The notes below the pieces were generated by a model. It did not search any database. It saw only the letters and a list, made by a program, of their open reading frames with translations, and was not told the DNA's origin. From Pseudorhodoferax soli (GTDB lineage: Bacteria; Pseudomonadota; Gammaproteobacteria; Burkholderiales; Burkholderiaceae_C): 64,000 nt of DNA. The first letter of the stretch is position 1; every line of letters starts with the position of its first letter. The position numbers and the translations under genes are program-made. Location of the stretch: contig NZ_QPJK01000010.1 of the NCBI RefSeq assembly GCF_003337555.1, positions 186,001 to 250,000 on the forward strand, written 5' to 3'. Of this stretch, positions 1 through 64,000 are shown piece after piece.

Positions 1-1069
1 CCAGGATCATGCCGATCGCATTGCGGCCGAAGTAGTCGGCGCGGATCGCCTGCATGAGCGGCCCGCGCAGGCCCCAGGCCATGCCGTGCAGCACCGCAAA
101 AGCCGCCACCATCGCAGTGGCGTGGTGGCCGTAGGTCAGCAGCAGCAGCGCCACGCCGTGGGCCAGCATGCAGCCGGCCGAGAGGTAGCGCTTGTCGTAG
201 CGGTCGCCGATCAGCCAGCCCAGCAGCACGCCGCCGATCTGCGCGCCGGTCAGCAAGGTGATGACCAGCGCGGCCTGCGCCACGCTGTAGCCCAGGCCTT
301 CCTTCATGTGGCTGATGGCGTGCACATTGACGGCCGTGACGACCAGCAGCGCGAAGCCGTGGCCCAGGCCCAGCAGCCAGAACGCGCGCGTGCGCAGCGC
401 CTCGCGCGCCGTGAATTCGCGCTGCGGCGCGGCAGTGGGCGCCGTGCCGGCGCCTGCGGTGGGGGGCGGCGGGGCTGGGTCGCCATCCACCGTCGCGCCG
501 TGGTCCTCGGGCCGGCTGCGGAACATGGAGGCCAGCGGCCAGCCGACCACGATGGACACCACGCCCGAGGCGAAAGCCGTGGCGCGCCAGCCGTAGGTCA
601 GCATCGACCAGGCCACGATGGGCACGAACAGCCCGCCCATGGCCATGCCCAGGTTCATGGCCGACAGCGCCCGCGCGCGCTTGCGCGAGAACCAGCGGAT
701 CACGGCCACGTTGATGGGGAAGTAGCCCGACAGGCTGGTGCCGACCGCGATGACGGCCACCGCCATGTAGAACTCGCCGACGCTGTCGATGCGGCTCAGC
801 AGCATGAAGCCGATGCCGAAGGCCACGACGCCGGCGCGGATCATGGCGCGCGGCCCGATCCTGTCCACCAGCCAGCCCAGCACCGGGCCGAGCAGCGCGG
901 ACTCGGCCGACTGCATGGCGGCGGCACCCGACAGCGTGGTCTTGCTCCAGCCACGCTCTTCTGCCAGCACGGCCACATAGGCGCCGAAGGCCTGTTGCAG
1001 CAGCATGGCCTGCAGGAATTGCAGGCCGCCACCCGCGCCGACCATGCGCCAGCCGTAGAAGATCTTCAT
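1..1069 (-). CDS. MFS transporter, partial (runs off the left edge)
   Basis: The leftward frame opens at the ATG at 1069 (MKIFYGWRMVGAGGG) and stays open to the window edge, so the C-terminus is missing. It is a hydrophobic polytopic protein of the major facilitator superfamily. Motif A between helices 2 and 3 is visible as GWLVDRIGPR, and a hydrophilic central loop of about 45 residues (RSRPEDHG...) precedes the second six-helix bundle, which resumes with EALRTRAFWLLGLG. This resembles the monocarboxylate/oxalate-formate type of MFS carriers; the substrate cannot be read. It is transcribed divergently from the LysR gene at 1129, only 59 bases away, so that regulator probably controls it. Confidence 0.85.
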   Translation of the reverse strand, partial: MKIFYGWRMVGAGGGLQFLQAMLLQQAFGAYVAVLAEERGWSKTTLSGAAAMQSAESALLGPVLGWLVDRIGPRAMIRAGVVAFGIGFMLLSRIDSVGEFYMAVAVIAVGTSLSGYFPINVAVIRWFSRKRARALSAMNLGMAMGGLFVPIVAWSMLTYGWRATAFASGVVSIVVGWPLASMFRSRPEDHGATVDGDPAPPPPTAGAGTAPTAAPQREFTAREALRTRAFWLLGLGHGFALLVVTAVNVHAISHMKEGLGYSVAQAALVITLLTGAQIGGVLLGWLIGDRYDKRYLSAGCMLAHGVALLLLTYGHHATAMVAAFAVLHGMAWGLRGPLMQAIRADYFGRNAIGMIL

Positions 1070-1128
1070 CGGTGTGGCGCGCGGCGCCGTCTCCTCTTGT
1101 CGTGGCGCTGACCATACCATCGCCCCCC

Positions 1129-2034
1129 ATGCACATGTTCGATCCCGATGCGCTGGAATGCCTGGCCGCCATCGTCGAGGAGGGGGGCTTCGAGCGCGCT
1201 GCGCAGCGCCTGCACATCACGCAGTCGGCGGTGTCGCAGCGGCTGCAGGCGTTGGAAGCGCAGGCCGGCACGGTGCTGCTGGTGCGGCGCCCGCTCAAGG
1301 CCACGCCGGCCGGGCAGCTGCTGCTCAAGCACACGCGCCAGCTGCGGTTGCTGCGCGCCGACCTGGACCGCGACATGCGCGCGTTCGCGCCCCAGGCCAG
1401 CGGCCGCCTGCGCGAGCAGGAACGCGTGGCCGTCGCCGTGAACGCCGACAGCATCGCCACCTGGGTGTTGCCGGCGCTGCGCGAGCCGGTGGCCCAGGGC
1501 TTGCCGCTGGAAATCATCGCGGACGACCAGGACTTCACGCAGGAGTGGCTGCGCGAGGGCCAGGTGCTGGGCTGCGTGACCACGCTGGACCAGGCCCTGC
1601 GCGGTTGCCGCATGGTGCCGCTGGGGGCGATGCGCTATGTGGCCGTGGCGGCGCCGGCGTTCGCACAGCAACGGCTGGGCGGAGCGCTCACGCCGCACAA
1701 CTTCCACCAGGTGCCTTTCGTGGCGTTCAACCGCAAGGACGACATGCAGCGGGAATTCGTGTCGGCGCGGCTGGGCTTGCCGCGGCTGGCGCTGAACCAG
1801 CTGTTCGTGCCGAGTTCGGAAGGCCAGGTGCGCGCCGTGCTGGCCGGCTGGGGCGCCAGCGTGGTGCCCGAACTGCTGGTGCGCGGCCAGTTGGCGAGCG
1901 GCGAACTCGTGGACATCGCGCCGGGCCACGCCGAGCGCGTGGCGCTGTACTGGCACTGCTGGAACCTGGAGTCCGAGGTGCTGGACGGACTCAGCCAGGC
2001 GCTGACGCAGGCCGCGCGTGCGGCCCTCGACTGA
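1129..2034 (+). CDS. LysR-family regulator, ArgP/IciA type
   Basis: This 301-aa LysR transcription factor has an N-terminal winged helix-turn-helix in residues 1-65 (GGFERAAQRLHITQSAVSQR) and a periplasmic-binding-like effector domain after it. The helix sequence and the phrase ECLAAIVEEGGFERAA closely follow ArgP (IciA), which senses lysine/arginine and usually drives the exporter gene argO/lysE next to it. Here the divergent neighbour is an MFS carrier instead, so orthology to ArgP by sequence does not prove the same target. I chose the ATG at 1129; the ATG two codons later (1135) is equally possible. The open frame upstream of 1129 overlaps the divergent gene's promoter and is unlikely to be translated. 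Confidence 0.88.
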   Translation: MHMFDPDALECLAAIVEEGGFERAAQRLHITQSAVSQRLQALEAQAGTVLLVRRPLKATPAGQLLLKHTRQLRLLRADLDRDMRAFAPQASGRLREQERVAVAVNADSIATWVLPALREPVAQGLPLEIIADDQDFTQEWLREGQVLGCVTTLDQALRGCRMVPLGAMRYVAVAAPAFAQQRLGGALTPHNFHQVPFVAFNRKDDMQREFVSARLGLPRLALNQLFVPSSEGQVRAVLAGWGASVVPELLVRGQLASGELVDIAPGHAERVALYWHCWNLESEVLDGLSQALTQAARAALD

Positions 2035-2571
2035 TCACTCGCCCAGCGTGGCGCGCAGCGCGCGGGCTTTCTCGGCGTCGAACGGGCCTTCGACCCGTGC
2101 CAGCACCTCGCCGCGGCGGTTCAGCACCACCACATGCGGATGGTCCACGCCGGACAGGCCCGTCGAGCGCGCGAAGGCCGCGCGGTCGGTGAACACCGGC
2201 ACCACGGCGGCCTTCTCCTGTGCGTAGCGCTCGCGCAGGCGGGTCTCGATCACGCCGCGCTCGGCAGCGTCGCCCGGATCGTTGACCACCAGCATGCGCA
2301 GCCAGCGCACGGAGGCATCGCCGCCCAGTTGCAGGCCGTTGATCCAGCTGTCGACGGCAGGGCGGTGGTCGCGGTGGAAGCTGATCAGCGCCAGCGTGCG
2401 GTCGGCGCCCAGGCCTTCCGGCAGCGCCAGTGGCTGCTCGTCGAGCTGGCGCGCCTGCACGTTCGGCAAGCGTCCCATCACGCTGGATTCCGTGGGCGCG
2501 GCCACGGCAAGCAATACCGCCGCCACAACGGCAAGAAACCATGCCAGGGTAGGTGACCAGACGCTTTTCAT
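2035..2571 (-). CDS. Exported thioredoxin-fold protein (no CXXC)
   Basis: This 178-aa protein begins MKSVWSPTLAWFL with one hydrophobic segment at residues 7-24, either an uncleaved anchor or a signal peptide, so it should act in the periplasm or at the membrane. The remainder (LALISFHRDHRPAVDSW, RMLVVNDPGD, VVPVFTDRAAFARSTGL, PHVVVLNRRGEVLARVEGPF) has the beta-alpha-beta rhythm and the cis-proline region (HPHVVVL) of a thioredoxin fold, but no CXXC pair is present, so it is not a conventional disulfide reductase. It might be YtfJ-like; that assignment is tentative. The frame extends 21 codons upstream, but the ATG at 2571 directly precedes the hydrophobic segment. It is convergent with the LysR gene and abuts its stop codon. 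Confidence 0.7.
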   Translation of the reverse strand: MKSVWSPTLAWFLAVVAAVLLAVAAPTESSVMGRLPNVQARQLDEQPLALPEGLGADRTLALISFHRDHRPAVDSWINGLQLGGDASVRWLRMLVVNDPGDAAERGVIETRLRERYAQEKAAVVPVFTDRAAFARSTGLSGVDHPHVVVLNRRGEVLARVEGPFDAEKARALRATLGE

Positions 2572-2692
2572 ACGGTGGCTCCTGTGCGCGACGACGGGGA
2601 AAGGGTGAAGCGCAAGATAGCGCGCGTACGACAACCCTGGCGCCCCCGGGTGATTTCGAAACGTAAGCAGTTGCGACGAGATGCTGTTGCGC

Positions 2693-3520
2693 TCAGACCT
2701 CGATCAGCAGCTGCGGGCGGAAGCCCGCCTGCTCACCGTTCTTGGCGTAGCCCAGGGGATTGGCCACGACGCGACACCCGCGGTGCACGTAGTCGCTGGG
2801 CGCATGCAAATGACCGTGCAGCCAGAGCTTGGCGTGGGGCAGCAGGTCGTCCAGTGCATTGCAGAAGCCGGCCGTGCCGGGTGTGAGGCCATAGCGCGGG
2901 TCGGCGCTGTGCAGGCTGGGCGCGAAGTGCGTCACCACGACGGTGGTGCCGTCGAAGGGCTGGGCCAGTGCCGCGCGCAGCCATTGCTGGCAGGCCAGGC
3001 CTTCTTCACGCATCTCGGCCGCCAGCCAGGGCTGGCCATGGCGCACGGTGCCGGTGCGGCGCAGGTAGTGGTCGGCCGCGCGGAAGGCCTTGTGCCGGGC
3101 CTTCAACTGGTCGGCCAGCGAGAAGTCGCCGCCTCGCCCGGCCGGGCCGATGGCGTCGTAGTCGGTCCACAGCGTGGTGCCGACCAGGCGCAGCGCGGTG
3201 CCGTCGGCGGCGGCGCCGGGCAGGTGCACGATCTCGCGGTCCAGCCAGCGCAGGCCCAGGCGTTCGCAGGTCTGGCGCAGGCGCAAGGCGGTCGCGTCCA
3301 CGTCCAGCATGTCGTACTCGTGGTTGCCCGGCACGTAGTAGACCGGCACCGGCCAGTCGGCGAAGAGGCGCAGGCCGAAATCGGCATCCGGCATGCGCGA
3401 GCCGGTCTGGTAGGAGCCGACGTCCCCCGCCAGGATCAGCACGTCGGCGCCGGACACGGGCTCGGGCACGAAGTTGGTGTGCACTTCGAGGTGCAGATCG
3501 GAAAGGAGCTGGAATTTCAT
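2693..3520 (-). CDS. Calcineurin-like metallophosphoesterase
   Basis: This 275-aa protein shows the whole metal-binding set of the calcineurin-like phosphoesterase superfamily. SDLHLE (Asp/His) lies at residues 6-11, AGDVG near 35, GNHEYD near 73, a lone His in VVVTHFAPS near 192, and GHLH near 240. Such enzymes hydrolyse phosphomono- or diesters using a two-metal centre; the substrate is not evident. The ATG at 3520 was chosen because the first conserved block starts within six residues of it. An open frame further upstream crosses the putative regulatory motif at 3584-3604 and is rejected. No signal peptide is present, so it should be cytoplasmic. It stands alone. Confidence 0.88.
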   Translation of the reverse strand: MKFQLLSDLHLEVHTNFVPEPVSGADVLILAGDVGSYQTGSRMPDADFGLRLFADWPVPVYYVPGNHEYDMLDVDATALRLRQTCERLGLRWLDREIVHLPGAAADGTALRLVGTTLWTDYDAIGPAGRGGDFSLADQLKARHKAFRAADHYLRRTGTVRHGQPWLAAEMREEGLACQQWLRAALAQPFDGTTVVVTHFAPSLHSADPRYGLTPGTAGFCNALDDLLPHAKLWLHGHLHAPSDYVHRGCRVVANPLGYAKNGEQAGFRPQLLIEV

Positions 3521-3583
3521 GGATTCGTGGTCCGCGTGTGGCCATGCAAAGGTTATGCGCGAACTGCATGGGGCGGGGCTTGC

Positions 3584-3604
3584 AACCCTAGGGATAACCC
3601 TTAT
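3584..3604. promoter_or_regulatory. CCTAGGG-N2-AACCCT motif, copy 1
   Basis: The sequence contains CCTAGGGATAACCCTTAT in the intergenic space about 45-60 bases upstream of the small gene at 3649. A second copy, CCTAGGGCAAACCCTAGT, lies at 4909-4926, again about 50-65 bases upstream of a rightward gene of unknown function (4975). The shared core CCTAGGG-nA-AACCCT is an imperfect double inverted repeat and could be a regulator binding site or part of a promoter. The function is inference. Confidence 0.4.
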
Positions 3605-3648
3605 TCTTGACCCATCCTGAACTTTGGACCGCCACAAGCGGTGTTCGT

Positions 3649-3855
3649 ATGTTGATCGTTTCCTGGTTTGCCCGCGCTTATCAAGGGTGGACCGCTTCCG
3701 CCGCAGCCTCTGCCCACCAGGGCGCCCGTGATGGCGCCGCCGGCGAAGTCGCCTTCGCGCTGCTGGAGAGCGCGGACAACCTCGCGGGCCACGACCCGCA
3801 TGAGGCACGCCGCCTGCGCAGCGCAGCGCAGGCCTGGCTCAGCGTGGTGCGCTGA
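3649..3855 (+). CDS. Small hypothetical protein, 68 aa
   Basis: A short frame from the ATG at 3649 encodes a 68-residue protein starting MLIVSWFARAYQGW and ending AQAWLSVVR. It has an amphipathic N-terminus and an alanine-rich helical body with the phrase LLESADNLAGHDPHEARRLR. Arg/Leu/Ala spacing and the absence of stops fit a real coding sequence, and it lies between, not opposite, other genes. The frame could also start at a TTG at 3607, but no ribosome site supports that. It ends 10 bases before the stop of the convergent LysR gene. No function can be assigned. Confidence 0.5.
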   Translation: MLIVSWFARAYQGWTASAAASAHQGARDGAAGEVAFALLESADNLAGHDPHEARRLRSAAQAWLSVVR

Positions 3856-3865
3856 GGCAGCCCCT

Positions 3866-4822
3866 TCACGGCGCGAACGCCTGTTCGGCCGCGCGCACGA
3901 CGGCCTGGCGCAACCACTGGTGGTGGCTCTGCAGGTCGGTGCGGCGATGCCACAGCGCGGCCACGTGCACGGCCGCCACGTCGAACGGCAGCTCCTGGTG
4001 CACCAGTTGTTCGGCGATGCCTGTGGCCTCGACGAAATGGCGCGGCAGCACCGTCAGCAGGTTGGAGTTGGCCACCACGCGGCCGGCCGTGAAGAACTGG
4101 TTCACCGTCAGCACGACGCGGCGTTCGCGTTTGAGCAACGCCAGTGATTCGTCGATGAAGCCATAGGGTCGGCCGGAGAAGCTGACCAGCAGGTGGCGCG
4201 CGGCGCAGAACTGGTTCAGCGTCAGCGGGCCGCCGGCCAGCGGGTGGTCGCGCCGCATCACGCACACGTATTCGCTGTCGTACAGGCGCTGGTGCTCGAA
4301 GGGCACGGCCTTGCCGACCTGCGCCCGCGCTGTCAGATCGGCCAGCACGGCCGGAAAGAAGCCCACGGCCAGGTCTGCCGTCTCGTCGTCCAGCAAGCGG
4401 CGCGGATCGCGGGTGGTCAGCGGCACCACACGCAGCGAGATGCCCGGGGCCTCTTCTTCCAGGATGTCCACCAGCCCCGGCACCAGCATGGCGGCGGTCG
4501 CGTCGGCCATCGCCAACACAAAAGTGTTGTCGGCTGACAACGGGTCGAAATTGCTGGGGGCCAGAGAGGCTTGCAACTGCCGCAGGGCCTCGCGCACGGC
4601 CGGCCACAGGGCCATGGCGCGCGGTGTGGGTTCGATGCCCTGGCCGCTGCGCTGCACGAGTTCGTCGCCCAGCGCATCGCGCAGGCGCTGGATCGCGTTG
4701 CTCACGGCGGGCTGCGTCAAAGAGAGATTGCGCGCCGCGCGTGTGAGGCTGCGTTCGGCCAGCACTTCGTCGAAAACACGCAACAGGTTCAGATCCAGCG
4801 TGCGGAAGTTCGGCGGCGCCAT
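3866..4822 (-). CDS. LysR-family transcriptional regulator (NodD/SyrM-like group)
   Basis: This 318-aa LysR regulator starts MAPPNFRTLDLNLLRVFDEVLAERSLTRAA. The helix-turn-helix covers residues 10-70 (SLTRAARNLSLTQPAVSNAIQRLR), followed by GIEPTPRA and an effector-binding domain. The opening LDLNLLRVFDEV and LTQPAVSNAI are typical of the group containing NodD, SyrM and many aromatic-degradation regulators. The ATG at 4822 was preferred over one 15 codons upstream because homologues begin a few residues before LDLNLL. Its target is unclear: the rightward gene at 4975 is divergent to it, separated by about 150 bases containing the motif at 4907-4929. Confidence 0.88.
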   Translation of the reverse strand: MAPPNFRTLDLNLLRVFDEVLAERSLTRAARNLSLTQPAVSNAIQRLRDALGDELVQRSGQGIEPTPRAMALWPAVREALRQLQASLAPSNFDPLSADNTFVLAMADATAAMLVPGLVDILEEEAPGISLRVVPLTTRDPRRLLDDETADLAVGFFPAVLADLTARAQVGKAVPFEHQRLYDSEYVCVMRRDHPLAGGPLTLNQFCAARHLLVSFSGRPYGFIDESLALLKRERRVVLTVNQFFTAGRVVANSNLLTVLPRHFVEATGIAEQLVHQELPFDVAAVHVAALWHRRTDLQSHHQWLRQAVVRAAEQAFAP

Positions 4823-4906
4823 GGGCCCTCGGGCGTGAAGAAGTTGGCACGCCACTCTATTCATCACCGCGGTGAATGTCCAGCATCATCAATATAAAGT
4901 TGAAGA

Positions 4907-4929
4907 CACCTAGGGCAAACCCTAGTATT
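4907..4929. promoter_or_regulatory. CCTAGGG-N2-AACCCT motif, copy 2
   Basis: This copy, CCTAGGGCAAACCCTAGT, lies between the divergent LysR gene and the rightward membrane-protein gene at 4975. It matches the copy at 3584-3604 in CCTAGGG and AACCCT with the same two-base gap and sits at a similar distance from the next rightward start codon. It may be a shared operator or promoter element. Confidence 0.4.
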
Positions 4930-4974
4930 CGTTCCATAGCGCCACCGATCGGGTGGCCACCAAAGGAAAACACC

Positions 4975-5685
4975 ATGACCAGCTTTGTCCACGTCGACTA
5001 TCCCCAACAACACCCCGGCGTTGCCCGCGCCGAGGCAGTGATGCAAGCCGCAGGCCGCCTGCGCCAGGGCTTTGACGGCACGCGCGGCATTGCCGCGCTG
5101 CTGCTCGCAGGTGTGGTCTCGGCACTCCTCGTGCTGGCAGACCGCCTGGTCGACAGCTGGGGCGGTGGCCGCCTGATGGCCGCCTGGCTGGTGCTGTGGC
5201 TGGTGGCCTTCGCCGCCCTGGCCTTGTTCGCCACCCCGGCCCGCCGTCTGGCCAACGCGCTGGTGCAGCGCCTGGATGCCTGGTCGCAGCACGTGGCCAG
5301 CCAACGCGCCGACGACCGCCTCTGGGCCACCGCCCAGACCGACGCCCGCGTGATGGCCGACCTGAAGGCCGCGATGTCGCGCAGCGATGCCATCGCACCC
5401 CGCGCCGCAGCCGCCCTGTTTGCCCGCGAATCCGCCGGCGCCCGCATCAGCCTGCGTGATGTGATGCAAGGCTGGTACCGTGACGTGCAGAAGGCCCGCG
5501 CCGATGTGGCCTACCTGACCGCCGTGAAGGCCGACCCGCGCATGCTGGCCGACCTGCAGGCCGCCGCGACCCGCGCTGAATCGGTGCCGGCCCAGACGCA
5601 GACCCTGCTGCGTGGCGACAGCGCCGGCAACGCAATGCGCGACGCAGCCCACGCCCTGGGCGCACGCCGCAGCTACTACTTCTGA
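4975..5685 (+). CDS. Conserved-looking two-helix membrane protein
   Basis: The ATG at 4975 follows a good ribosome-binding site (AAAGGAAAA, about 6 bases upstream) and gives a 236-aa protein starting MTSFVHVDYPQQHPGVARAE. Two hydrophobic helices lie near residues 38-58 (GIAALLLAGVVSALLVLAD) and 66-90 (LMAAWLVLWLVAFAALALFA). The rest is a long Ala-rich helical cytoplasmic or periplasmic region ending GARRSYYF. The aromatic C-terminus and helical tail suggest a structural or stress-related inner-membrane protein, but I do not recognise a family. It is a single gene followed by a clear terminator. Confidence 0.75.
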   Translation: MTSFVHVDYPQQHPGVARAEAVMQAAGRLRQGFDGTRGIAALLLAGVVSALLVLADRLVDSWGGGRLMAAWLVLWLVAFAALALFATPARRLANALVQRLDAWSQHVASQRADDRLWATAQTDARVMADLKAAMSRSDAIAPRAAAALFARESAGARISLRDVMQGWYRDVQKARADVAYLTAVKADPRMLADLQAAATRAESVPAQTQTLLRGDSAGNAMRDAAHALGARRSYYF

Positions 5686-5724
5686 GCCCTGTGCTCCGCC
5701 CCGGCCGCGCCGGGAACCACTCCA

Positions 5725-5749
5725 AGCCACCCACCGCGGTGGCTTTTTT
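5725..5749 (+). terminator. Rho-independent terminator after the 4975 gene
   Basis: The stem AGCCACC/GGTGGCT with a six-base loop is followed by TTTTTT. It ends the transcript of the membrane-protein gene, 40 bases past its stop codon. Confidence 0.85.
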
Positions 5750-5812
5750 CATGGTCGGATGCATCGAGCATGCCGCCTAGAATGAAACCATCGTCACAAA
5801 TATAGCCGAGCG

Positions 5813-6355
5813 ATGGATTCAATCAAGTGGTTGCTGCTGACTTACAAGGTGCCAGCCGAGCCGACCTCCAAACGCATGGCGCTGTGGCGCCGTCTCAAGG
5901 CCTTGGGCGCGGTCTACCTGCAGAACGGCGTCTGCCTGCTGCCCAAGACCGACGACCATGTGCGCAAGCTCAAGGTGCTGGAGAACGACATCGCCGCCAT
6001 GGGCGGTGAGTGCGTGCTGCTGGAAACCATCGCGCTGGACCGGCTGCAGGAAGACAAGGTCATCGCCCGCTTCAAGGCCGACCGCGACGACCAATACCGG
6101 GAACTGCTGGGCCGCTGCCAGGACTTCGAGGCCGAGATCGCCAAGGAAATCGCGATCCAGAAGTTCACGTACGCCGAACTCGACGAAGAAGAGACCGACC
6201 TGAAGAAGCTGCAGACCTGGTTCGAGAAGATCCGCAAGCTCGACTTCTACGACGCGCCGCTGGCGGCCACGGCCGCCGACCGCCTCCAACAGTGCGAGGC
6301 GCTGCTCGACGGCTATGCCAGACAGGTCTACGACGCCCATGACGAAAACCGTTGA
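5813..6355 (+). CDS. ChrB N-terminal-domain protein
   Basis: This 180-aa protein starts MDSIKWLLLTYKVPAEPTSKRMALWRRLKALGAV and continues YLQNGVCLLPKTDDH, the signature of the N-terminal domain of ChrB, the regulatory/sensor protein of chromate resistance operons. The family's C-terminal chromate-resistance domain is absent, so this is a stand-alone ChrB-N protein. The second half is strongly charged and helical (EAEIAKEIAIQKFTYAELDEEETDLKKLQTWFEKI). It overlaps the MFS gene behind it by 17 bases, so the two are co-translated and probably functionally linked. A direct role in chromate resistance is inference; no chrA is present. Confidence 0.82.
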   Translation: MDSIKWLLLTYKVPAEPTSKRMALWRRLKALGAVYLQNGVCLLPKTDDHVRKLKVLENDIAAMGGECVLLETIALDRLQEDKVIARFKADRDDQYRELLGRCQDFEAEIAKEIAIQKFTYAELDEEETDLKKLQTWFEKIRKLDFYDAPLAATAADRLQQCEALLDGYARQVYDAHDENR

Positions 6356-7556
6356 ATCCGCCGCCGGCGTGGCGCCCGCCCGCGGCGCCCGCGCCGTACC
6401 CCGCAGCGTCTGGGCATTGGGCTTTGTCTCCATGTTCATGGACATCTCGTCCGAGATGGTCCATGCGCTGCTGCCCATCTACATGGTGGCAGTGCTCGGC
6501 ACCTCGGTGCTGGCGGTCGGCCTGATCGAGGGCATCGCCGAGGCCACCGCCTCCATCGTCAAGGTCTTCTCGGGCGCGATCAGCGACCGTTTCGGCAAGC
6601 GCAAGCTGCTGGCGGTGGTGGGCTATGGCCTGGGCGCGCTGACCAAGCCGGTGTTCCCGCTGGCCGGCACGCTGGACTGGCTGGTCGGAGCGCGCTTCGT
6701 GGACCGCATCGGCAAGGGCATCCGCGGTGCGCCGCGCGACGCACTGGTGGCCGATGTGACGCCGCCCGAGTTGCGCGGCACCGCCTACGGCCTGCGCCAG
6801 ACGCTGGACACCATCGGCGCTTTCACCGGCCCGCTGCTCGCGATGGGCCTGATGTGGTGGACGGCCAACAACTACCAGCGCGTGTTCTGGCTGGCCGTGA
6901 TCCCGGCCTTCGTGGCGGTGGCCGTGCTGGTGGTCTTCGTGCACGAGCCCAAGCTGCCCGAGGCCGCCCGGCCGCGCAAGCTACCGCTCCGCAAGAGCGA
7001 ACTCGTGCGCCTGGGCGCGGCCTATTGGTGGGTGGTCGGCATCGGCCTGGTCTTCACGCTGGCGCGGTTCAGCGAGGCCTTCTTGATCCTGCGTGCCCAG
7101 GCGGTCGGCCTGGCACCGATGTGGGCGCCGGCCGTGCTGGTGCTGATGGGCGTGGCCTACTCGCTGTCGGCCTATCCGGCCGGCGTGCTGTCGGACCGCC
7201 GGCCGCGCCAGGATGTGCTGCTCGCCGGCCTGGCGCTGCTGGTCGCCGCCGACCTCGTGCTGGCCTTCATGCCGGGCCTGTGGGGCCTGGGGCTGGGCGT
7301 GGTGCTCTGGGGCCTCCACATGGGTTTCACGCAAGGTGTGTTCAACAGCTTGATCGCCGACAGCGCGCCCGCCGACCTGCGCGGCACCGCCTTCGGCATG
7401 TACAACCTGCTGACGGGCGTGGGCCTGCTGCTGGCCAGCGTGATTGCCGGCGCGCTCTGGGATGTCGTCGGCTTTCAGGGCACCTTTGCCTGCGGCGCGC
7501 TGTTCGCCGGGCTGACCGCGGTGGCCCTCTTGCTGCGGCGGCGCCAGACGGCGTAG
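6339..7556 (+). CDS. MFS transporter coupled to ChrB-N
   Basis: This 405-aa major facilitator protein has about 12 hydrophobic helices. After MFMDISSEMVHALLPIYMV comes motif A as GAISDRFGKRKLLAVVGYG, then RFVDRIGKGIRGAPRDALVADVTPPELRGTAYGLRQTLDTIGAF, a stretch typical of a distinct MFS subgroup with a duplicated GK-IR-PRD loop. The ATG at 6339 lies inside the end of the ChrB-N gene; an upstream start at 6315 is less likely. The substrate is unknown: linkage to ChrB-N suggests export of a toxic anion or metal compound. It ends at a bidirectional terminator shared with pckG. Confidence 0.87.
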   Translation: MTKTVESAAGVAPARGARAVPRSVWALGFVSMFMDISSEMVHALLPIYMVAVLGTSVLAVGLIEGIAEATASIVKVFSGAISDRFGKRKLLAVVGYGLGALTKPVFPLAGTLDWLVGARFVDRIGKGIRGAPRDALVADVTPPELRGTAYGLRQTLDTIGAFTGPLLAMGLMWWTANNYQRVFWLAVIPAFVAVAVLVVFVHEPKLPEAARPRKLPLRKSELVRLGAAYWWVVGIGLVFTLARFSEAFLILRAQAVGLAPMWAPAVLVLMGVAYSLSAYPAGVLSDRRPRQDVLLAGLALLVAADLVLAFMPGLWGLGLGVVLWGLHMGFTQGVFNSLIADSAPADLRGTAFGMYNLLTGVGLLLASVIAGALWDVVGFQGTFACGALFAGLTAVALLLRRRQTA

Positions 7557-7566
7557 CCGCCCCCAT

Positions 7567-7593
7567 GAAAAAGCCACCTTGCGGTGGCTTTTC
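7567..7593. terminator. Bidirectional terminator between the MFS gene and pckG
   Basis: The hairpin AAGCCACC-ttgc-GGTGGCTT is flanked by AAAA on the left and TTT on the right, so it can stop both the rightward MFS transcript and the leftward pckG transcript, which converge here. Confidence 0.85.
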
Positions 7594-7614
7594 TCATCGG
7601 GAGGCGGTGCCGGT

Positions 7615-9498
7615 TCAGGCGGCCAGGCGCGTCTCGATCTGCTGCTTGATCTCGCCCATTTCCTTGGGCAGGTGGTAGGCCAGTTGCGCAAACAGCTCTT
7701 CGTGCAGCGCGAGCTCGGCCTGCCAGGCGGCCTTGTCGATGCTGGTCACGGTCTTGAACTGGTCGGCGCTGAAGTCCAGGCCGGTCCAGTTCAACTGCTC
7801 GTAGGACGGGCTCACGCCGAACACGTGCTCCTGGCCGCCGTCGGCCTGGCCTTCCAGGCGGTCGATCATCCACTTCAGCACGCGCATGTTCTCGCCATAG
7901 CCGGGCCAGACGAACTTGCCGTCGGCACCCTTGCGGAACCAGTTGGTCGTGTAGATGCGCGGCAGCGTGGCGCCGGACTGCTCCAGCTTGGCGCCCAGGT
8001 TCAGCCAGTGCTGGAAGTAGTCGCTCATGTTGTAGCCCATGAACGGCAGCATCGCGAACGGGTCGCGGCGCACCACGCCCTGCTGGCCCGCGGCGGCCGC
8101 GGTGGTTTCAGAGCCCATGGTGGCGGCCATGTAGACGCCTTCCTTCCAGTTGCGCGCCTCGGTCACGAGCGGCACCGTGGTCGAACGGCGGCCACCGAAG
8201 ATGAAGGCGTCGATCTTCACGCCCTTGGGATCGTCCCAGGCTTCGTCCAGTGCGGGGTTGTTGATGGCGGCCACCGTGAAGCGTGCGTTCGGGTGGGCGG
8301 CCTTCGCGCCGGTTTCCTTGGCGATCTGCGGCGTCCAGTCCTTGCCCTGCCAGTCGATCAGGTGCGCGGGCAGGGCCTTGCCGGCCACGTCGTCTTCCAT
8401 GCCTTCCCACCAGACGTCGCCGTCGTCGGTGAGCGCCACGTTCGTGAAGATCACGTTCTTGTCCAGACTGCGCATGCAGTTGGGGTTGGTCTTGTAGTTC
8501 GTGCCCGGGGCCACGCCGAAGTAGCCGGCCTCGGGGTTGATCGCGCGCAGCGAGCCGTCGGCTTGCGGCTTGATCCAGGCGATGTCGTCGCCGATGGTCG
8601 TGACCTTCCAGCCTTCGAAGCCGGTGGGCGGCACCAGCATGGAGAAGTTGGTCTTGCCGCAGGCGCTCGGGAAGGCGGCTGCCACGTGGTACTTCTTGCC
8701 GTCGGGCTTGGTCACGCCCAGGATCAGCATGTGCTCGGCCAGCCAACCCTGGTCGCGGCCCATGGTGGAGGCGATGCGCAGCGCGAAGCACTTCTTGCCC
8801 AGCAGCGCGTTGCCGCCGTAGCCCGAACCGTACGACCAGATTTCGCGCGTGGCGGGGTAGTGCACGATGTACTTGGTCTTGTTGCAGGGCCACTTCACGT
8901 CGGCCTGGCCGGCTTCGAGCGGCGCGCCCACGGTGTGCACGCAGGGCACGAAGTCGCCGTCCACGCCCAGCACGTCGTACACCGCCTTGCCCATGCGCGT
9001 CATGGTCTTCATGTTCACGGCGACATAGGGGCTGTCGGACAGTTCCACGCCGATGTGGGCGATGTCCGACCCCAGCGGGCCCATGCTGAACGGCACCACG
9101 TACATGGTGCGGCCGCGCATGCTGCCCTTGAACAGCGCGTTCTCTCCGCTCTGCAGCAGGGTGCGCATCTCGGCGGGCGCGGTCCAGTTGTTGGTCGGGC
9201 CGGCGTCTTCCTTCTTCTCGGTGCAGATGAAGGTGCGGTCTTCCACGCGCGCCACGTCGGACGGGTCGGACAGGGCCAGGAAGGAATTGGGGCGCTTGGC
9301 CGGGTTCAACTTCTTGAAGGTGCCGGCGTCCACCAGCTGCTGGCACAGGCGCTGGTATTCCTCGTCGCTGCCGTCGCACCAATAAATGTCGGCAGGCTGC
9401 GTCAGCGCAGCGATGTCCGAAATCCAGGCGATCAGCTTGGCGTTCTTCACGTGTGCCGGGGGATTGATGTTCAGTCCCTGCATCGTGGGTGCGTTCAT
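7615..9498 (-). CDS. pckG: Phosphoenolpyruvate carboxykinase (GTP)
   Basis: This 627-aa protein is a full-length GTP-dependent PEP carboxykinase (EC 4.1.1.32), which converts oxaloacetate and GTP to PEP, the entry to gluconeogenesis. The kinase-1 P-loop with the family-specific reactive Cys is FPSACGKTN (around residue 285), the metal/phosphate region is [10 protein letters not shown], and the guanine-binding region is near NWFRKG and [37 protein letters not shown] and RRSTTVPLV are further family blocks. The ATG at 9498 has an AGGAG site nine bases upstream. It is monocistronic, ending at the shared terminator. Length and motifs are normal. Confidence 0.97.
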
Positions 9499-9853
9499 GG
9501 GCTAGCTCCTAAGTAAAAAAATCGTCTTTCACAAAGTCGCTCGCAATGCAAGCAGGCCTTGGACTTGGTGGAAGACGACAGGTGCAGCCCGGCGCGACAG
9601 TCCGGCGCCGGTGGGAGAGGCCAATTCTAGGGATGGGGCCTGCGCACGGAGCCACGTTGGAGACAAAAACCATGCAAAACATGCATAGGGTTATGTCTGG
9701 CGTATGACGCCCGTGACAAAGTTGTCGTCGCATGCACACAACAGGTGCAGCGCCGGAACGTTGTACGGAGGAGGAAGGGGAATGGCGCCGGCCAGTCGGG
9801 CGACGCCTAGGGAAGCAACAGGCCGCGTTGCACGGCCTGGGGAGCCTTGCGGC
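9499..9853. other. Intergenic region upstream of pckG
   Basis: These 355 bases lie between the pckG start and the end of the small gene at 9854. They should hold the pckG promoter. Short frames on both strands lack ribosome sites or coding character. I see no convincing hairpin with a T-run and no repeat. Confidence 0.5.
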
Positions 9854-10009
9854 TCAGGCCATCGAGACGGCGATGAAGGCCAACAGGAACATCATCACGC
9901 CGCCGACGATGGGCAGCACGATGGGAATCATGGGCACCACGGCTTCCACCGGGTCCACTTCATGGGCAGCGACCTCGTGCGGGTTGGGGCTGGCGTGGGA
10001 GTCGGACAT
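9854..10009 (-). CDS. 51-aa single-helix membrane protein
   Basis: A short frame begins at the ATG at 10009, preceded by the purine-rich ribosome site GGAAAAGAGAC. The product starts MSDSHASPNPHEVAAHEVDP and ends in one strong hydrophobic helix (MIPIVLPIVGGVMMFLLAFI) and AVSMA. It lies 43 bases behind ilvA on the same strand, so it is probably in the same transcript. A soluble acidic/His-containing head plus a C-terminal helix suggests a small tail-anchored membrane subunit; I cannot name a family. It is below the length cut-off of many gene callers. Confidence 0.7.
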   Translation of the reverse strand: MSDSHASPNPHEVAAHEVDPVEAVVPMIPIVLPIVGGVMMFLLAFIAVSMA

Positions 10010-10052
10010 GTCTCTTTTCCTTCGCTCGAAAAGGCGGATTGTAGCCAGGGGG

Positions 10053-11258
10053 TCAGCGCAGTTCCTTGGTCTCGAAGCCGGCCTGGCCCAACGCCTGCAC
10101 CAGCTCGTCCAGGTGGCTGCGGCCGCGCGTCTGCACCACGATTTCGATGTCCACGTTCTGTGCCGACAGCGCCGTGAACGCGCGCTGGTGTTCCACCTGG
10201 TCGATATTGGCGCCGCTGTCGGCCACCACGGTGGCGATGCGCGCCAGCGAACCCGGGTGGTCTGCGGCGCTCACGCGCAGCCGGCCGAGCCGGCCCGAAC
10301 GCACCATGCCGCGCTCGATGATGGCCGCCAGCAGCATGGGGTTGATGTTGCCGCCCGAGAGCACCAACCCCACCTTCTTGCCGCGAAAGCGACCGGGTTC
10401 GCGCAGCAGCGCCGCCAGGCCCGCGGCACCCGCCCCTTCGACCACCGTCTTCTCGATCTCCAGCAGCATCAGGATGGCCTGCTCGATGTCGCCCTCCTGC
10501 ACCAGCATCAGGGCGTCGACGCTCTCGCGCACGATGGCCTGGGTGATCTGTCCCGGCGAACCCACGGCGATGCCCTCGGCGATGGTGCTGCTGCCCTGGA
10601 CATGCGCGGTGCCCTGCACGGCGTTGACCATCGCCGGGAAACGCGCCGTCTGCACGCCGACGATCTCGATGCCAGGCTTGAGCGCGCGGGCCGCCGTGGC
10701 GATGCCGGCGATCAGACCACCACCACCGACCGACACCACCAGCGTATCGAGCGCTGGCACCTGGGTCAGCATCTCCAGGCCCACCGTGCCCTGGCCAGTG
10801 ACGATGTCCTCGTCGTCGTAGGGATGCACGAATGCCAGGCCCTGCGCCTTGGCCAGTTCCTGTGCGTGGGCGCGCGCGGCGTCCAGCGAATCGCCGTGCA
10901 GCACGATCTCTGCACCGAAGCCGCGCGTGCGCTCCACCTTCACGGCCGGCGTGAAGCGCGGCATCACGATCACTGCGCGCAGGCCCAGGCGCTGCGCGTG
11001 GTACGCCACGCCCTGGGCATGGTTGCCTGCGCTCATCGCGATCACGCCGTTCTGCGCGCCGCCGGACTCCACCAGCCGCACCAGCTTGTTGCAGGCACCG
11101 CGCTCCTTGAACGAGGCCGTGAACTGCAGGTTCTCGAACTTCAGGAAGACCTGGGCGCCGGTGATGTCCGACAGGGTGCGCGACTCCACGCAGGGCGTTT
11201 CCAGCACCTGGCCTTGCAGCCGGGCCGCGGCCTGGCGGATATCGTCGAGGGTCAACAT
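10053..11258 (-). CDS. ilvA: Threonine ammonia-lyase with C-terminal ACT domain
   Basis: This 401-aa PLP enzyme deaminates threonine to 2-oxobutanoate, the first step of isoleucine synthesis or threonine catabolism. The Schiff-base lysine is in FTASFKERGACNK (Lys51), the phosphate-binding loop is SVGGGGLIAGIA near residue 180, and LSGGNINP lies near 310. The C-terminus from about residue 325 (RLRVSAADHPGSLARIATVVADSGANIDQVEH) is a single ACT domain, as in the TdcB/IlvA short form, rather than the double regulatory domain of the E. coli biosynthetic enzyme (about 510 aa). It starts at the ATG at 11258 and is divergent from the AAA+ gene. Confidence 0.93.
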   Translation of the reverse strand: MLTLDDIRQAAARLQGQVLETPCVESRTLSDITGAQVFLKFENLQFTASFKERGACNKLVRLVESGGAQNGVIAMSAGNHAQGVAYHAQRLGLRAVIVMPRFTPAVKVERTRGFGAEIVLHGDSLDAARAHAQELAKAQGLAFVHPYDDEDIVTGQGTVGLEMLTQVPALDTLVVSVGGGGLIAGIATAARALKPGIEIVGVQTARFPAMVNAVQGTAHVQGSSTIAEGIAVGSPGQITQAIVRESVDALMLVQEGDIEQAILMLLEIEKTVVEGAGAAGLAALLREPGRFRGKKVGLVLSGGNINPMLLAAIIERGMVRSGRLGRLRVSAADHPGSLARIATVVADSGANIDQVEHQRAFTALSAQNVDIEIVVQTRGRSHLDELVQALGQAGFETKELR

Positions 11259-11375
11259 GCCGGCATTGTGGGCCGCAAAGCAGGCGTGGCGCGCGTTTTT
11301 GAGGGGCTGCCTTCCAAACCCCCAAGGCCTGCGTTATCGTGGGCCACCGTTCCTTTGCTGATTGGAGATCCATCC

Positions 11376-13688
11376 ATGGTGAAGCGTTTGGTCCGTGATC
11401 CAGTAGCCGCCCAGGTGATCGCCTCGCCCGGGCTCGAGGCTGCGCCGGTCCTGGACTTGATGTGTTCGCACTTCGTGCTGACGCTGGTCGCCCGCCAGGG
11501 CCCCAAATTCAACGTGCGGCGCGACCTGAACAGCCTGCTCGCGATGGCTGGGCGCCATCTCGTGTGGCCACAGCCGGTGCTGGCGCGGCTGCGCGAATTT
11601 CTCGCCCGCCGCTGCAAGGACAACGAGTTCTGGCGTGGCCACACCACGCTGTCCACGGCCGAGTTCATGGAGCGCCATGCGATCTGGCGCGGCCCCTATG
11701 AGGAAGGCACGCTGTTCTTCTACCTGGACGAGTACGCCAAGGACCAGCCCAAAGACCTGCTGGCGGCGCTGAAGGTCACCTGCGACTGGCTCACGCGCGC
11801 GCTCAAGAAGCAATCCACCCTGGTCGAGAAGAACATCGATGCGCTGTCGGGCCTGCTGCAGCTCAACCGCGCCGAGCGCGCGCTGCTGCTGTACGGCACG
11901 CTCGCGCGCTACCAGCGCGACCTGCGCACCATCCTCGTGGAGGTCAAGGTCAACAACGCACCCGAGGCCTATGCAGCCATCGCCGAGGTCGCCGGCGTCA
12001 GTGCCACCGAGGTCGGCGAGGCGCTGCGCGCGGGTTCGCGGCTCGAGCGCATCGGCCTGGTGGAGAACCTGATCTCCGAGCACAACATCACCGACCTGGC
12101 CGACCTCATGAAGGTCAGCGAGAAGCTGCCGCCCGTGCTCATGCGCGAGTACCGCGACCAGAGCGAGCTCATGGCCGTGTTCACGCGGCCGGCCACCAAG
12201 AGCCGCTTGGCCATGGGCGACTTCGGCTTCGTGTCGGACGATGCCGAGGTGCTGGTCGCGCTGCTGCGCAACGCCGTGGCCCGCAAGGAGCCCGGCGTCA
12301 ACATCCTGCTGTATGGCCCGCCCGGCACGGGCAAGACCGAACTCGCGCGCGTCGTCGCGCAGGCCGCCAACCTCGACCTGTTCGAGGTCGAGTACGCCGA
12401 CCGCGACGGCAACTCGCTGTCAGGCCGCGACCGCTACCGCTCGCTGCAGATCGCGCAGGTGTTCCTCAAAGGCAGCGTGCAGGCCGCGCTGCTGTTCGAC
12501 GAGGTCGAAGACGTGTTCCCGCCCATCAGTACCGAGGCTGCGCAACTGATGGCACGCGCCGAGCAGGTCGCGGCGCCCGCCAGTGGCTCGGTCAGCGGCA
12601 AGGCCTGGGTCAACCAGATCCTGGAGACCAACCCCGTGCCCACGTTGTGGGTCACCAACCGCATCGAGCAGATCGACCCGGCCTTCCGCCGCCGCTTTGC
12701 GTACCACCTGGAGCTCAAGTCGCCGCCGCCGGGTGCGCGCGAGGGCCTGGTGCGCAAGACCCTCGAAGGCGTGGCTGTGTCCGATGCCTTCGTTGCCAAG
12801 CTGACCGAACGCAAAGGCCTCACGCCCGCGCAGATCCGCACCGCCGTGCGCTTCGCCGGCCTGGCGCGCGTCGATGAGGCGGCCACTGAGCAGCTGATCG
12901 AACGCCAGCTGCGCAATGCCGACAAGGCCCTGGGCCGGCACAGCGAGGAGCGTGCCGGCATTCCCGCGGCCACCACCTACGACCTGGAGATGCTCCACGT
13001 CGAGAGCCGCTTCGAGATCGGCCGCATCGTGCAGGCGCTGCAGGCGCGCGGGCACGGCAGCCTGTGCTTCTATGGCGCGCCCGGCACCGGCAAGACCGCG
13101 CTGGCAGAACACATTGCGCGCGCGCTCGACAAGCCGCTGATCGTCAAGCGCGCCAGCGATCTGATGAGCAAGTTCGTCGGCGAGACCGAGCAGCAGATGG
13201 CCGCCATGTTCCGCGAGGCCGAGGCCGAGAAGGCCGTGCTGCTGCTCGACGAGGCCGACAGCTTCCTGCAGGACCGCCGTGGCGCCCAGCGCACCTACGA
13301 GGTCACCGAGGTCAACGAGATGCTGCAGGGCATGGAGCGCCACCGTGGCGTGTTCATCTGCACCACCAACCTGATGGACCGTATCGACCAGGCGGCGCTG
13401 CGGCGTTTCACGTTCAAGATCAAGTTCAAGCCGCTGACGACCGCGCAACGCGAGCGCATGTTCGTGGTCGAGGCGCTGGGCGGCGACGTCGCCCTGCTTG
13501 ACGACGGCGTGCGCACGCGGCTACACCGGCTGGAGCACCTGTGCCCGGGCGACTTCGCCGCCGTGCGCCGCCAGGTCGACATCCTGGCCGCCGAGATGTC
13601 GCCCGCGGAGTTCATCGAGCAACTCGAAGCCGAACACCGCATCAAGCCCGAGGTGCGCGAGGCGCGCGGCATCGGCTTCGTGCAGTAG
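11376..13688 (+). CDS. Twin-domain AAA+ ATPase
   Basis: This 770-aa protein carries an N-terminal helical domain of about 280 residues (PKFNVRRDLNSLLAMAGRH...) and two AAA+ modules. The first has Walker A GPPGTGKTE near residue 315, Walker B ALLFDEVEDVF near 375, and the arginine-finger region DPAFRRRF. The second has Walker A GAPGTGKTA near 565, Walker B VLLLDEADSF near 622 and AALRRFTF. The arrangement is FtsH/Cdc48-like but there is no protease or membrane segment. Such proteins act as unfoldases or remodelling factors; the client is unknown. The frame is open far upstream, but the ATG at 11376 is the first after the divergent ilvA promoter space. Confidence 0.85.
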   Translation: MVKRLVRDPVAAQVIASPGLEAAPVLDLMCSHFVLTLVARQGPKFNVRRDLNSLLAMAGRHLVWPQPVLARLREFLARRCKDNEFWRGHTTLSTAEFMERHAIWRGPYEEGTLFFYLDEYAKDQPKDLLAALKVTCDWLTRALKKQSTLVEKNIDALSGLLQLNRAERALLLYGTLARYQRDLRTILVEVKVNNAPEAYAAIAEVAGVSATEVGEALRAGSRLERIGLVENLISEHNITDLADLMKVSEKLPPVLMREYRDQSELMAVFTRPATKSRLAMGDFGFVSDDAEVLVALLRNAVARKEPGVNILLYGPPGTGKTELARVVAQAANLDLFEVEYADRDGNSLSGRDRYRSLQIAQVFLKGSVQAALLFDEVEDVFPPISTEAAQLMARAEQVAAPASGSVSGKAWVNQILETNPVPTLWVTNRIEQIDPAFRRRFAYHLELKSPPPGAREGLVRKTLEGVAVSDAFVAKLTERKGLTPAQIRTAVRFAGLARVDEAATEQLIERQLRNADKALGRHSEERAGIPAATTYDLEMLHVESRFEIGRIVQALQARGHGSLCFYGAPGTGKTALAEHIARALDKPLIVKRASDLMSKFVGETEQQMAAMFREAEAEKAVLLLDEADSFLQDRRGAQRTYEVTEVNEMLQGMERHRGVFICTTNLMDRIDQAALRRFTFKIKFKPLTTAQRERMFVVEALGGDVALLDDGVRTRLHRLEHLCPGDFAAVRRQVDILAAEMSPAEFIEQLEAEHRIKPEVREARGIGFVQ

Positions 13689-13701
13689 CGGCGCGCGCCT
13701 T

Positions 13702-14126
13702 TCAGAGCAGCGCGAGCGTCTCCGGGTCGGGTTGGCCGCCGTAATAGCGCGCCAACACCTCGCCGAATTCCGGCTGCTGCGGTGCCGCGGCCTGGAACAG
13801 CGTCATACACGAACGCAGCTTGAGGTCGTCGGGCGAGCCGAAGATGGCGTGCGCGCTGCGGCCCTGCACCGCCAGCACGAGGCCGGTGGCCTCCAGCAGC
13901 CGCGGCCCCAGCACGGGATGCTCGGCATAGGCCTGCGCCTCCGCCAGCGAGGCCAGGCCGAAACGCCGCGCCATGCTGCTCCTGCCGAGCGCCACATGCT
14001 GCGGAAAGACGAACCACATCCAGTGGCTGGTCTTGTGCCCGGCCTGCAACTCGGCGCAGACCTGCGGCCACACCGGTTCCTGGGCAGCGACGAAGTGGGC
14101 GAAGTGCCGCATGGCCGGATCCTGCA

Positions 14127-14127
<1 letters not shown>
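13702..14127 (-). CDS. DUF1810 family protein
   Basis: This 141-aa protein matches the DUF1810 family: MQDPAMRHFAHFVAAQEPVWPQVCAELQAGHKTSHWMWFVFPQ, then GRSSMARRFGL, ARAYAEHPVLGPRLLEAT-like helices and FGSPDDLKLRSCMTLF. The biochemical function of DUF1810 is unknown. Its ATG overlaps the recQ stop codon by one base (TGATG), so it is translationally coupled to recQ and is the last gene of the recCBD-rhodanese-recQ run. An in-frame start five codons upstream lies inside recQ and is less likely. Confidence 0.88.
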
Positions 14128-15983
<1,856 letters not shown>

Positions 15984-15997
15984 CGCACCACACTTGT

Positions 15998-16417
15998 CTA
16001 CATCTGCTCCCAGGGCAGTCCGTCGAAGCGCCAACCGTTGCTGCGCGAGCGCTGCAGCGCCTCGTTCAGGTCGCCTTCGAAGCCATGCACGACGGCCACC
16101 ACCTCGCCAAAGCCCGCGGCTGCCAGTGCCTGGCCGGCATCACGGGCGCGCTTGCCGCTGCGGCAGATCAGCACCACCGCGCGGTGCCGGCTGCCGGCGG
16201 CGCGCTCGACAGCCGCGACGAAGGCCGCCGGGTCGGGTGTCATGGCCGGGTACTCGTACCAGGGGATGTTCTGCGCACCGGGCGGATGGCCAACGTAGAG
16301 GAACTCGATCTCCATGCGCACGTCGACGAACAGCGGCGGATCGCCCGCGCCTTCGGCCGCATCCTGCGTGCGTTCCAGCAGCAGGTCCCAGGCCTGCTTG
16401 GGAAGGAGTTCTTGCAT
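15998..16417 (-). CDS. Single-domain rhodanese-like protein
   Basis: This 139-aa protein is a single rhodanese domain. [28 protein letters not shown] is the N-terminal CH2A-like block, and the active-site loop is [12 protein letters not shown] with the catalytic Cys around residue 95. Single-domain rhodaneses transfer sulfane sulfur between small thiols or proteins. No signal peptide is present, so it should be cytoplasmic. It is sandwiched between recD (22 bases upstream) and recQ (14 bases downstream), which suggests co-transcription with repair genes; whether this is a functional link is unknown. Confidence 0.9.
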
Positions 16418-16439
16418 GGGGGCGATTGTCGCCCGGCCA

Positions 16440-18503
16440 TCAGGCCATCAATCCGCTCGCGCGCAAAACGCGCCGGCCGATGGCCTCGGCCAGCACCGGG
16501 CCCTGCGCCCTGGCGCTGCCGACCAGCGTGAACCAGCGCTTGGCGCGCGTGATGCCGGTGTAGACCAGTTCGCGCGTGAGCACGGGGTTGCCCTGGTCCG
16601 GCAGCACCAGCGCCGCGTGCTCGAACTCCGAGCCCTGCGACTTGTGCACCGTCATCGCGAAGACCGTCTCCACGGCCTGCAGCCGGGCCGGCAGCACCCA
16701 GCGCACGCCCCCGCTGCCATCGCCGGCCGGGAAGGCGACGCGGCGCACGGGCGGCGCGCCCGGTTCGGGCGCCGGCAGGTCCAGCGTGAGGCCCACGTCG
16801 CCGTTCATGAGCGACAGGCCGTAGTCGTTGCGCGTGACCAGCACGGGCCGGCCCGCGAACCAGCTTTGCGTCCCCTGCAGCAGGCCGGCTTCGCGCAGCA
16901 GTTCGGCCACCGTGGCGTTGAGGCCGGTCACGCCCCATGGGCCTTCGCGCAGCGCGCACAGCAGCTGGAAGCGCCCCAGCGCCTGCAGCAGCTCTCCCGC
17001 CCAGGCATCCCAGGCCGCGGGCGCGGCACCGTCGGGCGGGCGGGTGGTGTGCATGCGGCGCAGGTAGTGCGCGTGGCCGAAGGGCGCGGCGCGCTCGGCC
17101 AGCACCAGCGCGCGCAGCTTCGCATCCTGTGCGAGCAGGGCGGGCGGCTGGCTCAGGCGGCAGCTGCGCAGGTCGTCCAGGCCAGCGCGCCACAGCGCTT
17201 GGGCGGCGCGGCCGTCGCCGGTGTTGACGGCCTGGGCCAGCTGGCCGATGCCGCTGTCGGCCGTGAAGCGGTGGCTCACGCGCAGCATGGCGATCGCCTG
17301 GTCCAGCGGCTGACCGGCGCCGTCCTGCAGCGCGGGTGGCGGCTGCTGGCCGGCGGCCTCCTGCAGCCATTGCACGGTGGCGGCGTCGTAGTGGCCCTCC
17401 TGTGCGCGGCTGCACAGTTCGCCGAGCACGGCGCCGGCTTCCACCGAGGCCAGCTGGTCCTTGTCGCCCAGCAGCACCAGGCGCGCTTGGGGCTGCAGCG
17501 CCTGCAACAGCCGGGCCATCATCTCCAGGTCGACCATGGAGGCCTCGTCGACCACAAGCACGTCGAGCGCCAGGGGGTTGCCGGCATGGTGGCGGAAATG
17601 CCGGCTCTCGGGCTGGCTGCCCAGCAGCCGGTGCAGCGTGGTGGCGGCGCTGGGCACGTGCGGGCGCAGCGCCTCGCCGTGTGGCAGCGCGTCCCAGGGC
17701 AGGCGGTCCAGCGCGCCGCGGATGGACTCGGCCAGCCGTGCCGCCGCCTTGCCCGTGGGCGCGGCCAGGCGAATGCGCAGCGGCGCGCCGCCGCCCTGTA
17801 GCGCCATGGACTGCAGCAGTGCGAGCAGGCGCACGACGGTGGTGGTCTTGCCCGTGCCGGGACCGCCCGTGACGATGGCGAAGCGCTGGCGCAACGCCAG
17901 CGCGCACGCCAGCTTCTGCCAATCCGTGTCCCTTGAGGCCTGGGGCGCGGTGAACAGCGCGTCGAGCACAGGCCGGATGTGCGCGGCCGGCGCCACGGGC
18001 TGGGGCGCCAGCCGCGATCCGACCAGCGCGCGCACCTCGCGCTCGTGCTGCCAGTAGCGGCGCAGGTACAGGCGCGGGCCCTGCAGCACCAGCGGCGCCT
18101 GGCCGGGACCGGCCTCGCACAGGCGACTGGCACGCAGCGCGGCGCACCAGGCGTCGAGCCGCAGCGCCTGCAGCCACTGGCTGGGCGTCCGCGCGAATTG
18201 GGCTTGGGCAGCATCGGCCGCATGGGCCGGCGGCAGCGAGAGGCTGGCCGGGCTGTCGGCCAGTGCGGCCTGTAGATCCAGGCAGACATGGCCGCGCCCC
18301 AGCTGGTGGCTGGCCAGGGCAGCGGCCAGCAGCAACGGCGCGCCGGCGGCCGGGTCGAGTTCGTGCAGGAACAGCGCGAAGCTGCGGTCGAGCTCGCGCA
18401 GCCAGCCGTGTTCCACCCACTCGCCGAGGTCGGCCAGCAGCGTGGCGCAGTCGTCCAGCGGCGGGGCAGGGGCGTCGAACAGGTCAGGCTGGTTCATCTG
18501 CAT
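16440..18503 (-). CDS. recD: Exodeoxyribonuclease V subunit alpha (RecD)
   Basis: This 687-aa RecD subunit supplies the 5'-3' helicase motor of RecBCD. The Walker A loop is VTGGPGTGKTTTVVRLL (about residues 210-225), Walker B is VLVVDEASMVDLEMM, then LLGDKDQLASVEAGAVLGE, and the C-terminal SF1 motifs are FAMTVHKSQGSEFEHAALVLP and YTGITRAKRW. The N-terminal 150 residues form the RecB-binding domain. It starts 20 bases before recB ends (ATG at 18503, or 18497), so translation is coupled. Length is close to the usual 600-700 residues. Confidence 0.95.
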   Translation of the reverse strand: MQMNQPDLFDAPAPPLDDCATLLADLGEWVEHGWLRELDRSFALFLHELDPAAGAPLLLAAALASHQLGRGHVCLDLQAALADSPASLSLPPAHAADAAQAQFARTPSQWLQALRLDAWCAALRASRLCEAGPGQAPLVLQGPRLYLRRYWQHEREVRALVGSRLAPQPVAPAAHIRPVLDALFTAPQASRDTDWQKLACALALRQRFAIVTGGPGTGKTTTVVRLLALLQSMALQGGGAPLRIRLAAPTGKAAARLAESIRGALDRLPWDALPHGEALRPHVPSAATTLHRLLGSQPESRHFRHHAGNPLALDVLVVDEASMVDLEMMARLLQALQPQARLVLLGDKDQLASVEAGAVLGELCSRAQEGHYDAATVQWLQEAAGQQPPPALQDGAGQPLDQAIAMLRVSHRFTADSGIGQLAQAVNTGDGRAAQALWRAGLDDLRSCRLSQPPALLAQDAKLRALVLAERAAPFGHAHYLRRMHTTRPPDGAAPAAWDAWAGELLQALGRFQLLCALREGPWGVTGLNATVAELLREAGLLQGTQSWFAGRPVLVTRNDYGLSLMNGDVGLTLDLPAPEPGAPPVRRVAFPAGDGSGGVRWVLPARLQAVETVFAMTVHKSQGSEFEHAALVLPDQGNPVLTRELVYTGITRAKRWFTLVGSARAQGPVLAEAIGRRVLRASGLMA

Positions 18504-21500
18504 CAGGGCGGAACAAGGTGTCGAGCGCCTCGATCAGTGCACGCGGCGGCCGGGTCGCGAACACGCCCTGCGTGTCGGCCTCGGCGCCGCGCAGGAACAG
18601 GTACAGCGCGCCGCCCACATGGCGGTCGTAGTCGTAGTCGGGCAGCCGCGCGCCCAGCAGCCGGTGCAGCGCGAACACGTAGAGCAGGTATTGCACGTCG
18701 TAGCGGTGCGCGAGCAGCGCCTGCTGCATGGCGGCGGCGTCGTAGGCGCGCGCGTCGGGGCCCAGCCAGTTCGACTTGTAGTCGGCCACCCAGTAGCGGC
18801 CTTCGTGCTCGAACACCAGGTCCATGAAGCCCTTGAGCATGCCGGCCAGCCTGGTGCCGGCCAGGGCCGGGCGCGGCGCGGCGTCGAAGGTGTGGGCGGT
18901 GACCAGCGCGTCGATGGCGCGCGTGTCGGCGCGGTGGATGGGAAACCAGAACTCCAGCTCGGTCTGGTACTGGGCCAGGCGGTCCAGCGCCACGGGCGTG
19001 GCGTGGCCGGGCAGGGCGAGCGGCAGCTGCAGCCAGCGCGGCACCCACGCGCACAGCGGATCGATCCAGGCTTCCCAGCCGCGCACGGCGCAGCGCCGCG
19101 CGATCAGGTCGCGCAGCGCCTGGGGCTGTGCCACCACGTTGGCGAAGCCCTGCAGCGCGCACCATTCCAGCAAGCCGTGCAGGAAGCTGCCAGGCTCGGC
19201 ACCACGCGGGAAGGCGTGCCAGCTGCCGGCCGCTGGTGGCCGGGGGCTCTCGGCCTCTTCGCCGGGCTCGGCCTCTTCCAGGGCCTGGTCCTGGCGCGCG
19301 TCCTCGGGTTCGGCAGCCACCGCACCGAGTTGCTGCACCAGCGCCGAGTAGCTCGCGATCCACCAGGGCGCGTATCCCTGGCGCTGCGGCTGGCGCGCCG
19401 GGCCCACGGGCGGCGGCGCAGCGGCCTGCCAGGTCGCGTTGTCGGGCACCGGCGCGGCTTCCAGCGCGATGTCGGCGCAGCCCGCGGCCAGGGCCTGCAG
19501 CTGCGCACGGTAGCTCGCCAGGTCGTCGATGGGTGCGCCACCCGACAGCACATGGCCCAGCGCGCTGCGGTGCAACTGCGGCTTGCCGGCGTTGCCCGGG
19601 GCCAGCGGCGCCACGCCCAGCCACAGGCCATGGCGTGCGCGTGTGAGCGCCACGTACAACAGGCGCAGGTCCTCGGCCAGCCGCTCTTCCTCGGCCAGGG
19701 CCCGGGCCTGGGTGTATTGGCCGTCCAGTTCGAGCACGCGCACATCGGCCGCGGTGTCGTGGAAGCCCAGCGTCTCCTGCTTGCCGCTGCGCGTTTCGCG
19801 CCAGGCGCTGATGAAGGGCAGCAGCACCAGCGGGTACTCCAGGCCCTTGGACTTGTGGATGGTGACGACCTTGATCAGCGCGGCGTCGCTCTCCAGCCGC
19901 AGGATGTCTTCCTCGCCCTCCGGGTGGGCCAGGCGCTCGGCCAGCGCGCGCAGCAGCGCGTGCTCGCCATCGAGTTCCACGGCGCGGCGCTGCAGCCATT
20001 CGGCCAGGTGCAGCACGTTGGTCAGCCGGCGTTCGCCGCCAGGCTCGGCAAGCCAGCGCGCGGGCAGGTCGAAGTCGTGCAGCAGCTGGTGCAGCATGGG
20101 CAGCACGCCATGGCGCTGCCACAGTTCGCGCAGTGCGCGAAAGCGCAGCGCCAGCGCTTCCCAGGCCAGCTCGTCTTCGCGCAGGCGGGCCAGTTCGGCC
20201 AGCGGCATGTCCAGGGTGCGCGTGGCCAGCGCGCTGCGCAGCAGGGCTTCGTCGGAGGGCAGCGCGCAGGCACGCAGCCAGTGCAGCAGGTCCTGCGCTT
20301 CGGGCGTCGCGAAGACCGAGGCGCGGTCGGACAGGTAGACGCTGCGCAGCCCGCGCGCCGCGAGCGCGGCGCGCACGGCATCGGCCTCGCTGCCGCTGCG
20401 CACCAGCACCGCGATGTCGGCCGGGCGCAGCGGCTGCAGGCGCTCGCCGTGGACGAAGCCGGTGCGGCCCGCGTCGGCACCGCGCAGCCAGTGCACGACG
20501 GCGCTGGCACTGGTCTCGGCCATGCGCTGGCGGTACTCGGCGCTGCCCACGCGCGGCTTGTCGGCGTCGTGCGGCGGCTCCAGCGACCACAGCGTCAGCG
20601 CGGCGGCCGGCACGCCGTCGATCTGCAGCCACTCGGGCCGGCCCTGGGCGTGCACGGGCACGAAGGGCACCGGGTTGTCGCCATCCTGCGCGAAGCGGAA
20701 GGCCGCGCGCGGCTGCTGCTCGGCATGCATGAACACATGGTTGACGGCGCGCACCACGGCTTCGGTGGAGCGGTAGTTGGTGTCCAGCGCGTACATCCCG
20801 CCCGCGCCGCTGGTGTCGCGGCGCGCGCGCAGATAGGTGCGGATGTCGGCGCCGCGAAAGCCGTAGATGGCCTGCTTGGGGTCGCCGATCATGACCAGGC
20901 CCGTGTCGCGGTCAGCGCGCTCGCCACCGTCCTCGGCATAGATGCGCCGGAAGATGCGGTACTGCACCGGGTCGGTGTCCTGGAACTCGTCGATCAGCGC
21001 CAGCGGGAACTGCGCGCGGATGCGCGCGGCCAGCGCCGCGCCGCCCTCGCCGTGCAATGCGCGGTCCAGCTGCTGCAGCAGGTCGTCGAAGCCGAGCTCG
21101 GCACGGCGCAGCTTCTCGGCGGCCAGCGCCGCGCGCAGCGCGTGGGCGGCCTGCGCGGCCAGGCGGGCGCGCAGTTCGTCGATGGCGATGCCCTCGCTGG
21201 CGTGCAGCCACGCGTCGATGGCGTGCAGCGCGGGGTGCTCGGGCAGCTGCTGGTTCTTCTTGAGTCTGGCGCCGGCCAGGCCGAACAGCGCGATGTTTTT
21301 CGGCGCGGGGGCGCCCTGGCTCCACTCGGCAAGCGCCTGCAGCCAGCCGGCGAAGACGGCGTCGTCGTCCTTGTTGCGGTAGCTCGTGCCGCTCAGGTGG
21401 GGGCGGGCAGCGTGCCACAGGCGTTCGAGGTCTGCGCGCGCGGCGGCCCACGCCGTGCGCGCGGCCTTCTCCAGCGCATCGGCGTGCTGGCGTGCGGCGC

Positions 21501-22194
21501 CTGCGGCGTGCAGGGCGGCCAGCGCGTCGTCTTCTTCCAGGGGCGTGCCTTGCAGCTGCAGCAGTGCGTCCTCGCGGCGCAGCAGCGGCTCGACGGCCTT
21601 CCAGAGCGCCTCCGGGTTGGCGAAGCACTGCAGCAGCATCTGCGCAGCCGGCGCCGCGAGCGGGTAATAGTCTCTGCGCCAGTGGTCCTGCAGCACGCGC
21701 TGCTGCAGTTCGGCCAGGTCGGTCTGCAGGGTCTGGCGGAACAGGCTGCCGCTGTCGAAGGCGTGCTCGCGCAGCATGCGCCAGGCCCAGCCGTGGATGG
21801 TGGCCACTGCGGCCTCGTCCATCCACTGCGCGGCCACGCGCAGGCGGTGCGCGCAGGCCGGCCATTGCCGGACGGGGAAGTCGGCGCGCAGCGCCTCCAG
21901 CACATCGCCGGGTGCGGCCTCGGCCTCGCCCGCGAACACGCGCGCGGCCTCGTCCAGCCGCGCGCGGATGCGCTCGCGCAACTCCTGCGTGGCGGCTTCG
22001 GTGAAGGTCACGACCAGGATCTCGGGCGGCGTCAGCGCGCGCGCGAAGGCCGCACCGTCCGCGCCATGGCCCAGCACCAGGCGCAGGTAGAGCAGCGCGA
22101 TGGTGTAGGTCTTGCCAGTGCCTGCGCTGGCCTCGATCAGGCGCTGGCCGTGCAGCGGGAAGCGCAGGGGGTCGAGCGCAAGCAGGCTGTTCAT
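18484..22194 (-). CDS. recB: Exodeoxyribonuclease V subunit beta (RecB)
   Basis: This 1236-aa RecB is the 3'-5' helicase and the nuclease of RecBCD, which processes double-strand breaks and regulates recombination at Chi. Walker A is EASAGTGKTYTIALLYLRL at residues 21-40; SF1 motifs include LIDEFQDTDPVQYRIF, MIGDPKQAIYGFRGAD and VVTIHKSKGLEYPLVLLP. The C-terminal nuclease core is visible as GMLKGFMDLVFEHEGRYWVADYKSN, with the Asp and Lys of the RecB-family active site, so nuclease activity should be intact. The start MNSLLALDPL at 22194 overlaps the recC stop by four bases (ATGA). A long frame on the opposite strand is a GC artefact. Confidence 0.96.
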   Translation of the reverse strand: MNSLLALDPLRFPLHGQRLIEASAGTGKTYTIALLYLRLVLGHGADGAAFARALTPPEILVVTFTEAATQELRERIRARLDEAARVFAGEAEAAPGDVLEALRADFPVRQWPACAHRLRVAAQWMDEAAVATIHGWAWRMLREHAFDSGSLFRQTLQTDLAELQQRVLQDHWRRDYYPLAAPAAQMLLQCFANPEALWKAVEPLLRREDALLQLQGTPLEEDDALAALHAAGAARQHADALEKAARTAWAAARADLERLWHAARPHLSGTSYRNKDDDAVFAGWLQALAEWSQGAPAPKNIALFGLAGARLKKNQQLPEHPALHAIDAWLHASEGIAIDELRARLAAQAAHALRAALAAEKLRRAELGFDDLLQQLDRALHGEGGAALAARIRAQFPLALIDEFQDTDPVQYRIFRRIYAEDGGERADRDTGLVMIGDPKQAIYGFRGADIRTYLRARRDTSGAGGMYALDTNYRSTEAVVRAVNHVFMHAEQQPRAAFRFAQDGDNPVPFVPVHAQGRPEWLQIDGVPAAALTLWSLEPPHDADKPRVGSAEYRQRMAETSASAVVHWLRGADAGRTGFVHGERLQPLRPADIAVLVRSGSEADAVRAALAARGLRSVYLSDRASVFATPEAQDLLHWLRACALPSDEALLRSALATRTLDMPLAELARLREDELAWEALALRFRALRELWQRHGVLPMLHQLLHDFDLPARWLAEPGGERRLTNVLHLAEWLQRRAVELDGEHALLRALAERLAHPEGEEDILRLESDAALIKVVTIHKSKGLEYPLVLLPFISAWRETRSGKQETLGFHDTAADVRVLELDGQYTQARALAEEERLAEDLRLLYVALTRARHGLWLGVAPLAPGNAGKPQLHRSALGHVLSGGAPIDDLASYRAQLQALAAGCADIALEAAPVPDNATWQAAAPPPVGPARQPQRQGYAPWWIASYSALVQQLGAVAAEPEDARQDQALEEAEPGEEAESPRPPAAGSWHAFPRGAEPGSFLHGLLEWCALQGFANVVAQPQALRDLIARRCAVRGWEAWIDPLCAWVPRWLQLPLALPGHATPVALDRLAQYQTELEFWFPIHRADTRAIDALVTAHTFDAAPRPALAGTRLAGMLKGFMDLVFEHEGRYWVADYKSNWLGPDARAYDAAAMQQALLAHRYDVQYLLYVFALHRLLGARLPDYDYDRHVGGALYLFLRGAEADTQGVFATRPPRALIEALDTLFRPDADEPA

Positions 22195-25100
22195 GGGGCC
22201 TCTTCCCCAGCGTCCGGCTGGCCGCGGTGCGCCCCGCCCAGGGCGCGCCAGAGCGGCCCGTACAGCACATCGCTCCATTCGCGCAGGCCACGGCCGTCGG
22301 CTGTCTGCGCGGCCTGCAGCGCGGCGAAATCGGCAAACACGCGCGCCAGCGCCGGGCGCTGGCCTTCGCCGCCCGCATGCTGGCCGCCCTCGTAGAGTGC
22401 CTGGGCGGCACGCTGCTCGCCGGCCAGCACCGCGAACGCGGTCTTGCAGGCCACGGGCAGCGGCTCGGCCAGGCCCGCCGCCCAGGCCTGCACGAGTGCG
22501 GACAGCGTGGCCGCGGCGGCCTCGGCGTCCAGCGCGGGCAGGCGCAGCAGGCCCGATTCGCTGGCCAGCAGCGTGAGCGTGGGACCGGCCGCGATCTGCA
22601 ACGCGAGGTGCGTGGGCCAGTGCCGCACGATGTGGTGCCAGGCCAGCGTGGGGCCCTTGTGCAGCCGCCCGTTGGCCAGCACCAGGCAGGCCGGCAGCTG
22701 CTCGGCATCAGCAGGCCGACGGCGCTGCGGCAGCGCGTCGTCGAAGGCGATGGCCGTGGCCGGATCGGTCCAGCGCAGCGCGTGGCGCTGGTCTTCCAGC
22801 AGGGGCCAGCCGGCCAGCGCATCGAGGTAGTGGCCCAGCGTGCGCATGAGCGGCTGGGCCAGCGCACTTTCGGCGATCTGGCCGAAGGCCTGCAGCGGCA
22901 GCTGGCCGGCGCGTGCGAGCGCGGCGGTCTGCTCGGCCAGCGCGTCGGCCAGGCCGGCGCGCGCGGCGGCGGGGCTGGGCTGGGCGTCGCACCAGGGTTG
23001 CAGCGCGGCGCGCAGGTCGCGTTCCAGCGTCCATTGCTGCAGGCTGTCCAGCCCGAAGGCTTCGTCGTCCTGGGTGTCCTCGGCGTGCAGCGCGAGACCG
23101 GTCTGCAGGCGCTGGCGGAAAAAGGCCTCCACGGGCTGTGCCAGGAAGTCGACCAGCGGGCGCAGCGGCTGGGCGTTCTCTGGCTGCCACGCCGCAAGCG
23201 GCGCACCGGGGCCGCGCGCGCAAGCGGTCTCCGCGTGGGCGGCCCGCCATTCGCGGCCGTAGCTGTAGAGCCCGTCGATGCTTGGGGCGGCCGGTGCGTC
23301 GGGCGCGAAGTAGCGCGGGCTGAAGGGCTGCAGCGGGTGTTCCGTGGTCAGGGCCTGCAGCAGATCGGTGCCGCCCGCGGCCTGCCAGCCGGCCGCGAGG
23401 TGGTCGCGCAGCTGGCCGATCAGCACGCTGGGCGCGCGGGCGCTGTGGTCGCGCACGTTGCGGCCGACCCAGCTGATGTAGAGCTGCTCGCGTGCCGAGA
23501 GCAGGGCTTCTAGCAGCAGGTAGCGGTCGTCGTCGCGGCGCGAGCGGTCGCCGGGGCGCCAGTCGCCCTGCATGAGGTCGAAGTCGGCGCGCACCATGGG
23601 CCGCGGGAAATCGCCGTCGTTCATGCCCAGCAGGCAGACCACGCGGAACGGGATCGCGCGCATGGGCATCAGCGTGCAGAAGCTCACGCCGCCCGTCATG
23701 AAGCGCTGCTGCAGTCCTTGCTGCTCGAGCACGGCCAGCCAGCGTTCGCGCACCACGGCCAGCGGCAGCGGCTGGTCGAATCCGGCGTCCGCGCACTCGT
23801 CCAGCCACTGGTCCAGGCCCTGCAGCAGTTGCTGCACGCGCAGTTGCTCGCGCGCGTCCACCGGCGCGAAGAAGCCCTGCAGCAGCGCGCGCAGGCGCTC
23901 GGCCCACTGCAGCGGTTGCGCCGGTTCGTTCAGGGTGGCAAGGGTGTCGCCGAGCGCGCGCAGCAAGGCGGCCAGCGGGCCCAGGGCCGCCGCATCGAGC
24001 CCACCGATCTCATCGTAGGGCGCGATGCCCTCGAAGGCCTCGCCTGCGCCGACTGCGAAGCCCAGCAACATGCGCTGCAGGCCGAAGCGCCAGCTGTTGA
24101 CTTCGCCGGCCGCGCCCAGCGCCTGCTGCGCCCGCTGGGCCGTGTCCAGCCCCCAGCGCACGCCTGCGCCGGCGATCCAGCGCTTGAGCTGGGGCAGGGC
24201 CTCGTCCATCAGACCGAAGCGCGCGCGCAAGGCGCCGACCTCCAGCAGGTCCAGCACGTCGCTGGCGGCGAAGCGGCTGTCGGGCAGCTGCAGCAGCAGC
24301 TCCAGCGCCACCAGCAGCGGCTCCTGGCCGCGCCGGCCCTGGTCGGCCACGGTGTAGGGGATCAGGCGCGCATCGCCGCGCGGCAGGCGGCCGAACACGG
24401 CCTCGATGTGCGGTGCATAGGCGTCGACGTCGGGCAGCATCACGATCACGTCGCGCGGCTGCAGCGTGGGATCGGCGTCGAAGCGGGCCAGCAGCTGGTC
24501 GTGCAGCACCTCGATCTCGCGCTGGGCCGAATGCGTGCTGTGCATGCGCAGCGACCGGTCCAGCGCCGGATCGACCGCGGGCCAGCGCGCACGCGTCTCG
24601 GCCAGCGGGCGCAGGTCCAGGATGTCGTCCTGCAGTTGCTGCAGCAAGCCTGCGGGCGCGGCTTCCTCGCTGAACAGGTCGATGCGGCCACTGCCGACAC
24701 CGGTCCAGGCCGCGCGGTACTGGTCCGGCGCATCGAAGCTGTCGATCAGGTGCAGGTAGTCGCGGCCCTGCTTGCCCCAGGCCGCCAGCAGCGGATGGGC
24801 ATGCTGGTGCAGCGTGGCCTCGTCGAGCACGGCCGGCATGCCGGCGCGGCGCGCCTGGCGCCGGTAGGGGCCGCGCAGCAGGTCCTGGTCGGCCACGATG
24901 TCGGTCCAGTGGTGGCGGCAGGGGTTGTGCACGAAGAGCATGACCTGGGCCACGCCGGCGATCGCGGCGAGCGCCTGCAGCGTCTGCGCGGGCAGGGCCG
25001 AGATGCCGAACACCACCACGCGGCGGGGCAGTCCGGCCGGTGCCGGCCCCGCATGCCCGGCCAGCGCGGCGATGAAGCGCTGGTGCACGCCGGCGCGGCT

Positions 25101-25736
25101 CCCGGCCTGGCCAGCGGCCCCGGCGTCGGCGATCAGTGCGCGCCAGAGCAGGGCCTGCCAGCGCTGGTCGGCAGGCAGGGGGTGTTCGCCGCTGCGCAGG
25201 TTGCGCACCACGTCGCGTCCGTCGGCCCAATCGGCCAGCCAGTCCGCGCGGTAGACCTGGTACTGGTCGAACAGGTCGGCCAGGCGCTGGGCCAGCTGGT
25301 GGCGCTTGCGCAGGTCGGTGTCGGCGGCCAGGAAGCGGGCCAGCGGCGCGAAGCCTTCCTGGTCCAGCAGGCCGGGCAAGAGGCGCATGAGGCGCCAGGT
25401 CAGCGGCGCCTCGTCCAGCGGCGAGCGCTCGGGCACGGCGTCGGCGCCCAGCACGGCGCGGTAGGCGCGCCACAGGAACTGCGCGGGCAGCTGCAGCTGC
25501 GTGGCGGCCGTGATGCCCAGGCCGCCGCCCGCCGGGTCGTCGCGGTCGGCCGCCAGCGCCAGCTTGAGCCACTGCGCGATGCCGTTGCTCTGCACCAGCA
25601 CGACCTCGTTCTCCAGCGGTGCCAACGGGTGGCGGCGCAGCCAGGCCACGAGCAGCTGGCGCAGGTCTTCCGGCCGGTTGCCGTGCAGCACCATGAGGCC
25701 GGGTTGCAGGGGGGAGAGGGGAAAGGCGCTGGGCAT
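22191..25736 (-). CDS. recC: Exodeoxyribonuclease V subunit gamma (RecC)
   Basis: This 1181-aa RecC is the Chi-recognition and splitting subunit of RecBCD. It starts MPSAFPLSPLQPGLMVLHGNRPEDLRQLL, followed by the family phrases VLVQSNGIAQWLKLALA, VVVFGISALPAQTLQALAAIA, DVIVMLPDVDAYAPHIEAVFG, FCTLMPMRAIPFRVVCLLGMNDGDFPR and LLLEALLSAREQLYISWVGR. It resembles an inactive SF1 helicase with a degenerate nuclease domain, as usual for RecC. The ATG at 25736 is the first in a 60-base gap to the divergent metH gene. It is the first gene of the six-gene leftward run. Confidence 0.95.
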   Translation of the reverse strand: MPSAFPLSPLQPGLMVLHGNRPEDLRQLLVAWLRRHPLAPLENEVVLVQSNGIAQWLKLALAADRDDPAGGGLGITAATQLQLPAQFLWRAYRAVLGADAVPERSPLDEAPLTWRLMRLLPGLLDQEGFAPLARFLAADTDLRKRHQLAQRLADLFDQYQVYRADWLADWADGRDVVRNLRSGEHPLPADQRWQALLWRALIADAGAAGQAGSRAGVHQRFIAALAGHAGPAPAGLPRRVVVFGISALPAQTLQALAAIAGVAQVMLFVHNPCRHHWTDIVADQDLLRGPYRRQARRAGMPAVLDEATLHQHAHPLLAAWGKQGRDYLHLIDSFDAPDQYRAAWTGVGSGRIDLFSEEAAPAGLLQQLQDDILDLRPLAETRARWPAVDPALDRSLRMHSTHSAQREIEVLHDQLLARFDADPTLQPRDVIVMLPDVDAYAPHIEAVFGRLPRGDARLIPYTVADQGRRGQEPLLVALELLLQLPDSRFAASDVLDLLEVGALRARFGLMDEALPQLKRWIAGAGVRWGLDTAQRAQQALGAAGEVNSWRFGLQRMLLGFAVGAGEAFEGIAPYDEIGGLDAAALGPLAALLRALGDTLATLNEPAQPLQWAERLRALLQGFFAPVDAREQLRVQQLLQGLDQWLDECADAGFDQPLPLAVVRERWLAVLEQQGLQQRFMTGGVSFCTLMPMRAIPFRVVCLLGMNDGDFPRPMVRADFDLMQGDWRPGDRSRRDDDRYLLLEALLSAREQLYISWVGRNVRDHSARAPSVLIGQLRDHLAAGWQAAGGTDLLQALTTEHPLQPFSPRYFAPDAPAAPSIDGLYSYGREWRAAHAETACARGPGAPLAAWQPENAQPLRPLVDFLAQPVEAFFRQRLQTGLALHAEDTQDDEAFGLDSLQQWTLERDLRAALQPWCDAQPSPAAARAGLADALAEQTAALARAGQLPLQAFGQIAESALAQPLMRTLGHYLDALAGWPLLEDQRHALRWTDPATAIAFDDALPQRRRPADAEQLPACLVLANGRLHKGPTLAWHHIVRHWPTHLALQIAAGPTLTLLASESGLLRLPALDAEAAAATLSALVQAWAAGLAEPLPVACKTAFAVLAGEQRAAQALYEGGQHAGGEGQRPALARVFADFAALQAAQTADGRGLREWSDVLYGPLWRALGGAHRGQPDAGEEAP

Positions 25737-25796
25737 GCAGGGCTGCGATGCTAGCGCGCTGCGGTGCAACCGGGCGCTTTCTACAATCGCCCCACC

Positions 25797-26846
<1,050 letters not shown>

Positions 26847-26903
26847 CAGCCGCGCACGCGCCAGGCCCCGGTCTCGCGCCCGGCATCTGTCCGGCTGCCG
26901 TTT

Positions 26904-29183
26904 CTACGCACAGCGCGCGGTGACCTCCGAGGCTGCGGCCTGCAGCGAGGCCACGGTGGCAGGCGCGACCGCGGGCAGTGGCGCCGGTGTGGCCGATTGC
27001 GTCCGTGACCAGGCCTCGAACGCAGCCGCTTTCATGGGCCGCGCGATCAGGTAGCCCTGCACTGCATCGCAGCCCGAGGCATCGATCAGGTCGAACTGCG
27101 GCTCGTCCTCCACCCCTTCGGCCACCACCGTGAGCCCCAGCGCGTGCACGAGCTGCGTGATGGCGTTGAAGACGGCTGCATCGCCTGCGCTCTGAGTGGC
27201 GTGCACGATGAAGCTGCGGTCCAGCTTCACCGAGGTCAATGGCAGCCGGGGCAGTTGCGACAGCGTGGAGTAGCCGACGCCGAAGTCGTCCATCGCCACC
27301 TTGAAGCCGAGCGCACGGGCCCGTGCCAGCTGGCTGATCGCCGTGTCGCTGGCCAGCACGCTTTCGGTCACCTCGATGCACAGCCGGTCGGTCGCCAGGC
27401 TGTGCCGGCGGGCGGCGTTGGCCAGCTCGGCCACCACGTCGCCACTGGCGAACTGCATCGGCGAGACATTGATGTTCAGCGTGGGGCACTGCCCGGGAAG
27501 GGCACCGTCCCAGGCAGCCGCCTGGCGCACCGCCATTTCCATGATCTTGAGGCCGAGCGGCACCATGAGACCCGTGCGCTCGGCCAGCTGGATGAAGCGG
27601 TCCGGCGCCACATTGCCCAGGCGGGGATGGGCCCAGCGTGCCAGCGCCTCGACCGCCACCACGCTGCGGTCGGCCACGCGCACGACCGGCTGGAACACCA
27701 GGCTCAGTTCGTCGTCGCGCCGCAGCGCCTCGTGCAGGTCCTGCTCCAGTTCGGCCTCCTGCCTGCGGGCGTCGTGCATGGTCCGCGCGAACACGACGGC
27801 CTGGTTCCCACCGCGGCTCTTGGCCACGTACATCGCATCGTCGGCCGACTGGCGCAGGTCGCCCGTGCCGGCGATCTCGGTGTGTGCGATGCCGACGCTG
27901 GCCGTGAGCCGGAAGATGCGGTCACCCAGCTCGAACGGCCGGGCCAGCGCCAAGGTGGCGGCCGCACCCATGCGCTCGGCCTCTTGCACCGAGACGCCGG
28001 CCAGGAACAGCGCGAACTCGTCGCCACCCAGGCGCGCCACCAGGCATTTGCGGTCCAGCGCCTGCAGGCGCCTCGCCACCTCCTTGAGGATGCGGTCACC
28101 CTGTTCGGCGCCCAGCGCCTCGTTGACCGACCGGAAACGGTCCAGGTCGACGAACAGGCTGGCCGCGGGCTCCCCGTCCCGGCTGCGCGCCGCGCGTCGG
28201 CGCGCCATGCTGTTGCGGGTCAGCAGGCCGGTCAGGCCGTCGCGCGTGGCGGTGCGCTCCTGCAGCCGCTCGGCCACGGCGCGCAGGCGGTCGAGCCGGT
28301 CGGCACGCACTGTGCCGATGACCACCACCACCCAGACCAGGGCCGCGATGGCCGCCGATTCGTAGACCAGCAGGTAGGGGTCGGCCGGCAGGTGCACGCC
28401 AGGGTTGTCGATGCTGCGCGCCACGAACCAGCCGATGACCAGCAGCAATGCCGTCGAACTGCCCAGCAGCAGCCGGGCGAGCCGGCCGGGCTCCGACCGG
28501 GCCGTCAGGCCGCGCATGAAGCCGCGCCGGGCGGTGGCGAACAGCACGGCCAGCGCCAGCGCGCCCATGCCGAGCCAGTCGGCCGGCCCCACGCTGCCCC
28601 AGAAGGGCGAAACATTGGCCAGGTAGCCCGTGGCACCCACGAACAGCAACGCCACCGCACCGCAGGCGAACAGTTGCGAGGCCAGGGGGCTGCGCTGGCG
28701 CCGCAGCACCTCGGCGAACGCCAGCATGAGCAGGGCGGTCGCGACGTTGGCCGGCAGGTGCACCGGCCGGCCGGCCGCGGCCTGCGCATCGACGGCCGCC
28801 CGAAACGGCGTCAGCGCATCCACCCAGACCGGCCCGATGCTGGGTGCAGCCAGCCGCAACACCAGCAAGACGACCAGCACGGCCAGCGCGCTGTAGGTCA
28901 CGCCCCGCCACTGCGGTGAACGGGGCCGCCCCGGCAGCAGCGCAACCGCCAGTGCCACCAGGCACAGCGCGGTGTAGGGGTGCGTGGCGGGCAGGCCGGC
29001 CACCCACCGCCAGCCGCGCTCCAGGCCCAACGCATAGCTGCCCAGAACGCACAGGGCCACCAGGCCACCCAACAGGGCGCCGACGAGACGGTGGCTGTAG
29101 AACGAACGCGGCCGGCCGCGCTTGACGGCGTGCGCGACCGTGTCCAGCGCCTGCCGGGAAACGACAAAACCCAGTGTGCTCAT
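26904..29183 (-). CDS. Membrane GGDEF-EAL c-di-GMP signalling protein
   Basis: This 759-aa protein has eight or so hydrophobic helices in residues 20-300, with no recognisable PAS or HAMP, then GGDEF and EAL domains. The diguanylate cyclase signature is intact (ARLGGDEFALFL near residue 385), but the product-inhibition RxxD site five residues before it is missing (DRKC occupies the place). The phosphodiesterase domain has EALARW near 511, NINVSP, IEVTESVL, AMDDFGVGYSTL, VKLDRSFI, VVAEGVE and QGYLIARPM, so hydrolysis of c-di-GMP looks possible. Which activity dominates is unknown. I chose the ATG at 29183. It is convergent with the metH N-half. Confidence 0.92.
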   Translation of the reverse strand: MSTLGFVVSRQALDTVAHAVKRGRPRSFYSHRLVGALLGGLVALCVLGSYALGLERGWRWVAGLPATHPYTALCLVALAVALLPGRPRSPQWRGVTYSALAVLVVLLVLRLAAPSIGPVWVDALTPFRAAVDAQAAAGRPVHLPANVATALLMLAFAEVLRRQRSPLASQLFACGAVALLFVGATGYLANVSPFWGSVGPADWLGMGALALAVLFATARRGFMRGLTARSEPGRLARLLLGSSTALLLVIGWFVARSIDNPGVHLPADPYLLVYESAAIAALVWVVVVIGTVRADRLDRLRAVAERLQERTATRDGLTGLLTRNSMARRRAARSRDGEPAASLFVDLDRFRSVNEALGAEQGDRILKEVARRLQALDRKCLVARLGGDEFALFLAGVSVQEAERMGAAATLALARPFELGDRIFRLTASVGIAHTEIAGTGDLRQSADDAMYVAKSRGGNQAVVFARTMHDARRQEAELEQDLHEALRRDDELSLVFQPVVRVADRSVVAVEALARWAHPRLGNVAPDRFIQLAERTGLMVPLGLKIMEMAVRQAAAWDGALPGQCPTLNINVSPMQFASGDVVAELANAARRHSLATDRLCIEVTESVLASDTAISQLARARALGFKVAMDDFGVGYSTLSQLPRLPLTSVKLDRSFIVHATQSAGDAAVFNAITQLVHALGLTVVAEGVEDEPQFDLIDASGCDAVQGYLIARPMKAAAFEAWSRTQSATPAPLPAVAPATVASLQAAASEVTARCA

Positions 29184-29535
29184 GGTCCAAATTTCGTGGA
29201 AGAAGGCGCGTGCTGGCGCCAGCCCCTGCCGAGGCCAGCCTTGCGCCCATGGAGGGTGCAACCCAAGACCGATCCGCCGACGGCAAGCGCGGCGGGGGAA
29301 AAGTCTCTCCTTCGTTCGAACACCGTGGCGAGCGCCGCCGGCGGGTGGAAAGACATTTAGGCTGGCGTCGTCGCGCAGACGCCAGGCATTTGTTCAGTAT
29401 ATGGCCATGTTCTACCAGTAATTGGTTCATTTGATGTGGAACTGGGTTGGGTTTGGCCGTGGCGGGGCGCCCGGCGCTGCGGCACACAATGGCCGGCCAG
29501 AGCGCGTTCCGCCACCGCTGTCAGGACACTCCGCC
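29184..29535. other. Intergenic region between the GGDEF-EAL gene and the hydrolase
   Basis: These 352 bases separate divergent genes and should hold both promoters. The stretch 29385-29435 is the only AT-richer part. Short frames here lack ribosome sites and coding character. No repeat or hairpin terminator is seen. Confidence 0.5.
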
Positions 29536-30402
29536 ATGACCTTCGCCTTTCCCCACGGCTTCACGGGCCAGCAAGCCATCGACGAGGCCTACGACCCGTT
29601 CCGCCGCGCGCACGATGCCGCTGCCATCAACCGCCACTTCGCCGAGCGCAGCGAGGAGGCGCGGCGCACGCTGGCGCCACGGCTGGGCGTGCCCTACGGC
29701 GCCACGCTGGCCGAGACGCTGGACATCTTCCCGGCCGTGCAGCCCGGCGCGCCGGTGTTCTTCTTCATCCACGGCGGCTACTGGCGCGCCCGTGCTGCGC
29801 GCGACTTCCACAGCGTGGCCCTGGGCCCCCACGCCATGGGCTTCACCACGGTGGTAGTCGACTACGCGCTGTGCCCCACGGTCACGCTGGACGAGATCGT
29901 GCGCCAGGTGCGCGCCGCAGCCGCCTGGACCGTGCGCCACGTCGCCGAGTTCAACGGCGACCCCGGCCGCATCGTGGTCGGCGGCAGCTCGGCCGGGGGC
30001 CACCTGGGCGCCATGCTGTTGACGACGCCCTGGCGCGCCGACTACGGCCTGCCCGACGATCCGCTCAAAGGCGCCGTGCTGCTCTCGGGCCTGTACGACA
30101 TCGCGCCGCTGCGCTACAGCTACCTGCAGCCGCTGATCCAGCTCGACGAAGGCAGCGTGCGCCGCAACTCGCCCATGCACCTGGTACGGCCCTGCGCCAC
30201 GCCGCTGCTGCTGGCCTGGGGCGATGCAGAGCAGCCTGTGTTCGCGCAGCAGTCGCAAGGCCTGCACGCGGCCTGGCAGCGCGCGGGCAACCGGGGCGAA
30301 CTGCTGGCGCTGCCGGGCGCCGACCATTTCGAGGCTTTGGTACCGCTGGAGCAGCCCGACAGCGCGCTGTGCCGGGCCATGCGCGGTTTCGTGGGCGCAT
30401 AG
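29536..30402 (+). CDS. Alpha/beta hydrolase, kynurenine formamidase-like
   Basis: This 288-aa serine hydrolase carries the oxyanion motif FFIHGGYWRA, the nucleophile elbow GGSSAGGH (Ser about residue 155), an acid in LLAWGDAEQPVF and the catalytic His in GADHFEAL near the end. HGGYW followed by DYALCPTVTLDEIVRQVRAA is typical of the arylformamidase/BD-FAE-like branch of the esterase family, so N-formylkynurenine or a similar small amide/ester is a possible substrate; no other kynurenine-pathway gene is nearby. The ATG at 29536 follows GGACACTCCGCC. It precedes the phosphoribosyltransferase gene by 57 bases on the same strand. Confidence 0.85.
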   Translation: MTFAFPHGFTGQQAIDEAYDPFRRAHDAAAINRHFAERSEEARRTLAPRLGVPYGATLAETLDIFPAVQPGAPVFFFIHGGYWRARAARDFHSVALGPHAMGFTTVVVDYALCPTVTLDEIVRQVRAAAAWTVRHVAEFNGDPGRIVVGGSSAGGHLGAMLLTTPWRADYGLPDDPLKGAVLLSGLYDIAPLRYSYLQPLIQLDEGSVRRNSPMHLVRPCATPLLLAWGDAEQPVFAQQSQGLHAAWQRAGNRGELLALPGADHFEALVPLEQPDSALCRAMRGFVGA

Positions 30403-30459
30403 CGCGGGGCGGGCACGGCGCCTGCTAGACAATGCCGCGCCCTCAGCCACCGCCCGCCC

Positions 30460-31176
30460 ATGACCACGCCCACGCCGCACTTCACCGAGCCCACCACGGG
30501 CTATTGGCAGCAGATCCTGCCTGCCTCCGAGGCCGGCCCAGCGGGCGACCCGGTGCACGGCCCCTGGCAGTACGGCTATCCGGCGCGCCTGACCGATGGC
30601 CGCGTGCTGGTGCTGCCGATCCGCCAGATCGCCGGCCAGCCCGGGCATGCCGTGGCCTCGCTAATCTGCAACCAGGCGGCGCTGGACGTGATCGACGCAC
30701 TGGGCGAACTGCTGGCCGCGCGCCTGGCCCCGCTGGCGCCCGAGGTGGTGGTGGGCGTGCCGACGCTGGGACTGTCCTTCGCGCCCATCGTGGCGCGCCG
30801 GCTCGGCCATGCGCGCATGGTGCCGCTGGGCTACTCGCGCAAGTTCTGGTACGACGAGGCGCTCTCGGGCGCCGTGCAGTCCATCACCACGCCGACGGCC
30901 GGCAAGCGGGTCTACCTTGACCCCAACCTGCTGCCACTGGTGCGCGGCAAGCGCGTGGTGCTGGTGGACGACGCCGTCAGCAGCGGCAGCACCATCGTGG
31001 CGCCCTGGAACCTGCTGGAAGCCGCAGGCGCCACCGTGTTGGGCGTCGGCGTGGCCATGTGCCAGGGACGGCGCTGGGCCGAGGTGCTGGGCCCTGAGCG
31101 GGCTGCCAAGGTGTTCGGCGTGTTCGACAGCCCGCTGCTGCAGGCCGTGCCCGAGGGCTGGGTGCCGCGCGACTGA
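30460..31176 (+). CDS. PRTase-fold phosphoribosyltransferase
   Basis: This 238-aa type I phosphoribosyltransferase has the PRPP-binding motif RVVLVDDAVSSGST near residue 170 and the conserved region VVVGVPTLGLSFAPIVARRLGHARMVPLGYSRKFWYDE. The latter resembles adenine/xanthine-type PRTases, but the insert around YSRKFWYDEALSGAVQSITTP is unlike Apt or Xpt. It probably salvages a purine-like base or is a regulatory PRTase; the base cannot be named. It lies between the hydrolase gene and an ABC operon whose promoter region starts after its stop. Confidence 0.82.
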   Translation: MTTPTPHFTEPTTGYWQQILPASEAGPAGDPVHGPWQYGYPARLTDGRVLVLPIRQIAGQPGHAVASLICNQAALDVIDALGELLAARLAPLAPEVVVGVPTLGLSFAPIVARRLGHARMVPLGYSRKFWYDEALSGAVQSITTPTAGKRVYLDPNLLPLVRGKRVVLVDDAVSSGSTIVAPWNLLEAAGATVLGVGVAMCQGRRWAEVLGPERAAKVFGVFDSPLLQAVPEGWVPRD

Positions 31177-31240
31177 CCGGGTCGGGGCAGGGCGTTTGGT
31201 ACGCAACTTGCGTTTCACGGCGTAGCCCGCAACGTATCGC

Positions 31241-31256
31241 AAATCGTATACGTTTT
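31241..31256. promoter_or_regulatory. Candidate GntR operator of the ABC/RutB-like operon
   Basis: AAATCGTATACGTTTT is a palindrome around GTATAC with mostly symmetric flanks (AAA-nCGTATACGn-TTT). It sits about 65 bases before the first gene of the operon that ends with a GntR regulator (34665). The core T-n-GT-n2-AC-n-A fits the general pattern of FadR/FCD-type GntR sites. Binding is inference. Confidence 0.55.
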
Positions 31257-31318
31257 GGTGCATGACCCGCCCCGGGTCGGTGCACCGCATCCGCCATCTC
31301 CTGCCCTTCGGAGCCGCC

Positions 31319-32434
31319 ATGTCGTCCACGTCCACGCCCATGCCTTCCCGTACCCTGTCGCGCCGCCGCCTGCTGCAGGCCGCTGGGGCCGCCGCCTGCG
31401 CCACCGTGGCTGCGCCTGCCTTCGCCCAGACGCGCGCCATCAGCATCACGCTGCCCTGGGTCGTGAACGGCTCCAACTACTGGCCCATGGTCGGCAAGGA
31501 ACTGGGCTACTTCAAGAAGCGCGGCATCGACCTGACGGTCTCGCGCGGCAACGGCTCCGTGGCCGCCGCGCAGGCCGTGGCCAACAAGCAGTTCGACCTG
31601 GGCGTGGTGTTCTTCGGCGGCACGCTGGTGAACATGGCGCGCGGCCTGCCGCTGCAGGCGCTGGCCACCGTGGGCTACGACGCACTGATGGGCAACCTGG
31701 TGCTGGAGGATTCACCGATCCGCGCGCCCAAGGACTTCGAGGGCAAGCGCGTGGGCACGGTCGCCACCTCGGCCGAGTCGCCGTACTGGACGGCCTACGC
31801 GGCCAAGACCGGCATCGACCTCGGCAAGGTCACGCGCCAGCAGCTCGATGCACGCCTGATCGAGCGCGCACTGATGGACAAGCAGGTCGACGCCATCACT
31901 GCCATCGGCTCGTCCAGCATTCCTGTGCTCGACTCGCTGGGCGTGAAGACGCGCTTCATCCCCTGGGCCAAGACCGGCGTGCAGCTCTACGCAGCCCAGG
32001 TCATCGCGCGGCGCGAGACCATCGAGGCCGACGCCGGCCTGTGCCAGGCCATGGTCGACGGCATCCTCGAATCCGTGGTCTACACCCTCAAGAAGCCCGA
32101 GGAATCGCTGGAGATCCTCTACAAGGCCCAGCCCGAGATCGGCATGGCCAAGGGCGGCAAGGAGAATGCCAAGATCTCCCAGGGCCTGGCCCAGGCCACC
32201 ATGGTCGCGCCCGAGGCCATCGAGCACGGCATGGGCTGGAGCAGCATCCCCACACTGGCCGGCATGATCTCGCTGGCCGCGCGCGCCGGCGCGCTGACGG
32301 CCGATGCCAAACCGCTGGTGCCCGAAGACCTGGCCACCAACCGCTTCGTCGGCAAGATCAAGCTCAGCAGCGCCGAGTGGGAGCAGATCCGCAAGAACGT
32401 GGCGCCCTACAACAAGATGCTCGGCCTGGCCTGA
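31319..32434 (+). CDS. ABC transporter substrate-binding protein, NMT1/SsuA type
   Basis: This 371-aa exported protein has a twin-arginine-like signal (SRRRLLQAAGAAACATVAAPAFAQ) in its first 38 residues. The mature part (ISITLPWVVNGSNYWPMVGKELGYFKKRGIDLTVSRGNGSVAAAQAVANKQFDLGVVFFGG) has the NMT1/SsuA-like fold that captures sulfonates, nitrate, pyrimidine precursors and related small solutes in the periplasm. It heads a five-gene run in which every junction overlaps. I chose the ATG at 31319; 31340 is a second possibility. The adjacent RutB-like amidohydrolase suggests that the ligand is a nitrogenous compound such as a pyrimidine, ureide or hydantoin; that is inference. Confidence 0.9.
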   Translation: MSSTSTPMPSRTLSRRRLLQAAGAAACATVAAPAFAQTRAISITLPWVVNGSNYWPMVGKELGYFKKRGIDLTVSRGNGSVAAAQAVANKQFDLGVVFFGGTLVNMARGLPLQALATVGYDALMGNLVLEDSPIRAPKDFEGKRVGTVATSAESPYWTAYAAKTGIDLGKVTRQQLDARLIERALMDKQVDAITAIGSSSIPVLDSLGVKTRFIPWAKTGVQLYAAQVIARRETIEADAGLCQAMVDGILESVVYTLKKPEESLEILYKAQPEIGMAKGGKENAKISQGLAQATMVAPEAIEHGMGWSSIPTLAGMISLAARAGALTADAKPLVPEDLATNRFVGKIKLSSAEWEQIRKNVAPYNKMLGLA

Positions 32435-33108
32435 TGCCGTTCACGCTGCCCACGCGGCCCGAGCCGCTGGCGGCCGAGCGCGCGCAGACCGCGCTGGTCG
32501 TCATCGACATGCAGAACGGCTACCTCTCGCCGGGCGGCTATCTGGACCTGGCGGGCTTCGACATCGCGGGCAGCCCGCCCGTGGTCGACCGCGCCGCGCG
32601 CGTGCTTGCGGCGGCAAGGGCGGCTGGTCTCATGGTCGTGCACGTGCGCAACGGCTGGACCGAGAGCCTGGCCGAGGCCGGCCCGGCGACGTCGCCGATG
32701 TGGCACAAGTCCAACCCGCTCAAGTACATGCGCAGCAACCCCGGCGCGCAGCTGCTGATCCGCGGCAGCTGGGACCATGCCTTCGTCGAACCCATGCGGC
32801 CGCTGCCGGGCGAGCCCGTGGTCGACAAGCCGCGCTACAGCGCCTTCGCCGGCACCAACCTCGAGATCCTGCTGCGCGCCCACGGCATCACCACGCTGGT
32901 GTTCGTCGGCGTCAACACCAATGTCTGCGTGGAGACCGCCGTGCGCGATGCCTTCCACCGCGAGTTCTTCGCCGCGATGGTGGCCGACGCCACGCTGCAG
33001 GCCGGCGCGCAGTCTGTGTTCGACGCCAGTGTGTTCAACATCGAGAAGTTCTTCGGCTGGACGATGGCGACCGACGACGCGGTGGCTTGCTTCGAGGGCC
33101 TGGCGTGA
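32434..33108 (+). CDS. RutB-like isochorismatase-family amidohydrolase
   Basis: This 224-aa cysteine hydrolase closely follows RutB, the ureidoacrylate amidohydrolase of the pyrimidine-degrading Rut pathway: ALVVIDMQNGYLSPGGYLDLAGFDI, VRNGW, SPMWHKSNPLKYMR, GSWDHAFVEPM and KPRYSAFAGTNLEILL. The catalytic triad is Asp in VIDMQN, Lys in VDKPRYS and Cys in VNTNVCVET. No rutA or other rut gene is in the window, so it probably hydrolyses a related ureido or amide compound brought in by the ABC importer. Its ATG overlaps the stop of the binding-protein gene (TGATG), and it overlaps the permease by four bases. Confidence 0.88.
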   Translation: MPFTLPTRPEPLAAERAQTALVVIDMQNGYLSPGGYLDLAGFDIAGSPPVVDRAARVLAAARAAGLMVVHVRNGWTESLAEAGPATSPMWHKSNPLKYMRSNPGAQLLIRGSWDHAFVEPMRPLPGEPVVDKPRYSAFAGTNLEILLRAHGITTLVFVGVNTNVCVETAVRDAFHREFFAAMVADATLQAGAQSVFDASVFNIEKFFGWTMATDDAVACFEGLA

Positions 33109-33863
33109 GCGACGGACTGACGACGCGGCGCATCGTGCTGCCGCTGCTGTTCGCATTGGCCACGCTGGCGCTGTGGGAGGCCGTGGTGCGCGGCTTCGCG
33201 ATCCGCGAGGTACTGCTGCCCGCGCCCAGCGCGATCGCGCAGCGCCTGCTGGAGACCTTTCCGCTGCTGTTGCAGCACGCATGGCCCACGGTCTGGGAAA
33301 GCCTGGCGGGCTTCGCCATCGCCTCGCTGCTGGGCGTGGCGCTGGCCGCGCTGCTGTCCACCTCGGCCCTCATGCGCGACATGCTGTACCCCAACGTCGT
33401 GCTGTTCCAGCTGATCCCCAAGATCGCGCTGGCGCCGCTGTTCATCGTCTGGCTGGGCATCGGCTTCCAGTCGCGGCTGACCTTCTCGGTGTTCATCAGC
33501 TTCTTCCCGGTGGTGATCGCCACGCTGGCGGGCCTGGACCATGTCGACAAGTCGCTGCTGCGCCTGTGCCGCGCGCTCACGGCCACGCCCTGGCAGGTGT
33601 TCACTTCGGTGCGGCTGCCGCATGCGCTGCCCTATGTGTTCAGCGGCATGAAGATCGCCACCACCTTCGCCATCATCGGCGTGATCGTGGGCGAGTTCAT
33701 CACCTCGCAGGCCGGTCTCGGCTACCTGATCCTGTTCGCCTCGGCCCAGGCCGACACGGCGCTGATCCTCGCGGCCATCCTCGTGCTGTGCGTGTTCGGA
33801 CTGGCGTTCTATGGGCTCGTCGCCGGCCTGGAGCGCTGGATGCAACAGAAGTTTGGCGCCTGA
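33105..33863 (+). CDS. ABC transporter permease (GTG start)
   Basis: This 252-aa inner-membrane permease of the SsuC/TauC type has about six helices (VLPLLFALATLALWEAVV, VVLFQLIPKIALAPLFIVWLGIG, MKIATTFAIIGVIVGEFIT, ALILAAILVLCVFGLAFYGL). The ATPase-coupling EAA-like loop is LLRLCRALTATPWQVFTSVRLPHALPYVFSG. The start is a GTG at 33105 inside the GTGA overlap with the hydrolase stop; no ATG is available near the beginning of the homologous region. It overlaps the ATPase gene by one base (TGATG). It should form a homodimer with two copies of the ATPase. Confidence 0.9.
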   Translation: MSDGLTTRRIVLPLLFALATLALWEAVVRGFAIREVLLPAPSAIAQRLLETFPLLLQHAWPTVWESLAGFAIASLLGVALAALLSTSALMRDMLYPNVVLFQLIPKIALAPLFIVWLGIGFQSRLTFSVFISFFPVVIATLAGLDHVDKSLLRLCRALTATPWQVFTSVRLPHALPYVFSGMKIATTFAIIGVIVGEFITSQAGLGYLILFASAQADTALILAAILVLCVFGLAFYGLVAGLERWMQQKFGA

Positions 33864-34702
33864 TGTCTTCCGTTTCCCCTTCTTGGCTGCAGCCGCTCGC
33901 GACCCCGGCCCAGCGCGACCAGGCCTATGTGTCCGTGCAGAACGTGCACAAGACCTACGCCACACGCAACGGCGAGGTCCATGCCGTGCAGCATGCCGAT
34001 TTCGACGTGGCCGAGGGCGACTTCCTGAGCCTGGTCGGCCCCAGTGGCTGCGGCAAGAGCACGCTGGTGTCCATGGTCGGCGGGCTGGAGAACCCCAGCG
34101 CGGGCTGCATCCTGGTCGGCGGGGAGCCCGTCACCGCGCCGCGCCGCGACTTCGGCTATGTGTTCCAGGACGCCACGCTGCTGCCCTGGAAGAGCGTGCT
34201 GGACAACGTGCTGTTCCCGATCCGCACGCAGAAGCGCCCGGTGGCCGAGTACCGTGGCGAGGCCGAGCGGCTGCTGCGGGCGACGGGCCTGTGGGACTTC
34301 CGCGACAAGCGCCCGTCCGAACTGTCGGGCGGCATGCGCCAGCGCGTGGCGATCTGCCGCGGCCTGATCAACGACCCGCGGTTGCTGATGATGGACGAGC
34401 CCTTCTCTGCGCTCGACGCCATCACACGAGACGACATGAACCTCATGCTGGCCCAGCTCTGGGACCAGGTGCACAAGACGGCGCTGTTCATCACGCACAG
34501 CATCCGCGAGGCGGTGTACCTGTCGGACCGCGTGCTCGTCATGAACGCGCGGCCCTCGCGCATCGTGGCCGACATCCGCGTGCCCTTCGCGCGGCCGCGC
34601 CGGCCCGAGATGCAGGAAGACCCGGTGTTCAACAGCATCTGCAGCTTTGTGCGCGAGACCATCCATGCCGGGCACGAGAGCCGCAGCGCACACGCCGGCT
34701 GA
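33863..34702 (+). CDS. ABC transporter ATP-binding protein, SsuB/TauB type
   Basis: This 279-aa ATPase energises the importer. Walker A is GPSGCGKSTLV near residue 60, the Q-loop is YVFQDATLLPW, the ABC signature is ELSGGMRQRVAICRGL, Walker B is LLMMDEPFSALD and the H-loop is LFITHSIREAVYLSDRV. The Q-loop phrase and the HSIREAVYLSDRV ending are typical of nitrate/sulfonate/taurine importers. Its last 38 bases overlap the start of the GntR regulator gene, so the regulator is translated from the same message. Confidence 0.93.
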   Translation: MSSVSPSWLQPLATPAQRDQAYVSVQNVHKTYATRNGEVHAVQHADFDVAEGDFLSLVGPSGCGKSTLVSMVGGLENPSAGCILVGGEPVTAPRRDFGYVFQDATLLPWKSVLDNVLFPIRTQKRPVAEYRGEAERLLRATGLWDFRDKRPSELSGGMRQRVAICRGLINDPRLLMMDEPFSALDAITRDDMNLMLAQLWDQVHKTALFITHSIREAVYLSDRVLVMNARPSRIVADIRVPFARPRRPEMQEDPVFNSICSFVRETIHAGHESRSAHAG

Positions 34703-35393
34703 ACCTGCCACCCCGCTGCAGCGGCTGGTGGCCGAGCAGCGCGTGGCGCTGGGCGGGCGCTTCTCCACCGACGACATCGTGCGCGTGCTGCACCAGGCCA
34801 TCGTGCGCGGCATCTTCCACCCGGGCCAGGCGCTGCGGCAGGACGAGCTGGCGGCCGAGTTCCAGGTCAGCAAGATCCCGCTGCGCGAGGCGCTGCGCAC
34901 GCTGCAGGCGCAGGGCTTCGTCGAGCTGCCGCTGAACCGCGGCGCACTGGTGCAGGCGCCCACGCTGGACCAGCTGAAGGACGCTTTCGAGCTGCGCCTT
35001 CTGGTCGAGCCCAGCCTCATGCGCACGGCTGCGCCGCTGCTGAAAAGGGCCGACCTCGACGAGGCCGAGCGCCTGGTGCGCGCCATGGACAAGGCCGGCA
35101 CCGCCTGGGCCTTCAGCGAACTCAACGTGCGCTTCCATGACCTGCTCTACGGCCCGGCGCAGCGTCCACTGTCCAAGCAGATCCTGGCCATGCTGCAGGG
35201 GCACATCCAGCGCATGTCGTTCATGCAGCTGTCGCTGGCCGGCTTCAACCGCAGCTCGAACGAGGACCACCGCGTGATCCTGGTGGCGTGCCGCGAGGGC
35301 GATGCGGACGCGGCGGCGCGGGCGGTGGCGGCGCATGTGAAGGGGGTGCGCCGGATCGTGCTGGCGCTGGTGGAGCGGCAAGCGGGCGGTTAG
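34665..35393 (+). CDS. GntR-family regulator, FCD domain
   Basis: This 242-aa regulator has an N-terminal winged helix (DDIVRVLHQAIVRGIFHPGQALRQDELAAEFQVSKIPLREALRTLQAQGFVEL) and a helical FCD ligand domain (FELRLLVEPSLMRTAAPLL, LNVRFHDLLYGPAQ, EDHRVILVACREGDADAA). The metal/ligand pattern Asp/Glu-x-n-His is visible as FHDLL and EDHR. I start it at the ATG at 34665, inside the ATPase gene; an earlier TTG at 34647 is possible. It closes the ABC/RutB-like operon, which it probably autoregulates through the palindrome at 31241-31256. Confidence 0.88.
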   Translation: MPGTRAAAHTPAEPATPLQRLVAEQRVALGGRFSTDDIVRVLHQAIVRGIFHPGQALRQDELAAEFQVSKIPLREALRTLQAQGFVELPLNRGALVQAPTLDQLKDAFELRLLVEPSLMRTAAPLLKRADLDEAERLVRAMDKAGTAWAFSELNVRFHDLLYGPAQRPLSKQILAMLQGHIQRMSFMQLSLAGFNRSSNEDHRVILVACREGDADAAARAVAAHVKGVRRIVLALVERQAGG

Positions 35394-35406
35394 CGTGGTC
35401 TCGGCG

Positions 35407-36198
35407 TCAGTACTTCAGCGCCACGGCCTCGGCGCTGCGACCCGCTACGGCCGCCTCGCGGAACGCCTTGGTGATGAGCCCCGTGGACACGGTCGCGAAG
35501 TACCGCGCCCCGATGGCCGCGTGCTTCTCTTCGTCGTCCAGCGTCAGCCCCAGCGTACCCGCGCATTTGCCGGCCGCGATCACGGCCTTCAGCGCGCGCG
35601 TGATCTCGGCCTGCACCTCGGCCCTGCGCCAGTCGTCGGCGTAGCCCATGGCGTGCGAGAGGTCGTTGGGGCCGACGAAGACCGCGTCCACCCCGTCCAC
35701 CGCCGCGATGGCGCCGGCGTTGGCCACGGCTTCGGGCGTCTCCACCATCACGATCAGCGCGATGCCTTCGTTGCTGCGCTGCGCATGCGTGCGCCCGCCG
35801 AACGCGCCATAGCCCGCCGCGCGCGTGCTGAACGCGCTGCCGCGCTCGCCCACGCCGGGGTAGCGCACGCGGCGCACCAGGTCGCGCGCATCGTCGGCCG
35901 TGTTGACCATGGGGATCTGCAGCGCGCCGGCGCCCATGTCGAGCACGCGCGCGATGTCGTGGCGCAGGCAACGCACCACCGCCGGGATGCCGCTGGCACG
36001 CGCGGCGCGCAGCATGTTCTCGGTGGTCTCCAGGTCGGCGCTGCCGTGTTCGTTGTCGATGACGACGAAGTCGAAGCCCGCGTAGGCGCACATCTCCACG
36101 ATGGCCGGGCTGGGCAGGCCGTTGAAGATGCCGCGCAGTCGCTGGCCGCTCTTCAGCAGTGCGGGCATGCGGTCGTCCAGGGGGTGTCGGATGTCCAT
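35407..36198 (-). CDS. HpaI/HpcH-family class II aldolase
   Basis: This 263-aa aldolase begins MDIRHPLDDRMPALLKSGQRLRGIFNGLPSPAIVEMCAYAGFDFVVIDNEHG. The active-site pieces are the Glu/His of IDNEHGSAD, the Arg region of AVVRCLRHD, the metal-binding Glu of IVMVETPEAV and the Asp of DAVFVGPNDLSHAMG. These enzymes cleave 4-hydroxy-2-oxo acids, such as 2-keto-3-deoxy sugar acids or 4-hydroxy-2-oxoheptanedioate, into pyruvate or glyoxylate-type fragments. It is the last gene of the LacI-linked operon, 11 bases behind a Bug receptor. Its exact substrate is unknown. Confidence 0.88.
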   Translation of the reverse strand: MDIRHPLDDRMPALLKSGQRLRGIFNGLPSPAIVEMCAYAGFDFVVIDNEHGSADLETTENMLRAARASGIPAVVRCLRHDIARVLDMGAGALQIPMVNTADDARDLVRRVRYPGVGERGSAFSTRAAGYGAFGGRTHAQRSNEGIALIVMVETPEAVANAGAIAAVDGVDAVFVGPNDLSHAMGYADDWRRAEVQAEITRALKAVIAAGKCAGTLGLTLDDEEKHAAIGARYFATVSTGLITKAFREAAVAGRSAEAVALKY

Positions 36199-36209
36199 GG
36201 TGTCGCCTC

Positions 36210-37205
36210 TCAGTCGATGGTGATGTGGTTGGTCTTGATCAGTTCGCCGAACTTGCGCGTCTCGTCCTGAATGAAGCTGCGAAAGCCTTCGGGGGTCATC
36301 GGCTTGGGCGTGAAGCCCTGGGCCGCCAGCTTGGCCTTGACCGGGGCCGATGCCAGCACGGCCACGACCTCCTTGTTCAGGGTGTTCACCACGTCGGGCG
36401 GCGTGCCGGCGGGTGCCAGCAAGCCCAGCCAGGTCACGGCCTCGAAACCGGGCACGCCGGATTCGGCCAGCGTGGGCAGGTCGGGCTGCAACTCGGTGCG
36501 CGCCAGGCTGGTCACGGCCAGGGCCTTGGCCTGGCCGTTCTTGGCGAAGGCCAGCGCCGTCGTCATGTTGTCGAACTGCATGTCGATCTGGTTGCCGGCC
36601 AGGTCGGTCAGCGACTGGCTGCTGCCCTTGTACGGGATGTGCACGGCCTTGCCGCCGATGCGGTTCAGGAGCATCAGCGTGGTCAGGTGCTGCGAGGTGC
36701 CGTTGCCGCTGGTGCCGTAGGAGATCGCGTCGGGCTTGGCCTTGATCGTGGCCACGAGTTCCTGCACCGTCTTCGCGCCGGACTTGTTGCCGGCCAGCAG
36801 CACCAGCGGCGTGCTGGCCAGCTGGGTGATGGGCGCGAAGTCCTTCTCCACGTCGTAGGGAAGCTTCTTGATGAGGTGCGGATTGACCGACAGCGCGGTC
36901 TGGGTTCCCAGCAGCAAGGTGTAGCCGTCGGGCTTGGCGCGCGCGACGAACTCTGTTCCGATGCCGCCGCCGGCGCCGGCCTTGTTGTCCACTACCACGG
37001 CCGTGCCCCAGCGCTTGCCGAGTTCGTCTGCGATCAGGCGGCCGATGATGTCGGTGGCGCCGCCCGGCGCGAACGGCACGACGATGACGACGCGGCCGGT
37101 CTGCGGGTAGCCGGCGGGTTGTGCCTGGGCCGGGGCGGCGAGGGAGGCGGCGGCCAGGGCCAGGCCGAGCAGGGTGGTGCGGCGGGTGAGGGAGGAGGGC
37201 TTCAT
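36210..37205 (-). CDS. Bug (TctC-type) periplasmic solute receptor 1
   Basis: This 331-aa exported protein has a signal peptide (LTRRTTLLGLALAAASLAAPAQAQ). The mature part shows the family marks RVVIVVPFAPGGATDIIGRLIADEL, KPDGYTLLLGTQTALSVNP, FAPITQLASTPLVL, VHIPYKGSSQSLTDLAGNQIDMQFD and FEAVTWLGLLAPAGTP. Bug/TctC receptors deliver di- and tricarboxylates and many other small molecules to tripartite tricarboxylate transporters. No TctA or TctB gene is in the window, so it is an orphan receptor. It lies between another receptor gene (23 bases upstream) and the aldolase. The ATG at 37205 opens directly onto the signal peptide. Confidence 0.9.
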   Translation of the reverse strand: MKPSSLTRRTTLLGLALAAASLAAPAQAQPAGYPQTGRVVIVVPFAPGGATDIIGRLIADELGKRWGTAVVVDNKAGAGGGIGTEFVARAKPDGYTLLLGTQTALSVNPHLIKKLPYDVEKDFAPITQLASTPLVLLAGNKSGAKTVQELVATIKAKPDAISYGTSGNGTSQHLTTLMLLNRIGGKAVHIPYKGSSQSLTDLAGNQIDMQFDNMTTALAFAKNGQAKALAVTSLARTELQPDLPTLAESGVPGFEAVTWLGLLAPAGTPPDVVNTLNKEVVAVLASAPVKAKLAAQGFTPKPMTPEGFRSFIQDETRKFGELIKTNHITID

Positions 37206-37228
37206 GGTGCGTGGATCTCTTTGGGTTG

Positions 37229-38215
37229 TCATTCGGCCTGGATGCCCGCGTCACGGATCACCTTGCCCCACTTGGCGACTTCGGCGCGCTGGAATTCGAT
37301 GAAAGGCGCCGAGACGCGGCCATCGGGCTCCACGCCCATGTTGCGCAGGCGGGCCTGCACATCGGGCATGGCGACGATGGTGGCCACCTCGCGCGCCAGC
37401 CGGTCCACGATGGGCTGCGGCGTGCCGGCCGGCGCGAACACGCCCTGCCACGACTGCATCTCGAAGCCCGTGACACCGGCCTCGGCCAGCGAGGGCGCGC
37501 CCGGCAGGTCCGCCAGCCGTGCCTTGGACGTGACGCCCAGCACCTTCACGCGCTTGGCGTCGATCATTGGCCGGGCTGCGGCCACGGTCTCGAAGACCAT
37601 GTCGATCTGCCCGCCGACCAGGTCGACCATGGCCTGCGAGCCGCCCTTGTAGATGATCTGGCGCAGCTGCGTGCCGGTCAGGCTCTGGTAGAGCTGGCCC
37701 GACAGGTGCTGCGAGGTGCCGGCGCCGGCCGTGCCGTAGGTCAGGCTGTCGGGCTTGGCCTTCAGTTCAGCGGTGATCTGCTGCACCGAGTCGAAGCGGC
37801 TGCCGGCGGGCACCACCAGCACATTGCTGACCATGCCCACCAGGTTCACGGGCACGAAGTCCTTCACCGGGTCGTAGCCCAGGTTCTTGGAGAAGAACGG
37901 GTTGACGGCGTGCGTGGTGATGGTGCCGCCCATGAAGGTGTAGCCATCGGGCTGGGCACGGGCCACGGCCTGCGTGCCGAGGATGCCCGAGACGCCGGGC
38001 TTGTTGTCCACGACCACCGGCTGGCCCAGGCGCTCGCCCAGGTGCAGGGCGATCAGGCGCGCCACGCCGTCGGACACGCCGCCGGTGGAGAAGGGCACGA
38101 CGTAGCGGATCGGCTTGCTGGGCCAGTCGGCGGCCTGGGCCCATGCGGCCAGCGGTGCCAGTGCGGTGGTGGCGAGCAGGGCGAAGGCGCCCAGCGTGCG
38201 GCGGTTGATCTTCAT
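37229..38215 (-). CDS. Bug (TctC-type) periplasmic solute receptor 2
   Basis: This 328-aa receptor has the signal peptide MKINRRTLGAFALLATTALAP...AWA followed by ADWPSKPIRYVVPFSTGGVSDGVARLIALHLGERLGQPVVVDNKPG. The Bug-family region LIYKGGSQAMVDLVGGQIDMVFE-like (read as IIYKGGSQAMVDL) and MQSWQGVFAPAGTPQPIV are clear. It is a diverged tandem paralogue of the receptor just downstream, so the two may bind different ligands or stereoisomers of the catabolised compound. It starts 50 bases behind lacI-type gene 38266 in the same direction. Confidence 0.9.
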   Translation of the reverse strand: MKINRRTLGAFALLATTALAPLAAWAQAADWPSKPIRYVVPFSTGGVSDGVARLIALHLGERLGQPVVVDNKPGVSGILGTQAVARAQPDGYTFMGGTITTHAVNPFFSKNLGYDPVKDFVPVNLVGMVSNVLVVPAGSRFDSVQQITAELKAKPDSLTYGTAGAGTSQHLSGQLYQSLTGTQLRQIIYKGGSQAMVDLVGGQIDMVFETVAAARPMIDAKRVKVLGVTSKARLADLPGAPSLAEAGVTGFEMQSWQGVFAPAGTPQPIVDRLAREVATIVAMPDVQARLRNMGVEPDGRVSAPFIEFQRAEVAKWGKVIRDAGIQAE

Positions 38216-38265
38216 CGGGTTGTCTCCTGGGATCGAAAGAAGGGGGATGTGGGTGTGGAGTGGCG

Positions 38266-39306
38266 TCAGTCGCTCGCGGCGCCCGATGCATTGGCCGGCG
38301 GCCGCACCGACCGACGCAGCACCAGTTCGCACGGCACGACCACGTGGCGCGGCGGCGCATCGCCGCGCATCTGGCCGTGCAGCAGCTCCACGGTGGCGGC
38401 CACCATCTTCTCCACGCTCTGCACCACGGTGGTGAGCTGGTAGGCGCCCCAGGCGGCCTGGGGCACGTCGTCGAAGCCGACCACGCTCACGTCCTCGGGC
38501 ACGCGCAAGGCGAGTTCATTGCGCAGCACGTCCATCGCGGCGATGGCCATGTGGTCATTGGCGACGAACAGGGCGTCGGGCGGAAGCCCTTCGGCCGCGA
38601 ACAGCGCGCGCGTGGCGGCCTGCGCGCCTTCGAAGCTGTAGTCGCCCACGGCGCGGCGGTAGACCTTGTGGCCGGCCTCGGCCAGCGCTTCGTTGAAGCC
38701 GCGCTCGCGTTCCACGCTGGTGGACGAACGTTCCAGCCCGGCGATGAAGGCGATGCGCTCGAAGCCGCGCGCCAGCAGCAGCTCGGCCACCATGGCGCCG
38801 CCGCGGCGGTTGTCCGAGGTGACGGCGTTGGTGCCGTAGCGCGCCGTGGCGCTGGTGTCGGCCACGCGGTTGAACTGCACGATGGGCACGCCAGAGGCGG
38901 CGCAACTGCTCGCCAGACTGGGCGACAGCATGGTGGAGGCCAGCACGATGCCGTCGACCTGGTACTGCAGGATCTCGGCCATCACCTCGTCGGCCTCGTC
39001 CAGGTCGCTGATGAACATCAGCACGTGGTAGCCCTGCTTCTGCAGCTTCTGCGAGAGGGTCTGGATCACCAGCGGGTAGAACTGGTTCTCCAGGTAGCTC
39101 ATCACCAGCGCGACGATGCGGCTTTGCCGCGTGATCAGGCTGCGCGCCATGGCGTTGGGCCGGTAGCCGAGCTGGGCGGCGGCGGCCATCACCTTGGCCC
39201 GCGTTTCCTCCGACACGCTGGCGCCCGGCGTGAAGGTGCGGCTGACGGCCGACTGCGAGACCTGCGCCAGCCGCGCGACCTCCTGGGCGGTGGCGCTGCT
39301 CTTCAT
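38266..39306 (-). CDS. LacI-family transcriptional regulator
   Basis: This 346-aa repressor begins [39 protein letters not shown], a LacI helix-turn-helix with the hinge LGYRPNAMARSLITRQS. The sugar-binding core (IVALVMSYLENQFYPLV, DGIVLAST, VPIVQFNR, VTSDNRRGGAMVAELLL, DALFVANDHMAIAAMDVLR, VSVVGFDDVP) is complete. It overlaps the SDR gene by four bases (ATGA), so it is embedded in the operon it probably controls. Two palindromes with a central CG, expected for this family, lie at the operon's promoter (41436-41453 and 41462-41479). The inducer is presumably the sugar acid or a breakdown product. Confidence 0.92.
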   Translation of the reverse strand: MKSSATAQEVARLAQVSQSAVSRTFTPGASVSEETRAKVMAAAAQLGYRPNAMARSLITRQSRIVALVMSYLENQFYPLVIQTLSQKLQKQGYHVLMFISDLDEADEVMAEILQYQVDGIVLASTMLSPSLASSCAASGVPIVQFNRVADTSATARYGTNAVTSDNRRGGAMVAELLLARGFERIAFIAGLERSSTSVERERGFNEALAEAGHKVYRRAVGDYSFEGAQAATRALFAAEGLPPDALFVANDHMAIAAMDVLRNELALRVPEDVSVVGFDDVPQAAWGAYQLTTVVQSVEKMVAATVELLHGQMRGDAPPRHVVVPCELVLRRSVRPPANASGAASD

Positions 39307-40085
39307 GCCGCCGTCCAGCCGCCGTCCAGCATCAGCGCGCTGCCCGTCACCAGGCTGGACGCGTCGCTGGCCAGGAACACGAAGGCGCCCATGGTCTCCT
39401 CGATCTGGCCCAGGCGGCCGAGCGCGATCTTCTCCAGCACCCACTGGCGGAACGTTGCGTCCTCGAACATGCCGCGCGTGAGCTCGGTCTCGATGAAGGT
39501 CGGGCACACCGTGTTCACGCGGATGTTGGCGTGGCCCAGTTCCCAGGCCAGGGCCTTGGTCATGCCTTCCATGGCGTGCTTGCTGGCGCAGTACAGCGTG
39601 CGGCGCGGGCTGCCCACGTGGCCCATCTGCGAGGAGACGTTGATGATGGAGCCGGGCAGCTTGGCCGCCAGCAGGCCCTGCACCACGGTGCGGGCCACGG
39701 TGAACGCGGCCTTGACGTTCAGGTCGAGCACGGCGTCGATGTCTTCGTCCAGCACATCGACCAGCGGCTTGGGGCGGTTGGTGCCGGCGTTGTTGACGAG
39801 GATCTGGAACGGCGCGCGCGCGCCCAGTTCGCGGGCCACGGCGGCGCGGTCGCCCACGCCCAGCGCCAGCGTGTCGCAGGCGCAGCCGGCTTGCCGGAGC
39901 AAGGTGGCCGCGGCGTCCAGCCCGGCGGCGTCGCGCGCGGCCAGCGTCACATGGGCGCCGGCCTGCGCCAGCGCCGTGGCCGCCGCCAGGCCGATGCCGC
40001 GGCTGCCGCCGGTGACGAGGGCGCGGCGGCCGTCGAGGCGAAAGCTGGGCGCCTTCGGCAACGCCTGGGCTACGGCGGTGCTCAT
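39303..40085 (-). CDS. Short-chain dehydrogenase/reductase
   Basis: This 260-aa classical SDR has the cofactor loop [21 protein letters not shown], the catalytic Ser in [11 protein letters not shown], and the YCASK tetrad motif (Tyr about residue 168), then [15 protein letters not shown]. It should be an NAD(P)-dependent oxidoreductase of a hydroxy acid or polyol. The coding start (ATG at 40085) overlaps the stop of the HisD-like gene by four bases and its own stop overlaps the LacI start, giving tight coupling. Alignment of phrases suggests a gluconate 5-dehydrogenase-like enzyme, but the substrate is not fixed. Confidence 0.9.
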
Positions 40086-41401
40086 GCCTCGAACGGCACC
40101 GGCTGGTACCAAGGCACCTCGGCCCGCGTGCCGTAGCGGCGCACGCGCAGGTTGGCCTGCTCGCCGTGGCCGGCGAAGTTCTCCATATGGCACAGGCGCG
40201 AGCAGTAGGCGCCCATCGTGGCGCTGGCCTCGTCGGTCAGCACGCGCTGGTAGGTGCAGGTCTTGAGGAACTTGCCGACCCACAGGCCGCCCGTGTAGCG
40301 CGCGTTCTTGTTGGTGGGCAGCGTGTGGTTGGTGCCGATGACCTTGTCGCCGAAGCTCACGTTGGTGCGCGGGCCGAGGAACAGCGCGCCGTAGTTGGTC
40401 ATGTTGGCGAGGAAGTAGTCCGGGTCGCGCGTCATCACCTGCACGTGCTCGGAGGCGATCTCGTCGGCCTTCTGCAGCATCTCCTCGTCGGTGTCGCAGA
40501 CGATGACTTCGCCGTAGGCGGCCCAGCTCTGCGCGGCGATGCCGGCCGTGGGCAGGATCTTGAGCTGGCGCTCGATCTCGGCCATGGTGTCGTGCGCCAG
40601 CTTCTCGCTGGTGGTCAGCAGGATCGAGGGCGAGGTCGGCCCGTGCTCGGCCTGGCCCAGCAGGTCGACCGCGCACATCTCGCCGTCCACGCTGTCGTCG
40701 GCGATCACCAGCGTCTCGGTGGGGCCGGCGAACAGGTCGATGCCCACGCGGCCGTACAGCTGGCGCTTGGCTTCGGCCACGAACATGTTGCCCGGGCCGA
40801 CCAGCATGTCCACAGGCGCCAGGCTGGGCGTGCCCACGGCCATGGCGACCACGGCCTGCACGCCGCCCAGCACCAGGATGTCATCGGCGCCGGCCATGGA
40901 CATGGCGGTCACGATGGCCGGGTGCGGCTGGCCCTGGTAGGGCGGCGCGGTGGAGACGATGCGCGGCACGCCGGCCACCTTGGCCGTCAGCACGCTCATG
41001 TGGGCCGAGGCCAGCAGCGGGTACTTGCCGCCGGGGATGTAGCAGCCCACCGCGTTGACCGGGATGTGCTTGTGACCCAGCACCACGCCCGGGTAGGTTT
41101 CGACCTCCACGTCCTGCATCGAGTCGCGCTGGATCTGCGCGAAGTTGCGCACCTGCTTCTGCGCGAAGGCGATGTCCTCGATCTCGCGGGCGGACAGGCT
41201 CTTGCGCGCGGCTTCGATCTCGGCCTGGCTCAGGCGGAAATCGGCCGGGTCCCAGTTGTCGAACTGGCGGCTGTACTGGCGCACGGCCTCGTCGCCGCGC
41301 TGTTCGATGTCCTTGATGATGGTTTCAACGGTGGCGCGCACCTTGGCGTCGTCGTCGGCACGGACTTGCACGTCCTTGCCGCGCTTGAGGTATCGGATCA
41401 T
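40082..41401 (-). CDS. Histidinol-dehydrogenase-like oxidoreductase (HpsN-like)
   Basis: This 439-aa protein belongs to the HisD family: [52 protein letters not shown], the catalytic Glu/His stretch near [11 protein letters not shown] (read as [12 protein letters not shown]) and [16 protein letters not shown]. It is not histidine biosynthesis: the setting is catabolic, and the sequence resembles HpsN, the sulfopropanediol 3-dehydrogenase. A four-electron oxidation of a terminal alcohol to an acid is therefore plausible for its polyol-type substrate. I choose the ATG at 41401 ([10 protein letters not shown]). An ATG at 41452 would put the N-terminus inside the operator at 41436-41453. It is the first gene of the LacI-linked operon. 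Confidence 0.87.
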
Positions 41402-41435
41402 GGGTGGGCTTTCGGAACGGATCAGGGTTGGAAGG

Positions 41436-41453
41436 TTTGCATACGTATTCATG
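41436..41453. promoter_or_regulatory. Candidate LacI operator, proximal copy
   Basis: TTTGCATACGTATTCATG matches TTTGCATnCGTATGCAAA with a perfect left arm and central CG but a weaker right arm. It lies 35 bases upstream of the ATG at 41401. Its centre is 26 bases from that of the second site. Confidence 0.6.
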
Positions 41454-41461
41454 CTGGGCGG

Positions 41462-41479
41462 TTTGCATGCGTATGCAAA
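41462..41479. promoter_or_regulatory. Candidate LacI operator, distal copy
   Basis: TTTGCATGCGTATGCAAA has seven-base arms that are exact inverted copies (TTTGCAT/ATGCAAA) around a central GCGT, the form expected of a LacI-family operator. Together with the proximal copy it covers the promoter of the HisD-like/SDR/LacI/Bug/aldolase operon, so the LacI protein at 38266 is the obvious ligand. Binding is inference. Confidence 0.7.
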
Positions 41480-41588
41480 CAGGGTTTACCCTCAGAAATA
41501 TGTCGGGTGCCGGCGGCGCTACGCGGTGGCGCGGCCAGGCATCGCTCTTGCGTGCAGCAGCGCTGTCTTCCGAAACGGAGGGGTCGCG

Positions 41589-41792
41589 ATGAGAACAGGC
41601 AGATCTTCAGCTGCGTCGCGCACCTGGGACGGCGAACGCCCCAGGTCCGGACCGGCGCTGCGGGCCGACACGTCGGCGGAGCGCCCGCTGGGCGCGCGGG
41701 CTGGCGGGGTGCCCCAGCAGGTGATCACCGAGCGCTGGGACGCGCTCTGCACCCATCTGTACCGCTGCCGCTGCAGCCTGGCGCGGCTCTGA
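41589..41792 (+). CDS. Possible 67-aa hypothetical protein
   Basis: An ATG at 41589 is preceded by a strong GGAGG-type site (ACGGAGGGG, about 6 bases away) and opens a 67-residue frame beginning MRTGRSSAASRTWDGERPRS and ending CRCSLARL. The composition is Arg-rich, as random frames in GC-rich DNA often are, and I recognise no family. It is the only candidate gene in the 350-base gap between the HisD-like promoter and the Bug receptor at 41832, which otherwise shows nothing. The good ribosome site is the sole argument in favour. Confidence 0.25.
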   Translation: MRTGRSSAASRTWDGERPRSGPALRADTSAERPLGARAGGVPQQVITERWDALCTHLYRCRCSLARL

Positions 41793-41831
41793 GCGTGGCG
41801 CACGGCGGTGCACGGTGCACCGCTCTGGACA

Positions 41832-42791
41832 TCACTCCGGCTCGATGCCGGCCGCCTTCGCCACCTTGCCCCACTTGACCATCTCGCTGCCGATGAAGGC
41901 CGCGTACTGCTCGGGCGTGCCGCCGACCGGCTCCACGCCGGCGGCCAGCATGCGTTCGCGCACATCGGGCAGCGCCAGGATGCGCGTGGTTTCGGCCGCA
42001 AGCTTGGCGACCACGGCCTTGGGCGTGCCGGCCGGGGCCAGCAGGCCGCCCCAGGTGCTGGTCTCGTAACCGGGCAGGCCGGCTTCGGCCACCGTGGGCA
42101 CATCGGGGAAGGCCGGCAGGCGCTTGGGCGTGGTCACGGCCAGCGCGCGCAGCTTGCCGCCCTTGATCTGGGCGCTGGTCGCGGCCAGCGTGTCGAACAT
42201 GATGGAGACGCGGCTGCTCATCAAATCCGGATGCGCCAGCGTGCTGCCCTTGTAGGGGATGTGCTGCATCTGCAGCCCGGCCATGCTCTGGAACAGCTCG
42301 CCCGAGAAATGCGGCGCGCCGCCGTTGCCGCTCGACGCGAAGCTGAGTTGCCCCGGGTTCTTCTTGCCGTAGGCGATCACGTCCTGCATGGTCTTGAATG
42401 GCGAATCGGGCGCCACCACCAGCACCAGCGGTACGGTGTGCGTCTGCACCACGGGCTCGAAGCTCTTGACCGTGTCGAACGGCAGCTTCTTGAACATGCT
42501 GGGGTTGATGGCGTGGCTGCTGGCCACCAACGCCAGCACATGGCCGTCCGGCGCGGCCTTGGCCACGAAGTCGGTGCCGATCACGCCGGTGGCGCCGGTC
42601 TTGTTCTCGATGACGACCGGCTGGCCCCAGGCCTCGGTGAACTTCTGGCCGATCAGGCGTGCCGCCAGGTCGATGGCGCCGCCGGGCGAGGCGGGCACGA
42701 CGATGGTCATGGGCTTGGTCGGAAAGCTCTGGGCGAAGGCGGGCGCGGCCAGCATCAGCGTGGCGGCCAGGGCGAAGGTTCTGCGTTGCAT
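41832..42791 (-). CDS. Bug (TctC-type) periplasmic solute receptor 3
   Basis: This 319-aa receptor has the signal peptide MQRRTFALAATLMLAAPAFAQ and the mature start SFPTKPMTIVVPASPGGAIDLAARLIGQKF. KAAPDGHVLALVASSHAINPS, MQHIPYKGSTLAHPDLMSSRVSIMFD and ETSTWGGLLAPAGTPKAVV follow the family pattern. It is the last gene of the GntR-linked operon, 28 bases behind the RraA-like gene. With the receptor at 45301 it brackets the two enzymes of that operon. No transporter membrane subunits are present. Confidence 0.9.
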   Translation of the reverse strand: MQRRTFALAATLMLAAPAFAQSFPTKPMTIVVPASPGGAIDLAARLIGQKFTEAWGQPVVIENKTGATGVIGTDFVAKAAPDGHVLALVASSHAINPSMFKKLPFDTVKSFEPVVQTHTVPLVLVVAPDSPFKTMQDVIAYGKKNPGQLSFASSGNGGAPHFSGELFQSMAGLQMQHIPYKGSTLAHPDLMSSRVSIMFDTLAATSAQIKGGKLRALAVTTPKRLPAFPDVPTVAEAGLPGYETSTWGGLLAPAGTPKAVVAKLAAETTRILALPDVRERMLAAGVEPVGGTPEQYAAFIGSEMVKWGKVAKAAGIEPE

Positions 42792-42819
42792 TCGGGTGTC
42801 TCCTCCAAAGTTGAAAAGT

Positions 42820-43530
42820 TCAGCGGCCCTTGGCCTTGCGCCATTCGGCGAAGTCCGTCCGGCTCTTCTCGTCGGTCGGCGGGTACAGGCCCAGGATGCT
42901 GCGGCCTTCCATGACCTTCTCCTGCACGAAATCCTCGAACACCGTCATCTCGGTGGCCTCGGCGGCGATCTCGTCGGCCAGGTGCGCGGGCAGCACGAGC
43001 ACGCCTTCGGCATCGCCCACGATCACATCACCCGGGAACACCGGCGCGTCGCCGCAGCCGATGGGGCCGTTGATCTCGATGGCCTCGTGCAGCGTCAGGT
43101 TGGTCGGCGCGCTGGGCTGGCGGTGGTAGGCCGGCATGGCGTACTTGGCGATGTCGGGGCTGTCGCGGAAGCCGCCGTCGGTCACCACGCCGGCCACGCC
43201 GCGCTGCATCAGCCGCGCCACGAGAATGCCGCCGGCCGAGGCGGCGCGCGCGTCCTTGCGGCTGTCGATCACCATCACGGCACCGGGCGGGCACTGCTCC
43301 ACGGCCACGCGCTGCGGGTGGTCGCGGTTCTTGAAGACTTCGATGCCGTTGCGGTCCTCGCGCGCCGGCATGTAGCGCAGCGTGAAGGCCTCGCCGACCA
43401 TGTTCGGGCCGTTGGGGTTCAGCGGGCGCACATCCTGGATCATCTGGTTGCGCAGGCCGCGCTTGAAGAGGGCGGTGCACAGGGTGGCGGTGCTGACCTT
43501 CATCAGCTGGTCGCGGGTTTCTTGCTTCAT
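42820..43530 (-). CDS. RraA-like / HMG-aldolase-family lyase
   Basis: This 236-aa protein belongs to the RraA/4-hydroxy-4-methyl-2-oxoglutarate aldolase family. The active-site pieces are GAVMVIDSRKDARAASAGGILVARLMQRGVAGVVTDGGFRDSPDI, with the Gly-rich loop and the GGFRD Arg-Asp pair that bind pyruvate enolate and metal. Members either cleave oxo-acids (HMG/CHA aldolase, oxaloacetate decarboxylase) or inhibit RNase E. The catabolic setting, next to an IlvD/AraD dehydratase, favours the enzyme role; it could cleave the 2-oxo acid made by that dehydratase. It lies 13 bases behind the dehydratase gene. Confidence 0.87.
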   Translation of the reverse strand: MKQETRDQLMKVSTATLCTALFKRGLRNQMIQDVRPLNPNGPNMVGEAFTLRYMPAREDRNGIEVFKNRDHPQRVAVEQCPPGAVMVIDSRKDARAASAGGILVARLMQRGVAGVVTDGGFRDSPDIAKYAMPAYHRQPSAPTNLTLHEAIEINGPIGCGDAPVFPGDVIVGDAEGVLVLPAHLADEIAAEATEMTVFEDFVQEKVMEGRSILGLYPPTDEKSRTDFAEWRKAKGR

Positions 43531-43543
43531 GGAAGGGTCCTGG

Positions 43544-45274
43544 TCAGAAGATGTCGGGTTCCGGCACGGGTTGGCCGAACGTGGTTTCGAGGAAGTCGAA
43601 GTCGCAGCCCTCGTTGGCCTGCTTGATGTGGCGGCCGAACATCCAGCCGTAGCCGCGCTCGTAGCGGGGCGGCGGGGGCGTCCACGCGGCTTTGCGTTGG
43701 GCCAATTCGGCGTCGCTGATCTCCAGGTGGATCGTGCGGGCCGGCACGTCCACCGTGATGCGGTCGCCGGTCTTCACGAGCGCCAGCGGCCCGCCGATGG
43801 CCGCCTCGGGCGAGCAGTGCAGCAGGCAGCCGCCGTAGCTGGTGCCGCTCATGCGTGCGTCGGACAGGCGCAGCATGTCCTTCACGCCCTCTTTCAGCAG
43901 CTTGGTCGGGATCGGAAGCATGCCCCACTCGGGCATGCCGGCGCCCAGCGGGCCGGCGTTGCGCAGCACCAGGATGTCGTCGCCGGTCACGTCCAGGTCC
44001 GGGTCGTCCACCGCCTTCTTGAGGCTGGGGTAGTCGTCGAACACGAGCGCGCGGCCGGTGTGGCGCAGCAGGTGCGGCGCGACCGCGCTGGGCTTGATCA
44101 CCACGCCGTCGGGCGCCAGGTTGCCGCGCAGCACGGCCAGCGCGCCTTCGGCATAGATCGGGTTGTCGAGTGGCCGGATCACGTCGTCGTTGTAGACCTC
44201 GCTGCCGGCGATGTTCTCGCCGATGGTCTTGCCGTTGACGGTCAGTGCTTCCGTCTTCAGGTGCGGGCGGATGCGCTCGAGCATCGCGCGCATGCCGCCG
44301 GCGTAGAAGAAGTCTTCCATCAGGTAAGCGTCGCCGCTGGGCCGGATGTTGGCGATGACCTGCACGCGGCGGCTGAAGTCGTCGAAGTCGTCCAGGCTGA
44401 CCGGATGGCCGGCGCGGCGCGACATGGCGATCAAATGGATGATGGCGTTGGTCGAGCAGCCCATGGCCATGGCGCAGGCGATGCCGTTCTCGAAGTTGGC
44501 GCGCGTGAGCATCTTCGCGGGCGTCAGGTCGTCCCACACCATGTCGACGATGCGGCGGCCGCATTCGGCGCTCATGCGCACATGGTTCGCGTCGGCCGCG
44601 GGGATGCTGGACGCGCCCGGCAGCGTGAGGCCGATGGACTCGGCGATGCCCATCATGGTGGCGGCCGTGCCCATGGTCATGCAGGTGCCGTGGCTGCGCG
44701 CGATGCCGGCCTCCATCTCGTGCCAGGCCTCATCGGACAGGCGGCCGGCGCGGCGCTCGTCCCAGTACTTGAAGGCGTCCGAGCCCGAGCCCAGCACTTG
44801 GCCCTTCCAGTTGCCGCGCAGCATGGGGCCGGCCGGCAGGTAGATGAAGGGAATGCCCATGGAGAGCGCGCCCATGGTCAGGCCCGGCGTGGTCTTGTCG
44901 CAGCCGCCCATCAGCACGGCGCCGTCCACCGGGTGGCTGCGCAGCAGCTCTTCGGTCTCCATCGCGAGGAAGTTGCGGTAGAGCATGGTGGTGGGCTTGA
45001 CCATGCTTTCCGACAGGCTGATGGCCGGCAGCTCCAGCGGGAAGCCGCCGGCCTGGAACACGCCGCGCTTCACGTCTTCCACGCGCTGCTTGAAGTGCGT
45101 GTGGCACTGGTTGGCATCGCTCCAGGTGTTGACGATGGCGATGATGGGCTTGCCCTTCCAGTCTTCGTAGCCATAGCCCATCTGCAGCACGCGCGAGCGG
45201 TGGCCGAAGGAGCGGAAGTCGTCAGGGGCGAACCAGCGCGCGCTGCGCAGGCTGTCGTAAGTGCGTCGTGTCAT
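43544..45274 (-). CDS. IlvD/Edd-family sugar-acid dehydratase (AraD-like)
   Basis: This 576-aa dehydratase of the IlvD/Edd superfamily carries the three iron-sulfur Cys positions: SDANQCHTHF (about residue 57), LMGGCDKTTPG (about 125) and HGTCMTMGTAATM (about 197). The phrases SDARMSGTSYGGC and RSARWFAPDDFRSFGHRSR are typical of L-arabinonate/D-xylonate/galactonate-type dehydratases rather than dihydroxyacid dehydratase of branched-chain synthesis. It should convert an aldonate-like acid to a 2-keto-3-deoxy acid, which the RraA-like or HpaI-type lyase could cleave. It is 26 bases behind the Bug receptor at 45301. Confidence 0.92.
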   Translation of the reverse strand: MTRRTYDSLRSARWFAPDDFRSFGHRSRVLQMGYGYEDWKGKPIIAIVNTWSDANQCHTHFKQRVEDVKRGVFQAGGFPLELPAISLSESMVKPTTMLYRNFLAMETEELLRSHPVDGAVLMGGCDKTTPGLTMGALSMGIPFIYLPAGPMLRGNWKGQVLGSGSDAFKYWDERRAGRLSDEAWHEMEAGIARSHGTCMTMGTAATMMGIAESIGLTLPGASSIPAADANHVRMSAECGRRIVDMVWDDLTPAKMLTRANFENGIACAMAMGCSTNAIIHLIAMSRRAGHPVSLDDFDDFSRRVQVIANIRPSGDAYLMEDFFYAGGMRAMLERIRPHLKTEALTVNGKTIGENIAGSEVYNDDVIRPLDNPIYAEGALAVLRGNLAPDGVVIKPSAVAPHLLRHTGRALVFDDYPSLKKAVDDPDLDVTGDDILVLRNAGPLGAGMPEWGMLPIPTKLLKEGVKDMLRLSDARMSGTSYGGCLLHCSPEAAIGGPLALVKTGDRITVDVPARTIHLEISDAELAQRKAAWTPPPPRYERGYGWMFGRHIKQANEGCDFDFLETTFGQPVPEPDIF

Positions 45275-45300
45275 CGGGGATGTCTGTGGAAGGTGGGTCT

Positions 45301-46284
45301 CTATTCAGCCTTGATGCCGGCGGCCTTGATCACCTTGGCCCATTTGTCGACCTCGCTCTTCTGGTAGTCGCCGAGCTGGGTGGGCGTCATGTCGGAGGGC
45401 AGCATGCCGAAGCCCTTGAGCCGGGCCTGCACCTCGGGCGTGGCGACGATCTTCATGATCTCCGCGTGCAGCCGGTCGACGATGGCCTTGGGTGTGCCGG
45501 CGGGTGCGAACACCGCCTGCCAGGAGCCCATGTCGAAGCCCTTCTGGCCGGCTTCGGCGATGGTGGGAACGTCAGGCAGCGACTCCAGCCGCTTGGCGCT
45601 GCTGACCGCGATGGGCCGCAGCTTGCCCGACTGGATGTGGGGGCCGACGATCAGCGTGGTGTCGAACATCATGTCCACCTGGCCGCCGACCAGGTCCTGC
45701 ACGGCCGGGCCGCTGCCCTTGTAGGGCACGTGCGTGAAGGCCACGCCGGACTGGTAGCCCAGCAGGGCCAGCGCCATGTGCGGCGAGGTGCCGTTGCCGG
45801 GCGAGGCCGAGGACAGGCCGCCTTGCTTGGCGCGGCTGGCGGCCAGCACGTCGTTCAAGGTCTTGTACGGACTGCTCGCATTGACCACCAGCACGAGCGG
45901 CCCGGAGCCCAGCATGGCGACGGGCGCGAAAGACTTGACCGGGTCGTAGTCGAGCTTGGCGTACAGGCTGCCGTTGATGGAGTGCGAGCTGATGGTGCCG
46001 CCCAGGATGGTGTAGCCGTCCGGTGCCGCGCGCGCTGCGATGGCCGAGCCCACGCTGCCACCCGCGCCGCCCTTGTTGTCGATGACCACGGGCGTGCCCA
46101 GCGCGGTCGACAGCGCCGGGGCGATCACGCGGGCCAGCGTGTCGGTGTTGCCGCCGGGTGGGAACGGGACGATGTAGGTGATCGCCTTGCCGGTCGGCCA
46201 GGTGCCCTGGGCGAGTGCGGGCAGCGCGAGGGCGCTGGCGGCGAGCCCGGCGATCGCGCCTTGAACGATCGTTCGACGGTGCAT
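45301..46284 (-). CDS. Bug (TctC-type) periplasmic solute receptor 4
   Basis: This 327-aa receptor has the signal peptide MHRRTIVQGAIAGLAASALALPALAQ and family phrases ITYIVPFPPGGNTDTLARVIAPALS, RAAPDGYTILGGTISSHSING, THVPYKGSGPAVQDLVGGQVDMMFD and FDMGSWQAVFAPAGTPKAIV. Two ATGs compete: the one at 46284 has AAGGAG six bases upstream, whereas the one at 46290 lies directly on that site, so 46284 is chosen. It is the first gene of the GntR-linked operon and is divergent from the regulator at 46378. Confidence 0.91.
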   Translation of the reverse strand: MHRRTIVQGAIAGLAASALALPALAQGTWPTGKAITYIVPFPPGGNTDTLARVIAPALSTALGTPVVIDNKGGAGGSVGSAIAARAAPDGYTILGGTISSHSINGSLYAKLDYDPVKSFAPVAMLGSGPLVLVVNASSPYKTLNDVLAASRAKQGGLSSASPGNGTSPHMALALLGYQSGVAFTHVPYKGSGPAVQDLVGGQVDMMFDTTLIVGPHIQSGKLRPIAVSSAKRLESLPDVPTIAEAGQKGFDMGSWQAVFAPAGTPKAIVDRLHAEIMKIVATPEVQARLKGFGMLPSDMTPTQLGDYQKSEVDKWAKVIKAAGIKAE

Positions 46285-46342
46285 GTTCATCTCCTTGGTG
46301 TGTTTTGCGAGGGTTTTCAGCTTGTCGGCGCAGGATTGAAAC

Positions 46343-46356
46343 ACTAATATATTAGT
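46343..46356. promoter_or_regulatory. Perfect palindrome, candidate GntR operator
   Basis: ACTAATATATTAGT is a perfect 14-base palindrome in the 93-base gap between the divergent Bug-receptor gene (46284) and GntR gene (46378). It is the AT-richest spot of the region, in otherwise GC-rich DNA, and is the expected kind of site for an FCD-type GntR repressor that controls both directions. Confidence 0.7.
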
Positions 46357-46377
46357 ACGTCAACGCAGAATCGCCTC

Positions 46378-47076
46378 ATGAACGCCTTGCCCAAGATCCG
46401 CCTGGACCGCACGCGCCTGGCCGCGCCGCAGGTGCTGGAGCGGTTGCGCGAGGCCATTTTGGAACTGGAGCTCGTGCCCGGCACCGTGCTGGCGCGCCAG
46501 GCCCTGGCCGAGCAATTCGGCATCAGCCAGACGCCCGTGCGCGAGGCCCTGCTGCGCCTGAATGAAGAAGGGCTGGTGGACGTGTTCCCGCAGCACGCCA
46601 CGGTGGTCAGCCGCATCGACCTGACGGCGGCCCGGCAGGCGCATTTCCTGCGGCGCGCGATCGAACTGGAGTTGGTGCGCGAACTGGCCGCGCAGCGCCC
46701 GCTGGGGCTGGTGGCGGCGCTGGAGCGCCAGGTGGGCCTGCAGCAGGCGCTGGCCGAGGCGCAGCAATACGGCGAGTTCGTCGCGGCCGACCGCGCGTTC
46801 CACCGGCTGATGTATGCGGCGGCCGGCATGGAAGCTCTGTGGGAGCTGGTCGGCCGCACCTCGGGCCATGTGGACAGGCTGCGCCGGCTGCACTTGCCCA
46901 CGGCGGGCAAGACCGCGTCGATCCTGCGCGACCACCGCGCCATCACGGCCGGCATCGCGGCGGGCGACGGCCCGGCGGCGCAGGAGGCTGTGCGCACGCA
47001 TCTGTCGGGCACCTTGTCTGCAGTGGACGAGATCCGAACGCAGTTCCCGGACTATGTGGTCGATGCGGACGCTTGA
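46378..47076 (+). CDS. GntR-family regulator, FCD domain
   Basis: This 232-aa regulator has the winged helix APQVLERLREAILELELVPGTVLARQALAEQFGISQTPVREALLRLNEEGLVDVFPQ and a C-terminal FCD domain (FLRRAIELELVRELA, ADRAFHRLMYAAAGM, RDHRAITAGIAAGDGPAAQEAVRTHL) with His/Asp positions for a metal. It is divergent from the Bug-IlvD-RraA-Bug operon and very probably represses it, with sugar-acid metabolites as inducers. The ATG at 46378 lies 21 bases past the palindrome, so it would also control itself. Confidence 0.9.
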   Translation: MNALPKIRLDRTRLAAPQVLERLREAILELELVPGTVLARQALAEQFGISQTPVREALLRLNEEGLVDVFPQHATVVSRIDLTAARQAHFLRRAIELELVRELAAQRPLGLVAALERQVGLQQALAEAQQYGEFVAADRAFHRLMYAAAGMEALWELVGRTSGHVDRLRRLHLPTAGKTASILRDHRAITAGIAAGDGPAAQEAVRTHLSGTLSAVDEIRTQFPDYVVDADA

Positions 47077-47103
47077 GCGCCGCAAGGCCAGGCTTGCTGG
47101 GCG

Positions 47104-47490
47104 CTATGGAAGCGCCGATCCGATGTCGGTCCGCGCGAAGTCGTCGCCGACATAGAGCAGCTTGCACCCGTGCGTCTTGGCGAGCACATAAGCAAAGCAA
47201 TCGCCGTAGTTCAGCCCCGCCGGATGAATACCTTTGCCCCACAGCCCGTAGGCCTGCGCCACATCGTGTGCGCCGGCCGAGGTGACGCTGACGACTTCAA
47301 ATCCCAAGCCGTCGAGCAGGCGTTCCATTTCCTCCCCCACACCGCGCCGGCCGGCGACGATCAGCGCTTCAGCCACCGTGCCGGCGGAAATCAGCAGCCG
47401 ATGTTCCGCTGTGAGAACGGCTGCACAACGGTCGGCGTCAGCCTCGTCCAACACGATGGCCATCAGTGCCGAGGTATCGACCGCGATCAC
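47104..47490 (-). CDS. vapC: VapC-type PIN-domain toxin
   Basis: This 128-aa PIN-domain ribonuclease has the four acidic residues of the family: Asp in IAVDTSALMAIVL (residue 5), Glu in TVAEALIV (about 43), Asp in NYGDCFAYVLAK (about 98) and Asp in LYVGDDFARTD (about 116). VapC toxins cleave tRNA or rRNA to stop translation. It starts with a GTG at 47490, overlapping the antitoxin stop by four bases (GTGA). It is a complete gene and ends 27 bases past the end of the convergent GntR gene. Confidence 0.92.
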   Translation of the reverse strand: MIAVDTSALMAIVLDEADADRCAAVLTAEHRLLISAGTVAEALIVAGRRGVGEEMERLLDGLGFEVVSVTSAGAHDVAQAYGLWGKGIHPAGLNYGDCFAYVLAKTHGCKLLYVGDDFARTDIGSALP

Positions 47491-47744
47491 GCGGGCAGTC
47501 CGTCGTCGTCGTACAGCGCGTCCTGGCTGCGCGCCGCGCCGGGCCCGGGACGTGCCTTGGCCGCCCCGGCGCTGCGCACGGCGGCCAGCAGCGCCCGACG
47601 TGCCGCCTGGTTGGAGACGGGCTGCACCGGCACCAGCCGAACGGCGGGGTGGCCGTGACGTGTCAGCACGATGTCGTCGCCCGCTTCCGCGCGGCGGACC
47701 AGGTCGGTCAGTTGCCCCTTGGCGTCGGTGACAGAGACATGCAT
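47487..47744 (-). CDS. vapB: Phd/YefM-type antitoxin (VapB)
   Basis: This 85-aa antitoxin begins MHVSVTDAKGQLTDLVRRAEAGDDIVLTRHGHPAVRLVP, the compact Phd/YefM DNA-binding fold, followed by a flexible Ala/Arg-rich tail that should wrap the VapC toxin. Such proteins neutralise the toxin and repress their own operon. It is upstream of, and overlaps, vapC. The pair sits between the GntR regulator and the metH C-half gene, about 190 bases from that gene's start. Confidence 0.9.
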   Translation of the reverse strand: MHVSVTDAKGQLTDLVRRAEAGDDIVLTRHGHPAVRLVPVQPVSNQAARRALLAAVRSAGAAKARPGPGAARSQDALYDDDGLPA

Positions 47745-47827
47745 GCCAGGCTCCTGAATGGTCCAAAGAATAGTCCAATATTCTCATGGTCGGTGGCACA
47801 GCGTTGGCAACACTAGAATTCGCGCCT

Positions 47828-47894
47828 CCCAAGGAGCGTTGCAGCGGACCACCGGTCCGTCAGGCTTGGGACCGCATCCGCAACGACGCTCACC
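47828..47894 (+). promoter_or_regulatory. S-adenosylhomocysteine (SAH) riboswitch
   Basis: The 5' leader of metH-C matches the SAH (ahcY-motif) riboswitch. P1 pairs CCCAAG (47828-47833) with CTTGGG (47865-47870). An inner hairpin CGGACC-acc-GGTCCG fills 47845-47859. GAGCG (47834-47838) pairs with CGCTC (47887-47891), and TTGC (47839-47842) with GCAA (47880-47883), making the long-range helix. The conserved strings AAGGAGCGTTGC, GTCAGGCTTGGG and CAACGACGCTCACC are all in order. SAH riboswitches turn genes on when SAH accumulates, consistent with a methionine-cycle target. A -10-like TAGAAT lies at 47814-47819, just before P1. Confidence 0.92.
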
Positions 47895-47932
47895 GGCCCC
47901 TTGATCGCCCGATCGGATGCCCAGGTGAGACC

Positions 47933-50704
<2,772 letters not shown>

Positions 50705-50736
50705 ACAGCCGCGCTCGGCCGCAGAGAAGGTTTTAC

Positions 50737-50758
50737 GGTGTCTTACAAATGAGACACC
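50737..50758. repeat. Inverted repeat after metH
   Basis: GGTGTCT-tacaaatg-AGACACC, seven-base perfect arms with an eight-base loop, lies 33 bases past the metH stop and 70 bases before the glycine-zipper gene. No T-run follows, so it may be an operator or a weak factor-dependent terminator. Confidence 0.5.
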
Positions 50759-50827
50759 GGCCAGCGACGCTGCTTGCATAGCCTTGGATCCACGGAGCGC
50801 GCTTGCGCTCTGCTTCGAGGAGTGACC

Positions 50828-51493
50828 ATGCAAGAACACCAAACTTCCCCTTCGATCCCTGCCCGCTCGGGAAACAAGACGCTGTGGATCGCCGTCGGCG
50901 CGCTGGCCGTGGCGGTCGCCGGTCTCGGCGGCACCCTGCTGGGGACGCAGTTGCCCCGCGGTGCTGCTGAGCCGCCGGCCAGCCATGCATCGGGCCTGAT
51001 GCCCTTTGACGGCGCGCCCACGGCGGCGGCCAAGCCTGCCACGCACAGCGCACCGACCGCACCGGCGCCGGCGCCTCGCGTTGCGCCTGCAGTCGTCCGG
51101 GCACCGGCTGCGGCCCCTGCGGCCGCGCCCGTGGCGCGCTGCGAAAGCTGCGGCACCGTCGTCGCCGTGAGCGCCGTGCAGCGGGCCGGCCAGGGCAGCG
51201 GCGTGGGGGCGGTGGCAGGCGGCGTGGTCGGTGGCCTGTTGGGCAACCAGGTCGGCGGCGGCAGTGGTCGCGCCGTGGCCACGGTGATCGGGGCCGTGGG
51301 CGGCGGTTTTGCCGGCAACGAGGTTGAAAAGCGCGTACGGCAGAACACCGCCTACGCAGTTCGCGTCCGCATGGACGACGGCAGCGTGCGCACCGTGGAG
51401 CAGGCCGAGGCCGTGCCCGTGGGCAGCCCCGTGCTGGTGCAGAACGGCACCGCCCGGGCGCGTGGCAACACCGCGGCCTGGAACGGCTCGTAG
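50828..51493 (+). CDS. Glycine-zipper (2TM) envelope protein
   Basis: This 221-aa protein has an N-terminal membrane anchor (KTLWIAVGALAVAVAGLGGTLLG, residues 17-39), a Pro/Ala-rich linker to about residue 100, then CESCGTVVAVSAVQ and a glycine-zipper domain (GVGAVAGGVVGGLLGNQVGGGSGRAVATVIGAVGGGFAGNEVE). The domain is the kind found in SlyB-like outer-membrane proteins, but here it follows an inner-membrane anchor rather than a lipoprotein signal. The ending resembles VRMDDGSVRTVEQ in this family. It is probably an envelope-integrity protein. The ATG at 50828 follows GAGGAGTGACC. A strong terminator closes it. Confidence 0.88.
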   Translation: MQEHQTSPSIPARSGNKTLWIAVGALAVAVAGLGGTLLGTQLPRGAAEPPASHASGLMPFDGAPTAAAKPATHSAPTAPAPAPRVAPAVVRAPAAAPAAAPVARCESCGTVVAVSAVQRAGQGSGVGAVAGGVVGGLLGNQVGGGSGRAVATVIGAVGGGFAGNEVEKRVRQNTAYAVRVRMDDGSVRTVEQAEAVPVGSPVLVQNGTARARGNTAAWNGS

Positions 51494-51516
51494 CGCGAAA
51501 ACCGTTATCCGTCATC

Positions 51517-51554
51517 AAAAAAAGGCCGGGCGCCATGCGCCCGGCCTTTTTTTT
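51517..51554. terminator. Strong bidirectional terminator after the glycine-zipper gene
   Basis: AAAAAAA precedes the GC-rich stem GGCCGGGCGC-catg-GCGCCCGGCC-type hairpin and T8 follows it. The arms pair almost fully, so it can terminate in both directions. Confidence 0.92.
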
Positions 51555-51679
51555 CTTGACCCAGACGAGAGCACCGTCTCGCCTGCCATCGCGGCAAAAC
51601 GCGCAAGTCGTAACGAAACCGGAACAAAAAATAGTTCAGATGCAGGGACGGTCAAGGGAACTATTCACGTTCACTGACA

Positions 51680-51705
51680 TTTTGTAGCGGTGTTCGCCTA
51701 CAAAA
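51680..51705. promoter_or_regulatory. Inverted repeat upstream of the acyltransferase gene
   Basis: TTTTGTAG-cggtgttcgc-CTACAAAA has perfect eight-base arms around ten bases. It lies about 65-90 bases upstream of the acyltransferase ATG at 51768, in an AT-rich stretch (51600-51710). It may be an operator for a dimeric regulator; no regulator gene is adjacent. Confidence 0.5.
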
Positions 51706-51767
51706 ACCAATAGCATCCGCCTACACCCGTTGAGCACGTCGCGCAACGCCCAGATCACATAAAAGTC

Positions 51768-52577
51768 ATGAAAACTTTTGAAACCTCTCCCGCCAGCGAG
51801 CGGTTTGGGCAATATTTCCGTATTGCACCAGCTTTGGACGCCGCGGCGAGAGACGAAGTGTATTTTGTGCGCCACGACGTGTACGCCCGGGAGCTGGGGT
51901 TCGAGCCGGTGCGTACCGAGCAGCGGGAGGTGGATGGCTACGACCGGCATGCGCTGCACTGCATTGTCCGGACCAATGACGACAATGTTCGTCCCGTAGG
52001 TTGTGCCCGGGTGGTGCTGACGGATCCGCGGGACCGGGATGCCCCGCTGCCCTTCGAGCAATCCTGCCGCGACACGCTGGACCGCCGCATCATCGATCCC
52101 GCGGCATTGCCGCGCGAACGCATCGCCGAGGTGTCCCGGCTGGCCGTCATGGGCGAGTTCCGCCGCCGCCGTGGCGAGCTTCACCGGCCGGTGGCCCTGT
52201 CCGCGCGCGACAGCTCGAGCGATCCCTCGGCGCGCTTTCCCAATATTCCGGTGAGCCTGTACTTTGGCGCCGTGGCGCTGGCCCAGCGTGCCGGCGTCGA
52301 ATACCTGTTCACGCTGACGGAACCGCGCCTGGCCAAGCATTTCGCACGCGGCGGCGTGCAGATCGAAACCGTCGGCGCGCCGATCGAGCACCGCGGCATG
52401 CGCATCCCCTCGCTGATGCGCGTCTCGCAGGTCTACAGCAGCCTGCGCGCGATGGTGCGTCCGATCTGGCACGAGGTGCATGCCCAGATGGACACCTGCT
52501 ACCTGCTGCACGAGGCCATGGTCCAGCGGGACCTGGCCGAGGTGCCGGTCTCGCAGAGCGCGCCACTGAGCGTCTGA
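51768..52577 (+). CDS. PEP-CTERM/exosortase-associated N-acyltransferase
   Basis: This 269-aa protein resembles the GNAT-like acyltransferases that accompany PEP-CTERM/exosortase systems and, more distantly, LuxI autoinducer synthases: YFRIAPALDAAARDEVYFVRHDVYARELGFEP, HCIVRTND, RPVGCARVV, RIAEVSRLAVMGEFRRR, YFGAVALAQRAGVEYLFTLTEPRL and MDTCYLLHEAMVQRD. The family is linked to acylation steps around exopolysaccharide/PEP-CTERM export, but no exosortase or PEP-CTERM protein is in the window, so it acts with genes elsewhere. Its upstream region holds the inverted repeat at 51680-51705. It converges on comM with a 7-base gap. Confidence 0.8.
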   Translation: MKTFETSPASERFGQYFRIAPALDAAARDEVYFVRHDVYARELGFEPVRTEQREVDGYDRHALHCIVRTNDDNVRPVGCARVVLTDPRDRDAPLPFEQSCRDTLDRRIIDPAALPRERIAEVSRLAVMGEFRRRRGELHRPVALSARDSSSDPSARFPNIPVSLYFGAVALAQRAGVEYLFTLTEPRLAKHFARGGVQIETVGAPIEHRGMRIPSLMRVSQVYSSLRAMVRPIWHEVHAQMDTCYLLHEAMVQRDLAEVPVSQSAPLSV

Positions 52578-52584
52578 GGGCGGA

Positions 52585-53925
52585 TCAACCGGCCGCGGGG
52601 CTGCGCAACGCCCGGCGGTATTGCACCGCCTCGGCGACGTGGCTGGTCTGCAGCTTCTCACTGCCTTGCAGATCGGCGATGGTGCGCGCCACGCGCAGCG
52701 CGCGGTGGATGCCGCGGGCGGACCAGCCCAGCCGCGCCGCGGCATGGTTCAGGAAGCGGCTGGCCTCCTCGGTGCGTGCGGCATGGCGCTCCAGGTCCTG
52801 GCCGGCCAGGGCTTGGTTGCACTGGCCCTGCCGCTGCAGGGCCAGCGCGCGCGCCGCGGTGCAGCGCTCACGCACCGTGGCGGTGCTCTCGGCGGCCGGC
52901 GTGTCCAGCAGTTCCTGGGGCGCCAGCGCGGCAAGCTCCAGGTGCAGGTCGATCCGGTCCAGCAACGGACCGCTGAGCTTGGACTGGTAACGCACCACCT
53001 GGTCGGGGCTGCAGCGGCAGGCGCGGTGGGTGGCGCCGAAGTACCCGCAGGGGCAGGGGTTCATGGCCGCGATGAGCAGGAAGCGTGCAGGGAACTCTGC
53101 GCGCTGGGCGGCGCGGGCGATCGCGATGCGCCCCGTCTCCAGGGGCTCGCGCAGGGCTTCCAGCGCGGCACGGGGGAACTCGACCAGCTCGTCCAGAAAC
53201 AGAACGCCGTGGTGCGCCAGCGAGATCTCGCCGGGCCGGGGTGGCGATCCGCCGCCGACCAGGGCCACGGCACTGGCCGTGTGGTGTGGTGCGCGGGTGG
53301 GCCGGCGCATCCACTGCCCCAGCGAGAAAATCCCCGCCAGGCTGGCGACCGCGGCGCTTTGCAGGGCTTCCTCCGTGTGCATGGGTGGCAGCAGGTTGGC
53401 AAAGCGTTGCGCCAGCATGGATTTGCCGCTGCCCGGCGGCCCGACCAGCAGCACGCTGTGCCCGCCAGCGGCAGCGATCTCCAACGCCCGCTTGGCAGCG
53501 GACTGGCCTTTGACATCCGCCAGGTCCGGGCCCGCGGCGGCGGCCGGCGGCAGGCCTGCCTGCAGCAGGGTCCAGCCATCGCCCGCAGGCGCTGCGGGGC
53601 TGCCGCCCGGCGGAAACGCGGCCACCACGTCCAGCAGATGCCGGGCACGCACGACCTGCATGTCCGGCACCAGGGCGGCCTCCTCGGCACTGCCGGGCGG
53701 CAGGACCAGCGTGGGCGGGTGGGCCTGGCCGTGCAGCGCCAGGCTCATGGCCAGCGCGCCGTGCACGGGCCGCAGTTCGCCCGACAGCGACAGCTCCCCG
53801 GCGAACTCGTGGCCGGCCAGCCGTCCGGCGTCGACTTGTCCGCTGGCCGCCAGGATGCCCAGTGCGATGGGCAGGTCGAAGCGGCCGGAATCCTTGGGCA
53901 GGTCGGCCGGAGCCAGGTTGACCGT
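52585..53925 (-). pseudogene. comM: comM/yifB, 5'-truncated by an insertion
   Basis: The leftward frame encodes the C-terminal 446 residues of the Mg-chelatase-like AAA+ protein ComM (YifB), a DNA branch-migration helicase used in natural transformation. The retained part runs from TVNLAPADLPKDSGRFDLPIALGILAASGQVD, through Walker A LLVGPPGSGKSMLAQR, GVLFLDELVEFPRAALEALREPLE and the MNPCPCGYFG zinc-like loop to the normal end. Homology stops at about 53925, where TVNLAP would be preceded by KI/RI in intact ComM; upstream lies foreign DNA. About 70 N-terminal residues are missing. A downstream ATG (53766) could still be used, but the protein would lack the first domain, so it is probably inactive. 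Confidence 0.85.
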
Positions 53926-54013
53926 CGAGCTCTATGTAATCTATCGGAATGAACACGGTAGCGCCGTCCACGAAGGACGAGGTAGGCTCTACTATGCTCG
54001 AACAGGGTAGATC

Positions 54014-55870
54014 ATGATCGTAAGGCTGCTTCCCCAGATCGCGGTGCACACCCAGATGAAGGTGCACCAGCGCACCTATAAGCGCACAGAGGTGTTCGAC
54101 AGCCGACTGTTCCCGGCTCGGTCGCTCGCGTGGGTGTGGCCGCAGCTCCACGAGCTCGGGCGGAGGTCCCGGCTATCGCCGGAGCAGGATCAAGAAATGC
54201 GGTACTTACAGCGGGGCTTGAGGATCGCGAGCAAGCTGAAGACATGGATGGACATCGCGACAACCCGCCCGGAAGACGTCGTTCTGGAGCAGGTGCTCGC
54301 GCTGTTCAATGAGTACGAAGACAACCTTGTCACGACCGTCGGTGACAACAACAGCTCCGCCCGCCTCAGTGGGTCCATCCGAAACTTAGTGGAGCGTGTT
54401 GTAAAGAAACACTCTAAAGATGCTCGAACGTCCAACATTCGCCAGCATTACAGAGTCCGTTGCGTCATCCGATCAAGAGGCAGGGCTTTACTCAGCGATG
54501 TGCCACATCCCGCCCGCCCGCTCATTAAGGCGCTACCTCACGAATCGCTTTCCCAGCTGACGAAGGAAACGACCGCGGTCCTAAGCTGGGATTTGGAGCA
54601 GTTCAACAGGGCCGCCGTGGCAGTCCTGCGTAGATATGAGTTGGCACTGGAAAACGTCCAGTTGCTGAGAAACCTCCGAATAGCTCCCGCTGACGGAGAA
54701 AGCATAAGAAACAAGGTTCTCCGCCTTGCTTATGTGGGAGACGAGCAGAACTGGAGTGCGGAAGAACTCCAGACCTATGTGGCTCTGGAGCTTGAAATAA
54801 GGGAAGGCAAGGCACAAGAGTTTGGTAGACCCGAGTATCCAAAACAACGATACCCGCACAATCTAAATGATTATATGAAAGGGCTATTGTGCGGACTTTC
54901 AAATGGCACCACTTTGCCATTCTGGCTTGACATAGAAATAGCACCTCCAGTTGAGGTGCTGCTCTCGTGTGCATTGATTATTCAGATGAAAACGGCATGG
55001 AACTTTATCTCCGTGCTCGAACTAGAGCCCCACATGCTGGTAGCGGACAAATTCCCCCTACAACTGCAATCCACCAAACCTAAAACGAAGGACAAAACGC
55101 CCATTGTTCTGATCGAGCGGTCAGATGAAGAAGTACTTTTGGCGTTGAAAGTTCTTAGGGAGAGATATCAACGGTTGATATTGAGTGGAATTCAAGGGCC
55201 TAGCGTATTTGCAAGCTCCCGATCTGCCCGTAGCGGAAAAGGTGACGCAGTCAGCGGGTGGGATAGCTCTTTAAAAAAGTTCTGCCGTACATACAGCCTG
55301 CCCACGTGCTCCGCTGAGATGGTTAGGAATCAGGTCTTGGCCTATCGGGCAACTACACGGAGTATTTTAAGTGCGCGATCAACCGCTGGGCATCTCAGCG
55401 AAAACACCACACTAGGCTACATAAACAAAATCCTAGTCCAGCGCCTGAACTCCGCGAACTCGTTTGAGTTCGATAAGCGGTTTGACGCGACCGTACATTA
55501 CATGATTGACCCGAAACGCGTTGCAAAAGACCAGAAAATTCTTGCGTATCCGATAGGCGACGGCGCATCATGCAAATCTCCGTCGCAGCCTCCAAAGCAG
55601 GAATGGCTGGTTGATGGTGCTTGCAGTGGGCGCGAATGCCATAAAAACGGCGGCTGCCCGAACAGAAAAATAGTCATAGATTTGGCCAGAATCGAAGAGG
55701 TCGTTCGAACAAAGCGCTATTACGACGCCAACGCAATTCGACTGCTTAACGAGAACGAGGCCGCTTTTGCAGCAGATCATCTGCCCAATCTGGAGTTCAA
55801 CTATGCTCTGTTCGGCCTTCTGAAGCGCGGACCCTACAGGCATCTGGTCAAGAGGTTCGACAATGAGTGA
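54014..55870 (+). CDS. Large tyrosine-recombinase-like protein with degenerate active site (gene 1 of module)
   Basis: This 618-aa protein starts MIVRLLPQIAVHTQMKVHQR. Its C-terminal half has the shape of a tyrosine recombinase catalytic domain ending AGHLSENTTLGYINK, with the candidate nucleophile Tyr469. However, the first catalytic Arg region reads MKTAWNFISVLELE (no Arg) and the HxxR box is NQVLAYRAT, so key residues look lost. After the fold comes a Cys/His cluster (CSGRECHKNGGCPNRK, near residue 540) that could bind zinc. It overlaps gene 2 by eight bases. It may be an accessory recombinase or DNA-binding partner. I do not recognise a named family. Confidence 0.75.
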   Translation: MIVRLLPQIAVHTQMKVHQRTYKRTEVFDSRLFPARSLAWVWPQLHELGRRSRLSPEQDQEMRYLQRGLRIASKLKTWMDIATTRPEDVVLEQVLALFNEYEDNLVTTVGDNNSSARLSGSIRNLVERVVKKHSKDARTSNIRQHYRVRCVIRSRGRALLSDVPHPARPLIKALPHESLSQLTKETTAVLSWDLEQFNRAAVAVLRRYELALENVQLLRNLRIAPADGESIRNKVLRLAYVGDEQNWSAEELQTYVALELEIREGKAQEFGRPEYPKQRYPHNLNDYMKGLLCGLSNGTTLPFWLDIEIAPPVEVLLSCALIIQMKTAWNFISVLELEPHMLVADKFPLQLQSTKPKTKDKTPIVLIERSDEEVLLALKVLRERYQRLILSGIQGPSVFASSRSARSGKGDAVSGWDSSLKKFCRTYSLPTCSAEMVRNQVLAYRATTRSILSARSTAGHLSENTTLGYINKILVQRLNSANSFEFDKRFDATVHYMIDPKRVAKDQKILAYPIGDGASCKSPSQPPKQEWLVDGACSGRECHKNGGCPNRKIVIDLARIEEVVRTKRYYDANAIRLLNENEAAFAADHLPNLEFNYALFGLLKRGPYRHLVKRFDNE

Positions 55871-58139
55871 AGCAGCCGAGAAATCAGAGGCGAGCGGCGC
55901 TGCGCCTGAGTTTGAATGCGTTAGCAGGAAGATACGGTTCGATCTTGCGTCTCGCACAATCTCGGTAAAGCGGTCCATAGTTCGCGCCGACGAAGAGCCC
56001 TGGGCTGATTTAGGCGTCCAATACGCTTGGATGCCTGCCTCTCCCCTTCATCCCGCACCGACAAAACTTGTCGAACACGACCAATTGTTCTGGTTGCTAG
56101 TAGTTTCACTAGATTGTTATGCAGCTAAACAGAAGGGATCAAAGACCTTCCATACAGTCGTAACCGACATATGCAGAACTCTTGTCAAAACATTTGAGTA
56201 CCTATGGATCGAAGGTTTCTATGATCCTCGTGACGCACCAGAAGCAGTTTGGCAAAAGCTTCGGACAACTCTTGCTAGAGGGAGTTGGAATGCCGCGCTA
56301 CGAACAGAACAGAGAGCGATAAACTTTGTTGCCGACAACCCTAACACGGCCGCGAATTATATCTATCGCAACTGGAAAGGAAAGATAAGCCTACGAGATG
56401 AGTTTCGCGAAGCTCTTGGGACGAACATAGCTGGTTTAGAGACTCGGGCGCTCAAAAGCATCGTGGTACAGGCTACTTCCAAACGTGATGACGATGACGG
56501 GCGCTACAAATTTGGTGTTGCAAAGCAAATGTCTGAGACCATGCTGATCCAGACATTGCGCGCTCATGATTTGCTAGGAATGCTCCCTGAAAGATATCGC
56601 GTCAAAACGATTCCCAGAGAGAGCGCCTCCGGATTCGCACAGGAGAACGGAAGGAAAGGGAACCGGACAGAGAATATCGAACCAGAAGTCTGGGCAAAGG
56701 TGCTTGTGCACGCATACAAATGGATTTACGACTTCGGCCCGTTCGTTGTTGAAGCAGTCCGCGTAATTGCAATCCATTTGGAGCCCTACTTCTCTACCGA
56801 GATGCGCCTCCGAGCCGACGCTAATGAATCCGTAGCTTCTTACCGCGCAAGCCTGATGAGGCGTGCACTGCCCAAAATTACCGAGGTACAGGCGCTGAGC
56901 GCGGCGATAGGGTTAGAGATTACTAATTACAGCAGGAAAGAGAACCCAGACGGCGAGACTTCAGTTAACGCCGTTCTAAACCAACTGTTGTCATCATGCT
57001 TTATCGTAATTGCTTCAATGAATGCACGACGCAAGGATGAGGTTAGCGGAAGAGCTGTCGGTATATACGCTGGGGCACTAAAACAGATTGATCCGCACCG
57101 CGATGTGTATGAATGCGACTTCTATGTTGAAAAGACAGTGCAAGACTACGTTCCATTCCTTGTGAACAATGTTTCCGCGACGGCGATTCAACTTGTGGAC
57201 GACGTAGCAGAGGTGGCATGGTTCTGGCGAGAGGCGGTTAACGAACAACAGGGAGCAGCGGGACGTGAAAGAAAAGTTTTCTTTCTGCCGGGTTTTGTCG
57301 GTGGCAAAAAGGGGAAGCCGATATGGTTTGAGTTCGATGCAAACCAAGACGAGCCAGCGCAGGCATTTATTCGAGACGCGTTGGGAGAACTCGCATCGCA
57401 ATTCAAGGTAAAAGCCCACATGTTCCGACGAGGATATGGACTTCTCTACCACTACCGATATGAGAACGCCACGCTCGTTGCCTTGTCTCAAAAGTATGGG
57501 CATCTCGACCTAAACTCCACCCGTCACTACATAACGAATGGGACGGAAACAGAACTTGGAAAGACGGCCGCAGCAAAATGGGCATTACCTTCAAATCCAG
57601 TTCAACGTGCTCAATTGGATCAACGCAAGGAAATGCAAGCGGAGATTGAAGACGTGGGTTTGGGAAAGTTAGAAAATTTTGTGCGCGATGTAATCGGAGG
57701 CGCGCGAACTTTTGGAGGTGGTTTCTCCAAGTTGGTTGCTCGTTATCACAGGATTCTTAGCGCAAGAGTAGATTACGACCAAATGAGTCTTGCGGCGCAG
57801 GCGAAGAGCTTGATGGCGTCGTTGGTGGATCGCGGCCACACTTCGCATCCTCTTAAGACCAATACCTGCTGGGCTGGCCGAAACCGCAAGCATGCTGCAT
57901 GCGGAGTTAAAAAGGAAGCAGTAGCACGGGAGAATGCATCTGCCATGGTTTGCTCGCGATGCCCCTATTCAGAAACGAACGAAGTTCAGCTTAAGACCCT
58001 CGAGCGGGACCTAGCCTTCCTTTCTTCTCACGGGCTTGCGGCCGCCGAAACTGTGAAAGGCCGCGCTGCTATACAAGAGCAAGAAAACCTCCGACGCGTC
58101 ATTGTTTTGCATAGATTGAGGTTGGGTCTAGACAAATGA
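55863..58139 (+). CDS. Tyrosine recombinase (gene 2 of module)
   Basis: This 758-aa protein has a complete tyrosine-recombinase active site: Arg in NARRKDEVSG (389-390), the HxxR box HMFRRG (His519, Arg522), GHLDLNSTRHYI with its second His and the nucleophile Tyr556. A C-terminal Cys set (CWAGRNRKHAACG...CSRCPY) beyond residue 670 looks like a zinc finger. At about 760 residues it is nearly twice the size of ordinary phage integrases, as in the large TnpB of Tn554-like transposons. It overlaps gene 1 by eight and gene 3 by four bases. It should cut and join the attachment site in comM. Confidence 0.85.
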   Translation: MSEAAEKSEASGAAPEFECVSRKIRFDLASRTISVKRSIVRADEEPWADLGVQYAWMPASPLHPAPTKLVEHDQLFWLLVVSLDCYAAKQKGSKTFHTVVTDICRTLVKTFEYLWIEGFYDPRDAPEAVWQKLRTTLARGSWNAALRTEQRAINFVADNPNTAANYIYRNWKGKISLRDEFREALGTNIAGLETRALKSIVVQATSKRDDDDGRYKFGVAKQMSETMLIQTLRAHDLLGMLPERYRVKTIPRESASGFAQENGRKGNRTENIEPEVWAKVLVHAYKWIYDFGPFVVEAVRVIAIHLEPYFSTEMRLRADANESVASYRASLMRRALPKITEVQALSAAIGLEITNYSRKENPDGETSVNAVLNQLLSSCFIVIASMNARRKDEVSGRAVGIYAGALKQIDPHRDVYECDFYVEKTVQDYVPFLVNNVSATAIQLVDDVAEVAWFWREAVNEQQGAAGRERKVFFLPGFVGGKKGKPIWFEFDANQDEPAQAFIRDALGELASQFKVKAHMFRRGYGLLYHYRYENATLVALSQKYGHLDLNSTRHYITNGTETELGKTAAAKWALPSNPVQRAQLDQRKEMQAEIEDVGLGKLENFVRDVIGGARTFGGGFSKLVARYHRILSARVDYDQMSLAAQAKSLMASLVDRGHTSHPLKTNTCWAGRNRKHAACGVKKEAVARENASAMVCSRCPYSETNEVQLKTLERDLAFLSSHGLAAAETVKGRAAIQEQENLRRVIVLHRLRLGLDK

Positions 58140-58759
58140 AAAAGACAAACATGTCGTTGGCTCGCGGCGCGAGTTCAGATTCTGCGCCTGGTCTCAAGCC
58201 TGCTGTAGCCTTCGGAAATCAAAAAGCGGCCGAGAAAAGTATCAGAGATAAGCTTGCAATTATCGAAGGCGCTATAAAGGCTTATGCGAAAGAAAAGGTG
58301 GCGAAGTCTTTGGAAGGCCTTCCTCCCACGAAGCGCCAATTCTACTTATGGACACCCATAACCGCATCAGGAGAGAAGTTAAGTACAAATAATCCTGATA
58401 CCGCTAAGCAATATCCGCCATTGCTGATGCGCATTGAGTCTGCCATTGAACTGATACGTCTGGAGCGGGGCCGCATAGCCATCACGCCTTCAGTCAAAGA
58501 GGATTCCTTGGCAGCCGCGAGGCGGTCATCCTCCCTGCACAAAGCTTTACGCGAAATTGCGGAGCGCGAGCTCATTGCGCAGCGTAGGCTCGTCCAGATG
58601 GCGAAGCAGGAGTTGGAGAACGCTCAGGCATCGCTTAACTCGACGCAAAAGGAGGCGGCAGCCTTGCAGAAAAACCTACGAGCTGAAATTGCGGCCTTGA
58701 GCGCTGAGAACTCTCGACTGGTCAAGCTGAACAAAACGGTCGTTCTGCTCAAGCGATGA
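58136..58759 (+). CDS. Small coiled-coil protein (gene 3 of module)
   Basis: This 207-aa protein has a Lys-rich N-terminus (NQKAAEKSIRDKLAIIEGAIKAYAKEKV), a middle part with GLPPTKRQFYLWTP, and a long heptad-repeat coiled coil from about residue 140 (REIAERELIAQRRLVQMAKQEL...) to the end. It has no recognisable catalytic motif. Its place between the second and the last recombinase, with four-base overlaps on both sides, is like the small tnpC gene of Tn554. A scaffold that pairs with the zipper of gene 4 is a reasonable guess. Confidence 0.75.
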   Translation: MKKTNMSLARGASSDSAPGLKPAVAFGNQKAAEKSIRDKLAIIEGAIKAYAKEKVAKSLEGLPPTKRQFYLWTPITASGEKLSTNNPDTAKQYPPLLMRIESAIELIRLERGRIAITPSVKEDSLAAARRSSSLHKALREIAERELIAQRRLVQMAKQELENAQASLNSTQKEAAALQKNLRAEIAALSAENSRLVKLNKTVVLLKR

Positions 58760-60045
58760 ACTCCCGTTTCAAGCTTTCTTTGGTCGAGTGCGGCGGGGGC
58801 TCATTCGCCGCTATTTTATATGATCTCCAGCGCTGTAGAGTGGTATGGGAAGTCACTGACTACGCCGAAAATCTAATTTCCATCCTTCATTTCAAGCCGA
58901 CTAGTATTCATCAGGAGATTGGGCATCTCCGCGTATTTTGGGCGTATTTGCACGCGCACGGCATTGCTATCGAGAAGTTCACAGACCGCGACCTGACTGG
59001 GTTTCGGGACTATATTACTAGGAGCGCCGAGAATAGTCCGGCGCGTCGTCAGCATCGACCGAAAGCTGCGAAAAAGACAGCTAACGCTAAGTTGACGCGT
59101 GTCTATGATTGGCTGATATGGCTTCAAGAAACTGGGCGCATTTCAATAAATTCCATCGGTCGAATTGGTGCGAGGGTGCAGAGTGCGTTGAATGGCAGTA
59201 GTTTGTCCTATCACGCAAAGGAGAATCGGAAATTGCGGCTGGAGGATAAGTATCCTCTCCTTCACGAGGAGAGCGACAGTCGGAGTAAGCACACCGTTGC
59301 TTCATTCATTCCAACTGAGGAAACCGTTGACCTACTGCACGAGACCTTTTTTTCGAAAGGTTCAACAAGCCACATTCGGCATCGAAATTCAATGATGGTC
59401 GATTTTGTAGCTTATTCCGGTTTCAGGAGGAACTCAATGAGGTCGCTAAAAGTGGAGCAATTCATCGGTGATGACTACTTGACTAGAACATCCGACACCG
59501 TAACGATAAGGCCAGCCGAGCAGAAGTTTGGTTACCAAAACACTTTCGATATCCCGGTCGTTTTGCACAACAATATGCGTGCTTTCATCCTTACCGAGCG
59601 CGCGCAATTGCTTCGCGACAAGGGTAAAAACGAATCTGTGGCGAAGGGATTTGTCTTCCTTTCTGACAGGAATTGTACGCCTTTGGACGGGAGAACGATT
59701 ACCGCTATCGTTTCCGGAGCTATGCGTGCTAACGGGGCGCCGAAAGGAGCAGCCGTTCACGCGTTTAGAGCTAAGTATGCGGTGGAAGCTACAGAAGATG
59801 AATTCGAAGATCGTCGAGAGCGAGGGTTGGATACGAGTGAAGACACAATAAGTCGTGCGGTGGCCGTTAAGCTGGGGCACTCTAACCCGGAGTCACAAAG
59901 GGCGTACACAGCCCGCCATGCTTCAATAGAGCTGGTAGGAGCAAAGTCTAGACGAATACGAAAATTAGATGAGCTGAAGGAGGAGAATGAGCGATTGCGT
60001 CTAGAGAACGATAGGTTGCTGCAGCAATTAAAAGACAGCAGGTGA
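58756..60045 (+). CDS. Tyrosine recombinase with C-terminal leucine zipper (gene 4 of module)
   Basis: This 429-aa integrase has an N-terminal SAM-like core-binding domain (RDLTGFRDYITRSAE) and a full catalytic set: Arg in AYSGFRRNSMRSLKV (about 222), HAFRAKYAVE (His335, Arg338), KLGHSNPESQRAYTARH (His375) and nucleophile Tyr384. The last 35 residues (LDELKEENERLRLENDRLLQQL) are a near-perfect leucine zipper, unusual for this family, and could dimerise with itself or with gene 3. It overlaps gene 3 by four bases (ATGA). About 75 residues between HAFR and the tail are longer than in phage integrases. Confidence 0.87.
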   Translation: MNSRFKLSLVECGGGSFAAILYDLQRCRVVWEVTDYAENLISILHFKPTSIHQEIGHLRVFWAYLHAHGIAIEKFTDRDLTGFRDYITRSAENSPARRQHRPKAAKKTANAKLTRVYDWLIWLQETGRISINSIGRIGARVQSALNGSSLSYHAKENRKLRLEDKYPLLHEESDSRSKHTVASFIPTEETVDLLHETFFSKGSTSHIRHRNSMMVDFVAYSGFRRNSMRSLKVEQFIGDDYLTRTSDTVTIRPAEQKFGYQNTFDIPVVLHNNMRAFILTERAQLLRDKGKNESVAKGFVFLSDRNCTPLDGRTITAIVSGAMRANGAPKGAAVHAFRAKYAVEATEDEFEDRRERGLDTSEDTISRAVAVKLGHSNPESQRAYTARHASIELVGAKSRRIRKLDELKEENERLRLENDRLLQQLKDSR

Positions 60046-60285
60046 TGAACACATTGTTCTTGATGAGCATTGGTACATCGCTCTTTCAACAGCCCGTCGC
60101 TCGCCAGTCTTCAGGCGCCAAGGGTCGCGGCGGTTCTGTTGTATTGACGTGACGAGGGCGGACACCTGCGTTGCTCTCCGCCGTGTGATCGTCTCGTCGG
60201 GTTGTGTGGGTAGGCTCGGCGCCGTACGTCTGCGCAGTCTGAAAATAGGGATAGCATCAGGTCCAACACAAAGGCAAGGACGTCA
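60046..60285. other. Non-coding gap behind the recombinase module
   Basis: These 240 bases show no frame with a ribosome site. GC is higher than in the recombinase genes. The end, AAGGACGTCA, is the ribosome site of the next gene. No hairpin with T-run is seen. Confidence 0.5.
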
Positions 60286-60861
60286 ATGGCGGTAGGTCTT
60301 CAGGACGCGGTCATGCTGCGCAAGTGTGCTTACAAGGTCCTGGGTTGGTGTCGATTCGGTGCCTTGCTCATGGTCGCGACATTGTGTCTCTCGCGGTTCA
60401 GCACCCAGTCTACGGACGGCCTGCCGACGCTGGCAGCTGCGCTTCTGACCGTGTTCGCCGCGACTACTAGCCTTCTGTACAACCGAGCGAGGGCGTACTC
60501 AGCGGGGCCGCTCCAGCGGAGAACATTGCACGCGGCCGAGCAATGCCTGCGCGCTACGCTTCTCCTGGTGGTCGGGGTGTCTGCCGCGTCCGCTGTCTTG
60601 TACTGGTTGCCCGACCAAAGCGGCCGGTTCTTCACCTCCAAAGATGGTGACAGCTTAGTTGCTTTGGTGCTCACGGCGCCTGCTGTGATGCTTCTTGCCT
60701 TCTCGGGCTGGCTCTATGTAGGGGCGCTGCAGACTCTGCTACCGAACATGATTACGCCACTCCGCACGCGCATCCGGTACCGCAGGGAATTGGAGCGTAG
60801 GCGGGTGAAGTCATCAACAGACCTCGGCGAGAAGGCACGGTCGACAACTAAGGACGTGTGA
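60286..60861 (+). CDS. Four-helix hypothetical membrane protein (cargo)
   Basis: This 191-aa protein starts at an ATG with AAGGA five bases upstream. Hydrophobic stretches lie near residues 22-40 (FGALLMVATLCLSRF), 45-65, 88-108 (ATLLLVVGVSAASAVLYWL) and 122-148 (SLVALVLTAPAVMLLAFSGWLYVGAL), with basic tails. The end KARSTTKDV is positively charged. There is no recognisable domain, so the topology suggests only a small inner-membrane protein. It is a separate transcription unit from the recombinases and is cargo of the element by position. Confidence 0.65.
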   Translation: MAVGLQDAVMLRKCAYKVLGWCRFGALLMVATLCLSRFSTQSTDGLPTLAAALLTVFAATTSLLYNRARAYSAGPLQRRTLHAAEQCLRATLLLVVGVSAASAVLYWLPDQSGRFFTSKDGDSLVALVLTAPAVMLLAFSGWLYVGALQTLLPNMITPLRTRIRYRRELERRRVKSSTDLGEKARSTTKDV

Positions 60862-61082
60862 CCTGTGTGGGCCCTTGCTTAGCCAGAACAGCTACGCCCA
60901 TCGGTCCGTAGGCGCCCTCTCGCCTTGGCTCGTATATCATCCTGACACTGGCCTTCGCTGCAGGCCTGCACGCTCACAGAGCGAAGCCAATCGAGGCTGC
61001 GGCGGTTGGCTTGGTTCTGACCAAGGCGTTGATGCTGGTTGTGTGGGCGCAGTCCGGCTTGACGCCCTGGAGATCAGCAACC

Positions 61083-61556
61083 ATGGCAAGTCCCTTGACA
61101 TCCAAGCAGATTGCGTATCTGCGCAGCGATGCGAAGAATATTGCGCGCGAGCAAAGTTGCCCCCTTACTCAAGCGCAAGACGAGATTGCGAAGAGGCATG
61201 GCTACAAGAATTGGGCATTGCTCGTCCGGTCTAACCGACTGGAGAGGCAAGCAGAGCCGTTGTCGAATGCGGGTCGGAGCAAGTCCAAATTTCTCGCTTC
61301 TGGCGAGCGAGCCGATTTGCTTCGGTGGTTTAAGAGTAAGCTTGAGACGGGCGTATCCCAAGGTGAAATTGCCCCCGCGCTTTCAAAGACAGAGCGTCGT
61401 CTGGTGGCATTACTGTTTTTTGGTTTTAATCGAAGAATCATCCCGCTCGCGCGAATTTTTGGGCACACGGCGTTGTCTTCGGTTTATCTCTACCTGAAGG
61501 TATCAGACCGAGCACCGCGACCACCTTTCGTCTCAGCAAGCGATAGAAAACCATGA
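61083..61556 (+). CDS. Hypothetical cargo protein, 157 aa
   Basis: The ATG at 61083 has GGAG ten bases upstream. The N-terminus TSKQIAYLRSDAKNIAREQSCPLTQAQDEIAKRHGYKNWALLV is a short helical module seen at the start of many mobile-element proteins (basic helices followed by GxxNWxxL). The C-terminal half (RADLLRWFKSKLETGVSQGEIAPALSKTERRLVALLFFGF) is helical with no known motif. It might be a DNA-binding accessory protein. An upstream ATG at 61011 lengthens it by 24 residues but has no ribosome site. Confidence 0.55.
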   Translation: MASPLTSKQIAYLRSDAKNIAREQSCPLTQAQDEIAKRHGYKNWALLVRSNRLERQAEPLSNAGRSKSKFLASGERADLLRWFKSKLETGVSQGEIAPALSKTERRLVALLFFGFNRRIIPLARIFGHTALSSVYLYLKVSDRAPRPPFVSASDRKP

Positions 61557-61691
61557 AGGCTTCTCTACCAATAGACGGCGCTGGCGTTGTAGTCTATTCG
61601 CCGGCAGCGTCGGTCTCCATATGTTGGTGAGAGCCTCAGAATAAACCTCTACGCGTTCCCCGCAATAAACACTTAGACCGAACGGTGCTAT

Positions 61692-61877
61692 CTAGACGGA
61701 AACTACCAACCCATTGCGGGCAATCGCGGCTCGGCCCATCATTTCAGCGGCGGCTCGCCGGGGCCAGCATTCGTAATCTTGCTGCGAGTGAATTGAGCCA
61801 ATATATAAGGGCAAGCCGTTGATGTTGCCTAGAGGCCGTCGCGCTGACGGCAGTACGGGCGTTGTGAAGTCCCTCAT
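61692..61877 (-). CDS. Possible 61-aa protein behind dnaE2
   Basis: A leftward frame from an ATG at 61877 encodes MRDFTTPVLPSARRPLGNIN and then PLYIGSIHSQQDYECWPRRAAAEMMGRAAIARNG, whose amino-acid mix (Tyr, Ile, Gln, Trp, Met) looks more protein-like than noise. No clear ribosome site is present, and the frame also extends upstream toward dnaE2. I do not recognise it; it may be a remnant. The region 61557-61691 between it and the cargo gene holds only the inverted repeat at 61570-61598. Confidence 0.3.
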   Translation of the reverse strand: MRDFTTPVLPSARRPLGNINGLPLYIGSIHSQQDYECWPRRAAAEMMGRAAIARNGLVVSV

Positions 61878-61993
61878 GGCCCGGCTAACCAGGCGGACTT
61901 CAACCAAGCATGCTTGTGAAACAGGCAGTGGTCGACTGACCGACAGTCCGAACCGCCAAGCTACGCGCGAAAGACCAGTCCCGGCACTTGCGG

Positions 61994-63955
61994 TCAACGA
62001 AAGTCGCGTGAGGCAGTCTCCAGGTCGCCAAGCATTGGCGTGAGGTCTTCTAGCTTGCGAGCGATGAGGCTGCAGGCATCCCCAGCTCGTTGCCACTGGC
62101 CATGTACTGCAAGTAGACGAGAGCGAAGAAGCTCCTTTGGCTGTGCATCTCTCACGCTTGGCCAGACGATGACCTGGACATTGCCTGTCTCGTCCTCGAG
62201 GCTGACGAAGACGACTCCCTTGGCGGTTTCAGGTCTCTGTCTCAGGGTGACGATTCCGCAAAACGATGCCGCGATGCCGTTGCGCCTCCTCATCAACTGT
62301 GAGGCCGTCACGAAGCGGCGCTCGTCCAGTTTGGGCCGCAGAAGCTTCATCGGGTGGCTCCGCAACGTCAGCCCCAACGTGCGGTAGTCCCAGGTCACTT
62401 CTTCGCCCTCGGGCGCTGCCCGCAGTTCAAGCACCGGTTCATCCACAGGCGCCTGCCTCAGCAGCATTGGCGGGCGGCGCAACGCGGCTGCATCCCATAC
62501 CTGCTGACGGCGATGCCCGCTCAGGCTGCGCAGCGCATCTGCGCCCGCGAGCTGCCGCATGTCCTGGTGCTCTAGTTCAGCCAGGCGGGCCAGCTCCTCG
62601 GCGCTTTCGAAGTAGGCCTCGTCCCTGGCCCGAACGATGCGGTCGGCAACATCTTTCTTGAAGCCGTCGACCATGCGGAGGCCGAGTCGGACCGCGGGCT
62701 GGTGTTCGATGTTTTCCATCGTGCAGTCCCACTCGCTGGAGAGAACATCGGGCGGCCGTACCTCGACCTGGTGCCGCTGAGCATCCTGCACAAGCTGGCT
62801 TGCACTGTAGAAGCCCATGGGCTGGCTGTTGAGCAGTCCACACAGGAACTCAGCTGGGTAGTGACACTTCGCCCAGCAGCTGGCGTAGACCAGGATGGCG
62901 AAGCTGGCTGCGTGGCTCTCCGGAAAGCCATACGAGCTGAAGCCCTTCATCTGCTCGAACACATTGCGTGCGAAGTCCTCGGTGTACCCGCGATCCACCA
63001 TGCCGCCGATGATGCGCGGCTCGTACTTGTTCAAGCTGCCTGTCCGGCGCCACGCAGCCATCGCCCGTCGCAGTCCGTCCGCTTCGCCAGGCGTGAAGCC
63101 GGCGCAGAGGATCGCCAGCTGCATGCACTGCTCCTGGAACAGCGGGACGCCAAGCGTGCGCCCCAAGGCCTTCTCAATCTCTGGGCTCGGGTAGGTCACC
63201 GGGACCGTTCCGTTGCGCCGCTCCAGGTATGGATGTACCGAGCCACCTTGGATCGGACCGGGCCGCACGATGGCCACCTGCACCACTAGGTCGTAGAAGC
63301 GTTGGGGGCGGTGCCGCGGCAGCATGCTCATCTGCGCGCGGCTCTCCACTTGGAATGTCCCCACCGTGTCTGCCTTGCAGATCATCTTGTAGGTGACCGG
63401 GTCTTCAGACGGGATGTCCTGCATTTCGAACACGTGCCCCTTGCGCTGGCCAATGAGGTCCAGCGTCTTCCTCAGTGCTGTGAGCATGCCCAGGGCCAAG
63501 ACGTCGACCTTCAGCAGCCCCATGAGGTCCAGGTCGTCTTTGTCCCACTGGATGACCGTGCGGTCAGGCATCGACGCGTTCTCGATGGGAACGAGGCGGC
63601 TCAAGGGCCCTGACGTCAGGACGAATCCGCCGGTGTGCTGCCCGAGGTGGCGGGGGAAGCCCAGCAGTTGCTCCGTCAACGTGCGCAGCTGCTTCACGAG
63701 CAGGCTGTCCTTGTTGAGCCCTGCCTCCGTCACCAGGTCGTCGGTAAGGTCCAGCTCCCACGAGCTTGTGCCCTTGGCCAGTACGTCCAGAGTTGTCTTA
63801 TCGAGGTCGAGCGCTTTTCCGACGTCACGCAGCGCGCTCTTGGGCCTGTAGCTCGCCACCGTGGCCGTCAATGCGGCGCGGTCGCGACCGTATTTGGCGT
63901 ACAGGTACTGGATGACCTCTTCACGTCGCTCGTGTTCGAAGTCGACGTCTACGTC
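61994..63955 (-). pseudogene. dnaE2: Error-prone DNA polymerase DnaE2, N-terminally truncated
   Basis: The leftward frame encodes 653 residues of DnaE2, the translesion polymerase that works with ImuA and ImuB in SOS mutagenesis. It starts abruptly with DVDVDFEHERREEVIQYLYAKYGRDRAALTATVASYRPKSALRDVGKALDLD, retains DLMGLLKVDVLALGMLTALRK (third catalytic Asp), GPIQGGSVHPYLERR, VPLFQEQCMQLAI, GFPESHAASFAILVYAS and the OB-fold end. Full-length DnaE2 is about 1050 aa, so roughly 400 N-terminal residues (PHP and half of the palm) are absent. An in-frame TGA stands directly before DVDVDF. The palm Asp pair is the very first thing left, so activity is unlikely unless the window edge is an assembly break. 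Confidence 0.8.
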
Positions 63956-64000
63956 TCATGTGGAACCCGGAGGCCGACGAGCAAGCAGACTGAGAAAAAA
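63956..64000. other. Sequence beyond the dnaE2 break
   Basis: These 45 bases do not continue dnaE2 in any frame and end in AAAAAA. They could be the end of another inserted element or contig-end noise. Too little is present to identify it. Confidence 0.5.

Follow-up and report, generated by a model that had tools for sequence, protein, structure and literature searches.

The comM gene of Pseudorhodoferax soli is interrupted before the codons for TVNLAP, which raises the question of what kind of DNA entered it and how. The window (the whole stretch of DNA analyzed, 64,000 nucleotides long) contains one part of the gene, a minus-strand remnant that starts at an ACG codon at base 53925, and next to it four genes that we refer to as T, B, S, and A. 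The features on which the analysis draws are as follows.

52585 to 53925, minus strand: comM (YifB Mg-chelatase-like ATPase), C-terminal part beginning with the Thr of TVNLAP; TIGR00368, E = 1.9e-121 for 52585 to 53766.
53926 to 53931, no strand: module-end spacer of 6 bp, CGAGCT on the plus strand and AGCTCG in comM orientation; non-native to comM, judged against intact comM of G002 to G005 and the far junction.
53932 to 53939, no strand: 8-bp terminal arm, CTATGTAA; the far island end is CTATGTAG (read at both ends).
54014 to 55870, plus strand: gene T, 618 aa, tyrosine-recombinase-like, with a Cys-rich C-terminal part; ORF, linked to recombinases via its L003 homologue.
55863 to 58139, plus strand: gene B, a large tyrosine recombinase of 758 aa that has R390, H519xxR522, H547, and Y556 and ends in a Cys tail; ORF, hhalign 96% to IntB of SEs (see below).
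58136 to 58759, plus strand: gene S, 207 aa, small protein whose C-terminal half is coiled-coil-like; ORF, hhalign 89% to Alteromonas-type S.
58756 to 60045, plus strand: gene A, 429 aa, tyrosine recombinase of ordinary size with R224, H335xxR338, H375, and Y384; phrog_216 integrase, 3.2e-7; hhalign 98% to GinA (of GInts; see below) and 95% to SE IntA.
61994 to 63871, minus strand: cargo, an open frame in which dnaE2 (error-prone DNA polymerase) is represented by its C-terminal part alone, at model positions 421 to 1047; NF004225, E = 4.4e-277.

A preliminary description had proposed that comM is cut at its TVNLAP codon by four overlapping genes of low GC content, and both points were borne out. 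The N-terminal half of comM lies on a second contig of the same genome (G000:C4:651500-651712), adjoining the other island end; neighboring ORFs of the operon overlap by 8, 4, and 4 bases; and GC content falls from 0.725 (53001 to 54000) to 0.49 to 0.55 (54001 to 60000). Intact comM in G002 to G005 reads AACAAG AGGATC AC(A/G)GTCAACC, and all of its bases are retained across the two halves. This motif was present at 9 of the 10 loci at which intact comM codons were checked, the exception being L059. The two ends are on separate contigs, C4 and C10, and we infer that they belong to one island of at least 58.6 kb. In Acidovorax soli, dnaE2 is full-length and beside a T-B-S-A module. Transposase-like frames, recognized by reading only, lie inside the window island.

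Tyrosine recombinases rely on a small set of catalytic residues: Arg I, the HxxR motif, a His, and the Tyr nucleophile. T matched its L003 homologue at 99% (hhalign), and that homologue matches Pfam Phage_integrase at 3.5e-7. T has Asn330 where Arg I is expected and lacks the His (II) at the HxxR position; Lys355, Arg438, His460, and Tyr469 are retained in 8/8 relatives. The catalytic residues are degenerate, as had been described, but the label "inactive" is not supported, since the nucleophile Tyr469 is kept. The complete R/HxxR/H/Y set attributed to B is found in the three closest members, for A as well as B; across eight B sequences, however, only R390, R522, and Y556 of this set are invariant, and His519 and His547 vary. 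All eight B sequences also share the four cysteines of the tail, C669, C680, C697, and C700. Eight A sequences keep R224, H335, R338, and Y384, with variation at H375. A is a recombinase, as stated earlier, and its zipper-like tail is present in the window copy, but the tail is not conserved, being absent in L026. The coiled coil claimed for S is a putative one, suggested by composition and by weak matches to coiled-coil families. T, B, and S had no significant family in Pfam, NCBIfam, PADLOC, or PHROGs, where listings were weak only (for B, phrog_216 at 0.095). An AlphaFold2 model of T built from 3 sequences had a mean pLDDT of 46 and was left unused.

With the 758-aa B protein as the sole query, the only genome recovered was its own, both among 100 relatives and among 398 genomes of the phylum. 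Profile searches were more sensitive, identifying 7 of 399 family genomes and 2 of 369 class genomes (own genome counted in both). Among 72,556 plasmid records searched with tblastn, B matched 4, A matched 3, and T matched 1; no relatives of the module were found in the viral contigs scanned. The same gene order at the same comM codon was found in Acidovorax soli (L026/G487), G630, and G771, with the other comM half ~82.7, ~61.2, and ~31.6 kb away, respectively. In Methylibium petroleiphilum PM1, islands of 39,713 and 41,011 bp interrupt dcd on the chromosome and on the megaplasmid. These two copies are identical over 25,253 plus 14,464 bp (39.7 kb) and differ solely by an insertion of ~1.3 kb. 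Because of this near-identity, we concluded that the Methylibium island relocated recently between the two dcd genes. In total, five distinct T-B-S-A islands could be delimited at both ends, four in comM and one in dcd (G570, L003, L027, L004, G1112, G608, and G675 are left out of the end counts). comM and dcd share the target core nGnATC|AyNGTsAAC (n stands for any base, y for C or T, and s for C or G), and comM therefore does not define the family; further relatives at other sites have comM unbroken at the TVNLAP position. The expectation that every copy would break comM at TVNLAP was thus correct for four islands, which share the codon and a border of arms and spacer, but not for the Methylibium island. 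Matches within the group include weak ones: S of G570 and of Rhodovastum scored 1% and 0% against the window S, and T of Rhodovastum scored 40%. In G608, B (99%) and A (98%) match the group profiles, and the first two frames and the small protein match none of them.

In all five islands, matching inverted 8-bp arms flank a 6-bp spacer, and the far end carries the motif GTAGTCAAG. The preliminary description had predicted one fixed short core at the borders. This proved incorrect: arms vary from island to island and match only between the two ends of each, and the spacer varies too. Within islands, arms agree at 19/20 of the four variable positions and at 37/40 positions overall, and of the 120 possible pairings of the five islands' ends, only the true one reaches these values. 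In G630, the near arm was read before the far end, and 7 of 8 bases then fitted. In all four comM islands, it is the far-end 6 bp that are native-like. The two Methylibium dcd copies have different module-end spacers, and their spacers are reciprocal; we therefore dropped the idea that the module-end 6 bp are a fixed part of the island end. Intact dcd of other genomes has GGC at the site in 6/6 cases, which would favor for the chromosomal Methylibium copy the rule published for SEs (native 6 bp at the module end), against the mirror rule of the comM islands. Two diverged islands (G000 and G487) both have AGCTCG at the module end, which a freely exchanged spacer does not explain.

Several known systems resemble these islands in part. 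AbaR and other Tn7-like islands also target comM and move by DDE-type Tni/Tns transposition. Elements with the NF040692 (recomb_assoc) protein, which we take to be the Gamma-Mobile-Trio, likewise have an operon that encodes two recombinases plus a small protein, but in the order A-B-X and without a T gene (complete examples, L073, L074, and L077). A search of the window genome with the NF040692 profile gave no match, the S profile scored 0%, and none of B, A, T, and S exceeded 12% (hhalign) against profiles of these elements, built without L075 (A beyond the contig) and L076 (X). We rejected the Gamma-Mobile-Trio as the identity of the islands on these grounds. Tn554 and RIT elements, which also have tandem tyrosine recombinases, are set apart by their descriptions (PMC10214605): Tn554 shares the 6-bp footprint but has three genes, tnpA-tnpB-tnpC, and no counterpart of the T with which the window operon opens, and RIT elements have three recombinases of 315 to 410 aa and no small protein, versus 618, 758, 207, and 429 aa here.

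Closer likenesses are found with SEs, strand-biased circularizing integrative elements with the genes intA-tfp-intB-srap (Idola et al. 2023, PMC10214605; PMC9345347). Both groups encode an ordinary recombinase, a large recombinase, a recombinase-fold partner, and a small coiled-coil protein; both have inverted ends and a 6-bp spacer and insert at few sites; and both can carry a homologue of the broken gene (bcp in an SE; here, a dCMP-deaminase-like gene beside the broken dcd). With SE profiles of 4 to 5 sequences each (without L025, where A is incomplete in the stretch, and L079, where T is split), A of the comM/dcd group matched IntA at 95% over 329 columns and B matched IntB at 96% over 423 columns. 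The islands could accordingly be SEs that entered Betaproteobacteria and in which intA was relocated behind srap. A plausible intermediate even exists in G001, a genome of the same genus, whose comM island has the canonical A-T-B-S order and SE-type polarity; its T scored 90% over 135 columns to window-type T, its A and B scored 80% and 81% to SEs, and its B scored 61% to window-type B. Nevertheless, we consider this origin rather unlikely. Besides the gene order, T keeps its Tyr, homology of T to Tfp (5%) and of S to Srap (0%) was not detected by hhalign with these profiles, and the comM islands reverse the SE rule, under which the module end has the native 6 bp and the far end those of the donor (PMC10214605; PMC9345347). 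Alteromonas-type profiles (two sequences each) scored only 1% and 11% against SE IntA and IntB, 11% being their maximum against any SE or GInt profile. Finally, the hosts of T-B-S-A islands are both beta- and gammaproteobacterial, and homologues of Tfp and Srap are reported to be absent from Alpha- and Betaproteobacteria (Idola et al. 2023, PMC10214605).

GInts, the ginABCD islands of the Tn6571 family (Bardaji et al. 2017, PMC5385486), are similar in content as well. They have three recombinases and a small protein, an operon at one end of islands of tens of kilobases, a 6-nt staggered exchange, and imperfect repeats; among the targets named in the sections consulted are ssb and genes for an ABC transporter and a ribonucleotide reductase, but not comM or dcd. 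Since the GInt families described there are themselves only 24 to 40% identical, and A scored 98% to GinA, the window island might be simply a divergent GInt. We judge this improbable. The order is T-B-S-A rather than ginA-ginB-ginC-ginD, which refutes the reading as stated; in hhalign, B scored 0% to GinB and GinC, T 0% to GinC, and S 3% to GinD (5 to 6 GInt sequences per profile, without L088, where A is not annotated, and L090, where D does not match); and a tree of A proteins, midpoint rooted for drawing purposes only, places the window group with SEs (98/94), apart from GInts and NF040692 elements. A different objection is that the four genes are decayed or passengers and that an IS, plasmid integration, or a phage moved the DNA. 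The transposase-like frames would fit this, and the evidence for mobility is comparative only. We regard it as very improbable, given that no copy used has stops in the module proteins compared, that the first module gene starts within ~90 bp of the island end in G000, G494, and G630, and that the rule of arms and spacer holds at both ends of 5/5 module-bearing islands.

We conclude that T-B-S-A is very probably the mobility operon of an integrative island and that, on the tests made, it forms a sister group of SEs and GInts belonging to neither. Judged from sequence, the gene content matches that of GInts and SEs in a permuted order, B is like SE IntB and A like both IntA and GinA, with neither group providing a match for T or S. 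Our literature search found no published description of T-B-S-A islands. The preliminary description had been right that the islands are real, with three recombinase-like proteins and a small protein, and that their gene set is not that of AbaR, Tn554, or RIT elements, but it overlooked the published GInts and SEs, which have such gene sets. The search it suggested recovered T-B-S-A in other genomes, with targets beyond comM and an order permuted relative to the published groups.

We infer that the island moves as follows. The tyrosine recombinases A and B, the recombinase-like T, and the coiled-coil-like S would recombine the island ends, each with its inverted 8-bp arm, across the 6-bp spacer. 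By analogy with GInts and SEs, the intermediate would be a circle joined as arm, 6 bp, arm; for Methylibium petroleiphilum PM1, the expected junction is CTACATTA-6 bp-TAATGTAG. The circle would enter the conserved coding core of comM or dcd without net loss of target sequence. The same analogy suggests that all four proteins are needed and how they divide the labor, and we assume that T and S have roles equal to those of their SE and GInt counterparts. A RecD2-like helicase gene precedes A in some relatives. A bolder reading, which we offer tentatively as a possibility, is that T-B-S-A islands are a separate replicative ("copy-out") class in which T is a working half-site partner and polarity was reversed together with gene order; in the helicase-bearing branch, the RecD2-like motor would unwind the copied strand, and the G001 island would be a living intermediate.

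Our understanding of elements that depend on three recombinases plus a helper is poor. The islands described here suggest that such a four-part machine can be rebuilt with a new gene order, a diverged partner, and the opposite spacer polarity, so the roles of its parts become testable by comparison. They have a sharply defined target core common to two unrelated housekeeping genes, comM and dcd, and in Methylibium the natural relocation of a 39.7-kb unit is on record, with an island enzyme, the dCMP-deaminase-like protein, that may replace the gene broken. comM is thus entered by tyrosine-recombinase islands as well as by Tn7-like ones.

The preliminary description had a low-GC four-gene set abutting a comM gene cut at TVNLAP, and both are present. 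The module, 54014 to 60045, consists of four rightward reading frames with successive overlaps of 8, 4 and 4 bases: T (618 aa, recombinase-like), B (758-aa recombinase), S (207-aa small protein) and A (429-aa recombinase). Its GC content is 0.49-0.55, against 0.725 in the adjoining stretch. comM, on the minus strand to the left of the module, is broken immediately before the Thr codon of TVNLAP. The N-terminal part was found on another contig of the same genome (C4:651500-651712), where it abuts the opposite end of the foreign DNA. Four genomes of the same genus (G002-G005) have an unbroken comM with the sequence AACAAG-AGGATC-AC(A/G)GTCAACC, and the two halves jointly retain every base of it. 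Since both halves abut foreign DNA, the island covers at least C10:239926-277767 (on the window's contig) and C4:651698-672436, that is, at least 37.8 + 20.7 kb on two contigs that presumably join. C10 terminates in a transposase-like frame, as judged by reading the ORF start alone.

One cargo gene, dnaE2, adjoins the module in two comM islands, those of the window and of Acidovorax soli (L026).

61994-63871: C-terminal part of dnaE2, cargo, open frame

Only this part lies in the window; A. soli has the full-length gene and then imuA (L026:14292-19459). The two dnaE2 products share 63% identity over 627 residues.

A break of comM at the same codon in every copy had been proposed as the test of the family. 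Three further islands show this break: those of A. soli (~82.7 kb, both comM halves on a single contig), genome G630 (~61.2 kb) and genome G771 (~31.6 kb). The pattern fails for Methylibium petroleiphilum PM1, whose islands lie in dcd, and for other modules, which lie outside the comM site. comM was matched and showed no break at the TVNLAP site in G570, G608, G675, G494 (taken to be PM1) and G488 (a gammaproteobacterial MAG); their modules therefore sit elsewhere. The PM1 island interrupts dcd (dCTP deaminase) twice, on the chromosome and on the megaplasmid, with the split at an identical position in both genes; no unbroken dcd turned up in the PM1 genome. The chromosomal (39,713-bp) and plasmid (41,011-bp) islands are identical across 25,253 + 14,464 bp, the sole difference found being one insertion of ~1.3 kb in the plasmid copy (G494 C2). 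Because the flanking dcd sequences differ between the copies, the island unit itself moved. The comM and dcd targets have in common the core nGnATC|AyNGTsAAC, encoding (R or G)-I-(T or I)-V-N in two proteins that are otherwise unrelated.

Island ends, in target-gene orientation with the module end first; 6-bp spacers are in brackets.
Window: TTACATAG[AGCTCG] ... [AGGATC]CTATGTAG
Acidovorax soli: CTACATCG[AGCTCG] ... [CGCATC]CAATGTAG
G630: GTACTTCG[ACCAGT] ... [CGCATC]CGAAGTAG
G771: CTACAGGG[CGGTTC] ... [CGGATC]CCCTGTAG
Methylibium chromosome: CTACATTA[GGCATC] ... [GGGATC]TAATGTAG
Methylibium plasmid: CTACATTA[GGGATC] ... [GGCATC]TAATGTAG

The 8-bp inverted arms vary among islands and agree within each (19/20 at four variable positions, 37/40 overall), so the earlier proposal of one identical short core at every border is abandoned. 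Of 120 pairings of island ends, one attained the arm-match score, and it was the true pairing; for G630, the near arm was already known when the far end was read. The far-end continuation GTAGTCAAG occurs in all five distinct islands.

In the four comM islands, the far-end spacer is comM-like (AGGATC, CGCATC, CGCATC and CGGATC) and the module-end spacer is foreign; among nine intact comM genes, four carry AGGATC, two CGCATC, and one each AAGATC, AGAATC and CGCATA. This polarity is the reverse of the spacer rule published for SEs (intA-tfp-intB-srap elements). The Methylibium spacers are swapped between the chromosomal and plasmid copies. This swap shows spacer transfer and is compatible with either polarity rule. 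GGCATC stands at the dcd site in 6 of 6 intact dcd genes of other genomes; were it also native to the chromosome of Methylibium, the SE rule would be favoured there. The module-end spacer AGCTCG is common to two diverged islands in different hosts (window 53926-53931; left end of L026), which is unaccounted for if spacers are freely exchanged.

In a further genome of the genus, G001, comM is broken at another site, after GTTCCTCG, by a different island (G001:C27:146531-172066; L105 and L106). Its genes (452, 658, 719 and 160 aa) have the canonical SE order, and its ends are TTATGT/ACATAA with a 6-bp spacer. Read against intact sequence, the junctions place the native spacer, TCCTCG, beside the module and TCATGG at the opposite end, a polarity that appears to follow the SE rule. 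Its T resembles that of the window (90% over 135 columns), and its A and B resemble those of SEs (80% and 81%). Gene order and spacer polarity thus seem to go together across five comM islands, only one of which has the SE order.

T has Asn330 at Arg I and lacks His II; Lys355, Arg438, His460 and Tyr469 are invariant in 8/8 members. T is linked to known recombinases via its Alteromonas homologue (Phage_integrase, 3.5e-7; hhalign, 99%). B and A have the full catalytic set in the three closest members, with not every His present across all 8. S is small and coiled-coil-like. No Pfam or NCBIfam family was found for T, B or S. We compared profiles of five comM/dcd-group sequences with those of 4-5 SEs, 5-6 GInts (ginABCD elements) and 4-5 NF040692 elements. 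B matched SE IntB at 96% and every other reference at ≤4%, and A matched GinA at 98% and SE IntA at 95%. Against any of these references T reached ≤9% and S ≤3%, and two-sequence Alteromonas-type profiles reached ≤11%. In the A-protein tree, T-B-S-A members and helicase-bearing kin group with SEs (98/94), away from GInts and NF040692 elements; the support for the group itself is only 64/89, with two long branches.

The order T-B-S-A is found in the window, A. soli, G630, G771 and both Methylibium copies. Alteromonas, the MAG and G1112 have T-B-S-(small)-helicase-A (the G1112 helicase is assigned by position only), and G570 has T-B-S-(646 aa)-A.

Positions of the RecD2-like helicase gene, which precedes the final recombinase gene:
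L003 (Alteromonas):10652-12847
L027:11709-13904
L004:12372-14687

The Alteromonas helicase is RecD2-like by TIGR01448 (4.1e-117, under the model's cut-off) and that of Rhodovastum by Pfam domains; G570 yields only a weak HHH_RecD2 match (0.0026). Protein B matched 4 of 72,556 plasmid records (tblastn), from M. petroleiphilum PM1, Alteromonas (two records) and Rhodovastum, the latter two genera being more distant. The PM1 plasmid genes (629, 719, 212 and 413 aa) are ordered as in the window. A genome-collection scan gave 63 pattern matches and two confirmed loci, A. soli (646, 758, 229 and 422 aa) and the MAG, which is of Alteromonas type. Profile searches matched 7/399 same-family genomes and 2/369 class-wide, the window's own genome included each time. 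We conclude that the T-B-S-A group is rare in the sampled genomes.

Published accounts describe GInts as carrying ginABCD, all four genes essential, with 6-nt staggered cuts (PMC5385486), and SEs as carrying intA, tfp, intB and srap, in Gammaproteobacteria, with a 6-bp footprint (PMC10214605). In the open-licence papers searched, neither T-B-S-A islands nor insertion into dcd turned up. Cutting and joining at the arms is most likely the work of A and B, with T most likely binding alongside them and S most likely assisting, as is thought for Srap, GinD and TnpC. We infer the step order, a circle and any strand bias by analogy. In three Escherichia coli genomes (L083-L085), found via an interrupted ssb-yjcB query, a GInt-like four-gene module lies at the end of ssb and is followed by the defence gene avs4.

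In Methylibium, the island carries a further gene beside A.

L002:12946-13509: annotated dCMP deaminase family

It scores 1.2e-18 against a ComEB model and 1.7e-19 against one for an anti-phage deaminase, both matches lying under cut-off. SE-6283 is inserted in bcp with a bcp homologue aboard (PMC9345347), which parallels a deaminase-like gene in a dcd-breaking island. The Methylibium gene could take over the supply of dUMP from the broken Dcd, or it could be a defence gene.
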